From assembly GCF_002205635.1 (NCBI RefSeq), contig NZ_NISJ01000003.1, forward strand, positions 156,397 through 220,396: a DNA stretch of 64,000 nucleotides, written 5' to 3'. Source of the DNA: Sphingopyxis witflariensis (GTDB taxonomy: Bacteria > Pseudomonadota > Alphaproteobacteria > Sphingomonadales > Sphingomonadaceae). The notes under the pieces were generated by a model, which saw only the letters and a program-made list of their open reading frames with translations, searched no databases and had not been told where the DNA came from. A program made the position numbers and the translations under genes. Below, one piece after another: positions 1-64,000 of this stretch (position 1 is the stretch's first letter; each line of letters begins with the position of its first letter).

Positions 1-1
1 C

Positions 2-1486
2 GTCACTTACGCCGGTGCCTATCTCGATCGCAAAGCCTATCAGATCAACGATTATACCGATTATGCCGAGGCTTATGACAAGCTGTATGAAACCTCGGGC
101 GGCCTGGCGGGCTATTTCTATCTCGAGGATAATGCCGGCAACGATATCGACCCGCGCCAGTTCATCATCGGCACCGACCATTTCCGCAAGATGAGCCAGG
201 AATTCCGCGTCGCGTCGCCGCAGGACGAACGCTTCCGCGTCGTCGCGGGGCTGTTCTATCAGCGCCAGAGCAATGCGATCCACCAGGATTATATGGTCCC
301 TGGGCTGGCCGATCTCATGTCGGTCAACGGCAGGCCCGGAACGCTGTGGCTGACCGAGCAAAAGCGCGTCGACAAGGATTATGCGGCGTTCGGCGAGGCG
401 AGTTTCGACATTTTGCCGAACCTGACGCTGACCGGCGGCGGGCGCTATTTCAAATATGACAACAGCCTGATCGGCTTCTTCGGATTTGGCCGCAACCCCG
501 CCGGCCCGCCCTTCAACGGCGCGGGCAGCTCGCGCACCGGGGTCGCGGGATGTTATACGACGACAGGCGCAATCCTGCGCGACAATCCCGGCGGCACTTT
601 GTTGCCAGCGGCCGTGGACGGCAGCCCCTGCACGAATCTGGCCGATTTCGTCGATGGCAAGCTGGTGCCCAAGCGGACCAAGGACGACGGTTTCACGCAC
701 AAATTGAACCTGACGTGGAAACCGACCGAGGATCTGATGACCTATGCGACCTGGTCGCGCGGTTTCCGCCCCGGCGGGATCAACCGGCGCGCGTCGGTCG
801 GATCCTATGCCGCCGACTTCCTGACCAATTATGAGCTGGGGATTAAATCGACGCTGGCCGATGGCGCGGTGCGCCTGAATGCCGCAATCTATCAACAGGA
901 TTGGAAGAAATTCCAATTCTCCTTCCTCGGCGAGAATAGCTTTACCGAGATCCACAACGGCCCCAACGCCCGCATTCGCGGCATCGAGGCCGATATCAAT
1001 GTCCGTCCGACCGAAGGGCTGACGATCACCGCCGCGGCATCCTATACCGACGCCAAGACACGCAACAATCTGTGCAAGATCGACGATCCGACCTTTTCCT
1101 GTACCGGCCCCGACGTCGCCGCGCCGGCGGGCACCCGCCTGCCGATCACGCCGAAGTTCAACGCCAATGCGACGCTGCGCTATGCCTTCCCGGTCGGGTC
1201 GGGCGAGATGCACTTCCAATCGGTGATCGCGCATCGCAGCTCGGCCACCGCCGACATCCGGGTGGAACAGGCGACAGATCTGGGACGGATCAGCGGATCG
1301 ACGACGGTCGATTTTGCGGTGGGCTATGATTTCGGCAAATATAGCCTCGAGATGTTCCTCGAAAATGCGTTCGACGAACGCGCCGAACTGGCGCGCTTCT
1401 CCAACTGCGGCCAGTGCAACACGCGGGTGCAGATATTGGTGAACCGACCGCAAACGATCGGGCTGCGGGCCGGAACCAAGTTCTAG
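2..1486 (+). CDS. TonB-dependent receptor, C-terminal part (5' end outside window)
   Basis: This is the 3' part of an outer-membrane TonB-dependent receptor. The frame is open and coherent back to base 2, so the first internal ATG (191) is not the start and the plug domain lies outside the window. The visible 494 residues are typical beta-barrel sequence: alternating aromatic strands, a YATWSRGFRPGG strand, NYELGIKS, and a terminal Phe as in outer-membrane proteins. A cysteine pair (NCGQCN) near the end probably sits in a loop. The family imports siderophores, oligosaccharides or aromatic compounds using ExbBD-TonB energy; the substrate cannot be told. The permease gene begins four bases after the stop, which suggests co-transcription. 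Confidence 0.93.
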   Translation, partial: VTYAGAYLDRKAYQINDYTDYAEAYDKLYETSGGLAGYFYLEDNAGNDIDPRQFIIGTDHFRKMSQEFRVASPQDERFRVVAGLFYQRQSNAIHQDYMVPGLADLMSVNGRPGTLWLTEQKRVDKDYAAFGEASFDILPNLTLTGGGRYFKYDNSLIGFFGFGRNPAGPPFNGAGSSRTGVAGCYTTTGAILRDNPGGTLLPAAVDGSPCTNLADFVDGKLVPKRTKDDGFTHKLNLTWKPTEDLMTYATWSRGFRPGGINRRASVGSYAADFLTNYELGIKSTLADGAVRLNAAIYQQDWKKFQFSFLGENSFTEIHNGPNARIRGIEADINVRPTEGLTITAAASYTDAKTRNNLCKIDDPTFSCTGPDVAAPAGTRLPITPKFNANATLRYAFPVGSGEMHFQSVIAHRSSATADIRVEQATDLGRISGSTTVDFAVGYDFGKYSLEMFLENAFDERAELARFSNCGQCNTRVQILVNRPQTIGLRAGTKF

Positions 1487-1490
1487 CCCG

Positions 1491-2816
1491 TTGACCGCAA
1501 CCGCAACCCACGACGAGAGGCCGGGCCAAAAGCTCGGCCTTTTGATGTGCGTCGCACTGGGCATGGGCAATATGATCGGGTCGGGGGTGTTTTTGCTCCC
1601 CCGCGATCTTGCCCCGCTCGGCTGGAATGCAGTGATCGGCTGGGGGGTGTCGATCACCGGCACGCTGTGCCTCGCAGCCGTCCTCGCCCGGCTCGCCCGA
1701 AAATTGCCCGGGGGCAGCGCGACCTTCACCTATGCCGCAGCGGCCTTTGGTCCCGGCACCGGATTTATCGTTGCGTGGAGTTACTGGATCAGTTGCTGGA
1801 CCGTCGTCGCAACCCTCGCGGTGGCAGCGCTCGCCAATTTGTCGATCCTCTTTCCAGCGCTCGGCGCGGGCGGCGCGGGGCCGGCGTTGATCGCTATCGG
1901 ATGCATATGGTTCTTTACCCTGGTCAACCTGCTCGGGGTGCGGCGTGCGGGCGGCGCGCAGTTGTTGACGCTGGGGCTCAAACTAATCCCCATTATCGGC
2001 GCAGTGATCGTCGCGCTCTGGCTATGGGGGACCGGCGACGCGCCGACGGCATCGATGGCGGGAACCCAGCCGATCAGCCTGTCAGGGGTCGGCAGCGCCG
2101 CGACGCTCACCCTGTTCGCGTTGCTCGGCTTTGAAAGCAGCTGCGTCGTCGGCGATCGGGTGCGAGATCCCGAAACGACAATCCCGCGCGCGACGATGAT
2201 CGCGGCAGCGGCGACGGGACTGCTCTATCTCTTGTCCTGTACGACGGTGACCTTGCTGCTACCGCTCGACACGCTCGCACATTCGAACGCCTCCTATGCG
2301 ACCTATTTTTCGATGCTGGTCAGCCCGTCGGCAGGCCAAGGCGTCGCGCTGTTCGCCGCGATCGCCGCGCTGGGCGCGCTGAACGGCTTTGTCCTGTTGC
2401 AGGGCGAGATCCCGCGCGATCTCGCGCACCGCCGCCTGCTCCCGCCCATTTTTGCGCGCGACAACCGCTTCGCCGCGCCGTGGGTGACGCAAATCGTATC
2501 GAGCGGTCTCGCGAGCGTCATCGTCTATGCGAATTATTCGCGCGGGCTGGCCGAACTGTTCAGCTTCATGGTGCTGATCACGACCTCGACCGCGATCATT
2601 TTCTATATCGCTGGTGCGCTCGCCGCGCTGAAACTCGAATATGGCGCGCTCAAGACATCATCGACCTTCATCGCGCTGACAATCGTCGGCTTCGCTTACA
2701 GTTGCTGGGCCTTTTACGGCGCGGGGTGGGAGGCGAGCCTGTGGAGCCTCGCGATGACCGCCGCCGGTTTGCCCATCTATCTGGTGATGCAACGCCGATT
2801 GACAGCTCCAGCCTGA
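1491..2816 (+). CDS. APC-family amino-acid/polyamine permease
   Basis: An inner-membrane amino-acid transporter of the APC superfamily, 441 residues if started at TTG 1491. The N-terminal GNMIGSGVF segment is the unwound TM1 substrate-binding motif of this family, and about twelve hydrophobic segments follow. Length and motifs fit the AdiC/PotE-like branch. The TTG lies four bases after the receptor stop with no clear Shine-Dalgarno. ATG 1545 is the only nearby alternative and would leave almost nothing before TM1, so TTG is preferred. Substrate is unknown; linkage to the receptor suggests uptake of an amine or amino acid. Confidence 0.9.
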   Translation: MTATATHDERPGQKLGLLMCVALGMGNMIGSGVFLLPRDLAPLGWNAVIGWGVSITGTLCLAAVLARLARKLPGGSATFTYAAAAFGPGTGFIVAWSYWISCWTVVATLAVAALANLSILFPALGAGGAGPALIAIGCIWFFTLVNLLGVRRAGGAQLLTLGLKLIPIIGAVIVALWLWGTGDAPTASMAGTQPISLSGVGSAATLTLFALLGFESSCVVGDRVRDPETTIPRATMIAAAATGLLYLLSCTTVTLLLPLDTLAHSNASYATYFSMLVSPSAGQGVALFAAIAALGALNGFVLLQGEIPRDLAHRRLLPPIFARDNRFAAPWVTQIVSSGLASVIVYANYSRGLAELFSFMVLITTSTAIIFYIAGALAALKLEYGALKTSSTFIALTIVGFAYSCWAFYGAGWEASLWSLAMTAAGLPIYLVMQRRLTAPA

Positions 2817-2911
2817 ACTTCCCCGTATTTCCGTAGCGAAACGATTGCCTATTGCTATTCGGAACATCGAGTTTCAGACTTCTCCTGTTCGATCGAAGAA
2901 GGGGCAAAGTC

Positions 2912-3304
2912 ATGGAATGGATGTTGATGCCGTTGAAGCGCTACGCCGATTTCACCGGGCGATCGCGGCGCAAGGAATATTGGATGTTCGCGCTGTTCCA
3001 GCTGATCGTCGTTCTGGTTCCCATGTCCATTATTTTCGCAATCAGCGACCTGACCGCAGGACCGCCAGTCCTGCTTTTGGTTTTCCTGGCCGCCTATCTT
3101 CTGGTCTTCCTTGTCCCTACCATCGCAGTGTCGGTCCGCCGTTTCCACGATCAGGACAAGAGCGGCTGGTTCTATCTGCTCAGCTTCATTCCCTATGTCG
3201 GCGGCATCATCGTGTTCGTCTTCATGTGCCTCGAAGGCACGAAGGGCCCGAACCGCTTTGGCGACGATCCGAAGGGTCACGGCGCGCAGGACGTGTTTGG
3301 CTGA
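2912..3304 (+). CDS. DUF805 family small membrane protein
   Basis: A 130-residue inner-membrane protein of the DUF805 family (function unknown; often annotated as YhaH-like). The N-terminus has the family hallmark of an aromatic/basic segment (KRYADFTGRSRRKEYW) before the first membrane segment. Three to four hydrophobic helices follow, and RRFHDQDKSGW is the conserved central motif. ATG 2912 is chosen because a purine-rich GAAGAAGGGGC lies just upstream; the longer reading frame from 2852 covers that site. The gene stands alone and is followed by a strong hairpin. Confidence 0.9.
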   Translation: MEWMLMPLKRYADFTGRSRRKEYWMFALFQLIVVLVPMSIIFAISDLTAGPPVLLLVFLAAYLLVFLVPTIAVSVRRFHDQDKSGWFYLLSFIPYVGGIIVFVFMCLEGTKGPNRFGDDPKGHGAQDVFG

Positions 3305-3316
3305 TCAGCCGTGAAG

Positions 3317-3347
3317 GGGGCGGTTTTGATAATATCAAAACCGCCCC
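3317..3347. terminator. Bidirectional hairpin between convergent genes
   Basis: A perfect 14-bp inverted repeat (GGGGCGGTTTTGAT with its complement, 3-base spacer) lies between the convergent DUF805 and flavoprotein genes. The stem contains its own A and T tracts, so it can end transcription from both sides. Confidence 0.75.
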
Positions 3348-3364
3348 GCTGACTTGAAAACGCT

Positions 3365-4969
3365 CTAGCGCCACCTGGGCGCGAAGAAACCCCGATCGCG
3401 TATGATCACCGCTGCGGCATTATGCCCCGGCGCACCCGTCACGCCGCCGCCGGGGTGAGTGCCCGCACCGCACATGTAGAGATTTTTGAGCGGCCCGCGA
3501 TAGGCGCCGTTGCCGAGCACGGGGCGCGCCGACCACAGCTGGTCGAGGCTCATATTGCCGTGCATGATGTCGCCGCCGACGAGCCCGAATTTGCGCTCTA
3601 ACCCCTTGGGGCTGAGGATCTGGCGGCCGAGGATCGAGGCGCGGAAACCGGGGGCATGCGCCTCGACGGTATCGATGATGCAGTCGGCGGCGGCGCCTTC
3701 CTCGGCATCCCAGTCCCTGCCGTCGGGAAGCTCGGGGGCGAATTGCTGACAGAAGAGGCTGGCGACATGCTGGCCGGGAGGCGCGAGGCTGTCGTCAACG
3801 GTCGAGGGAATGAGCATTTCGACGATCGGCTTTTTCGACCAGCCATGTTCCTTCGCGTCGAGAAACGCCTTGTCCATATAGTCGAGCGTCGGGGCAATGA
3901 TGATCCCCGACTGGTGGTGCTCGCCGGGTTCGGGAAGGCAGGCGAAGCGCGGCAGCTCGCTGAGCGCCACGTTCATGCGGAAGGTGCCGCTGCCTGCCTT
4001 GAACGCCTTGATCCGGCGGCGGAATTCGGGGGCGATATCGCCTTCGTCGAACATCCGTTCGTATAGCAGCTTGGGCCCGACATTGGCGATGACGCGCGCC
4101 GCGGCGATTTCCTCGCCGCCGACCAGCTTCACCCCGACCGCCTTGCCGCCATCGACAAGAACTTTGTCGACCGGGCTTTCGAGGCTAATCTCGACACCCA
4201 ACTGCGTGCAGACTTTGGCCATCATCTGGGTGATCGCACCCATGCCGCCGACGCTGTGGCCCCATGCGCCCTTCTTGCCATTCACCTCACCGAAAACATG
4301 ATGGAGGAGGACATAAGCGCTGCCCGGCGTGTCGGGGCTGGCATAATTGCCGACCACCGCGTCGAATCCGAAGGCGGCCTTGACCGCTTCGCTTTCGAAC
4401 CAGCTGTCGAGAAAGGTGCGCGCCGATTTGGTGAAGAGTTCGAGCACGTCGCGCTGCTGCGACAGGCTGAGCCTGGTCAGCCCCCGCCCCTGTCGCGCCG
4501 CGTCGATCAACGTCTTGAAGCCGTCGCCGACATTGGGCGGCGATTTGAGCGCGAGATCGCGCAACACGTCGGCGACGCCCTCGAGCATGTCATAATATTC
4601 GGGGAGCCGCGCAGCGTCGTGGGCGGAGAAGCGCGCAAATTCCTTTTGGGTGCGTTCGAGTCCGCCGCCGAGTTTCAGATAGCCTCCATCCTCCTGCGGC
4701 AGGAAGTTGCTGATCGGCCGTTCGATGACGCGGTAGCCATGATCGACGAGCTTCATGTCGGCGATGACTTTGGGCTGGAGCAAGCTGACGGTGTAGCTGG
4801 CGACCGAATTGCGGAAGCCGGGATGGAATTCTTCGGTCACCGCGGCGCCGCCTACGATATCGCGCGCCTCGACTATCCGCACCTTCAGCCCCGCCTTCGC
4901 GAGATAGAAAGCGCAGACGAGGCCGTTGTGGCCGGCGCCGATGATGAGGGCGTCATAGGCTTTGGTCAT
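3365..4969 (-). CDS. Phytoene-dehydrogenase-like FAD oxidoreductase
   Basis: A 534-residue flavoprotein of the CrtI/phytoene-dehydrogenase-related superfamily. The N-terminus carries the FAD-binding fingerprint ALIIGAGHNGLVCA, followed by VEARDIVGGAA. The C-terminus has the second FAD-contact motif GAGTHPGGGVTGAPGHNAA. Length is usual for the family. There is no carotenoid gene nearby, so this is more likely one of the uncharacterised bacterial retinol-saturase/PYROXD2-like oxidoreductases than a carotenoid desaturase. Its ATG overlaps the stop of the upstream short frame (ATGA at 4969-4966), which implies translational coupling with that frame and possibly with the Rieske oxygenase further up. 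Confidence 0.9.
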   Translation of the reverse strand: MTKAYDALIIGAGHNGLVCAFYLAKAGLKVRIVEARDIVGGAAVTEEFHPGFRNSVASYTVSLLQPKVIADMKLVDHGYRVIERPISNFLPQEDGGYLKLGGGLERTQKEFARFSAHDAARLPEYYDMLEGVADVLRDLALKSPPNVGDGFKTLIDAARQGRGLTRLSLSQQRDVLELFTKSARTFLDSWFESEAVKAAFGFDAVVGNYASPDTPGSAYVLLHHVFGEVNGKKGAWGHSVGGMGAITQMMAKVCTQLGVEISLESPVDKVLVDGGKAVGVKLVGGEEIAAARVIANVGPKLLYERMFDEGDIAPEFRRRIKAFKAGSGTFRMNVALSELPRFACLPEPGEHHQSGIIIAPTLDYMDKAFLDAKEHGWSKKPIVEMLIPSTVDDSLAPPGQHVASLFCQQFAPELPDGRDWDAEEGAAADCIIDTVEAHAPGFRASILGRQILSPKGLERKFGLVGGDIMHGNMSLDQLWSARPVLGNGAYRGPLKNLYMCGAGTHPGGGVTGAPGHNAAAVIIRDRGFFAPRWR

Positions 4970-5282
4970 GAAAATTCTTTCGCAAGCGGGGATTGGACAG
5001 TTTGGCGGCCGAAGCCGAGAATGCGGCGCAACAGCGGAAAGCGGTCGCGCGCGATCGAAAGCGGTTTGACGTCGTCGAGGCTGGCCATTGCAGCGATTCC
5101 GGCGGCGAGGCCGGGGACGAGCGCGAGAATCTCGTGGTGAAAGGCCACGATGCCATGGGCTTCGATCTCAGGAAAGCTGCGTTTTTCGATGATCCGCGCG
5201 CATTGCCAACCATCGCTGCGCGGGGTGGCGACGACCATATTGGCGGGCCGCCGCCGGCGATAAGGACAGGATGCTTGCTCAT
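4966..5282 (-). pseudogene. Probable broken flavoprotein remnant, coupled to the FAD oxidoreductase
   Basis: A frame beginning at ATG 5282 opens with a dinucleotide-binding start (VLIAGGGP) preceded by MSKHP. It then runs into nonsense, while a second frame from ATG 5238 continues with sequence that fits the same fold (MVVA, then GWQCARIIEKR). A one-base loss in the GC-rich GGCGGCGGC tract near 5240 would explain the split. Together they give only about 105 residues, far too short for an FAD monooxygenase. The second frame ends in an ATGA overlap with the downstream oxidoreductase, so at least the 91-residue product from 5238 may still be translated. The rest of the sequence is not recognised. 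The alternative is an intact 91-residue protein of unknown role. Confidence 0.45.
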
Positions 5283-5388
5283 TCTCCCCTCCCGCTTGCG
5301 GGAGGGGCCGGGGGAGGGCCTGTCCCGTGTTCAACAAAGGGGGAAGAAACAGCCCCTCCCCAAACCCCTCCCGCAAGCGGGAGGGGGA
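5283..5388. repeat. Palindromic intergenic repeat (CTCCCCTCCCGC type)
   Basis: Two copies of a GC-rich palindrome (CCCCTCCCGC-TTGC-GGGAGGGG and its inverted partner CCCCTCCCGCAAGCGGGAGGGG) face each other across about 60 bases. They fill the gap between the Rieske gene stop and the next gene. Such elements are common between genes in sphingomonads, and this one may also act as terminator. Confidence 0.7.
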
Positions 5389-5389
5389 C

Positions 5390-6568
5390 TTATCGGCTCC
5401 AGCCCGGCGGCGGCGCATGTTCCAGCCGCGCTTCGGGGATGATGTCGCGCATCCGCGAGCAGAAATGGTTGAGGCAGACTTCCTTGTCGCTGAGCGGGCC
5501 CATGGTGAAGCTTTGCGACGCCATCCCCTGCTGAACGCGGTTGATCAGCGCGGTGTCCTCGGCATTGACCTGGCGGTTGATGCGCCAGTTGAGGTAGCGC
5601 GCCGCCTTCATCTCGCGGCGCCATTCTCCGCTATAGGCATCGGGGAGGACATAGCTGATCTCGCGGATCAGGCAGCTCGTGGGACTGACCGGCAGCCATT
5701 GCATGAAATCGACCTGATCGGGGTAGATGTCGAAGGCGACATTGGGCCAAAGCTTGAAATAGAGCCAATGGCGCTGGTTCGCTTCGGGCAGATGCGGGAC
5801 CGGCGGCAGCAACCGCTGATACATGCGCTCGGACCAATTGACCGACGGCCGGTCGATCAGGTCGCCCCACATGCGATCGACATTGTCTTCGGCCTCGACG
5901 CCATAGCTTTTGCCGAACAGGCGTGTCAGCCCGGGGTGCGCGACGGGGATGTGGAGGCCGTCCGAATAATTGTCGCCGACATTCTTCCAGTTCACCTCGC
6001 GCGGGCGCAGCGTGACGCGGCCGAGCGCACCGAGTTCTTCGAAACGATAGGGGGCGATCTGCGCCTCATAGGGCGCCATCATGGCGGCGACCGAAGGGCC
6101 GCCATCGTCGGCGAGGCGCACGAACCAGAAGCCGCGCCAGTTTTCGATATCGACCGGCACCAGCCCCGCCTTGCCCCTGTCGAGCGTCGGATAGCTCGCC
6201 GAATCGGGAACGCCGGTCAGCCGGCCGTCGAGGTCATAGGTCCAGGCATGATAGGGACAGACGAGCTTTTTGGCGCAGCCCGCCGCGCCATCGACCAGCC
6301 GCGAACCGCGATGGCGGCAGACATTGGTGAAGGCGCGCACGACTCGGTCGGCGCCGCGCACGATAATGACGCTTTCGCCGATATAGTCGATGCTGTGCCA
6401 GTCGCCGGGGTTCGGTATGTCGCTGTCGTGGCACACGACCTGCCAACTTGGACGAAAGATGCGTTCGATTTCAACGGCATGGAATTCGGGATCGGCATAG
6501 GTCCATGCGGGCAGCGACCAGCCGCTTTGCGGGTCGATGTTCGATGCGGGAAGCGGTGCCGTTGCCAT
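5390..6568 (-). CDS. Rieske 2Fe-2S oxygenase, large (alpha) subunit
   Basis: A 392-residue aromatic-ring-hydroxylating-type oxygenase. The Rieske ligands are visible as CRHRG and CPYHAWTY, spaced as in the family. The mononuclear-iron region follows in NWKNVGDNYSDGLHIPVAHPG. ATG 6568 is chosen (MATAPLPASNID) because the longer frame runs into the regulator's operator. The adjacent BetI-like regulator suggests the choline/carnitine/glycine-betaine branch of these oxygenases (demethylase or C-N cleaving), but no reductase is adjacent and the substrate is inferred only. It is divergent from the TetR gene with 33 bases between start codons. Confidence 0.9.
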   Translation of the reverse strand: MATAPLPASNIDPQSGWSLPAWTYADPEFHAVEIERIFRPSWQVVCHDSDIPNPGDWHSIDYIGESVIIVRGADRVVRAFTNVCRHRGSRLVDGAAGCAKKLVCPYHAWTYDLDGRLTGVPDSASYPTLDRGKAGLVPVDIENWRGFWFVRLADDGGPSVAAMMAPYEAQIAPYRFEELGALGRVTLRPREVNWKNVGDNYSDGLHIPVAHPGLTRLFGKSYGVEAEDNVDRMWGDLIDRPSVNWSERMYQRLLPPVPHLPEANQRHWLYFKLWPNVAFDIYPDQVDFMQWLPVSPTSCLIREISYVLPDAYSGEWRREMKAARYLNWRINRQVNAEDTALINRVQQGMASQSFTMGPLSDKEVCLNHFCSRMRDIIPEARLEHAPPPGWSR

Positions 6569-6580
6569 ATGTCCATCCTT

Positions 6581-6598
6581 GTTGTACATATGTATAAC
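6581..6598. promoter_or_regulatory. Probable TetR operator in the divergent Rieske/regulator promoter
   Basis: An imperfect palindrome centred on CATATG (GTTGTA-CATATG-TATAAC, 5 of 6 arm positions matching) fills most of the 33-bp gap between the divergent oxygenase and regulator. Size and place fit a TetR-family operator controlling both genes. Confidence 0.55.
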
Positions 6599-6601
6599 AA
6601 T

Positions 6602-7204
6602 ATGCAGCCTGTTCGCCAAGCCTTTACGCGCGAAAGCGCCGACGCCCGCCGCGCGGCGCTGTTGGGTGCGGCGGCGGCATGCCTTGCCGAACTGGGGCTT
6701 GCGGGCACCAACGTCCGCGCGATCTGCGCGCGCGCCGGGGTATCACCCGGGCTGCTGCGCCATTATTTTGCAGGAATCGATGATCTGATCGCCGCGACAT
6801 ATGAGGCGACGAGCGACCGGATGGATGCGATTTTCGCCGATGCGGTTGCGGGTGCCGGCGATGATCCGCGCGCGCGCCTCTCGGCCTATCTGGGCGCGAG
6901 TTTCCGTCCGCCGGTGACCGATCCCGAACTTCTCGGCGCGTGGACGGCGTTCTGGGCGCTGGCGCGCAGCGATGCGCGCATGGCGGCGATTCATGCCGGA
7001 AGCTATGCCGGATATCGCGCGCGGCTCGGCGAATTGCTGGTCGCGTGCGAGGTTTCCCCCGCCGATGCGGCGCGGCTGGCGATCATGCTGACCGCGATGG
7101 TCGACGGGCTATGGCTCGAGCTGTCGCTCGACGCCGCGAGCTTTGGCGCCGAGGCGGCGGTGGCGATGGTGGAGGAAGCGGTGGGGGCGTTGATCAAACC
7201 CTGA
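6602..7204 (+). CDS. TetR-family regulator, BetI-like
   Basis: A 200-residue TetR-type repressor. The N-terminal helix-turn-helix is visible (TNVRAICARAGVSPGLLRHYFAGIDDL). The C-terminal half matches the BetI pattern: an AWTAFWALARSDARM stretch, a YRARL segment, and MVDGLWLELSL near the end. In BetI these surround the choline/betaine-aldehyde pocket. ATG 6602 is preferred; ATG 6590 in the same frame would lie inside the presumed operator. It most likely represses the divergent Rieske oxygenase and itself, with an onium compound as ligand (inferred). Confidence 0.88.
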   Translation: MQPVRQAFTRESADARRAALLGAAAACLAELGLAGTNVRAICARAGVSPGLLRHYFAGIDDLIAATYEATSDRMDAIFADAVAGAGDDPRARLSAYLGASFRPPVTDPELLGAWTAFWALARSDARMAAIHAGSYAGYRARLGELLVACEVSPADAARLAIMLTAMVDGLWLELSLDAASFGAEAAVAMVEEAVGALIKP

Positions 7205-7214
7205 CCCTATTCCC

Positions 7215-7298
7215 GTTCGCCCTGAGCTTGTCGAAGGGCTGTTCTTTCTTTGCGACGTCGCAAGAAGAACGGTGCTTCAACAAGCTCAGCACGAGCGG
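7215..7298. repeat. Dispersed palindromic repeat (GTTCGCCCTGAGCTTGTCGAAGG type), copy 1
   Basis: Two inverted arms, GTTCGCCCTGAGCTTGTCG and an imperfect complement, flank a loop containing TTTGCGACGTCGCAAG. The copy sits between convergent genes. Related copies occur near 8724 and 10234. Confidence 0.75.
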
Positions 7299-7320
7299 GC
7301 CTGGGTGTTCGGTGTTGCGC

Positions 7321-8691
7321 TTACCTCGACAAATCGCGCAGCAAGCTGTCCCAATGCGCCAGCGCGCCCGGAATCGCATCGACCGGTGCGCGTTCGTTGA
7401 GGCCGTGGGCGAAGCTGTCGCTCGCCTTGCTGAACAGCCCGGCGACGCCATAGCTTGGCACCCCGACGGCGCGGAAATGATAGCTGTCGGTGGCGCCCGC
7501 ACTCATCGACGGGATGATCGGCAGGCCGGGAAAACGCGCATGCACCGCCTTCTGCACCGCCGCCATGACGTCGGGGCGCAGCGGCGATGCGTCGCTCGCG
7601 CTGGCGTCGGGGTCGGCGTTCACCTTGACCGCAGGGTCGGCGATGACCTTTTCGAGTTCGGCGCGCACCGTTTCGACCGGGACGCCGGGGAAGATGCGGC
7701 AGTTGATGTTCGCGGTGGCGCGCTGGGGCAGCGCATTTTCGGCGTGGCCACCCTTGACCAGGGTCGGCACGCAGGTCGTACCGATCTGACCGACATATTC
7801 GGGGTCGGCGCGGATCGCGGCGATCGCTTTGGCATCCGCCGGATTGGCCGCGAAAGCCCTGAGCGCCGCGCCGATGTCGCCGCCGACCTGATCGGCGACG
7901 ATCGGCATACCGACCCGGGTGAGCTCATTCTGTTGCGGCGTGAAGCGATAGGCGCCGACCCTGGCGAGCGCGTTCGAGAGCTGGACGATGGCATTGCTGC
8001 CCGATGGGCGCGAGCTGTGGCCGCCGGGGTTGGTCACCTCGAGCGTGAAGTCGGCGTAGGTTTTCTCGCCCGCCTGCAGCCCGTAATATTTGGCCTTGCC
8101 GTCCTCGCCGATCGTCCCGCCGCCACCGTCGCCGTTGAGCGCCATTTCGGCGCCCTTATAGGTTTGCGCAAGCGCCCGGGTCGTCAGCATGTCGGTTTCC
8201 TCGTCGCCCGAAAGCGCGAGGATGATCGAGCGTTTGGGTTTGAAGCCGTCCTTCTTCAGTTGCGCGAGGGTCGCGACCATCATCGCGACGTCGAACTTGT
8301 TATCCTCCGACCCGCGGCCGAAAATATAGCCATTCTCCTCGACGGGGACGAAGGGATCGCGCGTCCAGTCCTTCGCATCAGCCTCGACGACATCCATATG
8401 CCCGAGCAGGACGATCGGCTTGCCCTTCCCCGTTCCGGCGAGCGTGACGGCAAGCGTCGCGGTCTCCCCCAGCGGGGTGATGACGATATCGCTGTCGGCA
8501 AAACCCGCGGCCTTCAGCACCCCGGCATAATAGGCCGCAAGTTCGGGCACCTTGCCGCGGCCGGCGACGGTCGGGATCGCGATGCTGTCTTTTAGGATCG
8601 CCTTGGCCGTGTCGGTATCGGCGGGCTTGGCGTGGACGGGCGCGGCGGCAAGCAGAGCGGCGGAAGCCAGAAAAATGGAAGCAAGGCGCAT
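7321..8691 (-). CDS. Secreted M20-family metallopeptidase
   Basis: A 456-residue M20 zinc peptidase or amidohydrolase. ATG 8691 gives a clean signal peptide (MRLASIFLASAALLAAAPVHA); the longer frame to 8820 reads through an intergenic repeat. Zinc-site motifs are in order: GHMDVVEADAKDW (His, Asp), GRGSEDNK (bridging Asp region) and SGDEETD (catalytic Glu and metal Glu). A lid domain with NPGGHSSRP follows. The protein is probably a periplasmic carboxypeptidase or aminoacylase acting on small peptides; the exact substrate cannot be read from the sequence. Confidence 0.92.
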   Translation of the reverse strand: MRLASIFLASAALLAAAPVHAKPADTDTAKAILKDSIAIPTVAGRGKVPELAAYYAGVLKAAGFADSDIVITPLGETATLAVTLAGTGKGKPIVLLGHMDVVEADAKDWTRDPFVPVEENGYIFGRGSEDNKFDVAMMVATLAQLKKDGFKPKRSIILALSGDEETDMLTTRALAQTYKGAEMALNGDGGGGTIGEDGKAKYYGLQAGEKTYADFTLEVTNPGGHSSRPSGSNAIVQLSNALARVGAYRFTPQQNELTRVGMPIVADQVGGDIGAALRAFAANPADAKAIAAIRADPEYVGQIGTTCVPTLVKGGHAENALPQRATANINCRIFPGVPVETVRAELEKVIADPAVKVNADPDASASDASPLRPDVMAAVQKAVHARFPGLPIIPSMSAGATDSYHFRAVGVPSYGVAGLFSKASDSFAHGLNERAPVDAIPGALAHWDSLLRDLSR

Positions 8692-8723
8692 ATCATCGAC
8701 CCCTTTTGGAAAGTTTTTCAATC

Positions 8724-8811
8724 CGTTCGGGCTGAGCGTGTCGAAGCCCTGCCCTGCCCTTTGCATGCTGAAGGAAGAACGGCCCTTCGACAATCCCGGA
8801 TCGGGTCCACG
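8724..8811. repeat. Dispersed palindromic repeat, copy 2
   Basis: A diverged copy of the element at 7215, with GTTCGGGCTGAGCGTGTCG on one side and GAAGAACGGCCCTTCGACAA on the other. It lies between the M20 peptidase start and the nth stop. Confidence 0.65.
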
Positions 8812-8828
8812 ACAAGACAAGCGGAATT

Positions 8829-9488
8829 TTATGCGGCCGCCTTCTTGCTCTTCGGCGCCAAGGTCTTCGGTTTATACCGGCACAGATCCTCGACCGGGCA
8901 GCGCCAGCATTCCGGTGTGCGCGCCTTGCAGATATAGCGGCCATGGAGGATCAGCCAGTGGTGCGCCCCAACGCGGAACGGCGCCGGGGTGTGCTTCTCC
9001 ATCGCCTTTTCGACCGCGAGCACCGTCTTGCCCGGCGCAAGGCCGGTGCGGTTGCCGACGCGGAAGATATGGGTGTCGACGGCGAAGGTCTCCGCCCCGA
9101 AGGCGCAGTTCATCACGACATTGGCGGTCTTGCGCCCGACACCGGGGAGCTCGACGAGCGCATCACGATCGGCAGGCACTTCGCCGCCATGGTCGCGGAC
9201 GAGGATTTCGGAGAGGGCGATGACATTCTTCGCCTTCGCATTGAACAAGCCGATCGTCTTGATATGCTCTTTCAGCCCCGCTTCGCCCAGATCGACCATC
9301 TGCTGCGGGGTCGTGACTTCCTGAAACAGCCGCCGGGTCGCCTTGTTCACCCCGACGTCGGTCGCCTGCGCCGACAGCGCGACCGCGACGAGCAGTTGGT
9401 AATGATTGCCAAATTCCAGCTCGGTCTCGGGATCGGGATTGAGCTCGGCAAGCCGGCGGTAAAATTCGAAAATGTCGGCCTTTTTCAT
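8829..9488 (-). CDS. nth: Endonuclease III
   Basis: A base-excision-repair DNA glycosylase/AP lyase that removes oxidised pyrimidines. The 219-residue protein shows the helix-hairpin-helix with the catalytic Lys (LPGVGRKTANVV) and the catalytic Asp in AVDTHIFRV. A C-terminal 4Fe-4S cluster has the canonical C-x6-C-x2-C-x5-C spacing (CKARTPEC..C....C). The start at ATG 9488 (MKKADIFEFYRRL) fits the family; the longer frame overlaps dapB. It lies five bases downstream of the dapB stop, so the two are probably co-transcribed. Confidence 0.96.
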   Translation of the reverse strand: MKKADIFEFYRRLAELNPDPETELEFGNHYQLLVAVALSAQATDVGVNKATRRLFQEVTTPQQMVDLGEAGLKEHIKTIGLFNAKAKNVIALSEILVRDHGGEVPADRDALVELPGVGRKTANVVMNCAFGAETFAVDTHIFRVGNRTGLAPGKTVLAVEKAMEKHTPAPFRVGAHHWLILHGRYICKARTPECWRCPVEDLCRYKPKTLAPKSKKAAA

Positions 9489-9493
9489 CGCGG

Positions 9494-10222
9494 TTACGAC
9501 AGCCCCAGCACCTGCGGCATCGTGTAGCGTCCAGGCTTTTGGTGGATCAGCCACAGCGCCGCCCGCACCGCGCCCCGCGCGAAGATCATGCGGTTTTCGG
9601 CGCGGTGCGACAGGGTGATCATTTCCTCCGGCCCCGCGAAAATGACGTCATGGTCGCCCGCAACGGTGCCTCCGCGCAAGGATGCGAAGCCGATCTTGCC
9701 ATGGCCGCGTGCACCAGTGAGGCCGTCGCGGCCGCGTTCGGAGCATTTCGCCAGTTCGATCGCGCGCCCCTCGGCCGCGGCCTCGCCTAGCAGGAGCGCG
9801 GTGCCGCTCGGCGCGTCGACCTTGTTGCGATGATGCATTTCGAGAACCTCAATATCCCAATCGGCATCGAGCCGCGTCGCGGCTTCGCGGACGAGATGCG
9901 CGAGCAGGGTGACGCCGAGCGAGGTGTTGCCCGTCTGAAGCACCGCAATATCGCGCGCGGCGTCGTCGATCAGATAATGGTGGCGTTCCTCGAGCCCCGT
10001 CGTGCCAATCACGATCGGGGTCTTCGCCGCGATGCAGGCATCGAGCGTCGCTTCGAGGGCGGCGGGTGAGGAAAAATCGACGAGCGCGCCAGCGTCGGCC
10101 GCGAGCTTGGCGACATTGCCGCCCTTGTCGATGCCGCAGCTTTGCTGTCCGGCTTCGGAAATGGCTGCGGCGAGTGCGACGCCCATCCGTCCTTCGCTGC
10201 CGATGATACCGATGCTCGTCAT
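9494..10222 (-). CDS. dapB: 4-hydroxy-tetrahydrodipicolinate reductase
   Basis: Catalyses the NAD(P)H-dependent reduction step of lysine and diaminopimelate synthesis in the cytosol. The 242-residue protein begins with a dinucleotide-binding GSEGRMG motif. It contains the family signature EMHHRNKVDAPSGTA, with the catalytic His and substrate-binding Lys, and ends with a C-terminal GRYTMPQVLGL typical of DapB. It is directly upstream of nth in one unit. Its 5' side abuts a palindromic repeat. Confidence 0.96.
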   Translation of the reverse strand: MTSIGIIGSEGRMGVALAAAISEAGQQSCGIDKGGNVAKLAADAGALVDFSSPAALEATLDACIAAKTPIVIGTTGLEERHHYLIDDAARDIAVLQTGNTSLGVTLLAHLVREAATRLDADWDIEVLEMHHRNKVDAPSGTALLLGEAAAEGRAIELAKCSERGRDGLTGARGHGKIGFASLRGGTVAGDHDVIFAGPEEMITLSHRAENRMIFARGAVRAALWLIHQKPGRYTMPQVLGLS

Positions 10223-10233
10223 GACCCCAAATC

Positions 10234-10335
10234 CTCGTTCGCCCTGCGCCGGATCTCGTCCGGGGGAAGGGCTGTCCTTGCTAAACCGACGCTTTGAAGG
10301 AAGAACGGTCCTTCGACAAGCTCAGGACAAACGGA
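10234..10335. repeat. Dispersed palindromic repeat, copy 3
   Basis: A copy of the GTTCGCCCTG... / ...CCTTCGACAAGCTCAGGAC element, interrupted on the left arm by CGCCGGATCTCGTCCGG. It fills the gap between the divergent dapB and sirtuin genes and ends within ten bases of the sirtuin start. Confidence 0.7.
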
Positions 10336-10341
10336 GAAGGA

Positions 10342-11564
<1,223 letters not shown>

Positions 11565-11657
11565 TCATCCGGTCCCGCCCTATCCCGTTTCACGGGGAGC
11601 GCCCGGACGCCGACCAGAATTTTTTTGACCCAGTTTTTTTTGACGAGGACGAAGACC

Positions 11658-11951
11658 ATGTCGCGCATCTGCGAACTGACCGGCAAGGGCCGCCAGGTTG
11701 GCCACAATGTGAGCCACGCCAACAACAAGACCAAGCGCACCTTCCTGCCGAACCTGCAGAATGTGACGTTGCTGTCCGACGCACTCGGCAAGGGCATCAA
11801 GATGCGCGTGTCGACCCACGGCCTGCGCACCGTCGAGCATAATGGCGGTCTCGACAACTGGCTGCTGAAGGCCGGCGACGACAAGCTGTCGGCATCGGCG
11901 CGCAAGGTTCGCAAGGAAGTGGTGAAGAAGCTGGCCGAAAAGGCCGCTTAA
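11658..11951 (+). CDS. rpmB: 50S ribosomal protein L28
   Basis: A 97-residue large-subunit ribosomal protein. [20 protein letters not shown] is the conserved L28 start, with [12 protein letters not shown] following. The start is at ATG 11658 after GAGGACGAAG. Unlike many bacteria, rpmG is not adjacent. A hairpin terminator follows within 30 bases of the stop. Confidence 0.97.
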
Positions 11952-11974
11952 GCCCCTTTCCAATTCGAATCGCA

Positions 11975-12982
11975 TCAAGGCGGGCCGGAAACGGCACCGC
12001 CTTTTTGCTGTGCGCGGCGCGGCGGCAGATCGACCAGTTCGAACTGCAACAGCAGGCTGCGCTGCCAGACGTTGAAATTATCATCGGATACGAGCCACAG
12101 GAACGTGCGTGCGCCGTCGACCGAGACTGCTGCCCCTTCATAATTGTCGGCGAACACGCGCGGCACATGGCCAATCGTCCGCGAATAGACCACGCCGTCC
12201 GGGCCGATGTCGGCCGGATCGAGAATCGCGATGATCGTCGTAAAGACAGGATCGAAGCCGAGCCGGCGGTGGACGAGCAGCACCCGACCATCGGGCAGCG
12301 GCGCGGCGTCACTGACCAGCCCCTTGCCCGCCGAATCATAGAAGAAGCGCAGCGGCGGCTTTCCCGGGACGGCTGGATCGTCCGTATAGACCAGCGCCTC
12401 ACGCCCGCGCGGGTCGTCGTCGGCATCTTCGGAGAAAATGATCGTGCGCCCGTCTGCGAGCCGCACCATCGCCTCCGGCCCACGATTTGCGGGCCAGCGC
12501 GGGGCAGGCAGGCGGCGGCGGGTTTCGACACGGCGAAGCTCGGCGTCGAACCGCCAGACCTGGTTGAGCCCTTCGAGCGCGACCCAGCTCTTGCCGCTGG
12601 CGGGATCGACGAACATCGCCTCCATATCGACCATCGTCTTCCGGCGCGGCTGTCCCTTCGGCACCGGCATCGCGACGATACGGACATCGCGCACGCCGCC
12701 GGCGGGGCTCAACGTCAGGCGCACGCCATAGCCATTGTCGCCGACGAGCTGAAAACGATCGGGCCCGATCCGGGCGAGCGCGGAGAAGCCGCCGAACTTG
12801 CTGTGCGGACTATCGAGTTGCCAACCACGCACGAAGCGCATCATGCCCTGCTCGGCCGCCGGCAAACGGAGTGGCCGCGCCGACACACTCTGGGTCAGGT
12901 CGTCGACCGGGAAACGCTGATGCGTGCCGATCACCGGCCCCAGCGCGAGGAAAATCAGGGCGGCGAGGAGGGGGCGGCGCAT
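11975..12982 (-). CDS. Exported esterase-like phytase domain protein
   Basis: A 335-residue exported protein of the esterase-like-activity-of-phytase family (beta-propeller). The N-terminus is a short signal peptide (LLAALIFLALGPVIG). The body shows the family pattern: GGFSALARIGPDRFQLVGDNG, DMEAMFVDP, GPEAMVRLADG and DNYEGAAVSVDG. These are the acidic loops that bind metal in phytase-like propellers. No activity can be assigned from sequence alone. It is convergent with rpmB. Confidence 0.85.
   Translation of the reverse strand: MRRPLLAALIFLALGPVIGTHQRFPVDDLTQSVSARPLRLPAAEQGMMRFVRGWQLDSPHSKFGGFSALARIGPDRFQLVGDNGYGVRLTLSPAGGVRDVRIVAMPVPKGQPRRKTMVDMEAMFVDPASGKSWVALEGLNQVWRFDAELRRVETRRRLPAPRWPANRGPEAMVRLADGRTIIFSEDADDDPRGREALVYTDDPAVPGKPPLRFFYDSAGKGLVSDAAPLPDGRVLLVHRRLGFDPVFTTIIAILDPADIGPDGVVYSRTIGHVPRVFADNYEGAAVSVDGARTFLWLVSDDNFNVWQRSLLLQFELVDLPPRRAQQKGGAVSGPP
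11978..12005 (+). terminator. Rho-independent terminator of rpmB
   Basis: The stem AAGGCGG/CCGCCTT is extended by GCCG-GAAA-CGGC and followed by a short T run. The distal part lies inside the 3' end of the convergent esterase-like gene. Confidence 0.8.
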
Positions 12983-13183
12983 CCGCGTGGCGATAGGCCC
13001 GCCATGGGGGCGCGTGCAAGCGCGAACAGGCTTGCAGGATCAGGCCCAAGAAAGCGCGCGCCGGGCGAAGCTGAACGCCAGCCAACAAGCATGTTCAGGC
13101 TTCGGTCAAACCGAATCGGGCAAAACCGCTTTATCGATCCCCCGCCCCGCCCAAGGGCAGTCCGACGAAATAGGAGACAGACA

Positions 13184-13594
13184 ATGAAAATGATCACGAC
13201 CCTCTCCATCGCCGCCCTGATGTCCGCAGCGACGTTGGGCCTGGCGACTCCCGCCGCGGCGCAGAACGGCTATTATGACCGTGACGGCTATTCCAGCTTC
13301 AACAGCGGCTATGATCGCGACGACCGGCGCTATGACCGTCGTTCGGATCGCCGCTATGACCGCAACGACCGTCGTTACGATCGTCGCAACGACCAGCGCC
13401 GCTACAATCAGCGCTATCGCAACAATCGCTGCGACAATGGCACCGGCGGCACCGTGATCGGTGCGATCGCGGGCGGGCTTGCCGGTCATGAAATCGCCGG
13501 TCGCGGCGACCGCACGGTCGGCACCATCCTTGGCGGCGCCGTGGGCGCCATCGCCGGCCGCGCGATCGACAAGGGGAATGACGGCTGCCGTTAA
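13184..13594 (+). CDS. Glycine-zipper 2TM domain outer-membrane/periplasmic protein
   Basis: A 136-residue exported protein with a signal peptide ending in TPAAAQ. A low-complexity region rich in Tyr, Asp and Arg (repeats of YDRRSDRRYDR type) follows. The C-terminal glycine zipper reads GGTVIGAIAGGLAGHEIAG and GGAVGAIAGRAID, as in the rickettsial 17-kDa antigen family. Start ATG 13184 follows TAGGAGACAG. Such proteins are common envelope components of unknown role. Confidence 0.9.
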   Translation: MKMITTLSIAALMSAATLGLATPAAAQNGYYDRDGYSSFNSGYDRDDRRYDRRSDRRYDRNDRRYDRRNDQRRYNQRYRNNRCDNGTGGTVIGAIAGGLAGHEIAGRGDRTVGTILGGAVGAIAGRAIDKGNDGCR

Positions 13595-13634
13595 GGGCTG
13601 ACCCGACCCCCAATAATTTCCTCTCTCCCCCTCA

Positions 13635-13664
13635 CCCCGTCCGGCCTCCGCCGGGCGGGGTTTT
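13635..13664 (+). terminator. Rho-independent terminator
   Basis: The stem CCCCGTCCGG / CCGGGCGGGG, with one G-T pair and a six-base loop, is followed by TTTT. It ends the glycine-zipper gene. Confidence 0.8.
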
Positions 13665-13794
13665 CTTTGCCTTCGGGCTTCCCCGGGGCGGCCGGGTGAT
13701 ACGCCTTGTCATCGCGGGCGCCGAAGCCTAAGTTCCTGCCCAAGTGCACGCTCGCGGTCTTGTGGGCGCGTGAATTGAACAGGTTATAATAGCC

Positions 13795-14886
13795 ATGCGC
13801 CAAATGGCAGCGCCATCAGGGCGGACGCCGCGGCCCGGGCCGGCGGTGAAAGGACGAAACAGGGCGGGCGATGACCCCCGCCCGATGTTCGCAGCGCGGC
13901 CGCGCAGCTACGCCGCGATCGACCTCGGCACCAACAATTGCCGCTTGCTGATCGCACGCCCGCAGGACGGCGAACTGGTCGTCATCGACGCCTTTTCCCG
14001 CATCGTCCGGCTGGGCGAAGGTTTGCACGGCAGCGGCAAGATCAGCCAGGCAGCGATGGACCGCACCGTCGCCGCGCTGGCGATCTGCGCCGACAAGCTG
14101 CGCCGTCGCCACGTCACCCTGTCGCGCGCGGTCGCGACCGAGGCGTGCCGCCGCGCCAGCAACGGCGGCGAACTCGCCGCACGCGTCCGGCAAGAAACCG
14201 GGATCGTGCTCGACATAATTTCCGCCGCCGAAGAAGCGCGGCTGGCTGTATTGGGATGCCATAATCTGATGGAACCGGGCGACGGGCCCGCGCTGATTTT
14301 TGATATCGGCGGCGGATCGACCGAATTAATGCATGTCGATGTTTCGAACCATGACGTGACGATCCACGACTGGATCAGTGTGCCCTGGGGGGTCGTATCG
14401 CTGACCGAACACTCCCCTCTGTCCGAAGACAGTCTGGCCGCGCGTCAGGCGAGCTACGCCCATATGCGCGAAGTGACGCGCACCGCCTTTTCCGAGTTCG
14501 CCGTCCGCGCCGAACGTTTCGCCGGTCAGAAGCTGCGCCTGCTCGGCACCAGCGGCACGGTGACGACGCTCGCCAGCGTCTTCCTCGACCTGCCCCGCTA
14601 CGACCGGCGCGCGGTCGACGGGCTCGTCGTCCCGACCGACGCAATGCGCGATATCAGCCGCCGCCTCGCCGACGCGAGCCTTGCCGATCGCGCAGAGATT
14701 GCCTGCATCGGGCGCGAGCGCGCGGATCTGGTGGTTGCGGGCTGCGCAATCCTTGAAAGCATTATCGACCTGTGGCCCGCGCCGCGCGTCGGGGTCGCCG
14801 ATCGCGGTATCCGCGAGGGCATATTGCGGTCACTGGCGATGCAGGGCCGCGACGTCCCCGTCACCCGCCGGGAGCATCGCAAATGA
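13795..14886 (+). CDS. Ppx/GppA family phosphatase (exopolyphosphatase-like)
   Basis: An ASKHA-fold phosphatase acting on polyphosphate or pppGpp. The first phosphate loop AAIDLGTNNCRLLIA and the second FDIGGGSTELMHV are visible, with the catalytic Glu region in SRAVATEACRRASNG. The longest frame gives 363 residues. A TATAAT at 13785-13790 would place transcription start near 13797, after the ATG at 13795. ATG 13885 (MFAARPRSY), just before the first motif, is therefore a serious alternative start. The gene overlaps rlmE by ATGA, so the two are translationally coupled. Confidence 0.92.
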   Translation: MRQMAAPSGRTPRPGPAVKGRNRAGDDPRPMFAARPRSYAAIDLGTNNCRLLIARPQDGELVVIDAFSRIVRLGEGLHGSGKISQAAMDRTVAALAICADKLRRRHVTLSRAVATEACRRASNGGELAARVRQETGIVLDIISAAEEARLAVLGCHNLMEPGDGPALIFDIGGGSTELMHVDVSNHDVTIHDWISVPWGVVSLTEHSPLSEDSLAARQASYAHMREVTRTAFSEFAVRAERFAGQKLRLLGTSGTVTTLASVFLDLPRYDRRAVDGLVVPTDAMRDISRRLADASLADRAEIACIGRERADLVVAGCAILESIIDLWPAPRVGVADRGIREGILRSLAMQGRDVPVTRREHRK

Positions 14887-15599
14887 GTAACGACAAGAGT
14901 GGAGGCGGCAGCAAGGGCGGTCGCGGCGGGCTGCATGTACGCGTCAAAACGGCGAGGAAGCGGTCCGTCTCGTCGACCCGCTGGCTCCAACGCCAGTTGA
15001 ACGATCCCTATGTCCGCCAGGCGCAGGCCGAAGGTTACCGATCGCGCGCCGCGTACAAGCTGATCGAGCTCGACGAGAAATTCGCCTTTCTCAAAAAGGC
15101 GCGCGCCGTCGTCGATCTGGGGATCACACCGGGCGGCTGGTCGCAGGTGACGCGCAAGGTCAACCCCCGTGCGCGCATCGCGGGCATCGACCTGCTCACC
15201 TGCGAGCCGATCGAGGGAGTCACGATCCTCGAGATGGATTTCATGGACGACAAGGCGCCCGATGCGTTAATCGAGGCGCTGGGCAGCGCGCCCGACCTCG
15301 TCATGTCCGACATGGCGGCAAACACCGTCGGGCATCAGCAAACCGACCATCTGCGCACGATCGGGTTGGCGGAAACCGCCGCCGATTTCGCGATCCAGAC
15401 GCTGGTGCCCGGCGGCGCCTTTATCGCCAAAGTGTTCGCTGGCGGCGCCGATCGCCAATTATTAACCATGCTTAAACATAACTTTACTACGGTTAAACAC
15501 GCCAAACCACCGGCGAGCCGCAAAGGATCGCCCGAGCTGTATGTCATCGCTCAGGGCTTCAAGGGGCGGCGCGGGGCGGAGGCGGTGGAAAAGGAATAA
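14883..15599 (+). CDS. rlmE: 23S rRNA (uridine-2'-O-)-methyltransferase
   Basis: Methylates the 2'-O of U2552 in 23S rRNA (FtsJ/RrmJ). The 238-residue protein has a Gly- and Lys-rich N-terminal tail, then RSRAAYKLIELDEKF with the first catalytic Lys. The SAM loop reads VDLGITPGGWSQ; family members usually have a small residue where Ile-Thr stands. SDMAAN carries the catalytic Asp, AKVF the second Lys, and PELYVIA the Glu. The start ATG 14883 overlaps the phosphatase stop. Confidence 0.95.
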   Translation: MSNDKSGGGSKGGRGGLHVRVKTARKRSVSSTRWLQRQLNDPYVRQAQAEGYRSRAAYKLIELDEKFAFLKKARAVVDLGITPGGWSQVTRKVNPRARIAGIDLLTCEPIEGVTILEMDFMDDKAPDALIEALGSAPDLVMSDMAANTVGHQQTDHLRTIGLAETAADFAIQTLVPGGAFIAKVFAGGADRQLLTMLKHNFTTVKHAKPPASRKGSPELYVIAQGFKGRRGAEAVEKE

Positions 15600-15638
15600 T
15601 CATCGCCCGGGGGCTCCGGTCGAAGGGGGAGGACAGGA

Positions 15639-17096
15639 ATGAGGGATTTCAAGCGGAGATCGGTTGCCTCGATGACGCTGGCGGCGCTGATGCTGGCATC
15701 GTGCGGCAGCGAAGGCCAGAATATCAGCACCGGTCCGATCACCGTCACCCCGACGCCGACCCCAACGCCCACGTCGGGCTGCAGCCCGACCGAGCGCAAG
15801 GCCTTTGCCAAGGCCGTGATCGACGAATGGTACCTCTTCCCCAATGACGTCGCGAGCGGGGTCAATCCCGCCAGCCACGCGACCGTAGGATCCTATATCG
15901 ACGCGCTGGTCGCCCCGGCGCGCGCGCTCGGCAAGGATCGCTATTTCACCTATCAGACCTCGATCGCCGAAGAAAATGCCTTCTACGCCAGCGGGTCGAG
16001 CGCAGGCCTTGGCTTCCGGATGGCCTATGATTCCGCCGCGCAGCAGATCGTGATCACCGAATCCTATGAAGGCGCACCGGCGCTGGCGGCGGGCATCGAC
16101 CGCGGGGCGCGAATTTTGGCGATTGGCACCAACAGTGGCAATATACGCACCATCGCGTCGATCTTCGCGGCCGAAGGCATTGACGGCGTCAGCAATGCGC
16201 TGGGTCCGAGCGATCCGGGCGTCACCCGCATATTGCGGATCAGCGATGCTGCGGGAACGCGCGACGTCACCATCACAAAGGCCAATTACGCGCTCGATCC
16301 GATTTCCGACCGCTATGGCGCAAAGATTATCAGCGAAGGCGGGCGCAATTACGGTTATCTGAACCTGCGCAGCTTCATCTCCTCGGCAGACCCGCAACTC
16401 CGCACCGCTTTCGCCAATTTCCGCGCGCAGGGCGTGACCGATGTCGTCATCGATTTTCGCTATAATGGCGGCGGGCTGGTTTCAACCGCCGAACTGATGG
16501 GAGATTTGTTGGGGCGCAACCGCACCTCGTCCGAGATTTTTTCGCAGACCAATTTCCGGCCGTCGAAATCGGTCGAGAATGAGCGGCGTTTTTTTGCCAC
16601 CGTACCCGAATCGATCGCGCCGACGCGTATCGCCTTCATCGGCACCGATTCGACTGCTTCGGCGAGCGAACTCGTCATCAATTCGATGCAGCCCTATCTG
16701 GGCACCAATATGACGCTGGTCGGCAGCAACACCTATGGCAAGCCGGTCGGCCAGATCGGGCTCGACAAGGCAGCATGCGACGATCGTATACGCGTCGTCG
16801 CCTTCGCCACCGCCAACGCCAGCGGTGCGGCCGATTATTATAGCGGGCTCGCACCCCGGATTGCGAACAGCTGCGCGGCGAGCGACGACCTTACCTTCCC
16901 GCTGGGCGACCCGCGCGAAGCGTCGGTGCGCGCCGCGATCGACTTTCTTGCAGGCCGCAGTTGCACCACGCGGATCGGCGCTGCCACCATCGGGGCGACC
17001 GCAAGCCGCGGCGCCGTGGGCGCGCCCGTCGCGCCTGAAATGCTGGTGCCCGAACGACCGAGCGCGGCGCAACGCGAATTGCCAGGATTGTTCTGA
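15639..17096 (+). CDS. S41-family C-terminal-processing-type peptidase lipoprotein
   Basis: A 485-residue S41 serine protease. The N-terminal lipobox LMLASC predicts a lipoprotein anchored facing the periplasm, followed by a Pro-Thr-rich linker. A PDZ-like region (about residues 115-200) precedes the protease core. That core holds DFRYNGGG, the nucleophile Ser in STASASELVIN and the general-base Lys in SNTYGKPVGQ. Paired cysteines near the C-terminus may form disulphides. This is the last chromosomal gene before the island boundary. Confidence 0.92.
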   Translation: MRDFKRRSVASMTLAALMLASCGSEGQNISTGPITVTPTPTPTPTSGCSPTERKAFAKAVIDEWYLFPNDVASGVNPASHATVGSYIDALVAPARALGKDRYFTYQTSIAEENAFYASGSSAGLGFRMAYDSAAQQIVITESYEGAPALAAGIDRGARILAIGTNSGNIRTIASIFAAEGIDGVSNALGPSDPGVTRILRISDAAGTRDVTITKANYALDPISDRYGAKIISEGGRNYGYLNLRSFISSADPQLRTAFANFRAQGVTDVVIDFRYNGGGLVSTAELMGDLLGRNRTSSEIFSQTNFRPSKSVENERRFFATVPESIAPTRIAFIGTDSTASASELVINSMQPYLGTNMTLVGSNTYGKPVGQIGLDKAACDDRIRVVAFATANASGAADYYSGLAPRIANSCAASDDLTFPLGDPREASVRAAIDFLAGRSCTTRIGAATIGATASRGAVGAPVAPEMLVPERPSAAQRELPGLF

Positions 17097-17194
17097 GTTT
17101 AAAAAAGCGCTGCCGAACGACGCTGCGCGATGCGCCGGTCGGCCCCGGAGGCCGACCCGGCCGCCGCGTGTCGCGACGGCCAAATTTCTGAAAT

Positions 17195-17241
17195 ACTGGA
17201 GCGGGCGAAGGGATTCGAACCCTCGACCCCAACCTTGGCAA
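17195..17241 (-). repeat. attL: 47-bp truncated copy of tRNA-Gly 3' end
   Basis: Identical to 58845-58891. It contains the acceptor 3' strand, T arm, variable region and half of the anticodon arm on the minus strand, then diverges at base 17242, so no functional tRNA is made here. It marks the left island junction. Confidence 0.92.
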
Positions 17242-17360
17242 CTTGCCGTTCTACCTTTTCGATACCTTCCTACACTACGCTATCTCCCTATTTTTACACT
17301 ATTTATTGAAAAACTATTCAACCTATTGTATCCTGCGGCCGTCCCCCTTTTCCACGAATT

Positions 17361-17379
17361 TGGAGACACATTGGAGACA
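17361..17379 (+). promoter_or_regulatory. Paired TGGAGACA repeats, probable integrase arm sites (left)
   Basis: TGGAGACA occurs at 17361 and 17372, 11 bases apart. The second copy is also the left half of an inverted repeat with CTGTGTCTCCAA just before the integrase start. The same pair with the same 11-base step is found near the right end (58750). This fits arm-type binding sites of the integrase. Confidence 0.6.
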
Positions 17380-17419
17380 CAGGCGTTTTTCGAGGCTGTG
17401 TCTCCAACAGGAGGTGCGC

Positions 17420-18688
17420 ATGCCGATAGTGAAGTTGACTAAACGGGCCATAGACGCCCTCGTTCCGCCAAAAGCTAAACAAGCCATTCTGTGGGATACC
17501 GAGGTAAAGGGCTTCGGTCTTCGGATCATGGCGTCCGGCATCAAGACCTTTGTCGTCCAGTATCGAAATGCCGAGGGCATTAAGCGTCGTATGAACCTCG
17601 GGCGCTTTGGCGTGCTGACTGTCGACGGGGCTCGCGATCTCGCGAAACTGAAACTGGCTGAAGTCATTGTTGGAGAAGATCCCGCCGACAAGGTCCGCCA
17701 GGTTCGCAAGGGTATGACGGTTTCCGAGATGTGCGACTGGTATCTCGAAGAGGCTCGGGCCGGGAACATTCTCGGCCGAAAAAACGTCCCCATCAAAACA
17801 TCGTCGCTCGACCTGGATGAGAGCCGCATCCGCACACATATCGGCCCGCTGATCGGCAACCGGATCGTCAAGCATCTGACAATTGCGATCGTCGAGCAGA
17901 TGCAGACCGACGTGAAGAACGGCAAGACTGCAAAGCCCCGGACGGGAGGCCGTGGCGGAAAGGCAACCGGTGGCCCCGGCGTCGCGGGTCGCTGCGTCGG
18001 CACGCTCCAGGCGATCCTCGGCCACGCCAAGCATAAGGGCCTGCTCGATACGCATCCCACGCTTGGCGCCAAGAAACTCGCCGGAAAGAAGAGAACACGG
18101 CGACTGAGCACCACCGAGATCGAGATGCTCGGAAAGGCAATCGCCTATGCCGAGGCAAACGGGGAAAACCCGGTCGCCCTTGGCGTGCTGCGCACATTGC
18201 TTCTGACCGGCTATCGCCGTCAGGAAGGCCAAGCGATGCATCGCAGCTGGCTGCACCCCGATCGCGGCTATGTCATGTTTCCCGACACCAAGGGCGGGGC
18301 GCAAATTCGCGCGATCGGGCCCGCCGCAATCCGTGTGCTCGAAGCGCAGGCGGAGATTGCCGGCAACCCGCATTTGTTTCCATCGGCGGTAGGCCACGGC
18401 CCGTTCACCGCGGTCAGTGATTGCCTGAGGCGGGTGTGCGGCCTGGCAGGGATCAAAGGCGTGACGCCGCATACGCTTCGTCACACCTTCGGAAGTGTTG
18501 CCGGCGACCTCGGATTTTCGGAACTCACAATTCGCGCCATGCTGGGCCATGCCTCGCAGAATGTGACGCAAGACTATGTCCATATCGACGAAGCGCTAAA
18601 GCTGGCGGTGGAGCGAACATCCAACGAGATCGAACGATTGCTGGCGCGCGGCGCCGAGAAACAACGGGCGTTGCAACTCGCGGCCTAG
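17420..18688 (+). CDS. Site-specific tyrosine integrase
   Basis: A 422-residue tyrosine recombinase of the tRNA-island integrase family. The N-terminal arm-binding DUF4102-type domain starts MPIVKLTKRAIDAL. A SAM-like core-binding domain occupies the middle, and the catalytic domain has LLTGYRRQEG (Arg), HTLRHTFGS (His-x2-Arg), GH and the nucleophile Tyr in VTQDYVHID. ATG 17420 follows AGGAGGTG; the upstream TTG frame (17243) reads through the attachment region and is rejected. It should excise and integrate the island at tRNA-Gly. Confidence 0.95.
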   Translation: MPIVKLTKRAIDALVPPKAKQAILWDTEVKGFGLRIMASGIKTFVVQYRNAEGIKRRMNLGRFGVLTVDGARDLAKLKLAEVIVGEDPADKVRQVRKGMTVSEMCDWYLEEARAGNILGRKNVPIKTSSLDLDESRIRTHIGPLIGNRIVKHLTIAIVEQMQTDVKNGKTAKPRTGGRGGKATGGPGVAGRCVGTLQAILGHAKHKGLLDTHPTLGAKKLAGKKRTRRLSTTEIEMLGKAIAYAEANGENPVALGVLRTLLLTGYRRQEGQAMHRSWLHPDRGYVMFPDTKGGAQIRAIGPAAIRVLEAQAEIAGNPHLFPSAVGHGPFTAVSDCLRRVCGLAGIKGVTPHTLRHTFGSVAGDLGFSELTIRAMLGHASQNVTQDYVHIDEALKLAVERTSNEIERLLARGAEKQRALQLAA

Positions 18689-18754
18689 GGGGCCGGACAC
18701 CGAAGGTCCTATGTCCGGTGCTATGTTGGCGCCGCAAGGGCAAAACGGCTGCTC

Positions 18755-18973
18755 TCACCCAAATGCAACGTATTCTTCCGATCGATCGTACGCATAGGAA
18801 CCTATCGGATCATCCCGACGCAGGAATACCGACACCGCCCTCGCTGCACTCGCTGCGCTGTCACATCTGACTTTCTCGAAGCCTTCCGCTTGTTGGTGCA
18901 GCATAAACCCAAGGGTCATTCTGCGGGGCAATTCGTTGAACCGTTCAAGACTTAGCGAGCGGGCGACGAGCAT
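18755..18973 (-). CDS. Hypothetical protein, 72 residues
   Basis: Not recognised. This is the only plausible frame in the 340-bp gap between integrase and MerR gene. The product is mixed-charge with no membrane segment (MLVARSLSLERF start). It lies where excisionases or small cargo proteins often sit, but there is no winged-helix signature and no good Shine-Dalgarno. It could be non-coding. Confidence 0.35.
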   Translation of the reverse strand: MLVARSLSLERFNELPRRMTLGFMLHQQAEGFEKVRCDSAASAARAVSVFLRRDDPIGSYAYDRSEEYVAFG

Positions 18974-19031
18974 AGCGTAGAGGCGCTTCCCGCGTGCCGA
19001 TCACGGTGCAGCCCCGGCTTCGGTTCGCGCG

Positions 19032-19439
19032 TCAGCCTCGGGCAGCGCCGCGCATCGGTTCGAGGGTCTGAATGATCTTGCAGTCGCCGACCTTTCCGAG
19101 GCGGCAGCTTCCGATGACGCGTGCGAGCTCGTCGCGCATCTGGGCGAGGTCGGCGATCTTGCGCTCGATCGTCGCAAGATGGCTGCTCGCGACCGCATCG
19201 ACGGCGCCACAGGGCTGGTCCCGGTCATCGGCGAGCGTGAGAAGCTCGCGGACCTCGTCCAGCGAAAACCCGAGATCGCGCGCGCGGCGGATGAAGGACA
19301 GCCGCGATAGCTCGTCACTTCCATAGGAGCGATAATTGCCGCCCGTCCGCGGGGGCGGCGCCAGCAGACCCGCTCCTTCATAGTAGCGGATGGTTTCGAC
19401 CTTGGTGTCGGTCGCCCGCGCAAGTTCGCCAATTTTCAT
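19032..19439 (-). CDS. MerR-family metal-responsive regulator (CadR/ZntR-like)
   Basis: A 135-residue MerR activator. The N-terminal winged helix shows MKIGELARATDTKVETIRYYE, followed by the dimerisation helix. Cys77, Cys112 and Cys120 are positioned as the metal ligands of CadR-type sensors of Cd, Zn or Pb. It is divergent from a CDF exporter, with a canonical MerR operator between them, so it probably activates that exporter when metal is bound. Confidence 0.92.
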   Translation of the reverse strand: MKIGELARATDTKVETIRYYEGAGLLAPPPRTGGNYRSYGSDELSRLSFIRRARDLGFSLDEVRELLTLADDRDQPCGAVDAVASSHLATIERKIADLAQMRDELARVIGSCRLGKVGDCKIIQTLEPMRGAARG

Positions 19440-19442
19440 CGC

Positions 19443-19474
19443 TTGACCCTATAGTTGCTAGAGGGTGCATATAG
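19443..19474 (+). promoter_or_regulatory. MerR-type promoter and operator of the CDF exporter
   Basis: TTGACC (-35) is followed by the dyad ACCCTATAG-TTG-CTAGAGGGT (8 of 9 pairs). A -10-like ATATAG follows after about 20 bp. The overlong spacer holding a dyad is the hallmark of MerR-activated promoters. Confidence 0.85.
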
Positions 19475-19507
19475 CTGTCCGACTCGCAACGGGAAAGGAC
19501 GGACGAC

Positions 19508-20146
19508 ATGAGCGATTGTGGCTGCGAAGCCGACGAAGAGCGCGCCGGCGTCGACCCCGCCTACCGCCGCGCGCTCTGGATCGTCGTCATCCTCAACCTC
19601 GGCTTCGGCGTAATCGAACTGGCGGGCGGCTTTCTCGCGCGGTCGCAGGCCCTCAAGGCGGATTCGCTCGATTTCATCGGCGATGGTTCCATCACGCTCA
19701 TCGGACTGATCGCGCTGGGCTGGGCAGCGGTCGCTCGCAGCCGTACCGCGCTGATCCAGGGTATTTTCCTCGCTGTTCTGGGTCTCGGCGTTATCGGATC
19801 GGCGATCTGGCGTTCCTTCCATGCCATCGCGCCCGAAGCCGATCTCATGGGCGGGATCGGCGTCGTGGCTCTACTCGTCAACATCGCGGCGGCGTTGGTG
19901 CTCAGCCGTTTCCGGAACGAAGGCGACGCCACGGCGCGCGCGATCTGGCTGTTCTCGCGCAATGACGCCTTGGCCAATGTTGCGGTCATCGTCGCGGCCG
20001 GGCTCGTCGCAGTGACTGGCGAAGCCTGGCCCGATCTTATGGTTGCGGGGGTCATCGCGCTGCTGTTCCTGCACTCGGCCTATGACATCATCCGCGACGC
20101 GCTTCGCGAACTCGCGTCGCACAAAGCCGGGGAGTCCGCGCTATGA
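19508..20146 (+). CDS. CDF-type cation efflux protein, short form
   Basis: A 212-residue inner-membrane cation diffusion facilitator that exports divalent metal in exchange for protons. Six hydrophobic segments are visible. The metal site is seen as ADSLDFIGDGS in TM2 and SRNDALANV in TM5. The usual cytoplasmic C-terminal metal-binding domain is missing; the protein ends soon after TM6. An N-terminal Cys-x-Cys (SDCGCEAD) could take its place in metal capture. It is driven by the MerR-type promoter at 19443 and overlaps the next gene by ATGA. Confidence 0.9.
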   Translation: MSDCGCEADEERAGVDPAYRRALWIVVILNLGFGVIELAGGFLARSQALKADSLDFIGDGSITLIGLIALGWAAVARSRTALIQGIFLAVLGLGVIGSAIWRSFHAIAPEADLMGGIGVVALLVNIAAALVLSRFRNEGDATARAIWLFSRNDALANVAVIVAAGLVAVTGEAWPDLMVAGVIALLFLHSAYDIIRDALRELASHKAGESAL

Positions 20147-20784
20147 CCGGCGCACAATATACCCCGCCGCTCGGCTCGGGCGATACCGCCGACTATGATC
20201 AGGCCATCCGCCGCTGGACGCGGGAATTGCGCTGGCGCGGCGCGATGCTCGACCTCCTTGGCGCGCGCGCCGGGGAGACCGTTCTCGACATCGGCTGCGG
20301 CACCGGCAGTTTCGCGGTGATGCTCAAGACCGCATCGCCCGATGTCGCGGTTATCGGGGTTGATCCCGACACGGAAGCTCTCGCAATCGCGCGCGCCAAG
20401 GCCCAGTCCGCGGGCGTTTCCATCGAATGGCGGCAAGGCTTTGCCCGCGATATCGACCCCGCTGCCGCCGACGCCGTCACCTCGAGTCTGATGTTCCACC
20501 AGGTCCCGTTGGCCGAAAAACGAGCCGGCCTCGCAGCCATGCATGCGGCGCTGCGCCCGGGCGGTCGCCTGTTGGTGGCCGATTATGGCAAGCAGTCGGG
20601 GCTGATGCGTCTCTTGTTCCGGCTGACCATCCAGCGCCTGGATGGCGTCGAGGATACGCAGCCCAACGCCGATGGCGTGCTTCCCGGGCTCATGGAGGAG
20701 GCTGGCTTTGCCGCGGTGCGGGAAGCCCGGCATATCCACACCGCCACCGGCACGATTACCCTGTTTCTGGCACAGCGCGATTAG
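20143..20784 (+). CDS. Class I SAM-dependent methyltransferase
   Basis: A 213-residue methyltransferase with motif I VLDIGCGTGSF, motif II VIGVDPD and a LRPGGRLLVADYG strand. It starts by ATGA overlap with the CDF gene and is thus part of the metal-induced unit. Similar methyltransferases accompany metal and metalloid resistance genes, but no Cys-rich arsenite or tellurite site is visible, so the substrate is unknown. It is convergent with the FTR1 gene, with four bases shared. Confidence 0.85.
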   Translation: MTGAQYTPPLGSGDTADYDQAIRRWTRELRWRGAMLDLLGARAGETVLDIGCGTGSFAVMLKTASPDVAVIGVDPDTEALAIARAKAQSAGVSIEWRQGFARDIDPAAADAVTSSLMFHQVPLAEKRAGLAAMHAALRPGGRLLVADYGKQSGLMRLLFRLTIQRLDGVEDTQPNADGVLPGLMEEAGFAAVREARHIHTATGTITLFLAQRD

Positions 20785-22745
20785 GCCGGGCGCGGCGTCT
20801 TCGCCCGGTTGAGCCAGAACCCCGCGGCGAGGATGATCGCCGCCGCAAGCTGGGCCAGAATGGTCTGGACCGTGGGGTATATCCCCAACATTGTTATCCG
20901 CGGAAATCCCGTTACCGGTGTAACGCCGAGCAGCCCGGCTTCCTGCAGCCCGCCGACCCCCTTGCCCGCCAAGACAACGGCGAGAATCGCGATCAGGGCC
21001 GCACTCCAGGAAAAGAACTGCGTGATCGGCAGCCGCGCACTGTAGCGCAACATCGCCCAAGCGATCACGGCCAGCAGGCCGGCGGCCGACGCAGCGCCCG
21101 CCAGCATGGCGCCGCCATTTCCCTGGGCCCACAAAGCGGCATAAAAGAGGATCGTCTCGAACACCTCGCGATAGACGACGAGGAAGGTCAGCCCGAACAG
21201 GAACCAGGCCGACCGGCGCGACAGGGCGGCGGAGATTTTCTCCTTAATATAGCGCTGCCAAGCCTCGGCATTGCTCTTCCCGTGCATCCAGATGCCCACG
21301 GAGATCAGGATGATCGCGGCGAAGAGCGATCCGAAGCCTTCGGTGAGTTCGCGCGACGCCCCGCTGATTCCGATGAAATAGGTGGCCACAAACCACGTCA
21401 GTGCGCCTACCGCCAGAGCGGAAACCCAGCCGCCATGGACATATCCCATGACGTCGGTTCGCCCTGTTTTACGCAGAAATGCCATCATCGCGATGACGAT
21501 CAGCAGGGCCTCGAGACCTTCGCGTAGAAGGACCCCGAAGGCGCCTAGGAAGCTCGACGAGGCGCTCGCCTGTTCGGGCGCGAGAGCAGCCTCGGCTTCG
21601 ACGAACAGCCGGGCGACTTCGGCATTTGCTGCCTCGACTTCCGCGACGGGTCGCCGCTTGCCGATGGCTGAGCGCAAATGTCCCATCGCCATTTCGATCT
21701 TGGCCATGAGGTCGGGATCGCGGGCCGCGAGGACCGGCTCAACCGGCTCGAAGCCATCGAGATAGGCGGACAAGGCCAGGTCGGACGCGGCGTCATGGTC
21801 GCCGGCAGCATAGGCCTTCAGGCTCGCTTCGAGACGCTCGCGCGACAGGGTCAGCGAGCCAGCGGGTTTCTGAATCACCGCTTCGGGCTGGCGGCGCAAG
21901 AAAGCGGTCAGCGGCCCGGCTTTGTCCTCACCCAGTTCATCTGCGAGCTTCGCTGGCGTCTTGCCGACGAGGCCTGCAAGGTCGGGTATGGCAGCGCGAA
22001 CAGTCGCGTCCTTTTCCCATATCTTCCGGCCCGCAGATCGCGTCGATTCTGGATAAGCGAAGCTGCCGACATAGAATGAGAGAGCCCAGCGATCGGCGTC
22101 CGAAAGATCTCCAAAGCTCGCCATCGACGTGCCTTCGAGGCCCTGCGTGATTACCTGATATAGCGCGAACAAGCTTCTTTCGCGCGCCCGCGCGCCATCG
22201 GTGAAGGCGATCGGGGGCGGGTCAAGCTGCGCAGCACCAGGGCCGTTTCCAGCGCCGGTCGCGCCATGACACATGGCACAATTTTCCGTATAAAGCTTTG
22301 CGCCACGCGCGAGATCGGGAGCCGATCGCGGTGCGAGCGGCACTGGATAGCTCGTAAGCAAGGCATCGGCGAGCCCCCGCGATTGCTCCTCGACGGTCGC
22401 GGGCGCGGATTTTGCGGCGATCGAGTGCCGCAAGGCGGCGGCACGCACCAAAAGCTGGGGTTTCGCCGTCTTTTGCGGCAGGCGCTTCAATCGCCCTTCG
22501 ACCTGTGCGGCGAATTCCGTCATCTCGGCATATTCCGCCGCACTGACGATCTTGCCGCCGGACACCGCACCGGGATAATCGACGGCTACATAGTCGAGCA
22601 GACGCCAAATGGTCTGAACTTCGGGTTCGCTCGCGCGCGCCGTTTGCGAGAAGAGGAGCGGCGCCAGCAGAGCAGCCAAAATAAGACGAACGAACGGGCG
22701 CCATGACATATTTGAGGAGACCGCCGGGAGAAGGAACACAGCCAT
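20781..22745 (-). CDS. FTR1-family iron permease with cytochrome c domain
   Basis: A 654-residue high-affinity iron uptake protein. It has a signal peptide, a periplasmic helical region, and a cytochrome c domain with the heme motif CAMCH. A second helical spacer and a C-terminal FTR1 permease of about seven membrane segments follow. The two iron-translocation motifs of the family are present, REGLEALL and REVFETILF. Fusion to cytochrome c suggests that a heme passes electrons during iron oxidation or transport at the membrane. ATG 22745 follows AAGGG, and a Fur box lies immediately upstream, so expression is probably induced by iron shortage. Confidence 0.92.
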   Translation of the reverse strand: MAVFLLPAVSSNMSWRPFVRLILAALLAPLLFSQTARASEPEVQTIWRLLDYVAVDYPGAVSGGKIVSAAEYAEMTEFAAQVEGRLKRLPQKTAKPQLLVRAAALRHSIAAKSAPATVEEQSRGLADALLTSYPVPLAPRSAPDLARGAKLYTENCAMCHGATGAGNGPGAAQLDPPPIAFTDGARARERSLFALYQVITQGLEGTSMASFGDLSDADRWALSFYVGSFAYPESTRSAGRKIWEKDATVRAAIPDLAGLVGKTPAKLADELGEDKAGPLTAFLRRQPEAVIQKPAGSLTLSRERLEASLKAYAAGDHDAASDLALSAYLDGFEPVEPVLAARDPDLMAKIEMAMGHLRSAIGKRRPVAEVEAANAEVARLFVEAEAALAPEQASASSSFLGAFGVLLREGLEALLIVIAMMAFLRKTGRTDVMGYVHGGWVSALAVGALTWFVATYFIGISGASRELTEGFGSLFAAIILISVGIWMHGKSNAEAWQRYIKEKISAALSRRSAWFLFGLTFLVVYREVFETILFYAALWAQGNGGAMLAGAASAAGLLAVIAWAMLRYSARLPITQFFSWSAALIAILAVVLAGKGVGGLQEAGLLGVTPVTGFPRITMLGIYPTVQTILAQLAAAIILAAGFWLNRAKTPRPA

Positions 22746-22755
22746 TGCCCTTATT

Positions 22756-22774
22756 GATAATGATACTCATGATG
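22756..22774 (-). promoter_or_regulatory. Fur box upstream of the FTR1 gene
   Basis: GATAATGATACTCATGATG matches the 19-bp Fur consensus at 16 positions and begins 11 bases upstream of the FTR1 start codon. Repression by Fur with Fe2+ is expected. Confidence 0.8.
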
Positions 22775-23103
22775 CAGGTAGCTGGTGAGCCAATTATGCG
22801 CTATCATTTTGTTGCCCAGCCAGCGTCTCGACCGAAAAACCTATGTTGAGCACAGTGCGACACCGTCCCGCGGCGTTTGCCACCCCCACGGAGATGACAA
22901 AGACCGTTTTCGCCATGCTTGCCAGCGTCGCCCATCACGCTCTCAGGAAACGCGCGCTTCGTCGGAACAGCCACTTTCGCGCTGCGGACTTTCGATACTC
23001 GCTTGTTTGGCCAGCCCCGCGTGAAGCTGATCGCGTCAAGCGCCGATTTTGTCGATCTCCGCGCGGATCGCGCCCTTTCTTCTTCGTCGTCCTGCCTTCG
23101 AAT
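22775..23103. other. Intergenic stretch without a convincing gene
   Basis: Between the FTR1 promoter and a plus-strand terminator no frame has a good start or recognisable product. One plus-strand frame from 22843 would run through the terminator. The stretch may be a decayed gene or the body of a short plus-strand RNA ending at 23143. Confidence 0.4.
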
Positions 23104-23143
23104 ATTCCGATGGCGGTGGGTGCCCGCCATCGGAATCTCTTTT
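23104..23143 (+). terminator. Strong plus-strand terminator with no obvious upstream gene
   Basis: A perfect 13-bp stem (ATTCCGATGGCGG with its complement, 7-base loop) is followed by CTCTTTT on the plus strand. Neighbouring genes are all on the minus strand, so the transcript it ends is unknown. Confidence 0.8.
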
Positions 23144-23167
23144 GATGGCGAACTGCGTTCGCCATGT

Positions 23168-26100
23168 TCATGCCGGTTGCCCACCCTTGTCGTCATCCGG
23201 CAAGAACACGCGCTCGCCGAGTGCGGTCACATCGGTATAGTCGCCCGCGACATGCACTTTGTGCCGGCCGCGCAACAGCAAGTGACTGATTGCGGGGAGC
23301 ACGAACAGGGTCAGCAGGGTCGAAGTGATCAACCCGCCGATGACGACGACCGCGAGTGGCTTCTGCACCTCGGCGCCCGTTCCTGTGGCGAGCGCCATCG
23401 GGACGAAGCCGATCGCGGGCACGATCCCCGTCATCAGCACCGCGCGGACGCGTTCCATGACGCCCTCGCCGATCGCGACGTCGATGGCTTTCCCTTCGTC
23501 GATGCGCTGGTTGATGCTCGACATCACGACAAGGCCATTGAGCACGGTCACACCCGACAGCACGATGAAGCCCACGGCCGCCGACACCGAGAAGGGCAGT
23601 CCGGTCAGGAGGAGCGCAAAAACCCCGCCAGCCAGGGCAAGCGGGATCGCCGAATAGACTGCAATCGCCTGTCGCACGCCGCCTAATGCCATGAACAAAA
23701 TGCCGAAAATCGCGGCGAAGATGATTGGGATGACAATCGACAGCCGCGCCGATGCGGCTTGCAGATTTTCGAATTGCCCGCCCCATTCGATGAAGCTGCC
23801 GGACGGAAGCTTGACCTGCGCATCCACCTTTTCCTGCGCCTCGGCGACGAAGGAACCGAGATCATTGCCTCGGACATTGGCTTGCACGACGACCCGGCGT
23901 TTGCCATTTTCGCGGCTGACCTGGTTCAGCCCTTCGGAGAAGCCGAATTTGGCCAGTTCGCTGAGCGGCACCGATGCCCGCGCACCGCCCTCACCGGGAA
24001 GGAACACCGGAAGGGCTCCTACCGCGTCGAGATCGTTGCGCGTTGCGAGGTCGAGCCGGACGACGATGTCATAGCGTCGGTCGCCTTCGAACACGATCCC
24101 GGCCTCGCGCCCGCCGAGTGCGGCCGCGACCGTATCGCTGACATCCTGCAAGGTCAGCCCGTAACGGGCGATGGCGTCGCGGTCGAACTGGACATCGAGG
24201 ACCGGAAAGCCCGCGGTCTGTTCGACCTTTACGTCCGCAGCACCCTTGACCGTCTTGAGCACGGCAGCGATTTGTTGGGCGGTCTGCCCCATGGAGTCGA
24301 AATCGTCGCCATAAACTTTGACAGCAATGTCACCGCGAACGCCGGCAATGAGCTCGTTGAAGCGCAACTGGATAGGCTGGCTCACTTCAAAGACCGTCCC
24401 GACCGTGGAGCCTAGCTTCTTTTCGACGCGCTCGATGACATCATCCTTGGTCTCGACCCCTGCAGGCCAGGCATCTTTGGGCTTTAGAATAATATAAGCA
24501 TCCGAGGAGTTCGGTGGCATCGGATCGTTGGCGACCTCTGCCGTGCCATTCTTCGAAAAGACGAAGGCGACTTCGGGCAATTGTCCGATAGTCTGCTCGA
24601 TCTGTTTTTGCATGGCCATCGACTGCGCGAGCGACGTCGAAGGGATACGCAACGCATTCATGGCCAGATTACCTTCTCCCAGCGTTGGCAGGAATTCGCT
24701 GCCGAGCATCCCGAACACGAGGATGGCGGCCGCAAAGGTGCCACCACCGGCACCGATCCACGGCCAGGGCCGTGCGATGACGCGCTTGAGCACGGGCTCA
24801 TAGCGCGTCTTCACCCACGCGATCGCGCGGACTTCCTTCTCGGCGACCTTGCCGCGAAGAAGCAGTGCGACCATTGCGGGGACGAAGGTCAGCGATGCAA
24901 TGAACGCACCGGCCAAAGCCAGCAACACCGTGATCGCCATCGGCGAGAAGGTCTTGCCCTCAACCCCGGTGAAGGTGAGCAAAGGCACGAACACGAGGAA
25001 GATAATCGCCTGCCCGTATATCGTCGGTTTCACCATTTCGCGCGAGGCTTCAAACACTTCGTGCAACCGCTCGGCCAGTGTCAGTAGTCTTCCCTCATGA
25101 TGTTGTCGTTCAGCGAGGCGTCTGAGGCAATTCTCGATGATAATGATCGAACCATCGACAATCAGTCCGAAATCGAGGGCGCCAAGGCTCATCAGATTGC
25201 CCGAAGTGCCAGTAATGTTCATGCCGGTGCCCATGATCAGGAAGGAGATCGGGATTACCAAAGTTGCGATAACTGCGGCCCGGAAGTTGCCGAGCAGCCA
25301 GAACAGTACCGCCGCAACGAGCAAGGCCCCTTCTGCGAGATTCTTCTCGACCGTTCCGATCGTTGCATCAACGAGTTGCGAGCGGTCGAGCACCGGCTTG
25401 ACGACAATGCCGGGAGGCATCGACTTGGCGACTTCCTTGAGACGGTCTGCTGCCGCCGAAGCCACAATCCGGCTGTTGCCCTTCGCCAGCATCAACACCG
25501 TGCCGACGACAAGCTCCCTGCCATTTTCGGAGGCCGATCCGGTGCGCAATTCACCACCGATCTGCACAGTGGCGACGTCGCTAACCATGACCGGGACGCC
25601 GCCGCGGCTGGCTACCGTTGCACGGCCGATTTCATCCAAAGAGCGGATGCGCCCGTCGGCGCGGACGAGGAAGGCCTCGCCGCCGCGTTCGACAAAATTG
25701 GCGCCAACCGAAATGTTGGCGCGCTCGAGGGCTTCGGCGAGTTCGGAAAAGCTAATACCATAGCTCGCCAATTTGGTCGCGTCCGGCTGAACGACGAATT
25801 GCTTCTCGTAGCCGCCGATCGAATCGATGCCGGCGACCCCCGATACCGAGCGCAACTGTGGACGGATCACCCAATCCTGGACAGTCCGCAGATAGCCGAG
25901 CTTCGCCACCTCGTCGGTCAGTATTTCACCCGAGGGGGTGATATAGGAACCGTCGGGTTGAAGTCCCGGCTTGCCGGCGGCTTTCGGTTTGTTTGCCGAG
26001 CGGTCGAAATCGACCGTATACATAAGCACTTCACCGAGGCCGGTCGATACCGGCCCCATTTGCGGCTCGACGCCGTCGGGCAAGGTGCCCTTGGCCTGAT

Positions 26101-26443
26101 TGAGCCGTTCGGCGACTTGTTGCCGCGCGAAATAGAGGTCGGTATCGTCTTCGAAAATTGCCGTGACCTGGCTAAATCCGTTGCGCGAAATCGAACGGGA
26201 GCTTTCGAGCCCCGGTATCCCGGCCATTGCGGTTTCGACAGGAAAGGTGACGAGCCGCTCGATGTCGAGCGGACCGAGATTGGGTTCTACAGTGTTGATC
26301 TGGACTTGCTTGTTGGTGATGTCGGGGACGGCATCAATCGGAAGCTTGAGGAGTTCCGACAGGCCGTAGGCCGAAATGACGAGGGTGAGGAGAACCACAG
26401 CCCAGCGAAAGCGTATCGACGCGTCGAGAAGTTTTTCGATCAT
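23168..26443 (-). CDS. czcA: Heavy-metal efflux RND pump (CzcA family)
   Basis: A 1091-residue inner-membrane RND pump exporting Co, Zn, Cd or similar ions. The protein has the RND fold: TM1 near residues 12-30, a large periplasmic loop, six central membrane segments, a second loop and the terminal segments. The HME signature in TM4, DFGLIVDGSIIIIENCLRRL, supplies the acidic residues of the proton relay seen in CzcA. LPSGSFIEWGGQFENLQAA is also typical. It is the last gene of the czcC-czcB-czcA unit; its start is one base after the czcB stop. Confidence 0.95.
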   Translation of the reverse strand: MIEKLLDASIRFRWAVVLLTLVISAYGLSELLKLPIDAVPDITNKQVQINTVEPNLGPLDIERLVTFPVETAMAGIPGLESSRSISRNGFSQVTAIFEDDTDLYFARQQVAERLNQAKGTLPDGVEPQMGPVSTGLGEVLMYTVDFDRSANKPKAAGKPGLQPDGSYITPSGEILTDEVAKLGYLRTVQDWVIRPQLRSVSGVAGIDSIGGYEKQFVVQPDATKLASYGISFSELAEALERANISVGANFVERGGEAFLVRADGRIRSLDEIGRATVASRGGVPVMVSDVATVQIGGELRTGSASENGRELVVGTVLMLAKGNSRIVASAAADRLKEVAKSMPPGIVVKPVLDRSQLVDATIGTVEKNLAEGALLVAAVLFWLLGNFRAAVIATLVIPISFLIMGTGMNITGTSGNLMSLGALDFGLIVDGSIIIIENCLRRLAERQHHEGRLLTLAERLHEVFEASREMVKPTIYGQAIIFLVFVPLLTFTGVEGKTFSPMAITVLLALAGAFIASLTFVPAMVALLLRGKVAEKEVRAIAWVKTRYEPVLKRVIARPWPWIGAGGGTFAAAILVFGMLGSEFLPTLGEGNLAMNALRIPSTSLAQSMAMQKQIEQTIGQLPEVAFVFSKNGTAEVANDPMPPNSSDAYIILKPKDAWPAGVETKDDVIERVEKKLGSTVGTVFEVSQPIQLRFNELIAGVRGDIAVKVYGDDFDSMGQTAQQIAAVLKTVKGAADVKVEQTAGFPVLDVQFDRDAIARYGLTLQDVSDTVAAALGGREAGIVFEGDRRYDIVVRLDLATRNDLDAVGALPVFLPGEGGARASVPLSELAKFGFSEGLNQVSRENGKRRVVVQANVRGNDLGSFVAEAQEKVDAQVKLPSGSFIEWGGQFENLQAASARLSIVIPIIFAAIFGILFMALGGVRQAIAVYSAIPLALAGGVFALLLTGLPFSVSAAVGFIVLSGVTVLNGLVVMSSINQRIDEGKAIDVAIGEGVMERVRAVLMTGIVPAIGFVPMALATGTGAEVQKPLAVVVIGGLITSTLLTLFVLPAISHLLLRGRHKVHVAGDYTDVTALGERVFLPDDDKGGQPA

Positions 26444-26444
26444 G

Positions 26445-27614
26445 TCACTCCTCCACCTCGCCCTTGCCGATTTCGGCTTTGAGCAGGAAGGCGCCCCTGG
26501 TCGCGATGACCGCGCCCGGCTTCACACCGTCGATGATTTCGATGCGACCACCGCCGCGCTTGCCGGTGACCACCGTCGTCGCCTGGAAGCCTTTGGCAGT
26601 CTTCACGAAAACGACGTCGCGGCCTTCGACGGCTTGCACCGCTTCCTCGGGCAGCGCGATCAGGCTCGACCCGGCAGCGCCGCGCGGCTTGATCCGCGCG
26701 CGCAGCCCCTGGCCCGGCGTCAGCCCGGCGATACCATCGGGGATGAGGACGATCGTCGCCGTCTTGCTTTCGGCATCGAGGCTCGGGGTGGCCGAACGGA
26801 CCACCGCATTCACGGTCTCGCCGCCCAGCAGTTCGATGACCGCCGTATCGCCCGGCTTGATCCGCCGCGCATCGGCAGCGAGCACCGAGGCGTTGATCTG
26901 GATGCGGCGGGGGTCGGAGACCCGGAACAATTCGGCTCCGGCGAGCACATAGCTCCCGAGCTTCGCATCGGCTTTGGTGACTCGCCCCGAAATCAGGCTC
27001 GTTACCGCAAGGGTGCGGCCGTCGCCCGATACCTTCGCGGCGGCAGCGGCCGATTGCGACCGCCGGGCCTCGGACTCTGCCTCTGCAAGCGCCGCCGCGG
27101 CGGCTTCGAGATCCTGCTTCGCCGTGATGCGCGCATCGAACAATTTCTTTTCGCGCGCATAGGTCGAGCGGGCGAGCGCAAGGCGCGCCGTCGCCGAACT
27201 GCGCTCGGAGGCGAAGGCGGCCGCATCGCGGCTTTCCATCACCGCGACCGCCTCGCCAGCGCGCACCTCGTCACCGAGGCGGCGATTGATGCGGGTGATC
27301 GCCCCGTCGGCGCGCGCCGTCAGGACGGCCTCGCCCTCGGGGGTCGATGCGACGACGCCCTGTGCGAGGATTTCCGAGCCGAGGCCGCCGGCCTGGATCG
27401 TCTCGGTGACGATGCCCGCGCCCTTGGCGCGCGCCTCGTCCATCAGGATCTGGCCTTCGACATGGCCTTCCTCTTCTTCCTCGGCAGGCGCCGCAGCGGG
27501 CGCCGCGACCGGTGCGGTCATCGACCGGCCGATCAGGATGCCGCCGCCACCGAGCACGAGCGCCCCGACCGCCACGGCGGCCATCAGACGATTCTTGTTT
27601 TCGAAGATTTGCAT
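26445..27614 (-). CDS. czcB: RND periplasmic adaptor (CzcB family)
   Basis: A 389-residue membrane-fusion protein linking CzcA to the outer-membrane channel. An N-terminal hydrophobic segment (AVAVGALVLGGGGILIG) is followed by an acidic run EEEEEGHVEG. The lipoyl-like half ARADGAITRINRRLGDEV, an Ala-rich alpha hairpin (about residues 125-195) and beta-barrel domains come next. Only one His is in the acidic stretch, so the His-rich metal-binding N-terminus of classic CzcB is absent. It is 12 bases downstream of czcC. Confidence 0.93.
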   Translation of the reverse strand: MQIFENKNRLMAAVAVGALVLGGGGILIGRSMTAPVAAPAAAPAEEEEEGHVEGQILMDEARAKGAGIVTETIQAGGLGSEILAQGVVASTPEGEAVLTARADGAITRINRRLGDEVRAGEAVAVMESRDAAAFASERSSATARLALARSTYAREKKLFDARITAKQDLEAAAAALAEAESEARRSQSAAAAAKVSGDGRTLAVTSLISGRVTKADAKLGSYVLAGAELFRVSDPRRIQINASVLAADARRIKPGDTAVIELLGGETVNAVVRSATPSLDAESKTATIVLIPDGIAGLTPGQGLRARIKPRGAAGSSLIALPEEAVQAVEGRDVVFVKTAKGFQATTVVTGKRGGGRIEIIDGVKPGAVIATRGAFLLKAEIGKGEVEE

Positions 27615-27626
27615 GTGTTCAGTCCC

Positions 27627-28835
27627 CTATTGCGCGTTCGCGCGGCCCAGCGCAGCCAAGGCGCGGGCGCGGTCGAGTTCGGCTTCAATGAGTTTGAGAT
27701 TGGCGCTGGTCAGCGCCTCCTGAGCGTCGATCAGCTCGATGAGCGTGAACTTGCCCTGCTGGTATCCGATCTCGGCGACCCGCGCGGCTTCGCTCGCCTG
27801 GAACAGGCCGGCGCCCGACAGGGCAGACACCCGCTCGTTGGCGGCCGCGAGCATAAGCTCGGCATCGCGCCGCGAGAAGCGAGTGTCGAGGCGGGTCTGA
27901 GCGAGCTGGGCTTCGGCGGCTTCGCCGCTCGCCCTTGCCGCATAGATGTTACCCCGATTGCGGTTGAACACCGGAAGCGGGATGGAAACTCCCACGATGA
28001 ACGCCGTGTCCCGGCTTTCGCGGAAGTTGCGCACACCGCCCGACGCCGTAACGTCGGGCACGCCCTCCGCCTGGGCGAGCCGCACCCGCGCCGAAGCTGC
28101 ATCGCGCTCGGCCGCTGCGAGGCGTTCGTCGAGGCTCTGGGCATCGGCAGGCAGTGCCGACGGTGTCGGCACTGCCTGTGCGATCGCAGACAGCTCCGGA
28201 TCGTCGCTAGCGATCAGCAGCGCCAGTCCTTGCCGCGCCGACAGCAACTGCGCCTTGGCCCGCAGACTTTCGGCCTTCGCTTCGGCGAGCAGGGCGTCGG
28301 CGCGCAATTTGGTGAGCGGCGGATCGCGCCCGACATCGACCAGGGTTTCGGCGATCCGCGCCAGTTCGACCGCCCTGGCATAGACGCTGTCGGCCAGCTT
28401 CGCGCGATCCTCCGCCGCGCGCAGCTCGGCATGCGAGACGATGATGTCGTAGGCCAAATCGGCCTCGGCCTTGCGGAGCGCGATCTGCGCGAACTCCCGC
28501 TCGGCGGCAGCAACCTCCTTGCGTGCGCGCCGCTTTCCCCCGAGCTCAAATGGCTGCGACACTGAGACAGTCGTCTCGGTCTGGCGAAAGGAGCGATAGG
28601 GTCCGGTGCCGCTGAAGTTCTCGACTTCTGCAGAGATTTCGGGGTTCGGACGCACGCCCGCCTGCATGGCGCGGCCCTCGGCCGCCTTCAGTTCGGCTTT
28701 GGCTTTGGCGATTCGAGGGGATACGTCCTGACCGCGCGCGAGCGCGTCGGACAGCGAGACAGGTTCGGCGAACGCCGGCTGGCCTGCCATGGTTAGCATC
28801 CCTGCAAACAGCAGGGTGCCCAAGGATTTCGACAT
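27627..28835 (-). CDS. czcC: Outer-membrane efflux channel (CzcC/TolC family)
   Basis: A 402-residue outer-membrane factor of the tripartite Czc pump. The signal peptide ends in QPAFAEP. Two internally repeated OEP halves are visible, with long alpha-helical stretches rich in Ala and Glu and turns such as PEISAEVENFSGTG and FTLIELIDAQEAL. It is the first of the czc genes, with a His-rich small protein just upstream on the same strand. Confidence 0.93.
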   Translation of the reverse strand: MSKSLGTLLFAGMLTMAGQPAFAEPVSLSDALARGQDVSPRIAKAKAELKAAEGRAMQAGVRPNPEISAEVENFSGTGPYRSFRQTETTVSVSQPFELGGKRRARKEVAAAEREFAQIALRKAEADLAYDIIVSHAELRAAEDRAKLADSVYARAVELARIAETLVDVGRDPPLTKLRADALLAEAKAESLRAKAQLLSARQGLALLIASDDPELSAIAQAVPTPSALPADAQSLDERLAAAERDAASARVRLAQAEGVPDVTASGGVRNFRESRDTAFIVGVSIPLPVFNRNRGNIYAARASGEAAEAQLAQTRLDTRFSRRDAELMLAAANERVSALSGAGLFQASEAARVAEIGYQQGKFTLIELIDAQEALTSANLKLIEAELDRARALAALGRANAQ

Positions 28836-28890
28836 AAATACTCCTGATCAATGCATGACGACGCAGGCGAATGCCTGCGCGAAACAAAGA

Positions 28891-29226
28891 TCAGGCGGCG
28901 GGCGGCTCAATTGGTGGCGCCGTGGCGCGTGAGGAGAGTGCTGCAGCCGTTCGCGACAAATGGGTGTCACGTGCTGGCAGGCAGCTGCCGGGAACCGGCG
29001 ATTCGTCGGCGACCAGTCCTGCAGGGCAATGATGATGATGTACCAGTTCGCTGCCGGTTCCGTTCGGCGACTTGTCGTCCGGGGACGCGTCTTCAGATGC
29101 GTCCACAGATGCGCGATGCTGCACATCGATACCCGGCGACACGGCGTCATAGGCGATCGCCGGCGTGTCCGGGCAAGCCAAAAGTGCCACTATGAGCAAC
29201 ATAAACTGAATCGGGCGAAATCGCAT
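28891..29226 (-). CDS. Small exported His-rich protein upstream of czcC
   Basis: A 111-residue exported protein. ATG 29226 gives a signal peptide (MRFRPIQFMLLIVALLACP...). The mature part is disordered, with a metal-binding-like VHHHHCPAG and two more cysteines. Comparable small proteins precede czc operons in sphingomonads and may bind metal in the periplasm; this is inferred. The frame extends to 29274, but that part reads into the pap2/IS scrap. Confidence 0.65.
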   Translation of the reverse strand: MRFRPIQFMLLIVALLACPDTPAIAYDAVSPGIDVQHRASVDASEDASPDDKSPNGTGSELVHHHHCPAGLVADESPVPGSCLPARDTHLSRTAAALSSRATAPPIEPPAA

Positions 29227-29378
29227 CACTCGCCAGTTAGCAGCGGGACGGGATGCAGGCAACCTGCCGTTCATGGCGCAGCATGCCCCAGATGGGACTG
29301 CAAATCCTCGGGCACTGGCATGGGCGCAAAGGCGCTTAGACCTGCGTGGCCGGTGTTGCCGATTGGGAGGCGGCCGGT

Positions 29379-29503
29379 ACGGTATTTGCGACCGTCGTGG
29401 CTACGCCCCTCGACGAAGTCGTAGGACCAGGATACGCTGGCCGCAGCTGGATGCACGATCCGTCGTTGAGCCACAGGCGCCTGCATTTCGGTTGCCGTTG
29501 CGG
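29379..29503 (-). mobile_element. IS3-family transposase (OrfB) fragment
   Basis: About 125 bases encode, in two frames, a segment typical of IS3-family OrfB: RLWLNDGSCIQLRPAYP in one frame, then SWSYDFVEGRSHDGRKYR in the next. The second part includes the first Asp of the DDE triad. A frameshift near 29433 separates them. Neither end of an IS is visible, so this is a relic. Confidence 0.7.
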
Positions 29504-29509
29504 CGCCTT

Positions 29510-29582
29510 CACCCGCGTTGATGGCGCGAAACAAGACGACATTCGGGCCGCCCCAGTCATAGATAAAGGGTTTCCAGTTCAT
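29510..29582 (-). pseudogene. Start of a PAP2-family phosphatase gene, cut off by the IS relic
   Basis: The first 24 codons (MNWKPFIYDWGG...FRAINAG) resemble the start of the PAP2 phosphatases that follow pbrA/cadA-type ATPases, as in the PbrBC protein of lead resistance. The ATG overlaps the cadA stop (ATGA). Homology stops at about 29510, where IS3-like sequence begins. Confidence 0.55.
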
Positions 29583-31984
29583 CGGCGCAAAAGCCTCAAG
29601 CCATTACCGACGACGAGCAAACTGGCCCCCATATCAGCAAACACAGCCATCCACATGGTCGCGTGACCCGTGAAGGTAAGAACCAGGAATATTGCCTTGA
29701 TGCCAAGGGCCAGCACGATGTTTTGCATCAGCACCCGAGCTGTCGCGCGCGACAAACGTACGAAAGTAGGAATTTTGCGCAGGTTGTCGTCCATCAGGGC
29801 AACGTCGGCGGTCTCGATTGCGGTATCTGTGCCAGCCGCTCCCATGGCAAAACCGATGTCCGCACGCGCCAGGGCCGGGGCATCGTTGATGCCATCACCG
29901 ACCATGCCAACCTTGCCGCTTCTAGCCAGTTCCTCAACTTCGCGCAGCTTGTCATCCGGGAGCAAGTTGCCTTGCGCACGGTCTATTCCGGCCTGTGCGG
30001 CAATAGCCTGTGCCGTATGGTGGTTGTCACCGGTCAGCATCATGGTGTTGATGCCCAGCGCATGCAGTTCAGCTATGGCACTCCTGCTGCTGTCCTTGAT
30101 GGTATCCGCCACGGCGAATAAGGCATGGACACCCCTTGTCCCCACCAACATCACGACAGTCTTGCCGGTGGTCTCCAGCGCCGCAATGCGTTGTTCCAGC
30201 TCTGGTGTGCATTGTCCCAGTTCTTCGAGCATCCGGTGGTTGCCAAGATGAAAGACCTCACCGTGGACTTTGCCTTGCACGCCCCGACCGGGCAGCGCAC
30301 TGAATTCAGCCACGTCGAGCAGGGAAATCGCATCAGCCTGCGCGGCCTGGGCCACCGCTTTGGACACCGGATGATCTGAGCGGGCCGCCAGGCTGGCGGC
30401 GATGCTACGACCGTCGGAAGCGAATTCATCGCCCCATGGGACAAAATCGGTCTGCGCGGGCTTCCCGTGCGTGATCGTGCCGGTCTTGTCCAGAGCCAGC
30501 CAGCGCAGCTTGCGGCCTTCTTCCAGATAGACACCCCCCTTGATGAGAATGCCGTGGCGGGCGGCAGCGGCCAAGCCGCTCACAATGCTGACCGGCGTGG
30601 AGATCACCAGTGCGCACGGGCAGGCGACAACGAGCAGAACCAGCGCACGGTATATCCAGTCGAGCCAGGCTGCGCCCACAAGAAGCGGAGGCAGCACTGC
30701 GACGGCGATGGCTAGACCGAACACGATTGGCGTATACCAACGAGCGAACTGATCGACAAAACGCTGGGTCGGCGCACGGCTGCCCTGAGCAGCCTCTACA
30801 GCGTGAATGATGCGGGATAGTGTGGAGTCACTGGCCACGGCGGTGACATGGTATTCGAACGAACCGGATTCATTGATCGTGCCCGCGAACACGGGATCAC
30901 CCGGGGATTTTTCGACCGGGAGGCTTTCGCCCGTGATCGGGGCCTGGTTGACTGTAGAGCGGCCTTCCAGCACCTCTCCATCGAGGGCGATGCGCTCGCC
31001 TGGCTTGACTCGGACGCGGCTGCCGATGGCGATTTGCTTTGCGTTCACCTCGCGCCATGTACCGTCAGCCTGTTTCACCGTGGCCTCTTCCGGGGCCAGG
31101 TCAAGCAGGCCGCGGATTGCGTGGCGCGCGCGATCCAGCGACTTGGCTTCAATCACTTCTGCCAGCGAGAACAGGACCATCACCATCGCCGCTTCCGGCC
31201 AGTGGCCGATCAACATGGCGCCCGTGACGGCAATCGACATCAGGGCGTTCATGTTGAGGTTACGGTTCTTGAGTGCGATCCAACCCTTTTTGTAGGTGGA
31301 AAGGCCGCCCGTGAAGACTGCGACGAGCGCAAGAACGACGACCGACCAATGATTGCCGTTGTTGAACCAGTAGACCCCCTCGGCAGCGGATGCCGCTATA
31401 AGGGAGATGACCAGCGGCCACCACTTGGTCGGCGTGTTCACAGGGGAAGCAGTTGGCGAGGAAGCCTCTGCCGCGTCCACTACTTGCGCCTCGAAACCAA
31501 GCGTTTGCAGCGCCCCGAGGACGTCAGGTAAGGCGTGGTCAGCATGGCGTACCGACAATGTGCGCTGCATCAGGTTGAAATCGAGATCGGCAACCCCGGC
31601 CATTGCGCCCAGCTTGTTGCGGATCAACGCCTCTTCCGTGGGGCAATCCATTTTGGCAATGGACAGCCTCGTCGTTTGCCCGGCCGACGTTCCATCCATG
31701 CGCACGGCCTGCATGCCAATAGCTGCCAGCGCTTGCTCAACGGAAGTCAGCGAAGGCAGTTTGTGCTGAACGACCAAGGTACGCTGCATCAGATTGAATT
31801 CCAGACCCACGACGCCCTCAAGCCCGGACAGCTTGCCGCGAATCAGCGCCTCTTCCGTGGGGCAATCCATGTTCTCGATGCGATACGCCGCCTGAGTTGA
31901 TCCAGTTGCTCGCAGGGCTTGTGCCGTAGGTTGAACGGTCGGGCCGACCGGGGAGCCACACCCCTTTGAAGAACATTCGCTCAC
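29579..31984 (-). CDS. cadA: Cd/Zn/Pb-exporting P1B-type ATPase
   Basis: An 801-residue inner-membrane P-type ATPase pumping Cd2+, Zn2+ or Pb2+ outward. It has two N-terminal HMA domains, each with the motif MDCPTEEALIR (about residues 40 and 113). Membrane segments follow, with the CPC ion site in VVACPCALVIST, the phosphorylation site DKTGTITHG and the hinge GDGINDAPALA. It is closest in form to PbrA/CadA of betaproteobacteria, and its codon use is less GC-extreme than its neighbours, which suggests transfer. It is driven by a MerR-type promoter at 32017-32048 and once coupled to a PAP2 gene. Confidence 0.96.
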   Translation of the reverse strand: MSECSSKGCGSPVGPTVQPTAQALRATGSTQAAYRIENMDCPTEEALIRGKLSGLEGVVGLEFNLMQRTLVVQHKLPSLTSVEQALAAIGMQAVRMDGTSAGQTTRLSIAKMDCPTEEALIRNKLGAMAGVADLDFNLMQRTLSVRHADHALPDVLGALQTLGFEAQVVDAAEASSPTASPVNTPTKWWPLVISLIAASAAEGVYWFNNGNHWSVVVLALVAVFTGGLSTYKKGWIALKNRNLNMNALMSIAVTGAMLIGHWPEAAMVMVLFSLAEVIEAKSLDRARHAIRGLLDLAPEEATVKQADGTWREVNAKQIAIGSRVRVKPGERIALDGEVLEGRSTVNQAPITGESLPVEKSPGDPVFAGTINESGSFEYHVTAVASDSTLSRIIHAVEAAQGSRAPTQRFVDQFARWYTPIVFGLAIAVAVLPPLLVGAAWLDWIYRALVLLVVACPCALVISTPVSIVSGLAAAARHGILIKGGVYLEEGRKLRWLALDKTGTITHGKPAQTDFVPWGDEFASDGRSIAASLAARSDHPVSKAVAQAAQADAISLLDVAEFSALPGRGVQGKVHGEVFHLGNHRMLEELGQCTPELEQRIAALETTGKTVVMLVGTRGVHALFAVADTIKDSSRSAIAELHALGINTMMLTGDNHHTAQAIAAQAGIDRAQGNLLPDDKLREVEELARSGKVGMVGDGINDAPALARADIGFAMGAAGTDTAIETADVALMDDNLRKIPTFVRLSRATARVLMQNIVLALGIKAIFLVLTFTGHATMWMAVFADMGASLLVVGNGLRLLRR

Positions 31985-32016
31985 GGATACCTCCCTCAGA
32001 TCGTCTATTTCGACTT

Positions 32017-32048
32017 CATATAGCTCTCTATAGTAGCTATAGAGTCAA
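32017..32048 (-). promoter_or_regulatory. MerR-type cadA promoter/operator
   Basis: On the minus strand TTGACT (-35) and TATATG (-10) are separated by 20 bp. That spacer contains the perfect dyad CTCTATAG-CTA-CTATAGAG. This is the classic cad/pbr operator shared by cadA and its divergent regulator. Confidence 0.9.
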
Positions 32049-32069
32049 GCGATAACTGGGGATTGAGGC

Positions 32070-32504
32070 ATGGAAATCAGGATTGGCGATCTCGCCAAGC
32101 GCTCCGGCTGCGAGGTCGTGACCGTTCGCTACTACGAGAAGGAAGGGCTGATGCCGAAGCCGGCGCGAAGCGGTGGCAACTTCCGGCTGTACGGCGATGC
32201 TCACATCGAGCGTTTGCAGTTCATTCGTCATTGCCGTTCCCTCGACATGACGCTGAGCGAGATTCGGACATTGTTAGGCCTGAGAGACAACCCGACGCAG
32301 GATTGTGGCGGAATCAATGTGCTACTTGAAACCCATATTCAGCAGGTAGAAATGCGTGTGGCCGCGCTGTTGCAGTTGAGGCAGCACCTCGTCAACTTGC
32401 GCGAGAAGTGTTCTGGCTCTCGACCGATGGAAGCGTGCGGTATCCTAAATGGATTGTCAGATTCCAATTGCCATGTTGCAAGATCCAAACAGTCAAACTT
32501 ATGA
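32070..32504 (+). CDS. cadR: Cd(II)/Pb(II)-responsive MerR regulator
   Basis: A 144-residue MerR activator of the CadR/PbrR group. The winged helix reads IGDLAKRSGCEVVTVRYYE. Metal ligands fit Cys79 (TQDCGG), Cys114 (REKC) and Cys123 (EACGIL). The EACGILNGL tail is characteristic of the Cd/Pb branch. It is divergent from cadA with the operator between, and a second MerR (19032) in the same island controls a different exporter. Confidence 0.93.
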   Translation: MEIRIGDLAKRSGCEVVTVRYYEKEGLMPKPARSGGNFRLYGDAHIERLQFIRHCRSLDMTLSEIRTLLGLRDNPTQDCGGINVLLETHIQQVEMRVAALLQLRQHLVNLREKCSGSRPMEACGILNGLSDSNCHVARSKQSNL

Positions 32505-32654
32505 GCGATGTGCCGGGAATCGGCCCGATCACCTCGGGGCGATCAAGATCATCGGCGGCGGCGCAGCCAGGTTGAAGAGCGCTGTCGCTCGTCAGGATGC
32601 ATCGGTTCCAGACATATGCCAGCCCAAAAGCCCTCCAAAGCAGGAGTAAGGCCC

Positions 32655-33941
32655 GTGAACTTCCAACCGGTTACAGATAGTCCTCGCCCCCGATCGATGC
32701 GGCAATTTGTCGTACTGCTTGTCATCACGGCGGCAGCCATGGTGCCGGCGATCATTCTTAGAACCACGGGATGGCGCCCCAATCCACTGCTCGACGCATT
32801 GATATTCGGAATCGCGATACTCGGCGCAGGTTTCTATTTGTCTTGGGGTGCCGAGGCTGCCGAAAAACGCATCTCCGCCGGACTGATCGTGGCGATTGTA
32901 GCGCTGATTACCGTTCTGCCGGAATATGCGGTCGACTTTTACTACGCTTATTCCGCCGGAGCGAACCCGGGTTCGAATTATGTGCACTATGCGGCAGCCA
33001 ACATGACTGGCGCCAATCGTTTGCTGGTCGGACTTGCCTGGCCATTACTGGTTCTGCTGCATTGGCGCCGGACCCGCGAACGTGCGATTCCGCTGCGGCC
33101 CACCAACAGAACCGAGATCGTTTTTCTGTTGTTGCCCAGTCTCTACGCCTTCAATATCTTGTTCAAGAACGCCATCACAATCATCGATACCGTCCTATTG
33201 GTTGCGATGTTCGGCCTCTATGTCTGGCGCGCCAGCCTTGCAGAGGAGGGCAGCGAGTGCGACTCCGATGATGAGCCCGGCCCGGCGGCGGCGCTGAGCG
33301 TGCTCCCTTCGCGCCAGCAGTGGTTCGTGATGGGGGCGCTAACCCTTACCGCAATGGCGGTGATTTTGCTGTCGGCCGAACCCTTTGCGGAGGCGATGGT
33401 CGACTCCGGACGCGTGCTTGGGTTCGACGAATTCTTGCTTATCCAATGGCTGGCGCCGCTCGCGAGCGAAGCGCCGGCTGTGGTGGTCGCCGTGCTGTTT
33501 GTGCTCTCGGGCCGTGCCGAAAATGGCCTGGCGACTATGATATCGGACAAGATCAACCAGTGGACCTTGCTGGTCGGGATGTTGCCGCTCGCGCTCAGCC
33601 TCGGCGCGGGCCATCTGTCGCCCCTGCCGCTCGATGCGCGTCAGCACGAAGAGTTCTTCCTCACCGCGACACAGTCCCTGTTTGGCATCGCCTTGTTGCT
33701 GCGGCTGCGCCTGGGACTCGGCAGCGCCGCCGCACTCGCCGGTCTGTTTGTGGCACAGGTAGTGCTGGCGGTCGTCTGGCAAGGCAATGAGGCTCGCACG
33801 ATCATCAGCTTGACCTGGCTGGGATGGGGCTATCTGGGACTCGCGATGCTGCTTTTCGCGATCAATGCCAAAGCGCTGGTTGATCTGGCGAAATTTCTAC
33901 TGGCCAGGGCACCTGAGGCCGGCGTGCGAGGTCGCGCTTGA
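32655..33941 (+). CDS. Sodium/calcium (CaCA) exchanger family membrane protein
   Basis: A 428-residue inner-membrane protein of the Ca2+/cation antiporter superfamily, with two internally similar halves and about ten hydrophobic segments. The first half has VALITVLPEYAVDFYYAYSAG, the second LAPLASEAPAVVVAVLFVL. These are the alpha-repeat ion-binding stretches with an acidic residue each. GTG 32655 is chosen because AGGAGTAAGG precedes it; ATG 32697 is possible. The frame upstream to 32508 is not protein-like. It may export a divalent cation as part of the metal block. Confidence 0.85.
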   Translation: MNFQPVTDSPRPRSMRQFVVLLVITAAAMVPAIILRTTGWRPNPLLDALIFGIAILGAGFYLSWGAEAAEKRISAGLIVAIVALITVLPEYAVDFYYAYSAGANPGSNYVHYAAANMTGANRLLVGLAWPLLVLLHWRRTRERAIPLRPTNRTEIVFLLLPSLYAFNILFKNAITIIDTVLLVAMFGLYVWRASLAEEGSECDSDDEPGPAAALSVLPSRQQWFVMGALTLTAMAVILLSAEPFAEAMVDSGRVLGFDEFLLIQWLAPLASEAPAVVVAVLFVLSGRAENGLATMISDKINQWTLLVGMLPLALSLGAGHLSPLPLDARQHEEFFLTATQSLFGIALLLRLRLGLGSAAALAGLFVAQVVLAVVWQGNEARTIISLTWLGWGYLGLAMLLFAINAKALVDLAKFLLARAPEAGVRGRA

Positions 33942-34165
33942 AAGCGGGCAGAAGATCGCCGCTCGAACCTGATAAAAATCGGAGGTATGGAGAGCGGCAT
34001 CGGCTGCTTCGAAAGCGACGATCGCGCACGGACCGGTGGTGCGTTTCCCCGCCTGCCCTCCTCCGGGGCGAGCCGGCAACAAGCCGTGACGGTTCGGGCA
34101 ATGCCGGCAAACATAGGCCGATTGCACTGCGCGGACCGCGAACGCTCTGCGCGTCTTGCCCCAAA

Positions 34166-35395
34166 TCAGTAATAGTCGGCGAGGGTCAATTCGCGCATGC
34201 TCCCTCCCGCCAGTTCGAGCTTCACGACTGTACCCGCGGCGTCGAAACGCCACGCCCACAAAGATCCCCGCGTGTAGCTCGGATCAACGGGATGGCCATC
34301 AATGGCCACAATATGTTCTCCTGCAACCCAGCCTGCTGCTGACGCAGGGCTGGATGGGGCGACATGAACGACTGTCAGCGCATCCACCGATACTGCCAAG
34401 CCCAAGCCGCTACGATCCTTGAGCATCGGCAGCCGATGTTGTGATGGGGGTCGACGAAACCAGACAAATCCCGCGGTTACGTCGAGCATCACATCGAACT
34501 GCGCTATGAGTGGCAGGCCAATGTTTCCGACGGTGTCGACCGATAGCCAGTTCGCAATGCCTAGCGCTGGAAGAGCAAAAACCCCTGCCGCGCCGATCGT
34601 CAGATCTCGCACCATGAGTATTTTTGCTAGCCGAACGCCTTCAACTCCGCCGTAGACGGCGGTCGACGTCGTCCGCCCCTCCAAGATGCCTTGAGCCTCG
34701 AGATAGGTCGAGGACAACATCAACGCGGTGGAGTTTCCCAGGTCGAACATGAGCGGAACGGGAGTGCGTCCTTCGATTGAAGCGGAAATAAAGAGCTCGC
34801 GTTTGGCACCCCGTCCGAGCGCCGATGGTGCCCAGCCCTCCCCCCCGGCAAAGCTTCCAGTTTTTGCAAGGGCCAATCGGCTGTTAGCGAAATCGAGCGC
34901 GATACAGTTGCCGCGCAACATATCTTCGCCCAGGATGACGTCTATCGAACGTCCGAACGCCGCCGATGCCGCGCCAAGGTCCGCTGCGATAACGAACGGA
35001 AGGCGGCGAACCGCGCCGCCGAAGGTCACTTCGACATTGCGGACCAGTCGAACCGGTGCCTTGCCGCTTAGGCCGCTGACTGTTCGCTGCTCATCGCTGC
35101 TCAGGCCAATCCTGGCTGCGAAAGACGTGCTAATGATCGATGCGCCGCTCCCACTATCGAGGATTGCGGTCGCATGCGTCCCGGCGACCAGAGCCGGTAC
35201 AAGCAATGTGTCCCCATTTGCGATCTCGATTGTTTGCCATTGGGGGGACATAGCGCCAAAGTTCCATGAGGAGAGCGACCCGGGTGCGGCTAAAAGAAAT
35301 CGGGCTGAACTCATGGCGCCGACTGTTCCAAAGCTGAGCAGACCTTTCATCATCGTTCGCCGTACGATCGCGGATGCATCTGTTCCCGCCTTCAT
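34166..35395 (-). CDS. Tat-exported aspartic protease-like protein with PDZ domain
   Basis: A 409-residue exported protein. ATG 35395 is preferred over TTG 35440 because a GGGAGC precedes it. The N-terminus has a twin-arginine signal (IVRRTMMKGLL followed by a hydrophobic stretch). A retropepsin-like lobe carries ILDSGSGASIIS, and a second similar lobe carries LMFDLGNSTALML, where Ser/Thr of the usual D-S/T-G is replaced by Leu. The C-terminal PDZ domain reads GLAVSVDALTVVHVAPSSPASAAGW. It may be a periplasmic protease with one unusual catalytic lobe. Neighbours give no hint of function. Confidence 0.8.
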   Translation of the reverse strand: MKAGTDASAIVRRTMMKGLLSFGTVGAMSSARFLLAAPGSLSSWNFGAMSPQWQTIEIANGDTLLVPALVAGTHATAILDSGSGASIISTSFAARIGLSSDEQRTVSGLSGKAPVRLVRNVEVTFGGAVRRLPFVIAADLGAASAAFGRSIDVILGEDMLRGNCIALDFANSRLALAKTGSFAGGEGWAPSALGRGAKRELFISASIEGRTPVPLMFDLGNSTALMLSSTYLEAQGILEGRTTSTAVYGGVEGVRLAKILMVRDLTIGAAGVFALPALGIANWLSVDTVGNIGLPLIAQFDVMLDVTAGFVWFRRPPSQHRLPMLKDRSGLGLAVSVDALTVVHVAPSSPASAAGWVAGEHIVAIDGHPVDPSYTRGSLWAWRFDAAGTVVKLELAGGSMRELTLADYY

Positions 35396-35589
35396 CACAT
35401 CGTCGGCTCCCTGCCTCTCATTTCGAAGCCTGTCAGACAACCTGGAGCGACCTCGTTACACATGTTCGGAGTGGCGATCCTCATGGTCCCTATACTGACC
35501 GGCCTCCACGATGGGATTGTTAGTGCATTGACGCCTCCATCGCCAGTGCTGGCCGTACCCCATCGACAATCACGCATGGTCTCCAGATG

Positions 35590-35811
35590 TCAGCGCCGAC
35601 GCCGCGCAGTCGCAAAGCCTCTGTCGGTTGCGATGAAGCGCTCGATCATCGGCACGGCGATCTTCTCGGGCGGCAAGGGCTCTGCCAGTCCGATGGATTT
35701 CGCGTGCACCTCGGCATAGGCGATCAGCTCGCGATGGAGTGTGCCCGGCAATTCGATCGACAGCTTAACCGGCTTGTCGTCAACGATCGGGCCGAGCCTG
35801 AGCTTGCTCAT
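35590..35811 (-). CDS. DUF2274 domain protein of a trb conjugation module
   Basis: A 73-residue protein of the DUF2274 family, which regularly follows trbI in ICE trb operons. PVKLSIELPGTLHRELIAYAEVHAKS is the family pattern and resembles a ribbon-helix-helix. Start by ATGA overlap with trbI. It is a remnant of a transfer module. Confidence 0.9.
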   Translation of the reverse strand: MSKLRLGPIVDDKPVKLSIELPGTLHRELIAYAEVHAKSIGLAEPLPPEKIAVPMIERFIATDRGFATARRRR

Positions 35812-37034
35812 GGCGCCGAATTCTCTGGTTCCAGGATCAAATCGCGCGTGACAAGGACGCGCAGCGCGAAGCCGGGGCGGATGGTGAGGGTCGGCGGAAT
35901 GTTCATCTGGCGCTCGACGAGCCGCCGTCCCGACTGGTTGATCGTATCTTGCGACCCGTCGCGAAGCGCGCGCACGATCGCGTCATCGCCGTCCGAGCCA
36001 AGCTCGGCACCGACCCCGAGCAAGGTCGAGACGAGCGCCGCGCGCAGCATCGACCCCCAATGATGGTCGGTGCGATCGGCGAGGCCTGCCATACCGCGCG
36101 CATCGGTGCCGGGCTGACGATCGAGCCGGATCGACCGGCCGCCGGGCAGAATCAGCCGGTCCCAGGCAAGCAGGACGCGTTCCTGCCCCGCGGCGATCTC
36201 GCTGTCATAGTCGCCAATGAGCCGTGCGCCTTGCGGAATGAGGAGGATCCGGCCGGTCGGACTGTCATAGACATTTTGCGTCACCTGCGCGGTGACCTGC
36301 CCGGGCAGGTCGGAGCGGATGCCAGTGATCAGCGCTGCCGGGATCAGGCTTCCGGCCTGAAGGATATAGGGCGAGCTGGGTCCGCCAATGCGTTCGGGAC
36401 TTTCGTTCGGTTTGCCGGCGCCGCCTTCGAGAAAGGCTCGGCGCGCCGCGACCGGGCTTCGCTCATCGGCTACCGGCGCCGGTGCGGCCACGACAGGATC
36501 GATCGATCCGCGCAACGCCTCGGCCATGCCTGCACCCGCGGACCCTCCGCCAAGGAAGAGACGACTGGTGGTGGCGGCTTCGCGCTTCTGCCGCGCCCGG
36601 TCGCGCGCCTCGTCGGCTGGCGAGCGCGCGGCTGCCGACGGACTGCCCATCGGCGGCACCGGGACAATTTCGCCGTCGCGCTGCGCTGCGACGATCGGCC
36701 GCCCGAGGTCGCCGGGCAGCGGCGGTCCCAGCTTCGGCACCTTGCCATAATCGGCGGGCGCGCCCGTCACGACCTCGACGCGGTTCGCCGTGTCGGCAGA
36801 ATAGAGATTATCGGACGACTTGGGCGCTGAGGGTTGCAGCGCCCAGAGCAAGGCGCCGCCGATCGCGACTCCCCCGGCCGCACCGATGCTCGCCAGCGTC
36901 TTGCGCGACAGGCGCATGACCCGCGGCGGTTCACCGCGCAGACGGAAGGCGTCGACGGCTGGCGGCTGCGCGGCGCGATTTTCATTGCCCGGCTCCTCGG
37001 CTGGCGGCACGGCCTGGTCCTCGCGCTCGGTCAT
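35808..37034 (-). CDS. trbI: TrbI (VirB10-like) conjugal transfer protein
   Basis: A 408-residue type IV secretion scaffold of the VirB10 family spanning inner membrane to outer membrane. A cytoplasmic Pro-rich tail is followed by one membrane segment (ASIGAAGGVAIGGALLWAL), a long Pro/Ala linker and the conserved C-terminal beta domain (PYILQAGSLIPAALITGI, LIPQGARLIGDY). It appears complete, but the rest of the secretion system is missing from this window. It overlaps trbG' and DUF2274 by ATGA at both ends. Confidence 0.95.
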   Translation of the reverse strand: MTEREDQAVPPAEEPGNENRAAQPPAVDAFRLRGEPPRVMRLSRKTLASIGAAGGVAIGGALLWALQPSAPKSSDNLYSADTANRVEVVTGAPADYGKVPKLGPPLPGDLGRPIVAAQRDGEIVPVPPMGSPSAAARSPADEARDRARQKREAATTSRLFLGGGSAGAGMAEALRGSIDPVVAAPAPVADERSPVAARRAFLEGGAGKPNESPERIGGPSSPYILQAGSLIPAALITGIRSDLPGQVTAQVTQNVYDSPTGRILLIPQGARLIGDYDSEIAAGQERVLLAWDRLILPGGRSIRLDRQPGTDARGMAGLADRTDHHWGSMLRAALVSTLLGVGAELGSDGDDAIVRALRDGSQDTINQSGRRLVERQMNIPPTLTIRPGFALRVLVTRDLILEPENSAP

Positions 37035-37624
37035 GACCGGCCCCGGCGGCGCGGCGTCTCGCGCTCGATCCGGACGGTCCGCGCCTGTTTCCCGACCCCC
37101 AAGCGCAGTTCGCCGCGCTCGAACAGACGGTCGACGATCATATAGCGCCCCTGCACCCGGTAGTTGACGAGTTCGGCCTCGCCGCTGCTGCCGGTGACGA
37201 ACAGCGGCGGCATGTCACCCGTGGCGATCTCCGCGCCGAACTCGATGAAGAGTTGGCGCATGTCGTCGAACGCGCGGACGGGGCGCCAGGCGACCTTGTC
37301 GCCAGATATTCGGTAGCGGAAATTCAGCGCTGCGAGATCGATCGCACCGGCGACGGGCGCGGCACGCGCTGCCTCGGCTTCGGCGACCTGCAAGGCGATG
37401 AGCTCGTCGGCCGGATAAGTCCAGGAGACCGACGCCATATAGGATGCGGCGGTCGCGCGCAGTTCGACATGATAGGTGCGACGGTCGGTGTTGATGACGG
37501 GTTCGCTGTCCTTCACCTTGCGGCCGTTCGGGACGATCGCGATCGGCGCGGTGACCATGAGGGTCGCGAGCGTACCTTCGAAGCTGCCGTCGTCCTTGAC
37601 GGTGAGATTTGCGATGCTTGCCAT
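37031..37624 (-). CDS. trbG: DUF736-TrbG fusion created by deletion
   Basis: A 197-residue chimera. Residues 1 to about 42 are the start of a DUF736 protein (ANLTVKDDGSFEGTLATLMV, then PNGRK). From about residue 43 (INTDRRTYHVELRATAASYM) it is the C-terminal half of TrbG/VirB9 to the normal end (VNYRVQGRYMIVDRLFERGELRLG). The signal peptide and N-terminal half of TrbG are gone. AAGGAGAC precedes the DUF736 ATG. The joint near 37498 marks an in-frame deletion that removed the segment between a DUF736 gene and trbG, presumably with the rest of the trb operon. Confidence 0.88.
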   Translation of the reverse strand: MASIANLTVKDDGSFEGTLATLMVTAPIAIVPNGRKVKDSEPVINTDRRTYHVELRATAASYMASVSWTYPADELIALQVAEAEAARAAPVAGAIDLAALNFRYRISGDKVAWRPVRAFDDMRQLFIEFGAEIATGDMPPLFVTGSSGEAELVNYRVQGRYMIVDRLFERGELRLGVGKQARTVRIERETPRRRGRS

Positions 37625-37809
37625 TTGAAGTCTCCTTGCTTGCTCGGGGACCGTCCCCGATGGCGCCAGAGGGAGGGCCCGCGAGCCGCCGTCACCGAGC
37701 GCATGCGAGGGCGAACCCCTGCAGGGGGTTGACGGCACGAGGCGAGCCGAGGCCCGCAATCAGGCAGCCAATGAGGGAAAGGTTCGACGAGCCAGGAGAG
37801 CAATGGCTG

Positions 37810-40800
37810 TCAGTGAAAGTCATGGCTCCGGATGCGCAGCGGCGCGTCGCGGGAGTCCGGTCCGCCTCCGTTCCGCGCCCCATCCCCGCGTCCAGGCGCA
37901 ATGGAGACATTACCCTGCGCGATAGAGCGCAACATCGCGTCATGATCGACGATCCGGTCGCAGATGATGTGAATGACCTCGCCTTCCTTCTGAAGCCGAC
38001 CGCGCATCGCGATCATAGAGGCCGACATGACTTGGCGCCGGTAGATATCGAAGCGATCGGGCCACAGGATGCCGTTGGCGATCCCCGTCTCGTCCTCGAT
38101 CGTGACGAAGAGCACCCCCTTCGCGGAGCCGGGCCGCTGCCGCACGAGGATAACGCCGGCGACCTCGATGTTGCGCCCGTCGCGGATCTGTCCGAGATCC
38201 GCGCAGCGCACGATACCCATCGTATCAAGCTCATCCCGCAAGAAACTAAGCGGATGCGCGCGCAGCGACAGCTGCAGCGTGCGATAATCCTCCACCACCT
38301 CGCGCCCCTCGGTCATTGGCCGAAGCGAGGTCGCGGGTTCGAGCCCCTCGGGCGAGAAACTGGACTCGCGAGCGTCTGCCGCCGCGAACAAGGGGAGCGG
38401 CGCCTCGCCAAGACCCCGCACCTTCCACAAGCCCTGCCGCCGGTCCTCGGCAAGGCAGGCGAAGCCATCGGCTTCGGCGATCCGTTCGATTGCGGCGCGC
38501 GGGACCCCGGCGCGCCGCCACACATCTTCGATGCAATCGAAAGGCATATCGCCGCGCGCGCCGACGATGGCGGCGCCATGGACATTGGCGAGGCTGCGCA
38601 CCTGGCGGAAGCCGAGACGAACCGCGAGATAAGGACCCTTCCCTTCCTCCAGCGTGCAATCCCAATGGCTGTCGTTGATCGAGACAGGGCGCACTTCGAC
38701 GCCATGCTTGCGCGCATCGCTGACGATCTGCGCGGGCGCATAAAAGCCCATCGGCTGCGCGTTCAGCAACGCAGCGCAGAAGACGTCGGGATGATGATGC
38801 TTCATCCAGCATGAAGCATAAGCAATCTTGGCGAAGCTCGCGGCATGGCTTTCGGGAAAGCCGTAGCTGCCGAACCCCTCGATCTGCTTGAAGGTCCGTT
38901 CGGCGAAATCCTTGGGATAGCCGCGCTCGACCATGCCGCCCACGAGCTTGTCGTAGAAATGGCTGACACCGCCGGTGAGCTTGAAGGTCGCCATCGCGCG
39001 GCGGAGCTGGTCAGCCTCGGCGGGCGTAAATCCCGCGCCAACGATCGCGACCTTCATCGCCTGCTCCTGGAAGAGCGGCACCCCGAGCGTCTTCTCGAGC
39101 ACGGCGCGGAGCTCGGGCTTGGGATATTCGGGCTTCTCCTTGCCCTCGCGGCGGCGAAGATAGGGATGCACCATATCGCCCTGGATCGGGCCGGGCCGCA
39201 CGATCGCGACCTCGATCACCAGATCGTAGAAGCACTTCGGCTTGATCCGCGGCAGCATCGACATTTGCGCCCGGCTTTCGATCTGGAAGACGCCCAAGGT
39301 GTCGGCCTTCTGGATCATGCCATAGACTGCCGGATCATCGTCCTGCAGGTCAGCCATGCCGACCGAAATCCCCTTATGCTCGGCAAGCAGATTGAAAGCC
39401 CGGTTCATGCAGCCGAGCATGCCGAGGCCGAGCACATCGACCTTCATGAATTTGAGGACGTCGATATCGTCCTTGTCCCATTCGATGATCTGCCGGTCTT
39501 CCATCCGCGCAGGCTCGATTGGCACGAGGTCGTCGAGCCGCTCCTGCGTCAGCACGAAACCGCCGGGATGCTGCGACAAATGCCGCGGCGTCCCGATGAG
39601 CTGCTGCGCGAGATCGAGCGTCAGCCGCAGCCGATGATCGTCGGCGTTGAGGTTGAGGCTCGCGATCTGCTCGTCGGGGATGCCGTCGACCGACCAGCCC
39701 CAGACGAGGCCGGTGAGCATCTTGGTGAGGTCGCGCGGCAGGCCGAGCGCCTTCCCCACCTCGGCGACCGCCCCGCGGGTGCGATAACGCGTCACCACCG
39801 CGGTGAGTGCCGACCGATGCCGCCCATAGGTCTCGTAGATCCACTGGATGATTTCTTCGCGCCGTTCATGCTCAAAATCGACGTCGATATCGGGCGGCTC
39901 CTTGCGCTCGCCCGACACGAAGCGCTCGAAGAGCAACTCGTGCTTGATCGGGTCGATCGAGGTCACACCGAGCAGGAAGCAGACGCAGCTGTTCGCCGCG
40001 GACCCGCGCCCCTGGCACAGAATGCCGCGCCGCCGGCTCTCGGCGACGATCGAATTGACCGTCAAAAAATAGGGCGCGTAATTCAATTCTCCGATCAAGC
40101 GGAGCTCATGATCAATCTGTTTCCGGTAGGCAGGCGGTACGCCGCCGGGAAACATGCGCACCGCGCCTTCCTCGGTAAGCGCTGCAAGCGCCTCCTGAGC
40201 CGTCCGCCCGGCCATCACCTCCTCATAGGGATATTGATAACGGATCTCGCCGAGGTCGAAGCAGCAGACCGACGCGATGTCGGCGGTTGCCTGGATCGCG
40301 TCGGGGAAAAGCGCGTAGCGCCGTTCCATTTCGGCAGGAGACTTCAATGCGCGATCCATGAAGCGCTCGCGTTTGAAGCCGAGCGCGTCGACGGTCGTTT
40401 TCTCGCGGATCGCGGTCAGCACATCCTGCAGCGGGCGGCGCTCGGGGGCGTGATAGAGGATGTCGCCCATCGCCACGCAGCGCACGCCCACGCTGCGACC
40501 CAGCGCGTCGAGCGCGCGCAGCCGCGCGAAATCACCAGGCCGACGGCGCAGCGACAGTGCGAGATAGGCGTCGCGGCCAAAGGTCTCCCGCAGCTCGCCA
40601 AGGTCGATGCGCGTCCTCTCATCGGCGGCGTCGGGCAGGAGGACAGCGACCAGCCCGTCTGCCCACGCCACGACATCGGGCCAGTCGAGCCAGCAATTCC
40701 CCTTGCCCCCCCGCGCCTTGCCGAGCGACAGCAGGCGGGTGAGCCGCGACCATGCCGCACGGTCCTTGGGGTAGAGCAGGAGCGATCGGCCATCGCGGAG

Positions 40801-41019
40801 GTCAATGCGCGAGCCGGGGATCAGGCGGACCCCGGTCGTTTCCTGCCCCGACAGCCCGCGCACCATCCCCGCGACGCTGCCGCGATCGCAAAGCCCGAGG
40901 GCCGAATGGCCGAGGAGCGCGGCGGCCGCGAACAACTCCTCGGGCGCTGACGCGCCGCGCAGGAAGGAGAAATGGCTGGTCACCTGGAGTTCGACATAGG
41001 TCGTGACGGGAGCGATCAT
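37810..41019 (-). CDS. dnaE2: Error-prone DNA polymerase DnaE2 (ImuC)
   Basis: A 1069-residue C-family polymerase for translesion synthesis in the SOS response. An N-terminal PHP domain ([17 protein letters not shown]) is followed by the polymerase core with the catalytic [12 protein letters not shown]. An HhH region and a C-terminal OB fold ([19 protein letters not shown]) complete it. The start ATG 41019 overlaps the imuB stop (ATGA); the frame extending to 41319 is antisense to imuB and is rejected. It works with ImuA and ImuB on the sliding clamp. The LexA box at 43550 controls the whole cassette. Confidence 0.96.
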
Positions 41020-42836
41020 CCGAAGACGCCGTGCATATACCAGCTCAAATCGCCGGTGCGGTCTTCGATCGCATCGCCGCGGCGGAACAGCCAGAAACGC
41101 TCGCCAGTCTCCGCCTCGACGCGAAAATAATCGCGCACCGCCCACATTTCGCGGGTCGTTCGCCACCACTCGCCATGAATGCGCTCGGGTCCATCGCCTG
41201 CGACGACGCGGTAGGACCGTCCGCGCCACGCAAAGCGGCGCGGCGGATGGTCGGGAAGCAGCGCGACGACGCCCGACAGGGCTTCGGGCCGCGCGAGCAT
41301 GCGGATCGGCCGCGGCCAAGCCGGCCAGCCGGAAGGCTGGGCGAGCGGGCCGGTACGGCCGATCGCGCGTTCGGGCACATCGCTTTCGCGGCCCTCGAGG
41401 CGGAACAGCGCGCCCTCTCCAGCGCGCCCCGCGAGCTGATCGACGAGCGGCGCAAGATCGGGGGCGCGCGGTCCGCTATCGAACCCCGTGCCGATCACCT
41501 CGGCGCCGAGGGGTTCGACCTGCGGCGCGGCAAGCGCCATCGCCTCGATCCCGAGCCCAGGCTCGATCCGGTCGATACGCAGCCTGAAGAGGCGCACGAG
41601 ATGCTTCGCGTCGCGGGTCGCGCGCGCGGTGCCGACCGTGACGAGCTGCTCGCGCGCATCGACACGCTCGCAGCGGAGAACCGCCGCGCGAAGGCCGAGC
41701 CCGCGCTCCCGGAGGTCGGCGACGAGATCGGCGACGAGATCCGAAATTACCTGTTCGATCGCCTCGGCGGTGGCGATCGGTTCGAGAAGCCGGCGCTCGG
41801 CGCACGGCATTTCGAAAGGGACGACGGGCACGATCGGCTCAGGCAGAAAGCCGCGCGCCTGGTCGAGCCGCTCGACCGCGCCGCGCCCGAGGCGCCGCGC
41901 GAGCGGCCCGCGCGGCATCGGGTAAAGGTCAGCGATCCGCTCGATTCCGAAACGCGCCGCCGACGCCAGCGCCTCGGGCGCGAGCCGGAGCGCGCGAAGC
42001 GGCAGCCCGGCCAGCGCCTCCCCCTCCCGCCCTTCCGGCAAGACCAAGGTCGCCGCGCCGCCAAAGCGCGCGAGCGCGTGCGCGGCGCCGGGCGTGCCAG
42101 CGATCGCGACGCACGCGGTGAAACCGAGACGCCGAACGAAGGATAGAAGCCGCGCGGCGAAGCGCGCCTCGCCGCCAAAGAGATGCGTCGTGCCGGTCAG
42201 ATCAAGCCATAGCCCGTCGCTGCCCGACACGGCGGCAGTCGGTGTCCAGTGGCGCACCGCATGCAAGGCGAGCCGATCCAGCCACGCCCGATCCGCCTCG
42301 GGCGCAGCCTCGTACACATCGAGATCGGTAACGAGCGCGCGTGCATGCGCCGCGGCCATGCCGGGCGCGAGTCCGAGATCGAGTGCGAGTGGACAGGCCG
42401 CGGTCACGACATCACGCTGACCCGTCCGAGCCACGAGGATGGTCGGGCGGGCGCCCCACAGGGGCAGCGGTGGCGGCGCGATGGACGCGCCGGGCGACGG
42501 GCATCCATCATCCGCCCGCGATAACCGAAAGACAGGCGCGGCCGCCTCGCTGCGCCGCCCCAGTTCGCGCATGGTCGGTTGCTGGTGCGCCGGACGCGCG
42601 TCGACAAGGTCGCGGTTCGGCGCGGCCGAAGCCGTGTCCCGCGCCCAACGAGCACCCGGACGCCAGCCGCCGCCGCGCGGCACCGAGCAGGCGCCCGGAT
42701 TGTCGTCGACGGGTTCGGGAAGGCGCGGGCCGAGCCGCGCGGGTTCAGGCGGCGTGCCCGAGCGCGAGATCGGCGCTGCCCGTCGCAACCGCTCGATCGC
42801 GAGTTGCGGCAGGAAGAGCGAGGCGACCCTGGTCAT
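41016..42836 (-). CDS. imuB: ImuB, Y-family polymerase-like mutasome subunit
   Basis: A 606-residue protein of the DinB-like ImuB family, which lacks polymerase activity and tethers the mutasome to the beta clamp. The polymerase-like part is visible ([16 protein letters not shown] start, [17 protein letters not shown]). At the place where active Y-family enzymes have two acidic residues it has LWLDLTG. An insertion of about 100 residues (positions 20 to 130) rich in Pro, Arg and Ala follows the first strand. It overlaps imuA by 92 bases in another frame and dnaE2 by ATGA. Confidence 0.93.
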
Positions 42837-43539
42837 CGCACGCCTCCAGTTCGAGGGAGAAAGGCGGCCCGCCGCGCTGGCGCACAAGTTCGACCGACCA
42901 TCGCCCGCGCCCCACCCCGGGCATCGACAGCGGGGTCGAAGCGAGACTGCCGATCCGCCAGCGCGTGCAGGCCAGCGACAAATCGGTGAGCGGACATTGG
43001 CCGTAACGGCGGTAGCGGCGGTAGAGCAGCATTGGAGTGCCCCCTTCGGAGGCAGCGAGCTGGAGCCGCCGTGTAGCGGTTTGATCGGCCGCCTTCACCT
43101 CGGCGACAACGCATGCGAGCGAGCCATCTCGCAGCGCGTCTTCGCACAGGGCCAGCAACTCGCGGTCGTTCTTGCCTTGCGCATAGAGCACGCGTTCGGG
43201 GCCGAGCCCGGCCTGCTCGAGTCCCGGAGCGTAAAGGTCGAAACGCGTCAGGGCCCACAAGGCTGACACTTCGGGCGCCGCCGCGAAGCGCGCGGCGATC
43301 CCCGCCGCGAAAAGCGTTGTCGCTGCATCGTCGCTCCAGCTTGCCGAGGCCGCCGCGACCTCGTGCAGTCCCGCGCCGTCGAGCCCGCCGGCGTTCAACA
43401 GATGATCGATCGGTCCCACGCCGAACGGCAGCACCGGTCCGCGCGCCGCGGCGACGCGCGCCACGGTTTCGCGAAGCGCTTGAAGCTCCTCGGCGCTCGG
43501 CCGGGGCGGTGAAAAAGGCGGTGCGGTCATGATGGTCAT
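42745..43539 (-). CDS. imuA: ImuA, RecA-like mutasome protein
   Basis: A 264-residue RecA/SulA-like protein of the alphaproteobacterial imuA family. The core has VLPFGVGPIDHLLNAGGLDGAGLHEVAA with an incomplete P-loop, and CPLTDLSLACTRWRIGS is typical of the C-terminal part. It starts the imuA-imuB-dnaE2 operon, 11 bases from an exact LexA box. ATG 43530 is an alternative start. Its 3' end overlaps imuB by 92 bases, an unusually long overlap, so the two reading frames constrain each other. Confidence 0.92.
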   Translation of the reverse strand: MTIMTAPPFSPPRPSAEELQALRETVARVAAARGPVLPFGVGPIDHLLNAGGLDGAGLHEVAAASASWSDDAATTLFAAGIAARFAAAPEVSALWALTRFDLYAPGLEQAGLGPERVLYAQGKNDRELLALCEDALRDGSLACVVAEVKAADQTATRRLQLAASEGGTPMLLYRRYRRYGQCPLTDLSLACTRWRIGSLASTPLSMPGVGRGRWSVELVRQRGGPPFSLELEACDDQGRLALPAATRDRAVATGSADLALGHAA

Positions 43540-43549
43540 CGACTCAGAT

Positions 43550-43564
43550 GTTCGCTATATGTTC
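43550..43564. promoter_or_regulatory. LexA (SOS) box of imuA-imuB-dnaE2
   Basis: GTTC-GCTATAT-GTTC, an exact match to the alphaproteobacterial LexA site GTTC-N7-GTTC, lies 10 bases from the imuA start and between imuA and the divergent retropepsin gene. Confidence 0.88.
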
Positions 43565-43660
43565 CACCCGGAACGAACGTGCGTCAAGCGGTCCGCGTTC
43601 CCTTGCTGTGGATCATTCACTGGCGCGTCACCTTCGCGCCTGTAAAAGCGCGCTAATAAT

Positions 43661-44281
43661 ATGCCGCTCACCACCGACCTGCCCTGGACCCAGCTTGCGA
43701 TCTACGCCGTCGGCGCGGCGCTGATCCTGATGTTGCTGTTCAAGATTCCCTATGTCGGACGGGTCATTCGCGGGCTCTTCTCCTTCGCGCTGCTCGCCTT
43801 CGGCATCTTCCTCATTCTCCAGCAGGCACCCTTCGATCCCAATCTGTCGCGAATCACCGCGAGCCTCGGTCTCGACCGGCAAGAGGTCGTGGGCGAGGAG
43901 GTCCGCATCCCGATGGCCCGCGACGGGCATTTCTGGGCGACGGTCCGCCTCAACGGCATCGAGCGGCGCATGCTTGTCGACAGCGGTGCGACGGTCACCG
44001 CCCTTTCGACCGCGACGGCACGGGCCGCAGGCGTCGATGCCGATGCAACGCTCGTGCCCTTGCTCATGAAGACCGCGAACGGCACGGTTCGCGCCGACGC
44101 AGGAACGCTCGACCGGCTGGAGATTGGCGGCATTGAGGCGCGAAAGCTCAACGTCGTGATCTCGCCCGGGCTTGGCGACACCGACGTCCTAGGCATGAAT
44201 TTCCTCTCGGAACTTCAGTCGTGGCGCGTCGAGGACCGCACATTGATCCTGACGCCGAAAATCGCCAAATCCGGCGCCTGA
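43661..44281 (+). CDS. Membrane-anchored clan AA aspartic protease (TIGR02281 type)
   Basis: A 206-residue retropepsin-like protease. Two N-terminal hydrophobic segments (about residues 10-30 and 36-53) anchor it. The catalytic MLVDSGATVTALS follows, and a flap/second strand VLGMNFLSEL lies near the C-terminus as in TIGR02281 proteins. It probably acts as a homodimer on the periplasmic side. It is divergent from imuA across a LexA box and so may share SOS control; that link is inferred. Confidence 0.88.
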   Translation: MPLTTDLPWTQLAIYAVGAALILMLLFKIPYVGRVIRGLFSFALLAFGIFLILQQAPFDPNLSRITASLGLDRQEVVGEEVRIPMARDGHFWATVRLNGIERRMLVDSGATVTALSTATARAAGVDADATLVPLLMKTANGTVRADAGTLDRLEIGGIEARKLNVVISPGLGDTDVLGMNFLSELQSWRVEDRTLILTPKIAKSGA

Positions 44282-44312
44282 TGCCGGCCGGCAATTGCGC
44301 CGACATCGATCG

Positions 44313-44792
44313 CTAATCTTGCTCGGCCTCATTGTCAGAGTCACCGCGCGGTTCGGCGGGATGAGCGATGGTAAGACCCAGAAGCTCAGCCGTGCGCTCG
44401 TCGCGCTGTCCGCCGAACCAGCGGTCGAGCGCTGCCCCGACGAGCGCGCCCGCGCCAGCCGTTTCGAACAGCGTCAACGACGATCGGAGCTTTACGGCAT
44501 CGACATCGCCGAACACCGCCACCGCGTCACTGCCGATCAGATCCTGGAGCCCCGACACGCATTCGACATAGCGCGCGCCAAGAAGCGGATGCGCCAGATA
44601 GGCGCGTGCCTCGGCTTCATCGGCAATCGCATAGCGCTGCGCCATTGCGCTTCGCCCAAGCCCCGCGAGCTGCGGGAAGATGAACCACATCCAATGCGAT
44701 CGCTTCTTGCCGCGCCGAATTTCTTCGAGCGCGCGGGCGTAAATCTGCTCCTGCGCCACGACGAACCGCTCCAGCCCCTGTGCTTCGCTCAT
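44313..44792 (-). CDS. DUF1810 family protein
   Basis: A 159-residue cytoplasmic protein of the DUF1810 family (function unknown; structural relatives are small helical proteins). Family hallmarks are FVVAQEQIYARALEEIRRGKK, HWMWFIFPQLAGLG and a C-terminal ALDRWFGGQRDERTAELL. The start overlaps the SRAP gene stop by ATGA, so it belongs to the LexA-controlled SRAP transcript. Confidence 0.92.
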   Translation of the reverse strand: MSEAQGLERFVVAQEQIYARALEEIRRGKKRSHWMWFIFPQLAGLGRSAMAQRYAIADEAEARAYLAHPLLGARYVECVSGLQDLIGSDAVAVFGDVDAVKLRSSLTLFETAGAGALVGAALDRWFGGQRDERTAELLGLTIAHPAEPRGDSDNEAEQD

Positions 44793-45406
44793 AGCGCCAG
44801 CGCGCCCTGCGCCGGCGGCTTGCCGTAGACCTGCGTGACCTCAAGGCTGCCCTCGGGCAGCCATTTGAGGACATCGGTGGCGGGAACGCGCGGGTCGAGC
44901 CAAGCGGCCCATTGATCGCGCGGCAGCGGGATGATCTGGCGATGATGATAAGGTGCAATGTCCGGCCCCGCGTCCATGGTGAGCAGGCTAAAGGCCTCGC
45001 CGACGTGGGCGTCACGCCAGATGCCCGCCATGCAGAACCAGCGATGATCTTTCATCGTGAACAGCCATTTATCGAGCCGCTTTTGCGTCTTGTCGGTCGG
45101 ATCGGTGAATTCGTAGAAGCCGTCGCATAGGACAAGGCAGCGCTGGGAGCCAAGATCGCGGCCCTCCGAGCGGACATTATAGACCGGCTTCCCGCCCTGT
45201 CCCGGCCAGCTCCAGCGCCGGTTGACGAGCTCACCCATCGCCGAGCCGTCGCTCGCCTTCACAATCGGCCCCATGTCGGTGATGCGGACGTCTTCGCGCG
45301 CGGGCACGTTCGGCGCGCCCTCGGGCATCTCGATCTTGATCTTTAGGTCGTCGAAATCCTCGGCGATCGAGGCGATGTCGACTTCCAGCCTGTAGTCATT
45401 GCACAT
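44789..45406 (-). CDS. SOS-response-associated peptidase family protein (SRAP/HMCES/YedK)
   Basis: A 205-residue SRAP-domain protein that forms a covalent, self-reversing crosslink to abasic sites in single-stranded DNA. ATG 45406 gives Met-Cys at the N-terminus, so Cys2 is available as the nucleophile once Met is removed. NVRSEG, GFYEF (Glu) and a late His in PYHHRQIIP fit the active-site set, though the usual H-x-R-M/P motif is altered. Two more bases of frame (MRM) upstream are not used. It is co-transcribed with DUF1810 and preceded by an exact LexA box 36 bases away. Confidence 0.93.
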   Translation of the reverse strand: MCNDYRLEVDIASIAEDFDDLKIKIEMPEGAPNVPAREDVRITDMGPIVKASDGSAMGELVNRRWSWPGQGGKPVYNVRSEGRDLGSQRCLVLCDGFYEFTDPTDKTQKRLDKWLFTMKDHRWFCMAGIWRDAHVGEAFSLLTMDAGPDIAPYHHRQIIPLPRDQWAAWLDPRVPATDVLKWLPEGSLEVTQVYGKPPAQGALAL

Positions 45407-45441
45407 TCGCATTTGCCCCCTGGCTCTTGCGACTCATCTTC

Positions 45442-45456
45442 GTTCCTATTATGTTC
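45442..45456. promoter_or_regulatory. LexA (SOS) box between the two SRAP genes
   Basis: GTTC-CTATTAT-GTTC is an exact GTTC-N7-GTTC site in the divergent promoter region of the two SRAP-family genes. Confidence 0.85.
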
Positions 45457-45461
45457 CACAT

Positions 45462-45974
45462 GTGACCATCGCGCCAACCCCTTTTGATCCCGATGCCCCG
45501 AGCGGCGGCGTGACGGCGCTCGTGCGCCGCGACCCCGACAATATGGGCGAAGTCGAAATGGTCAAAGCGGTATGGGGTTCCGATCCGCGGTTCTCGGACG
45601 GCATCAATTTTCGCTTCGTGCGCTCCGAAGGCCGTGCCTTCCCCAAACGGCGCTGCCTGATCCCGGCGTCCGAGTTCCGCATGGGAACGGGCGACCATCG
45701 CTACCGTGTCACGCTGGACAGCGGCAATTTCTTTTATCTCGCGGCGGTCTGGGACCCGCCGCTCGCCGACTGGCCGCTGTCGTACCGCATCCTCACCATC
45801 CCCGCCGGCGCCGACGTCATTCCCTATCAGTCACGCCACGGCGTGATCATCGAACGGCGCAACGTCATGCACTGGCTCGACGGGACACTGCCGAACGAGG
45901 TGCTGTTCGAGGAACCGCCGCGCCACACGCTTTTCGTCGAACCGCTGCGGGCGCAAACCGCGCTCCCGCTATGA
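45462..45974 (+). CDS. Divergent SRAP-family protein lacking the catalytic Cys2
   Basis: About 170 residues that keep the SRAP core: FRFVRSEGRAFPKRRCLIPASEF, FFYLAAVWDPP, and YQSRHGVII with the late His. The start is uncertain. GTG 45462 lies six bases after the LexA box, and ATG 45543 is an alternative. Neither they nor the open frame upstream to 45399 gives a Met-Cys start, so the nucleophile needed for abasic-site crosslinking is missing. The product may bind DNA without crosslinking or be a decaying paralogue. It is divergent from the canonical SRAP gene and coupled by ATGA to the next short frame. Confidence 0.75.
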   Translation: MTIAPTPFDPDAPSGGVTALVRRDPDNMGEVEMVKAVWGSDPRFSDGINFRFVRSEGRAFPKRRCLIPASEFRMGTGDHRYRVTLDSGNFFYLAAVWDPPLADWPLSYRILTIPAGADVIPYQSRHGVIIERRNVMHWLDGTLPNEVLFEEPPRHTLFVEPLRAQTALPL

Positions 45975-46213
45975 CGCGCGGCGCAGCCGCGCGGGCACCC
46001 CGGCCCGCGCCCCAAGCCGACCTTTTTGGCACGCCCTCGCTTCCCGGCCTCGCCTATCCGCGCCGTGCGACCCAGGAGAGCTCTTCCTTTCAGGAAATCA
46101 GAGATCTTCATCTGACGCCCGCACGGTTTCGATCGGGCGGGCGTCTTTTTTCCGGTCCGTTCGATACCAGTTCGAACCTTTTGTTTAACGGCAATTGGCC
46201 GTTTGCTGGCTGA
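45971..46213 (+). CDS. Short coupled frame with a clamp-binding-like QADLF motif
   Basis: An 80-codon frame beginning at ATG 45971, overlapping the SRAP-like stop by ATGA. The N-terminal 20 residues are Ala/Arg/Pro-rich and are followed by QADLFGTPSLPGL. QADLF fits the pentapeptide pattern Q-x-x-L-F used to bind the beta sliding clamp. A rho-independent terminator lies inside the frame at 46114, so only its first part may be real. The gene is not recognised otherwise. Confidence 0.4.
   Translation: MTRGAAARAPRPAPQADLFGTPSLPGLAYPRRATQESSSFQEIRDLHLTPARFRSGGRLFSGPFDTSSNLLFNGNWPFAG
46114..46151 (+). terminator. Rho-independent terminator after the SRAP-like gene
   Basis: GACGCCCGC pairs perfectly with GCGGGCGTC across a 14-base loop, followed by six T. 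It closes the plus-strand SRAP-like unit. The remaining bases up to 46457 hold no recognisable gene. Confidence 0.88.
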
Positions 46214-46456
46214 CCGCTTCCGAGTGACAATGGAGATAAGCCGACGTTCAGCGCTTATAGGCAATCAAGACGGCAAACACCTCTGGTCCAGGATTCTAAT
46301 CGCTCGCGCGCGTCATGCGCGAATGCGCGAGCATGCCATTTGGGATATTTTGCCGGCTTGACGGCCCTCGATCTAAACCGGAAGCGGGATGGCGAAGGCT
46401 TCGACGTTCCGTACAAGCTGTTCGGTGCCGGCGTCACGCCGCGGGAGGGCGCGTTG

Positions 46457-47137
46457 ATGAGTATAGACTGGACCTGGCTGCCGAATGCCGGCGCATGGCT
46501 CGCCGACAACGTCGATCGCTATCAGAATATCTTAGCCGGGGCGCTGGCTATCGTCGCGGCGAGGATCGCGGTGAAGCCGGTTTGGGCGCAGGTGATTGCC
46601 ACTAATACCCAGACGCAGATCGCCCATCTTGAGACGCTTCAGAAGCTTCTTGGCGAGGCCTTGCAGCGATCCGATAAGGTTCAAGACGATTTTATCAAAC
46701 CACAACGCGAGATGAATCAAGCGTTGTATGATTTCAACGGTGAATCAGAAAAAATCGACGGTCAGACGGCACATCATCTGGGCAGGCAGATCTCAAATGT
46801 TCTGGGCTGGTATTTGGTGACTTTGGCCGGAACCGAAAGCGGGAAAGTCGAGGAAGCCAAGTCGGCGCTGAAGGCCGCCCTCGATGAGCTTGAGAGAACC
46901 CTCGCCATGATCGAATGGGTCGATTTCAACGATCAATATGGTGACGACCATGCGTATGATGATGTCGAATGGGCTGAGATCCTCGCTAACGCCGAAGCCG
47001 CCTCAAAGGAGGCATCGGCCAAAGGCAGTGCGGTCTTCAAGGCCTATTATGCGCTTCGTAGCGTGCAGGCCGATTCCATCAAACACCTACGCACCCAGAT
47101 CCGAAACATCGAGCACGCCTTAGCAAAGCTTAGCTAG
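46457..47137 (+). CDS. Hypothetical membrane-anchored coiled-coil protein
   Basis: A 226-residue protein of unknown function. ATG 46457 follows GGGAGGGC. One hydrophobic stretch near residues 24-42 (NILAGALAIVAARIAV) is followed by long charged helices likely to form coiled coil, and a strongly acidic patch around DFNDQYGDDHAYDDVEWAE. There is no catalytic motif. It lies between SOS genes and the XRE-ImmA pair within the island cargo. The overall shape (short N-terminal TM, long cytosolic helix) is seen in membrane effectors, but this is speculation. Confidence 0.7.
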   Translation: MSIDWTWLPNAGAWLADNVDRYQNILAGALAIVAARIAVKPVWAQVIATNTQTQIAHLETLQKLLGEALQRSDKVQDDFIKPQREMNQALYDFNGESEKIDGQTAHHLGRQISNVLGWYLVTLAGTESGKVEEAKSALKAALDELERTLAMIEWVDFNDQYGDDHAYDDVEWAEILANAEAASKEASAKGSAVFKAYYALRSVQADSIKHLRTQIRNIEHALAKLS

Positions 47138-47194
47138 CCTGCGAGCCCTGTCGCGGCCCATAGCCAGCAGAATTTCAATGCCGAAAGGACGATC

Positions 47195-47530
47195 ATGACC
47201 CCCATCCAAGAATTTCGTATCACATTTGAAAATGGCGACATAGGTGATGCCCGCATCACCGATCATCGGCCGCAATTTTCCAGCGAAATTGCGCTCCACA
47301 CCGCCGATGGCAATATCTTTCCGGCGGCGAAATCGTCGCCCCCAGTACTGACGGCCCAACTGGCTTTCGATGCGCTGGTGAGCAGCGCGATGGACTTGGC
47401 AAAGTCGCGCCGCACCGAAATCGCCAGCCTCGACAATCCGAACAATTGCGAATTCATCGACCGCGAAAGCCAGCGGCAGATCGCGAGTAAATATGATCTG
47501 ACCGCCCCAATTCTCGTGAACGGGGCGTGA
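47195..47530 (+). CDS. Hypothetical protein, 111 residues
   Basis: An unrecognised soluble protein. ATG 47195 is preceded by AAAGGACGATC. The N-terminal half looks beta-rich (IQEFRITFENGDIGDARITD) and the C-terminal half helical. It is 57 bases downstream of the coiled-coil gene and may be co-transcribed with it. Confidence 0.6.
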   Translation: MTPIQEFRITFENGDIGDARITDHRPQFSSEIALHTADGNIFPAAKSSPPVLTAQLAFDALVSSAMDLAKSRRTEIASLDNPNNCEFIDRESQRQIASKYDLTAPILVNGA

Positions 47531-47639
47531 CCGGCCAACCTATTCGTCCATTAAGCCGATTGGCCGACGGTTTTCGAACGAAACGTAGCTCAGCCATTAG
47601 CAAGCGACCCGCATCGCAATTGGGTCGCACTAGGACGGA

Positions 47640-47897
47640 TTAGTTGACGGCATACTCCCGCCAAGGGATATTTCGAAGCGGCACTGATGTCAGAAAGCGG
47701 GCGATGTCCGGACGCCCATAATAGGTGGGTCGCCCGCGCCCGTCCTGCGCCATCAATACGACGGGAACACCAAATACCGGGATGAAGCTACGAATGGCGG
47801 CTGCGGCTGCGCTCGTGCTCTGGACGATATGAGGTTTGACGATGACGATTGCAAAGGACTGCCCCTGCTCGCGAATCACGGCTCCTTGAATGCGCAT
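47640..47897 (-). CDS. Hypothetical protein, 85 residues
   Basis: An unrecognised small protein with an AAGGGAT ribosome site. The pattern of short strands and a central helix (SFAIVIVKPHIVQSTSAAAAAIRSFIPVFGVPVVLMAQD) suggests a compact alpha/beta fold. It is convergent with the 111-residue gene and separated from the 47-residue gene upstream by a terminator. Confidence 0.6.
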   Translation of the reverse strand: MRIQGAVIREQGQSFAIVIVKPHIVQSTSAAAAAIRSFIPVFGVPVVLMAQDGRGRPTYYGRPDIARFLTSVPLRNIPWREYAVN

Positions 47898-47922
47898 AAT
47901 TTCGATCCCTTATATCGGAAAA

Positions 47923-47947
47923 GAGCCGGACTAAGTCCGGCTCCTCC
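47923..47947 (-). terminator. Rho-independent terminator of the 47-residue gene
   Basis: A perfect 9-bp stem GAGCCGGAC/GTCCGGCTC with a 3-base loop, followed on the minus strand by TTTT. It lies 12 bases after the stop of the small gene at 47956. Confidence 0.85.
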
Positions 47948-47955
47948 CTAGTTCG

Positions 47956-48099
47956 CTACTTTCCGCGGTTCGGTCGCTGAGTCAGCGCCGATGCGGCCGC
48001 GCTCTTGGCCGCCGGACTCGACTTGGGATCGCTGAGAACCTTCGCCGCCGCCGATGCTGCCTTTGCGCTCGTCACTTCCTTGTTGCCTGCCATTTTCAT
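47956..48099 (-). CDS. Small Ala/Lys/Ser-rich protein, 47 residues
   Basis: A 47-residue frame with an ideal ribosome site (GGAAAGGAGGT directly before the ATG at 48099; a second ATG is two codons later). The product is almost all Ala, Lys, Ser and Gln (AGNKEVTSAKAASAAAKVLS), ends QRPNRGK, and is likely helical. Similar tiny proteins of unknown role occur in proteobacterial accessory DNA. It is divergent from the XRE regulator across a shared operator cluster, so it is probably repressed by it. Confidence 0.8.
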   Translation of the reverse strand: MKMAGNKEVTSAKAASAAAKVLSDPKSSPAAKSAAASALTQRPNRGK

Positions 48100-48162
48100 T
48101 TACCTCCTTTCCTTCCGACCGATCGGGAATCGACGAGCCGTGACGCTTTATTTGCAACGCGC

Positions 48163-48207
48163 GCTTGATATGTCAAGCATCAATCAAGCGCGCTTGCTCT
48201 ATCAAGC
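48163..48207. promoter_or_regulatory. Operator cluster of TCAAGC/GCTTGA half-sites
   Basis: Within 45 bases there are GCTTGA-TATG-TCAAGC, then CAAGCG-CGCTTG, then a further ATCAAGC. All are built from the same half-site in the gap between the divergent 47-residue gene and the XRE gene. This fits cooperative binding by the XRE repressor. Confidence 0.7.
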
Positions 48208-48254
48208 AAAAACCGTTAGAATTCGTCGATGCAACAGGGCAGTTTGGATTAATC

Positions 48255-48623
48255 GTGGTCGACGGTAATAAGCATGCGTCGACGCTAGGCGGCTACCTGG
48301 CGGCTGTGCGATCCGATCGTGGATTCTCTTTGCGACAGGTCGAAGAAATGACCGGCAAGGAGGTATCCAACGCGTATCTAAGCCAGCTTGAAAACGACAA
48401 GGTGAAGCAGCCGTCTCCCAACGTGCTTCATGCTCTTTCGGCGACTTATGATATCGACTATATCGGTCTGATGGAACGCGCCGGGTATTTGACGCCGCAA
48501 CAATCTTCTGACGCACCGAAGCGTCACGGCAGAGCAGCGACCTTTGCCGAGATTGATTTATCTTCGGACGAGGAAGCCGAGCTACTTCGCTTTCTCAAAT
48601 TCATGCGAAGCGAGAAGAAGTAG
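48255..48623 (+). CDS. XRE-family helix-turn-helix regulator
   Basis: A 122-residue regulator starting at GTG 48255. The HTH reads LGGYLAAVRSDRGFSLRQVEEMTGKEVSNAYLSQLENDKVKQPSP, a lambda-Cro/P22-C2 type fold. An acidic C-terminal tail follows. It is directly upstream of the ImmA/IrrE peptidase gene (3 bases) and downstream of the operator cluster. In such pairs the peptidase cleaves the repressor upon DNA damage or other signals, releasing the controlled genes. Confidence 0.9.
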   Translation: MVDGNKHASTLGGYLAAVRSDRGFSLRQVEEMTGKEVSNAYLSQLENDKVKQPSPNVLHALSATYDIDYIGLMERAGYLTPQQSSDAPKRHGRAATFAEIDLSSDEEAELLRFLKFMRSEKK

Positions 48624-48626
48624 GTA

Positions 48627-49517
48627 GTGCGGAAAGACGACAGCTCGCTGAGCCACGCCGAAAGGGAGTTTGTCGAGAGCCGCGCGAAGATGCTTCTTCA
48701 ACGGGCCGATGCTTGGGGCGTTGTCCCGGTCCCGATCGACGATTTGCTGAGCGCGGCCAATCTTAAGGTTGCACCGACAAGCATTTTCGACCCTCGCGCC
48801 ATTGCCGCTTACGCCATAGCAAAAGGCAAGCAGGCTGCGAATCTCGTCAAACAGGCCATCGGAAAAGTTCTGGGCATTCTGGATGCTCACGAAGAGGTCA
48901 TCCACATCGACGATACTGTGTTGGAATCGCGCCAGCGGTTTTTGAAGCTGCATGAAACCGGCCATTTCGAGCTCCCCCATCAACGCAAAATCTTTCGATT
49001 TTTTGAAGACAGCCAAGAAGAGCTAGATCCCTCAATCGCGGACAAGTTCGAGCGAGAAGCGAACAATTTTGCTCGGTTCGCGATCTTCAACGGCAATGCT
49101 TACGCCGAGAGAGCGGCGGATCTTCCGCTCTCCTTCTCGTCGGCCAAGAAGATGCAGCGCGGTTTCAAAGTCTCATTATATGCGGGTTTGCGCGAATATG
49201 CGCGGACGCATCGCCATGTTTGCATCGCGATGGCTATCGAGAAACCTGCCGTATGCCCGATAAATGGTTTGAGCGCGGAGATTCGCCGGATCGAAACCTC
49301 TCTTTCCTTTGAGCAACAATTTGGGCGACCACAGCTACCTACGATAACGAAGACCCATCCGCTTTGGCCGCTCGTTCCATTTGGCAAGGCGACAAGGCCA
49401 ACCACTATCCGGCTTACCGACCTGAATGGCGAGCACCACGAGTTCATTGGGGAAGCCTTGGATACCACCTATAATATTTTGCTGTTTGCATGTCCTACCG
49501 CGCTCTTCAAAAGCTGA
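48627..49517 (+). CDS. ImmA/IrrE family metallopeptidase
   Basis: A 296-residue zinc peptidase. The active site is KLHETGHF (His-Glu-x2-His) with the downstream Glu in FEREANNFARFAIF. GTG 48627 is used, three bases after the XRE stop. The C-terminal half (about residues 190-296) is an extension not needed for catalysis and may sense a signal or bind the partner. By analogy with ImmA-ImmR of ICEBs1 and IrrE-DdrO, it should cleave the XRE repressor. The partner gene and operator cluster support this. Confidence 0.92.
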   Translation: MRKDDSSLSHAEREFVESRAKMLLQRADAWGVVPVPIDDLLSAANLKVAPTSIFDPRAIAAYAIAKGKQAANLVKQAIGKVLGILDAHEEVIHIDDTVLESRQRFLKLHETGHFELPHQRKIFRFFEDSQEELDPSIADKFEREANNFARFAIFNGNAYAERAADLPLSFSSAKKMQRGFKVSLYAGLREYARTHRHVCIAMAIEKPAVCPINGLSAEIRRIETSLSFEQQFGRPQLPTITKTHPLWPLVPFGKATRPTTIRLTDLNGEHHEFIGEALDTTYNILLFACPTALFKS

Positions 49518-49629
49518 CGGGCGCTAACGACATGATCTGCGCGATCGCAACATGTCATACCGACAGAGCGTTTGGCACTCTCGGCAGCAGAGTGCCAAAA
49601 CAAGCTTGACGCAGGTGCCAACCTCTGTT

Positions 49630-49644
49630 GTTCTCCGTTCGTTC
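49630..49644. promoter_or_regulatory. LexA (SOS) box upstream of the TcmP gene
   Basis: GTTC-TCCGTTC-GTTC is an exact GTTC-N7-GTTC match 20 bases upstream of the TcmP start codon. Confidence 0.75.
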
Positions 49645-49664
49645 GAGAGAGATTGGAGAATCTG

Positions 49665-50600
49665 ATGGCTACTCTAACTGAGCAGGGGCATCGTTTTGGA
49701 GGTGTATGGACAGAGCTTAAGCTCGACGCCGTCCATTATTATCTCGGCTTCTTCACGAGGGTTTTGAGAACACTGCCGTTTGAATTGTGGTATATTGATG
49801 CCTTCGCTGGAACAGGAACTCGGGTTGAGATTCGCCAAGTCGGTGGCCTGCTCGAGGGGGCGCCCGTCGAACTCGCTTCGGAACAGCTTGCCGGGTCAGT
49901 AATGCGAGCACTGTCAGTGGACCCGCCCTTCACACGACACGTTTTCATCGAAGGTAATGCTGAGCGATTCCGCGCATTAGAGACGGTTCGCAGTCAATAC
50001 CCATTGAAACAGATCGAATGTCGGCACGGCGATGCCAATGCCGAGCTACGTGCAATTCTTTCCCGTCCTCCTTGGAACGCGCAAACTGGTGGCCAAGGAA
50101 ATCTTCGGGCGGTCGTATTCCTCGATCCATACGGGATGAATGTGGCGTGGGACACCCTCGAATTGCTGGCGGCTACCCGAGCAATCGATGTGTGGTATTT
50201 GTTCCCACTGCAGGCCGTGACGCGTCAACTGTCCGGTAAGCTCGATAGTATCGATCACTATAAACAAGACAGGTTGGACGACATCTTTGGCACCCCCAAC
50301 TGGCGGGAGGAGCTGTATGAAACTAAAGTCTTCACGGATTTGTTCGCCGAGACAATCAGCACTTCGAAGCGTAATGTCACCCAGGCGCAGATTGAAGAGT
50401 ATTCTCGCCAGCGGCTGGGTACGCTGTTTCGATACGTTTCCGAGCCGTTGCCGTTGATTGCGGACGGGCGTGGCCACCTCTTTTCACTGTTCTGCCTTTC
50501 AAACAGCGGCAGCGACAAGGCCATTGACCTTATAGAGAAAGGGGTACGGGCGACGCTGAAGAAATTCGGGTCGGCATCTCGTCATATGTCCGGCCGTTGA
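49665..50600 (+). CDS. tcmP: Three-Cys-motif partner protein TcmP
   Basis: A 311-residue protein of the TcmP family (TIGR04474), which occurs beside DUF5131 three-Cys-motif proteins. ATG 49665 follows TTGGAGAA; the frame upstream to 49572 contains the LexA box. Two motifs are reminiscent of Rossmann methyltransferases: YIDAFAGTGTR near residue 45 and VFLDPYGMNV near residue 165. The biochemical role is not established. It is convergent with the DUF5131 gene and shares 71 bases with it at the 3' ends. Confidence 0.88.
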   Translation: MATLTEQGHRFGGVWTELKLDAVHYYLGFFTRVLRTLPFELWYIDAFAGTGTRVEIRQVGGLLEGAPVELASEQLAGSVMRALSVDPPFTRHVFIEGNAERFRALETVRSQYPLKQIECRHGDANAELRAILSRPPWNAQTGGQGNLRAVVFLDPYGMNVAWDTLELLAATRAIDVWYLFPLQAVTRQLSGKLDSIDHYKQDRLDDIFGTPNWREELYETKVFTDLFAETISTSKRNVTQAQIEEYSRQRLGTLFRYVSEPLPLIADGRGHLFSLFCLSNSGSDKAIDLIEKGVRATLKKFGSASRHMSGR

Positions 50601-51312
50601 GAAGGCGGCCGGCAGCCTTTTTGTTACGGCCACCCCACTGCTTGAAAAAGAAGGCAGTTCCACTTTCGCGACACATTTCCTCGATCTCAATTACCCAGTC
50701 CTCAGGCATTGGGCGGGCGCGAGGACCGCTCTCGCCGCCGACGATAGCCCAGTCGATCTGACGCAAGTCAGCGTCGACCACGGAACCGATCAGAGGCTCA
50801 AAAGAAATAAAGCGCACTGCTGCCGGAGTGGCACGAAGGTAATCGATGCGTTTAAGCACCGCGCTGTCTTCAACGCTCGTTCCGATCCACACATTTTTCA
50901 AGATCGCAAATCTGGGTTGAGACAATAATTCTGCCATACGCTCGGGACGCTTAGTGAGAATTTGGTAAGTGTGCTGTGGCGTCTGTTTCATGACAGCCCA
51001 GACCTTAAAAATAAAATCTTCTTCCACGTCCGGATGGAATAAATCCGACATGGAATTGACAAATACAGTTCGAGGAGCACGCCAACTAAGGGGTGCCGAA
51101 AGCGATCGCTCGTCTTGTACGATTTTTCCAGTCCAGACGTACCGGTCACCGCTTTTGCGGGTCAACCCCTGATACTTTGGCATTCCCATTGACTCGAGGC
51201 GCGCAGCCATGCGCATGGCATAACAATTGGTGCAGCCTGCTGTAGCGACAGTACATCCCGCAACTGGATTCCAAGTGACGTCAGTCCACTCAATTGGTGT
51301 CAACTGCGCCAC
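50530..51312 (-). CDS. DUF5131 (phage Gp37/Gp68) three-Cys-motif protein
   Basis: A 260-residue protein of the Gp37/Gp68 family. The start MAQLTPIEWTDVTWNPVAGC is the family signature. Cys20, Cys27 and Cys30 (C-x6-C-x2-C) are arranged like an iron-sulphur site, and the later YQILTKRPERM, WIGTSVED, RFISFEPLIG and WAIVGGESGP blocks follow a radical-SAM-like barrel. Function is unknown. Its stop region overlaps the 3' end of tcmP on the other strand, and an exact LexA box lies 18 bases upstream of the start. Confidence 0.92.
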   Translation of the reverse strand: MAQLTPIEWTDVTWNPVAGCTVATAGCTNCYAMRMAARLESMGMPKYQGLTRKSGDRYVWTGKIVQDERSLSAPLSWRAPRTVFVNSMSDLFHPDVEEDFIFKVWAVMKQTPQHTYQILTKRPERMAELLSQPRFAILKNVWIGTSVEDSAVLKRIDYLRATPAAVRFISFEPLIGSVVDADLRQIDWAIVGGESGPRARPMPEDWVIEIEEMCRESGTAFFFKQWGGRNKKAAGRLLNGRTYDEMPTRISSASPVPLSL

Positions 51313-51329
51313 AAGCCTGCCTCCACTGG

Positions 51330-51344
51330 GAACAAAGAGGGAAC
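51330..51344. promoter_or_regulatory. LexA (SOS) box upstream of the DUF5131 gene
   Basis: GAAC-AAAGAGG-GAAC (GTTC-N7-GTTC on the minus strand) lies 18 bases upstream of the DUF5131 start and 5 bases before the ATG of a 27-codon plus-strand frame. Confidence 0.75.
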
Positions 51345-51348
51345 ATAC

Positions 51349-51432
51349 ATGAACAGTGCGGCTGTGTCTCGCATTATCTTCGCGATCTTAACGTTGTTAG
51401 GTTGCGCTATGATAGCGCCATTGCCTTATTGA
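51349..51432 (+). CDS. Possible 27-residue hydrophobic peptide
   Basis: A 27-codon frame (MNSAAVSRIIFAILTLLGC, then AMIAPLPY) consisting of one membrane-spanning stretch. AAAGAGGG lies at Shine-Dalgarno distance, inside the LexA box. It resembles in size the SOS-induced membrane peptide TisB of E. coli, but there is no sequence homology that can be claimed and no antisense RNA is visible. It could be chance. Confidence 0.3.
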   Translation: MNSAAVSRIIFAILTLLGCAMIAPLPY

Positions 51433-51444
51433 AAATGCCAGAAA

Positions 51445-51645
51445 TCAGCCTCTTCGGGATGCGCCCGGAACCTGAAAAATCCCATTAGCCGCCACGCGCC
51501 GGGTTGCGTCGCGACGTATTTGGAGCGTCGCGGCGTCTACAAAGGGTGCAATGTGGTTGGACGAACTTCGCGGACGCAGTTCCTGCTGACGAGTGTTGCC
51601 GGAGAGGTCGAGGTCGAGTTGCGGTCCATCGCTACGCTTGCTCAT
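51445..51645 (-). CDS. 66-residue protein coupled to the dCTP deaminase
   Basis: A small protein starting by ATGA overlap with the avcD stop. The N-terminal part is polar with an acidic-hydrophobic repeat (GPQLDLDLSG), and the C-terminal half is a likely helix (AATLQIRRDATRRVAANGIF). It is not recognised. The tight coupling suggests a partner or regulator of the deaminase. Confidence 0.7.
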   Translation of the reverse strand: MSKRSDGPQLDLDLSGNTRQQELRPRSSSNHIAPFVDAATLQIRRDATRRVAANGIFQVPGASRRG

Positions 51646-53225
51646 TGATTGGCTCCTGGCTGTGTCAATTGGTCATGTTCCTTGGCGGCGACTTCAACGA
51701 TGATCTTGTCTTCATATTCCCGCCTCGCGTCCAGAGGCACCCGGAACACGGGAAGTGCCTCCTTACGGGGAGTACGAAAGAGGTATCCTTTCTGCTTCCT
51801 GTCGCCTTTCGGACGGAAAAGCTTCACATAGTTCGACGGAGCGACACCGTTGAACTGTCGAAACACCACCATGTTTCTAGCGTCTGGGAGCTCACTGATC
51901 ACATCGCTGTGCAGTTCGATAGCAAGACTTTTGAGGTATGGCTCAATGTAGACGACCTCCCTGATTCCCGACGCGACGATGTGTCGCGCACAATTATGGC
52001 ATGGATATGTGTTTGTGTAGAGCGTTGCGCCGACCAGAGAATGTTTTCCTTCTCTCGCCACCGAGAGGATGGCTTCCATCTCCGCATGGATGGAGCGCGA
52101 AAACTCAATTAGCGCGTTGATGTCAGTGCTGCCAATTGCGTCGCGAACGGCCGATCGTTTACCTGGCTTGATCTGACCAGATTCAGCCACCGCAATCGCG
52201 ACTTTGTCCATGAGCCCATGACGCCGCACCTCATTGTGGCATTTTTTACCGCCCCAATTGTAGCACCGATGATCCCTGTTGACGATAACCTTCGCTTCGT
52301 CGTCAAAGGTCTCTCGATCCTCTTCTGTATACAAGCTACCCCCGAACTTCGGGACATCGTTCCATCCGACCGCGATCAGTTCGCCTCCGTCAGATACGAT
52401 GCTGACGCCGACCTGCCGTGACATGCAGGCGGAGTTGGCCGCGGCCGCATTTGCTTTGTACATCGCTGATTCCGCGCGCGTTGGCGTATGGATGGCTGTA
52501 TCGAAGACGATGTCGAGAAATCTTCTGAGACTTGAGTCGAGATCTTCTGGCCGGCGGTCGTTGCAGACGAAGAAGTCGGAATGAACAAACAGCTTGCGTG
52601 TAGCCTGACCGAACGTTGCCAACTCGCCCTGATCGCGTGCCATCACCTTCGCTCTCTCGGCTTCAGGATAGTCAAGATCCTTCAGCCGTTCGTCGCGCAA
52701 TTTGTCGGGCGCAAAGACACCGACCACACAGAGAGTCTCACGGTACACGTCCCGTAAAAGCTCGAGCTCCTCCAAACTTTTCAGTGAATCTATGATGTAG
52801 GCACGCCGCCCCGGCAGTTCATTCTCGCCATCATATCCGTGATGAGCCGTTCGGAAGCCACGAATCTTTTCAAAAAGCTTCTCAATAAGATAATTGTTTC
52901 CGAACCTCTCACGCAGCCTGTTTCCAGCGTCCTGCATCTCAGAAATGTAGGTTGCCGTTTTTGCGTTCTGGGGCGCCGTAATTCCGACCAACCCGCTCTG
53001 AGCGCGGATTACATCGCTTGGCTTCATGACTGGCGCGACATCGTAGCCAAATTCCTGTTCCAAGACGGTATGAAGAATGTTCGCAGCCGTGGTGACGCCC
53101 GATCCAACGGGACCAACGAGCGCGATGACCAATTCTTGAGAAAGACGCTCTTTGATTTCGCGTGCAACGCCGTCCTTGGCAACGTCATTGTCGTTGACCA
53201 ACTGAAATGGCTGCGGTGTCTGCAT
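51642..53225 (-). CDS. avcD: Anti-phage dCTP/dCMP deaminase (AvcD type)
   Basis: A 527-residue two-domain protein matching AvcD, the defence deaminase that depletes cytosine deoxynucleotides during phage infection. The N-terminal kinase-like domain has a P-loop GPVGSGVTTAANIL (residues 38-51). The C-terminal deaminase domain has SIHAEMEAIL (His380, catalytic Glu382) and YPCHNCARHI (Cys409, Cys412) as the zinc site, with a further Cys/His cluster near residues 320-330 (HRCYNWGGKKCHNE). The ATG 53225 follows GGGGGGAAC. Downstream it is coupled to a 66-residue protein, and upstream are a LexA box and a hairpin. In Vibrio the inhibitor AvcI is an RNA encoded just upstream. Confidence 0.9.
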   Translation of the reverse strand: MQTPQPFQLVNDNDVAKDGVAREIKERLSQELVIALVGPVGSGVTTAANILHTVLEQEFGYDVAPVMKPSDVIRAQSGLVGITAPQNAKTATYISEMQDAGNRLRERFGNNYLIEKLFEKIRGFRTAHHGYDGENELPGRRAYIIDSLKSLEELELLRDVYRETLCVVGVFAPDKLRDERLKDLDYPEAERAKVMARDQGELATFGQATRKLFVHSDFFVCNDRRPEDLDSSLRRFLDIVFDTAIHTPTRAESAMYKANAAAANSACMSRQVGVSIVSDGGELIAVGWNDVPKFGGSLYTEEDRETFDDEAKVIVNRDHRCYNWGGKKCHNEVRRHGLMDKVAIAVAESGQIKPGKRSAVRDAIGSTDINALIEFSRSIHAEMEAILSVAREGKHSLVGATLYTNTYPCHNCARHIVASGIREVVYIEPYLKSLAIELHSDVISELPDARNMVVFRQFNGVAPSNYVKLFRPKGDRKQKGYLFRTPRKEALPVFRVPLDARREYEDKIIVEVAAKEHDQLTQPGANQ

Positions 53226-53284
53226 GTTCCCCCCGGATCACTTTTGGGAGCCATGACATAGTGGCAGCTCTTCGGAAAGGATTT

Positions 53285-53308
53285 GTTCGTGCCCATGAGG
53301 CACGGAAC
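53285..53308 (-). other. Hairpin in the presumed avcD leader
   Basis: GTTCGTGCC and GGCACGGAAC can pair with one bulged base across a 5-base loop, between the LexA box and the avcD start. No protein frame occupies the 245 bp between avcD and the MNT-HEPN gene, which is where an AvcI-like RNA would be expected. Confidence 0.45.
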
Positions 53309-53326
53309 ACCCGTTTTAAATTTTTT

Positions 53327-53341
53327 GTTCTTTTTTTGTTC
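53327..53341. promoter_or_regulatory. LexA (SOS) box upstream of avcD
   Basis: GTTC-TTTTTTT-GTTC is an exact GTTC-N7-GTTC match 102 bases upstream of the avcD start. The T-only spacer lowers its information, but the position relative to a promoter-like TTGACT (minus strand) is right for repression. Confidence 0.6.
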
Positions 53342-53470
53342 CTACAAATTGCCGCCAGAGTCAAATGGTAATTTCGGCGCAAACGGTTTGGTTGTAGCGA
53401 CCGCTTTCAGGCGCTCCTCACTTTAGGTCCGAACGGCCGACATCAGGCGCGAAGCAGTCGCATGCTCCAA

Positions 53471-54400
53471 CTATCCTGCGGCGCGTGCCGTCTCCTCTAG
53501 CTGCGCAATACGCTCGCTGCAGATGCTCTCCACAATCGCGGCGAGAGCCTCGACGCGGGCGCCGAGCCAAGTCAGTTCGTCTTCAGAAATCCGATAATGT
53601 TTCGAATATCGGGCCTTGATGTAGGCTTCTTTCAGCTTCTCGAAGCGCGACCGGTCAGCCTTCGTCTCGCGCGGCCAAGCGACGATCAGCCGCGTATCGA
53701 GCCGCTCTGCCTGCGTCCTCAAGAACGCCAGATTATGGACGTGCGGCGTGTAAAATGAACAGACTAGCAAAGCGCAGTGGTAATAGCTTTCAACCGACTG
53801 ATGCAGAAGAAACGCGGCCTTTTTGGTCCATCCGCGCTGCCTTGCGAATGATGCTGTTTCGAAAAACTCCCCGCCGCTCGGATACCACCCGTCGAAATAT
53901 TCCCGCGCCATTTCCAGCGCCGCATGCGGCGTTTTCGGCTGCGGCTCGGGCAATTCATCGTCGACCGCCTGATAAATGGCGATCCCGTCGCACGCGACGT
54001 CCATGAAGAAATAGCGCCCCTGCGACAGCCCGGAATTCACCTCGCCGGTGCTATGCACGATGAAGTTTACCGGCGTGCGCAGCGTCTTCGTGACCGACAG
54101 CTCGCGGATCAGCCGGTCGTCGAGCTTCGACCAATATTCGACGCGATCGGTCAGCCTGTCGTCGTTGACGACAATCAACAGGTCATAGTCCGACTGGTAG
54201 CCCTTGGCGGTGTGCGGCTCATCGACCCATCCGCCGCGCGCATAGCTGCCGTAGAGGATGATCTTGGAGATGCGCCCCTTGCGCTTCCAGTCCTGCGTCG
54301 CGAGCGCGAGCGCATCCTCGAATTCTTCGAAGACGATCTGGACGATGCGTTCGAGTTCGCGCTGTTTGTGCGGGGGGAGATGATCGAGACTGCTGCGCAT
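53471..54400 (-). CDS. Fused MNT-type nucleotidyltransferase and HEPN protein
   Basis: A 309-residue protein. Residues about 10-110 form a minimal nucleotidyltransferase with GSYARGGW and the acidic SDYDLLIVV. The C-terminal half is HEPN-like: helices with FLLHQSVESYYHCALLV and KARYSKHYRIS. In MNT-HEPN toxin-antitoxin pairs the MNT enzyme AMPylates and silences the HEPN RNase; here both are in one chain. ATG 54400 is chosen, since the longer frame overlaps the DUF736 gene. It sits among ICE maintenance genes, so it may serve stability or defence. Confidence 0.85.
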   Translation of the reverse strand: MRSSLDHLPPHKQRELERIVQIVFEEFEDALALATQDWKRKGRISKIILYGSYARGGWVDEPHTAKGYQSDYDLLIVVNDDRLTDRVEYWSKLDDRLIRELSVTKTLRTPVNFIVHSTGEVNSGLSQGRYFFMDVACDGIAIYQAVDDELPEPQPKTPHAALEMAREYFDGWYPSGGEFFETASFARQRGWTKKAAFLLHQSVESYYHCALLVCSFYTPHVHNLAFLRTQAERLDTRLIVAWPRETKADRSRFEKLKEAYIKARYSKHYRISEDELTWLGARVEALAAIVESICSERIAQLEETARAAG

Positions 54401-54476
54401 TGCGGTCACCCTAACAAGGTGGCGACACCCTTGCACGCCGAGATTGAACCAGGCGCCAGGATGCCGCCGACGGCGG

Positions 54477-54800
54477 TCAATCTGCGGGATTCCACAGCAG
54501 CGCATAAACGTCGGGATTGTCCTGTCCTGCCGCCCGGCCAAGGTTGGCATAGATGCGGCGCGGCCCGAACTCGGGCGCTTCGAGGGTCAAGGATACATAG
54601 AGATTGCCCGACGCTTCGCTACGGCGCAGCCACCCGGCGCCGCATTCGACGCCGTTCGACCAGACGCGATAGTCCGGCTGGACTTCGCCGCTCTTGCTCG
54701 GGTTGGGGCGGATTTCGATGGGGACGCGGATCGAGATCGTCGAGAGCTGGCCCACAAAGCCCTTCTCGTTCGTTCCGCTGACAAGACCGATTGCGGCCAT
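54477..54800 (-). CDS. DUF736 family protein
   Basis: A 107-residue protein of the DUF736 family, small beta-rich proteins found in ICE and plasmid backbones. The start MAAIGLVSGTNEKGFVGQLSTI and the pattern WLRRSEASGNLYVSLTLEAP are typical, ending DVYALLWNP. A second DUF736 start is fused to trbG at 37624. Only one complete DUF736 remains in the island. Confidence 0.88.
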   Translation of the reverse strand: MAAIGLVSGTNEKGFVGQLSTISIRVPIEIRPNPSKSGEVQPDYRVWSNGVECGAGWLRRSEASGNLYVSLTLEAPEFGPRRIYANLGRAAGQDNPDVYALLWNPAD

Positions 54801-55099
54801 GATATTGCTCCTGCGAAGCCCGGGGCCATCCCCGGGGCACCGGCGGCCAGGGAATGGCGTCAGGCCCGCGCACGCACCCGAAGGGCCGGAGCGACAGCGG
54901 AGGACGGCGGCGCACCGGCTTTTTGCGCGCGAAGCGCCCGCGAGGAGGCCGCCTGCGGCCGGGGAAAAAGGTGGTGCGCCGCCGTTGCGCGCACGGGCGC
55001 GCTATTCATCTCGCCGGATCTGCACCGGCTGGCTCCGTGCGTGCCGGAATGGAGATGGACGGCAAGGATTTGCTCACCGGATCACGCTATGGGCAGCGC

Positions 55100-55768
55100 A
55101 TGAGACTGACGATCACCGCCGCCTTCCTTCTTTTCTCCCTCCCTGCCTCAGCGCAGCAGGTCAGCGGCCCGGCCCGCGCGGCCGACGGGGATTCGCTCGA
55201 TCTCAGCGGAATTTCGGTGCGGCTCTTCGGGGTCGATGCGCCCGAGCTGGCGCAGAATTGCGAACGTGGCGGCGCGTCCTGGCCTTGCGGAAAACAAGCC
55301 GCGTCGAAGCTCGCGACGCTCGTCGCTGGAACATCGGTCGTGTGCGAGCAGAAGGATGTCGACGATTATGGCCGGATCGTCGCCACCTGTCGCGCGGGTT
55401 CGGTCGATCTCGGCGGCGCGATAGTCGATGCGGGGCTTGCGGTCGCCCTGCCGCATTTCAGCGACCGCTATGTTGCTACCGAAGCTCGCGCCCGCGCTGC
55501 CGGTCTCGGCGTGTGGGCCGGCACGTTCCAGATACCGGCGGACTATCGCGCAGCGCATCCGAGGCCGGGGCGCCGAACGCCGGGCCTTTCGCGAGACGCG
55601 GCGCCAGTCCGTGTGCCAGGGCCGAGGCCGACCGGAGCCTATTTCCGCAATTGCAAGGAAGCCTGGGCGGCGGGTGCGGCTCCGCTCCGCCGAGGTCATC
55701 CCGGTTACCGGCCGGAAATGGACGGCGACGGCGACGGGATCGCCTGCGAGCCCTATCGCGGACGTTAG
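55100..55768 (+). CDS. Secreted thermonuclease (SNase) with excalibur domain
   Basis: A 222-residue exported nuclease. The signal peptide (MRLTITAAFLLFSLPASAQ) starts at ATG 55100. The staphylococcal-nuclease fold has ADGDSLDLSGISVRLFGVDAPE (Asp, Arg, Glu of the active site) and DVDDYGRIVATC. A C-terminal excalibur calcium-binding motif, MDGDGDGIACE, follows FRNCKEA. Thermonucleases are common in ICE regions and may degrade DNA in the periplasm. The frame upstream of 55100 is not protein-like. Confidence 0.9.
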   Translation: MRLTITAAFLLFSLPASAQQVSGPARAADGDSLDLSGISVRLFGVDAPELAQNCERGGASWPCGKQAASKLATLVAGTSVVCEQKDVDDYGRIVATCRAGSVDLGGAIVDAGLAVALPHFSDRYVATEARARAAGLGVWAGTFQIPADYRAAHPRPGRRTPGLSRDAAPVRVPGPRPTGAYFRNCKEAWAAGAAPLRRGHPGYRPEMDGDGDGIACEPYRGR

Positions 55769-55796
55769 CGCGTCATCCTCATGCGTCCGCTATGCC

Positions 55797-55848
55797 AAAA
55801 AAAGACCCGCCCAGTGTGCATGTCCTTACGAACAGAGACCGGGCGGGT
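55797..55848 (-). terminator. Minus-strand terminator with no gene before it
   Basis: ACCCGCCC pairs with GGGCGGGT across 28 bases, and on the minus strand the stem is followed by seven T. The nearest minus-strand gene upstream is the truncated parB about 640 bases away, so it may end a small RNA from the 55849-56229 gap. Confidence 0.6.
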
Positions 55849-56229
55849 GCGATGATGTCCACATAGGGTAATAATCCGATCAAATCCATGACCGCGTTGC
55901 AGCGCAACAAGGAATAGGGCCCGTCGGGCAAAGACGAATCATAGCCTCACGCGACAAATCGAGGTCTCCAGCCAAAAAGACTCAATCTGGACCCAATTGC
56001 GTGGCGCGGGCTTGCCCTGACGTTACGTCCGGCTATGCTTACCATGCACCGGGCCAGAAGGCGCGCGGTGCCGGAACGTAAGAATTCTGCTCGGGCCTTT
56101 ATGATATTCCCATCCGTTGCCGGGTGGCCGACGCGTATGTCCAGGCCTTCGGGCTAAAGGCGGCGGCGCATATTTTTCCGAGTATGTTCTTACCTCCCGG
56201 CATCCTGCCTTCCGGTCCGACCGGAGGCG
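55849..56229. other. Intergenic stretch with an inverted repeat
   Basis: No protein gene is seen. An inverted repeat TTACGTCCGGC (56023-56033) / GCCGGAACGTAA (56070-56081), with a one-base bulge, lies upstream of the sigma-factor gene and could be an operator or RNA hairpin. Confidence 0.4.
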
Positions 56230-56667
56230 ATGGACATGGATTTCGAAGACGAACAGAAGCGCGCACCGGCCCTGAGCAGCGGCGACCCCGTGCCGCCGTC
56301 CGACTGGACAGGCTTTGGTTCAACGGCGAGCATGGAAGCGATCTATACTGCGCATCAGCCTGCGCTGGCGCGCTTTCTGCGCCGCCGCGCGCCGAAGCAG
56401 GATCTCGGCGATCTCGTCCAGGAATGCTTCCGCCGCCTTGCCATGGCGAAGGGCGGAAAGCTGGCCCTGATCGAAAAGCCCGGAGCCTATCTCGTCAGCA
56501 CCGCACGCAACCTGCTCACCGATCGCGCGCGCGCCGATACTGCGCGCCTGACATCGCAGCACCATAGCTTCGAGGATGAGGATATCGCCGGCCCCGACCC
56601 CCATGCAGCGCTCGAGGCGCGCGACACGATGCGGCGCGTCGGCGAGGCGATCGAGAAATTAAAGCCC
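56230..56667 (+). pseudogene. Sigma-70 family (ECF) sigma factor, truncated before region 4
   Basis: The 146 recognisable residues cover an N-terminal tail and sigma region 2 (LARFLRRRAPKQDLGDLVQECFRRL, KPGAYLVSTARNLLTDRARA). The protein stops matching at EAIEKLKP, just where region 4, which reads the -35 element, should begin. After 56667 the frame continues for 12 unrelated residues to a stop at 56706. The start ATG has a good CCGGAGGC site. Without region 4 it cannot work as a normal ECF factor. Confidence 0.82.
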
Positions 56668-57242
56668 CAAACTGGTTCTATATCGACCGAGAAGGCCATC
56701 AGCTGATCGAGGGTCATGTCGTCCTCAGCGTAGATGTCGTGCAGCTTCGGCGAAACGTCGGCGAGCTTGAGGCGCTGCTTCACGACCGCCGGGGTGACCA
56801 TGAAGGTCGCCGCCACGGTTTCGATGTCGCTGCCCTGCTCGACGAGCTTCTGCATGGCGCGGAACTGGTCGAGCGGGTGCAAAGGCTCGCGATGGACATT
56901 TTCGGCCAGCGAATCTTCCTCGGCCGAGACGGCGTCATCGTCGCGCACGATGCAGGGCACCGGCTCCGTCTTGGCCATGCGACGCTGCTTCACGAGCTGC
57001 TGCAGCGCCCGAAAGCGGCGCCCGCCGGCAGGGACTTCGTAGCGCCCCGTCTCGTTGCCTTCATCGTCGCGCAGCGCCCGAACCGTCAGGCTCTGGAGCA
57101 GGCCGCGCCGTTCGATGTCGGCTGCAAGGCCGTCGATCGACACACCTGCCTTGACGCGCCGCACATTGGCCTGGCTCAGCATGAGGGCGCTGAACGGGAT
57201 GTCCCGCGCGCCACTGAGCGTGATCTTCGTATGTTTCGTCAT
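56487..57242 (-). pseudogene. ParB/RepB-family partition protein, truncated
   Basis: The start MTKHTKITLSGARDIPFSAL at ATG 57242 and the ParB N-domain (VPAGGRRFRALQQL, SLAENVHREPLHPLDQFRAM, FMVTPAVVKQRLKLADVSPK) are intact. The match ends at LDQLMAFSV near 56702. The frame then reads antisense through the sigma-factor gene to 56487. ParB proteins of this ICE type usually continue for several hundred residues. It ends at the same junction as the sigma factor, so one deletion removed the ends of both genes. Confidence 0.85.
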
Positions 57243-57362
57243 GACTCGTCTCCATGACGGGCCGCCGCGAGACTCTCTCCCGGCTTTCAACCCGCCATGG
57301 CTCCGGCGCAGCCCTCTTCCTCTAGGGAAGCGGACCACGCCGAACCGAGAGTGGACGCCGGA

Positions 57363-58556
57363 TCAGCGCACCGACGCGAGCAATTTTGCTCCCTTTCCTT
57401 CAAGCTCCAGCCGCGCGTCCTGATGCGGGCGATCCCGGGCCACAGCATTGATGCCCTGGACGAAATCGAAGATCGACGATGGCGGATGTCCTTCTTCTTG
57501 CAGGACGGTGGCGATGATCTTTTCGGTCTCGCCTTTCGAGAAACCCCGCTTGCGGAGGAAATTCTGTCGCTCGTCGGCGTCGCGTGCGACGATGGCAGCC
57601 CGAGACGCCTTGATTCCATCCAGGAATGAACCCGGCGATGACGACGCGAAGCGCTCAAGAGCTGGCGCAGCCTCCTGCGCGAATCGTCCAGCTGCGAACT
57701 TGCTGTGGCGGATGCTGATTTCCTCAAAGCCTTCCGCGCCCCAGATATTCCGGTTCATGCAAACGGCCCGAAGGTAGAAGGTCGCCATGCCGAGCGTTTT
57801 CGACCCAACTTCGCTGTTCCAGCAATAGAAGCCGCGAAAGAAGGGATCGGGATCCCCGTTGGGCAGTCGCCCCGCCTCGATCGGGTTCATATCGTCGACG
57901 AGAAAGAGAAACACGTCGCGGTCGCTCGCATAGAGCGTCGTCGTGTCCTTTGTGACCTCAACAAACGGATTGTGCCGCATCGTCGACCAATCGAGCATGC
58001 CCGGCACTTTCCAGCGCGTGTCGCCCGTTCCATTGCCCGCGATCTTCATGACCGCCGACACCAGCTGATGGTCCCAGATGCGCCCATAATCCGGGCCGGT
58101 GACAGCACGCAGTTCGGTGCGGCCGTCGCCAGTCTCCAGGGTTTTCACCAACTCGCCGCGATGCGCGAGCAACCCGTGCTGCATGTTGATCCCCGCCAGG
58201 GCCGCAGGCAGCTGGCGCAAATAGCCCGAAGGTGCGCCCACAAGGCTGCAGAGCTGGCCGAAGGACCAATGGGTCGGCGCCACAGGCGCGTCGCGGTCAG
58301 GAAGCAGGAGGGTGAGCCGCTCCGGATTGTCGGTGGCGGCCTCGACGCGGATCGCGCGCGTCTCGACTGTCCGGGACGTTGCGGCCTCGGCACGCGCGCG
58401 GACCGCGTCAAAAAGCTCGTCCAAGGAAAGGTAGCGCTCGTCCTCGGGGCGCGAGAACCATTCGGATGAAACGCGGCCAATGCGCTGACCGCGCGAGATA
58501 TCGACCTTGTAGCCCGGCGCGTGATCGGCGGGCGCCGCTTGGATGGGGTGGGTCAT
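57363..58556 (-). CDS. DUF932 domain protein (ICE/plasmid backbone)
   Basis: A 397-residue protein of the DUF932 / phage-plasmid-like TIGR03299 family, regularly found beside parB in ICEs and plasmids. Family features include HWSFGQLCSLVGAPSGYLRQLP, AVTGPDYGRIWDHQLVSAV, LYASDRDVFLFLVDD and FYLRAVCMNRNIWG. ATG 58556 is chosen. Its biochemical role is unknown. It is the last island gene before the right attachment site. Confidence 0.9.
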   Translation of the reverse strand: MTHPIQAAPADHAPGYKVDISRGQRIGRVSSEWFSRPEDERYLSLDELFDAVRARAEAATSRTVETRAIRVEAATDNPERLTLLLPDRDAPVAPTHWSFGQLCSLVGAPSGYLRQLPAALAGINMQHGLLAHRGELVKTLETGDGRTELRAVTGPDYGRIWDHQLVSAVMKIAGNGTGDTRWKVPGMLDWSTMRHNPFVEVTKDTTTLYASDRDVFLFLVDDMNPIEAGRLPNGDPDPFFRGFYCWNSEVGSKTLGMATFYLRAVCMNRNIWGAEGFEEISIRHSKFAAGRFAQEAAPALERFASSSPGSFLDGIKASRAAIVARDADERQNFLRKRGFSKGETEKIIATVLQEEGHPPSSIFDFVQGINAVARDRPHQDARLELEGKGAKLLASVR

Positions 58557-58749
58557 GGCAAATCTCCGCGACGAGCGCCCGGAGCCTCTCTCCAAGACCT
58601 TGCCCGTCACGGGTTTCCCCGTTCCCCTCTCACTCTATGGGCCAGCGGGCGTAGCGCGCCGGGCCCGCGGACTGGCGCGGCGTATGCCGCGCGCGAGACA
58701 GGCAAGGCACGCGAAAGCTGCCGTGCCTATCCGTATCTGCGATATTTTC

Positions 58750-58768
58750 TGGAGACATTGTGGAGACA
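58750..58768 (+). promoter_or_regulatory. Paired TGGAGACA repeats, probable integrase arm sites (right)
   Basis: TGGAGACA at 58750 and 58761, again 11 bases apart, about 80 bases from attR. The sequence and step are the same as at 17361, although the flanks are not alike. Confidence 0.6.
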
Positions 58769-58844
58769 ATGCGGTGGGTCATTGCCCGTGTCACCACAAA
58801 ACGCGCTGACCGCGCGACACTAAGTGACTGATTTTCTGAGAAAA

Positions 58845-58891
58845 ACTGGAGCGGGCGAAGGGATTCGAACCCTCGACCCCAACCTTGGCAA
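58845..58891 (-). repeat. attR: 47-bp repeat within tRNA-Gly
   Basis: Identical to 17195-17241 and forms the 3' two thirds of the complete tRNA-Gly gene. It marks the right island junction. Confidence 0.92.
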
Positions 58892-58921
58892 GGTTGTGCT
58901 CTACCCCTGAGCTACGCCCGC
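58847..58921 (-). tRNA. tRNA-Gly (anticodon GCC)
   Basis: The minus strand folds as a full cloverleaf. The acceptor GCGGGCG pairs with CGCCCGC; the D arm contains GTAGCTCAGGGGTAGAGC. The anticodon arm CAACC-TTGCCAA-GGTTG carries anticodon GCC, and the T arm has GGTTCGAATCC. U-CCA is encoded at the 3' end. The island's attR lies inside it, and integration has kept the tRNA whole. Confidence 0.96.
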
Positions 58922-59135
58922 TCTGGCGGCTGAAACCGGGCGGTTCCAGCGGGTGAGGCGGGCCATTAGCATCGGGTTTTTGACTCGGCAACCCCCCTCA
59001 GCCTTTTCAATGCAATTAAAGTCGAAGGGTTGGCATATTGAACGCAAATCCCACATAGATGCGACGAGAGTTTTTTCCGGCTGATGCCGAAACGGCACCG
59101 GCCGGGCGCAGCCAATGAACAAGGAGCATCACCGC

Positions 59136-60047
59136 GTGGCCACTTTGGGTCTGAACCCCGCCGAGAAGGAAGCCGTCGAAGCTTTCCGCCGCGACGTCGT
59201 CGATCCGTCGATGACCAGCCTCGTCATCCTCGATTTCTGGGCCGAATGGTGCGGACCGTGCAAACAGCTGGGCCCGGTGCTCGAAAAGGTCGCCGCCGAC
59301 TATGCCGACAAGGGCGTGACGCTGGTGAAGGTCGACGTCGATGCGAATCGCTTCATCGCCAGCCAGTTCCAGGTCCAGTCGATCCCGACCGTCTATGCGA
59401 TCTTCCAGGGCCAGCCGGTCGCCAATCTGACCAACGCGCGCACCGAGAGCCAGCTCAAGACGATCCTCGACCAGCTACTTGCGCAATTGCCGATCGAAAG
59501 CGAAGCGACCGCGCGCGCGGTCGAGATCGCACCGCTCATCGAAATGGGCGAAAATATATTGGCCGAGGGTGATGGCCCGCGCGCCGCGAGCGTCTTTGCC
59601 CAGATCCTCGACATCGCGCCCGACAATGCCGCCGCGCATGGCGGGCTGATTCGCGCGATGCTCCTCGCGGGCGATATCGAAAGCGCGCAGGCTGCGCTGG
59701 GTGCGGTGCCCGCCGAAATCGCCGAAGACCCCGCAATCGCGCAGGCCCGGAGCGCGCTCGCGCTCGCCGCCGATGCCCCCGACGCGGGTGAGCTTGCGGG
59801 CTTTGAAGCCGCGGTCGCCGCCAACCCCGACGATCATCAGGCGCGGTTTGATCTCGCGAGCGCTCAGATCGGCGCGGGCCAGCGCGATGCCGCCGCCGAC
59901 AATCTGCTCCACATCGTCGCCGCCGACCGCGAATGGCAGGAGGACGCAGCGCGCGCCAAATTGCTGTCGCTGTTCGAAGCGGTCGGGCTGGAGGATCCGT
60001 GGGTCGCGGCGCAGCGCCGCCGTCTGTCGCTGATCCTGTTCGGCTGA
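59136..60047 (+). CDS. Thioredoxin-TPR protein (YbbN/CnoX family)
   Basis: A 303-residue protein with an N-terminal thioredoxin domain, active site WCGPC, cis-Pro in SIPTVYAIFQG, and a C-terminal TPR half rich in Ala. In E. coli this family (CnoX) protects proteins from overoxidation and hands them to GroEL. GTG 59136 is preferred because AAGGAG lies 8 bases before it, inside the longer frame from ATG 59115. It is overlapped by the next gene (TGATG). Confidence 0.93.
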   Translation: MATLGLNPAEKEAVEAFRRDVVDPSMTSLVILDFWAEWCGPCKQLGPVLEKVAADYADKGVTLVKVDVDANRFIASQFQVQSIPTVYAIFQGQPVANLTNARTESQLKTILDQLLAQLPIESEATARAVEIAPLIEMGENILAEGDGPRAASVFAQILDIAPDNAAAHGGLIRAMLLAGDIESAQAALGAVPAEIAEDPAIAQARSALALAADAPDAGELAGFEAAVAANPDDHQARFDLASAQIGAGQRDAAADNLLHIVAADREWQEDAARAKLLSLFEAVGLEDPWVAAQRRRLSLILFG

Positions 60048-60697
60048 TGACCGCCGCCGCGCCTTTGACCATCCAGCGGATCGCGATTTTTCCGCTGCCC
60101 GGCGCGGTGCTGTTTCCCAGGCTTCACCTGCCGCTGCATATTTTCGAGCCGCGCTATTCCGCGATGGTGCAGGAGGTGCTGGCGCGCGATCGCCAGATCG
60201 GAATGATCCAGCCGCGCCAGCTTCCCGGCGAAGAGAATCGCGAGCCGCCCGCGCTTTATGACATTGGCTGCGTCGGCCGCATCATCGATGTCGAGGCGCT
60301 CGACGAAGGGCGCTTCAACCTGGTGCTCGAAGGCGTCGCGCGTTTCCGCGTCCGCCACGAACTTGATGTCACGACCCCGTTCCGCCAAGTCGAGGCAGAG
60401 ATAGAGATGGAAGCCGAAGAAGCCGCAGTGCTTTCGAGCATCGAGCGCGCCAGCCTCGAGCGCGAGGCGAAGCGATTCGCGCAACGTCAGGGCTATGTCG
60501 TCGACTGGGATTCGGTCGGCCAGCTCGACGATGCGACCCTGGTGAACGGCATTGCGCAGGTCGCGCCTTTCGATGCCGCCGCGAAGCAGGCGCTGCTCGA
60601 GGCGACACCGATCGACGCGCGCGCCGAACTGGTCGTCCAGCTGATGCAGTTTTTCGGGCGCTTTGACGGCGATGACGGGCGCGTCACGCTGCAATAG
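60047..60697 (+). CDS. LON-substrate-binding-domain protein
   Basis: A 216-residue protein equal to the N-terminal domain of Lon protease without ATPase or protease parts. IFPLPGAVLFPRLHLPLHIFEPRY is the family signature. The start ATG 60047 overlaps the thioredoxin-TPR stop. The pair is commonly adjacent in alphaproteobacteria and may act together in protein quality control. Confidence 0.92.
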   Translation: MTAAAPLTIQRIAIFPLPGAVLFPRLHLPLHIFEPRYSAMVQEVLARDRQIGMIQPRQLPGEENREPPALYDIGCVGRIIDVEALDEGRFNLVLEGVARFRVRHELDVTTPFRQVEAEIEMEAEEAAVLSSIERASLEREAKRFAQRQGYVVDWDSVGQLDDATLVNGIAQVAPFDAAAKQALLEATPIDARAELVVQLMQFFGRFDGDDGRVTLQ

Positions 60698-60729
60698 GCT
60701 TCAGGCCGAAAACGATCAGTATCTGCGCC

Positions 60730-60807
60730 GTTCGTGTCGAGCGAAGTCGAGACACCCATCGGCGTTGCGCAAGGTCGAAGGGCATCTCGACTTCGCGCGA
60801 TACGAAC
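60730..60807. repeat. Palindromic intergenic repeat (GTTCGTGTCGAGCGAAGTCGAGA type)
   Basis: Two 23-bp arms match at 21 positions as an inverted repeat across 32 bases, between convergent genes. This is a different family from the repeats near 5.3 and 7.2 kb. Confidence 0.75.
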
Positions 60808-60812
60808 GGAAC

Positions 60813-62054
60813 CTAAATCTCCGTCCCGGCCAGCAGGCGCGGCAGGTCGCCGGCTTCGCCGCGCGCTTCATCCATGAAGAAGCGCTTGAGCATCGGAAGC
60901 CGCTGGACCGCACCCAGCCCCGCGCGCCGGACTGCCGACGCGGTGCGCCCCGGAATACCAAAAAGGCGGGTCAGGCCATCGGTCGCGAGGCTGACCATCA
61001 TATTGTCGAGCCCGCGCCAGCGCTGATAGCGCGCGAGCAACGCCGCATCGCCGAGGTCGAGACCCAGCCGCGCACCTTCGACGAGCACTTCGGCGAGCGC
61101 GGCGACGTCGCGGAGGCCGAGATTGAGCCCCTGCCCCGCAATCGGATGGATACCGTGCGCGGCATCGCCAACGAGCACAGTCCGTTCAGCGACGATCGAC
61201 GCGCTGTGATGGAAGCCGAGCGGATAGGTCATGCGCGGAGCAACCAACTCCATCGTGCCAAGCGTATCGCCCGCGCGCTTTTGCAATTCGGCGACGAAAC
61301 CGCGATCGCCCAGCTTGGCGAAACCCGGACCGTCCTTTTCATCGACCGTCCAGACAAAGGCCGAACGGTGCCGCCCCTGAAGATCATCGACGAGCGGCAA
61401 TAGCGCGAAGGGGCCGGAGGCGAAGAAGATTTCGTGCGCGACATTGCCGTGCGGCCGTTCGTGCGCGACCGCACCGATCATCGCATGATGGTGATAGGAC
61501 CAGCTGGCGATACTGAACCCCGCCGCGTCGCGCGTCGGCGAGCGCCGCCCTTCGGCGATGATCAGCAAGGGCGCCGCGAGCTTTGTGCCGTCGTCGAGGG
61601 TCAGCGTGACGCCATGGGCGTTGACCTCGCGCGCGGTGACCGCCGCAGGCATAAGCAGCCGCACCAGCGGCGCTTCGGCGAGCCCGGCAGCGAGCGCGAG
61701 GCGGAGCTGGCGATTCTCGATCATCGTGCCGAGTGGCGCGTCGCCCTCCCGCGTGACGAAATCCAGTTCGCCGCCGCGGCCCTGCCCCGGAACGCCGTCA
61801 CCCACCTTGATCGCGCGGATCGGGCAGCCATGGCCCGCAAGGCGACCAGCTATCCCCAGCACCTCGAACATCTGCCACGTCGCACTCGCAATGGCAGAAG
61901 CGCGGCCGTCAAAGCCCGGCGCGATCGTCGTCACCGGATCGGCAGGATCGACGATTTGTGACGACAGGCCGTGGTGAGCCAAAGCGAGGGCAAGCGCCTG
62001 GCCGACGAGCCCGCCGCCCGAGATCAGGACATCGCTGCGCAGCGTTTCATTCAT
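60813..62054 (-). CDS. UbiH/UbiF/COQ6-family FAD hydroxylase
   Basis: A 413-residue flavin monooxygenase of ubiquinone synthesis. The FAD fingerprint DVLISGGGLVGQALALAL is at the N-terminus. FDGRASAIASATWQMFEVLG and the late VLVGDAAHGIHPIAGQGLNLGLRD are the family signature. Which ring position it hydroxylates cannot be told, since members vary. ATG 62054 is chosen; the longer frame to 62507 is antisense to ftsK. Confidence 0.92.
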   Translation of the reverse strand: MNETLRSDVLISGGGLVGQALALALAHHGLSSQIVDPADPVTTIAPGFDGRASAIASATWQMFEVLGIAGRLAGHGCPIRAIKVGDGVPGQGRGGELDFVTREGDAPLGTMIENRQLRLALAAGLAEAPLVRLLMPAAVTAREVNAHGVTLTLDDGTKLAAPLLIIAEGRRSPTRDAAGFSIASWSYHHHAMIGAVAHERPHGNVAHEIFFASGPFALLPLVDDLQGRHRSAFVWTVDEKDGPGFAKLGDRGFVAELQKRAGDTLGTMELVAPRMTYPLGFHHSASIVAERTVLVGDAAHGIHPIAGQGLNLGLRDVAALAEVLVEGARLGLDLGDAALLARYQRWRGLDNMMVSLATDGLTRLFGIPGRTASAVRRAGLGAVQRLPMLKRFFMDEARGEAGDLPRLLAGTEI

Positions 62055-62192
62055 GCGGCCTGCCCTAGCTTGCCAAGCGGCGCTTGAAAAGCGGTCAGGC
62101 GCGCGTGCGGCACCGCTCGATGGGCCGCGCTTGACGCCGACTCCGCCCCATGTGCATACCGCCATGATACATCGACAGGGACCGTTCAGAGC

Positions 62193-64000
62193 ATGGCAAG
62201 CCGCAAGGCCATTACCGCAAAGGCCGATTGGCGCAGTGTTTTCCGCCAGAGCATCGCGCGATCGCTGGTGATCGCGGCGGCGGTGGCGCTTGGCGCTTTC
62301 ACCCTGTTCCTTGCACTCGCGCTTTTGACCTATGACGGCACCGATGCCGCAATTCATACTGCGGCCGGAGGCAATCCCGCGAACTGGATGGGCACCGCAG
62401 GGGCGTGGTTCGCCGACCTGCTGCTGTTCGTCGGCGGCGGCGCGATCGTCTTGCTTCTGCCCTTGCTCGGCATTCTCGCGTGGCGCCTGTGGGCCGCAGC
62501 GCCGCAACCCTATTGGAAGCGCCAGCTCGCCCTTGCCTTTATCGCTATCCTGCTCGTCGGCCTCGGCGCGCAGCTGTGGGCGCCCGACAGCAATGCGCCG
62601 CTGCCCGCGGGCTGGGGCGGGATCATAGCGCTGATCGTCGGCGGAGCGATCACCCCCTGGTTCGAACTGGCGGGCGACCCCGCCGCGGCGCTGGTCCGTT
62701 TCGCCGCGATCCTCCTGCTCTTCGGCGTGGGCCTGTGGCTCGGCTATCGCGCGCTACGGCTCGAAAAAGGCTGGGCGTCGCGCTTCAAGCTGCCCGCAGT
62801 CCAGGGCAGCCGCATCGTCGAGCCCGTCAGGCCGGTCGAATCAGAATCGGGACCCAAGACCTCTACTTTGGTGGAGCGCGTCGTCACCCCGCGCCCGCGC
62901 GCCGAACCAACCGACCGCGCGCCGCCCGAGATCGCCGACCCCGCCGAGCGCACTGCACCGTCAAAACCCAAGGCGAAGCCGCAGACCGAGCTGTTCACCA
63001 ATTACCAGCTACCGTCGATCGACCTCTTGTCGCCGCCACCGCCGGGGCCAACCGGGCAAATCGACAAGGCGGGCCTCGAACGCAACGCGCGCCTGCTCGA
63101 ATCGGTGCTGGAAGATTTCCAGGTCAAGGGTGTCGTCACCGCGGTTCGTCCCGGCCCGGTCGTCACCATGTACGAACTCGAACCCGCGCCGGGCACCAAG
63201 GCGAGCCGCGTATCGAACCTTGCCGACGATATCGCGCGCAACATGTCGGCGCTATCGGCGCGAATCGCCCCGATACCGGGGCGCACGGTGATCGGCATCG
63301 AGTTGCCAAACGCAAATCGCGAGTCGGTGGTGCTGCACGAAATCATTGGCAGCGCGCTGTTCCAGGACCAGACCGGCGCGCTACCGATCATCCTCGGCAA
63401 GAATATCAGCGGCGACCCGATGATCGCCGACCTCGCCCCCATGCCGCACCTGCTGATCGCGGGTACGACGGGCTCGGGTAAGTCGGTCGGTTTGAACGCG
63501 ATGATCCTGTCACTTCTCTATCGGCTTGGCCCCGATCAGGTGAAAATGATCATGATCGATCCCAAGATGCTGGAACTCAGCGTCTATGACGATATTCCAC
63601 ACCTGCTCGCCCCCGTCGTCACCGAACCCAAAAAGGCGATCCGCGCGCTCAAATGGGCGGTCGAGCAGATGGAGGACCGCTACCGGATGATGTCGTCGCT
63701 GTCGGTGCGCAACCTCGCGAGCTACAACGATAAGGTCCGCGCCGCGCTTGCCAAGGGCAAGTCGCTCGGGCGGCGCGTCCAGACCGGTTATGATCCCGAG
63801 ACCGGCCAGCCGATTTACGAGGAAGAGACGCTCGATTATGCGCCGCTGCCGCAGATCGTGGTGGTGGTCGATGAGCTCGCCGATTTGATGATGACCGCGG
63901 GCAAGGAGGTGGAATTCCTGATCCAGCGTCTGGCGCAAAAGGCGCGCGCGGCGGGCATCCACCTGATCCTCGCGACCCAGCGCCCGTCGGTCGACGTCAT
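62193..64000 (+). CDS. ftsK: DNA translocase FtsK (3' end outside window)
   Basis: The first 602 residues of a septal DNA translocase that moves and resolves chromosome termini at division. About four N-terminal membrane segments (residues about 22-190) are followed by a Pro-rich linker and the alpha domain (KGVVTAVRPGPVVTMYELEPAPG). The RecA-like motor has Walker A GTTGSGKSVGLN and Walker B QIVVVVDELADLMM. The C-terminal gamma domain that reads KOPS lies beyond base 64000. ATG 62193 gives the expected MASRKAITAKADWR start. Confidence 0.95.
   Translation, partial: MASRKAITAKADWRSVFRQSIARSLVIAAAVALGAFTLFLALALLTYDGTDAAIHTAAGGNPANWMGTAGAWFADLLLFVGGGAIVLLLPLLGILAWRLWAAAPQPYWKRQLALAFIAILLVGLGAQLWAPDSNAPLPAGWGGIIALIVGGAITPWFELAGDPAAALVRFAAILLLFGVGLWLGYRALRLEKGWASRFKLPAVQGSRIVEPVRPVESESGPKTSTLVERVVTPRPRAEPTDRAPPEIADPAERTAPSKPKAKPQTELFTNYQLPSIDLLSPPPPGPTGQIDKAGLERNARLLESVLEDFQVKGVVTAVRPGPVVTMYELEPAPGTKASRVSNLADDIARNMSALSARIAPIPGRTVIGIELPNANRESVVLHEIIGSALFQDQTGALPIILGKNISGDPMIADLAPMPHLLIAGTTGSGKSVGLNAMILSLLYRLGPDQVKMIMIDPKMLELSVYDDIPHLLAPVVTEPKKAIRALKWAVEQMEDRYRMMSSLSVRNLASYNDKVRAALAKGKSLGRRVQTGYDPETGQPIYEEETLDYAPLPQIVVVVDELADLMMTAGKEVEFLIQRLAQKARAAGIHLILATQRPSVDV

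Follow-up and report, generated by a model that had tools for sequence, protein, structure and literature searches.

A small protein with a putative DnaN-binding motif is encoded in overlap with an AvcD-type deaminase gene in Sphingopyxis witflariensis

AvcD systems have been described as an enzyme plus an RNA. AvcID consists of the AvcD deaminase and the RNA inhibitor AvcI, and is a type III toxin-antitoxin system. In Caulobacter, the toxin SocB binds the clamp and has SocA and ClpXP as its partners. AvcD is restrained by its neighbouring gene, the RNA AvcI (PMC10511110). For binding to the beta-sliding clamp (DnaN), another study gives the consensus QL(S/D)LF and a six-residue form, with QLSLPL in the disordered N-terminus of Hda and QVELEF in PolIII alpha (PMC11139829). 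Going by titles and abstract openings, searches of the literature on the clamp together with anti-phage deaminases, on deaminase defence and on AvcID/DcdV brought up no partner of the kind reported below (PMC10511110, PMC12409362); this scope does not extend to the two 2022 papers that founded the field.

Our analysis started from a window of 64,000 nucleotides of S. witflariensis DNA (contig NZ_NISJ01000003.1). On its minus strand, at 51642..53225, lies a gene for a 527-aa protein, whose residues 31–477 match the NF041025 model "anti-phage dCTP deaminase" with 430.1 bits against a cut-off of 400, and which scores 501 bits with the PADLOC dCTPase model. An earlier sequence-only reading had named this gene an anti-phage deaminase, and with 430 bits over a cut-off of 400 that identity was correct. 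The protein has a P-loop-type N-terminal part and a CDA-type deaminase part (HAE ... PCHNC). In 10 aligned rows, H380, A381, E382, P408, C409 and C412 are invariant, and so are G38, P39, S42 and G43 of the GPVGSG at 38–43, which is of the P-loop type (GxxxSG). Judged by cut-off and motifs, the enzyme is AvcD-type, while phage defence by depletion of dCTP/dCMP is inferred. The deaminase of AvcID belongs to the same family (NF041025, whose cut-off the window enzyme passes) and has the same P-loop plus deaminase layout. The deaminase of Novosphingobium sp. MD-1 (locus L009) is 88% identical to that of the window.

The deaminase gene is followed on the minus strand by a 66-codon frame at 51445..51645, with the product MSKRSDGPQLDLDL...GIFQVPGASRRG, whose ATG is at 51645..51643 and whose stop runs through 51445. 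This ATG overlaps the deaminase stop TGA (51644..51642, minus strand) to form ATGA, a junction which the sequence-only reading had given without a strand and which we confirmed on the minus strand. A Shine-Dalgarno-like AGGAG (51653..51657, minus strand) stands 7 nt before the partner ATG, within the end of the deaminase gene. The 66-residue product, which had been left unrecognised before, has no family match in Pfam, PADLOC or NCBIfam. Its ortholog in MD-1 is of equal length and has the same ATGA overlap. Between the two genes the differences by codon position are 15/15/38, 38 of the 68 being on third positions, and the NG86 estimates are dN 0.25 and dS 2.8 (dS saturated); the other two reading frames of the region have no such third-position pattern. 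At the protein level both ends are kept and the middle has drifted. On the strength of the coding signature, the same length and overlap in MD-1 and the Shine-Dalgarno-like site, this frame is judged from its sequence to be a real, conserved gene. The first 39 nt of the gene (51607-51645, minus strand) are identical to those of MD-1, with many silent changes beyond, and perhaps reflect a further constraint at the coupling site.

We then compared this arrangement with other deaminase loci. One scan of genome contigs gave 15 loci. Relatives gave 7 in 148 genomes, and further draws gave 15 in 396 of the order, 13 in 398 of the phylum and 15 in 385 of the class; each count includes the window's own genome, and the draws overlap one another. 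Viral contigs gave 39 loci, some weakly related. Dropped before the counts were a locus whose contig ends inside the gene (L020), two with too little downstream DNA (L061 and L065), and those with a deaminase score under 200 bits (L067–L073). A redundancy filter at 90% identity reduced 80 loci to 71; later draws were not filtered, and L113 equals L046.

In the section of the deaminase tree that holds the window, 21 of the 22 deaminases are followed by a short frame laid out in the same way, by labels which we set ourselves. The frame therefore survived the outcome that the sequence-only reading had named as its refutation, namely the lack of a conserved short frame after avcD homologues. Relative to the deaminase stop, the partners of this clade start at −50 to +30 nt, many with a Shine-Dalgarno-like sequence. 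The genera with partners include Novosphingobium, Sphingorhabdus, Chenggangzhangella, Mesorhizobium, Devosia, Bosea, Paracoccus, Tabrizicola, Pseudooceanicola and Acetobacter. At the Bosea lathyri locus (L015, about 4100), the deaminase gene has one in-frame stop near its start and the partner frame is open.

Single-protein searches with the small partner gave only noise in 98 other genomes (E 0.03 or worse) and no match in plasmids; there was no PDB match, and PHROGs and Pfam gave only single weak matches. The alignment of small partners was too variable for a collection-wide scan. In the 385 class genomes, a profile of the small protein had strong matches only in the window's own genome and in G448, both adjoining a deaminase, and two weak ones, L033 and L034, with no deaminase found by tblastn in their 3.1 kb. 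This profile is insensitive, as it missed the partners of L128 and L129 in the same 385-genome set. Viral scans with the deaminases of L044 and L038 returned no new places.

Codons 9–14 of the partner gene (51604..51621, minus strand) encode QLDLDL, a putative beta-clamp-binding hexapeptide, which fits the clamp-binding consensus in its QL(S/D)LF or six-residue form (PMC11139829). We aligned 28 partners, some of them only 12% identical to the window protein; the rows are related and hence not independent. The alignment omits L041 (labelled type 1, motif absent) and L050 (QLDLDF present), and L040 was trimmed to an inner ATG. The partners share an N-terminal QLxLx(F/L), in which Gln9 is found in 27/28, position 10 is hydrophobic in 26/28, position 11 is S, D or E in 21/28, and positions 12 and 14, the fourth and sixth of the hexapeptide, are hydrophobic in 28/28, one Cys counted. 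The Gln is the sole near-invariant column besides Met1; the L022 partner reads VFVFEM, without it.

The motif was counted by a fixed rule in 50 coupled ORFs, with 19 other loci lacking an ORF and 2 lying on too short a contig. The strict form was present in 25 of the 50 (0.5 expected from shuffles) and the broad form in 30 (2.4 expected). Among other ORFs of 50–200 aa in the same DNA, the strict form occurred in 2 and the broad form in 27 of 1490, and 1 of 324 long ORFs had the strict form. Because the rule had been drawn up after the first loci were seen, two hold-outs were run. In the first, where an ORF was missing at 4 of the 11 loci (one of the four duplicating an earlier locus), the strict form was found in 0/7 and the broad form in 1/7. 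In the second, the values were 1/13 (0.08 expected) and 4/13 (0.35 expected). The hold-out tests are thus weaker than the discovery set. Their loci were mostly from other clades, and the limit to the first 60 residues and a Y at position 6 lost some matches. The only new window-type loci among them, L128 (QIPMLL) and L129 (QFDLNL), were both broad-positive. With a looser pattern, 25 of 28 in the small family without the window had the motif, against 3.1 expected.

DnaN is present in the host genome, at C35:80005-81114. The host Hda-like protein, whose match is below the curated cut-off (79.7 vs 194.8 bits), carries QIALPL within a few residues of its probable Met; no clamp-type motif was found in the host DinB frame or in one ImuB-like frame (L108). 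None of the deaminases of the checked loci has the strict motif itself, and the broad pattern occurs in the last 60 residues of two, that of L038, which ends in QPALF plus two residues, and the weakly related one of L068. In Hda as in the window partner, the N-terminus is short and unfolded and carries QLxLxL/F near Met1. Hda continues into an AAA+ domain, whereas in the window partner a linker and a single predicted helix are all that follows. We consider it likely that the motif binds DnaN, an inference for which there are no binding data.

A second kind of coupled protein, of 153–202 aa (one frame of 463 aa), follows 17 deaminases of another clade. It has a Rossmann-like pattern, IxDLRxxPRFD, with a weak DUF488 resemblance in 2/17 members (best E 0.22) and one chance-level match in PDB; an AlphaFold2 model of it, made from 3 rows, was of low quality (mean pLDDT 47.9). 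Comparison with the small family by hhalign gave a probability of 1.2%, the sole aligned columns being the motif, and by sequence the two families appear unrelated. The clamp-type motif was present in 16 of the 17 by a loose pattern (3.3 expected), L134 being the exception, at a near-fixed place 12–17 residues before the same landmark. It includes an exact QLSLF (Pseudosulfitobacter) and QLDLF, as well as QALLF, QGMLF, QGLLF and QPLLF. In L132 (3035-4423), this partner lies within the 463-aa frame, possibly fused to another domain. A third kind, of 51–72 aa, is probably helical, with a W-x-x-W pattern in several members, and was found downstream of the deaminase in L028, L029, L081, L083–L085, L098, L135 and L137–L140. 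The same loose pattern found the clamp motif in 0/12 of these.

The deaminase tree had 93 rows and four partner labels, and its root was not inferred. The labels were set by us from partner sequence and place without a blind rule, and "none" includes loci with an ORF judged spurious (L045, L099 and L114 in the 18-row AvcI-type set). Partner kind follows this tree, with 9 label changes against 48.1 when shuffled (L050 relabelled), and 8 against 47.9 before. The window clade comprised 21 type-1 rows and one long-branch row; L060, labelled "none", is on a very long branch. The second type-1 clade was consistent in 8/9 rows and the type-2 clade in 17/18. The partners of the window clade align with those of the second type-1 clade, in the same small family, at 90% hhalign probability.

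In the set that holds the deaminases from plasmids of ETEC (p58), Klebsiella, E. coli (IncI) and Vibrio, 17 of 18 rows had no downstream frame that we accepted, 14 being without an ORF by the coupled-frame rule and 3 having motif-less ORFs judged spurious. This is where AvcID differs from the window clade with its protein partner. Use of AvcI throughout the set is presumed by extension from the published systems of ETEC and Vibrio, without AvcI having been traced in these loci. Near the base of the set, L050 has a type-1 partner (QLDLDF) 156 nt downstream of the deaminase stop, uncoupled. The ETEC p58 set lies within one starred 67-row set together with both motif-bearing kinds, so the RNA inhibitor may have taken over with the loss of a protein partner, or the change may have gone the other way, on what is an unrooted tree.

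Upstream of the deaminase gene, the 350 nt have no similarity between the window and MD-1, and those of the window have no Rfam match (whether AvcI has a family in Rfam was not checked). Pairs from the AvcI clade, with deaminases 50–61% identical, had no upstream similarity either, so the absence of an AvcI-like RNA before the window deaminase, while likely, is not demonstrated. In a near-identical pair, L016/L017, the upstream DNA was kept. With this control uninformative, we only lean towards the partner replacing AvcI rather than adding to it.

The AlphaFold2 model of the partner, a low-information model built on 14 rows, had a pTM of 0.34. Residues 1–30 had pLDDT 58–65, and the chain was unstructured before residue 38. 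The sole secondary structure was a C-terminal helix at codons 38–54 (51484..51534, minus strand), with block pLDDT up to 87; its docking to the deaminase is inferred. The motif would thus lie in an accessible, unfolded stretch, and the model fits a partner made of two short binding pieces on a flexible linker.

In our preferred reading, to which we give a probability of roughly 0.6, the partner is a clamp-docking adaptor through which the deaminase is recruited to replication forks or gated there. It starts from the observed gene, its start-stop overlap and conservation, the motif in two unrelated families and its absence in the third kind; binding to DnaN and to the deaminase, and the direction of control, are inferred. 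The small, mostly unfolded adaptor would be made together with the deaminase through translational coupling. Its N-terminal QLDLDL would occupy the peptide pocket of host DnaN in the manner of the Hda N-terminus, and the variable linker would lead to a hydrophobic VV-x-F-type segment and the C-terminal helix, both presumed to bind the deaminase. With the motif on DnaN and the C-terminal part on the deaminase, the complex would couple the enzyme to clamps on replicating DNA. The most likely use would be control of place and time. The deaminase could be recruited or switched on where clamps pile up in phage replication, or held back there until infection. The partner would stand where AvcID uses the RNA AvcI.

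In the main rival, the small protein is a plain type II-like antitoxin and QLxLxF is a strand that docks to the deaminase, the clamp being uninvolved. The partner sits where a toxin's partner would, and the known AvcD is checked by a neighbouring RNA, AvcI (PMC10511110). Both motif-bearing families go with related deaminases, and a groove shared by these enzymes could explain the motif. But the motif fits the clamp consensus in detail, down to the S/D/E at its third position in 21 of 28, and both five- and six-residue forms occur within the second family. Nor does any known antitoxin family match the window protein; among the 28 partners there were only single weak matches in single members, one of them to Unstab_antitox (E 0.072). 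We therefore regard the antitoxin explanation as unlikely, without excluding it.

Far less probable is that the partner binds DnaN to act on replication itself, as SocB does, with the deaminase as a parallel second effector. SocB is a small alphaproteobacterial protein working through DnaN, as we propose for the window partner. It pairs with SocA and ClpXP, whereas the window partner goes with a deaminase; no sequence comparison was made. By itself, a clamp-binding motif is able to poison replication, as overexpressed MGPRQLDLF inhibits growth of E. coli (PMC11139829). However, the coupling and the tracking with the deaminase clade argue for one complex, and the only two strong profile matches in the 385 class genomes, by the insensitive profile, adjoin a deaminase. 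A chance frame without product, which the shortness of the frame and its lack of a family match might suggest, is hardly credible given the third-position excess, the conserved length and overlap, the Shine-Dalgarno-like site and the homologues in many genera.

If the partner is indeed a clamp-docking adaptor, a defence by nucleotide depletion would have the replication machine as its address or its sensor. A coupled protein with a clamp-type motif also bears on the means by which deaminases that have no recognised AvcI are restrained and activated. Defence catalogues would then miss a component, since PADLOC and NCBIfam model the deaminase and not the window's partner. A wider proposal, which we hold only tentatively, is that many AvcD-type deaminases, instead of depleting dCTP as free enzymes, are tied to the replisome, with partners of at least two unrelated folds docking them to the host clamp. 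Either dCTP would be converted to dUTP at the fork, or the state of the clamp would serve as a phage sensor, and control by AvcI would be a special case, that of a single clade from which the partner was lost.

Several other genes lie near the deaminase. Genes for a TcmP three-Cys-motif partner (49572-50600, plus strand) and a DUF5131 protein (50530-51312, minus strand) converge with overlapping ends, and are the PADLOC candidate PDC-M41. We rejected them as part of the deaminase system, as both adjoin the deaminase only in the window genome, MD-1 and L074 among the fetched loci, which have short flanks; the partner sequence of L074 is the same as that of MD-1. DUF5131 alone adjoins the deaminase in L063 too. 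Just upstream of the deaminase, on the same strand, 53471-54550 encodes Pol-beta nucleotidyltransferase and HEPN domains in one protein. Farther away, at 41532-41804 (minus strand), a match to a Y-family polymerase C-terminal domain lies in a 692-aa open frame and is ImuB-like. At 48165-49517 (plus strand), an HTH regulator is followed by an ImmA/IrrE-type peptidase, resembling capH/capP, and in Rhizobium CIAT894 (L096) an HTH and ImmA/IrrE pair stands directly before the deaminase.
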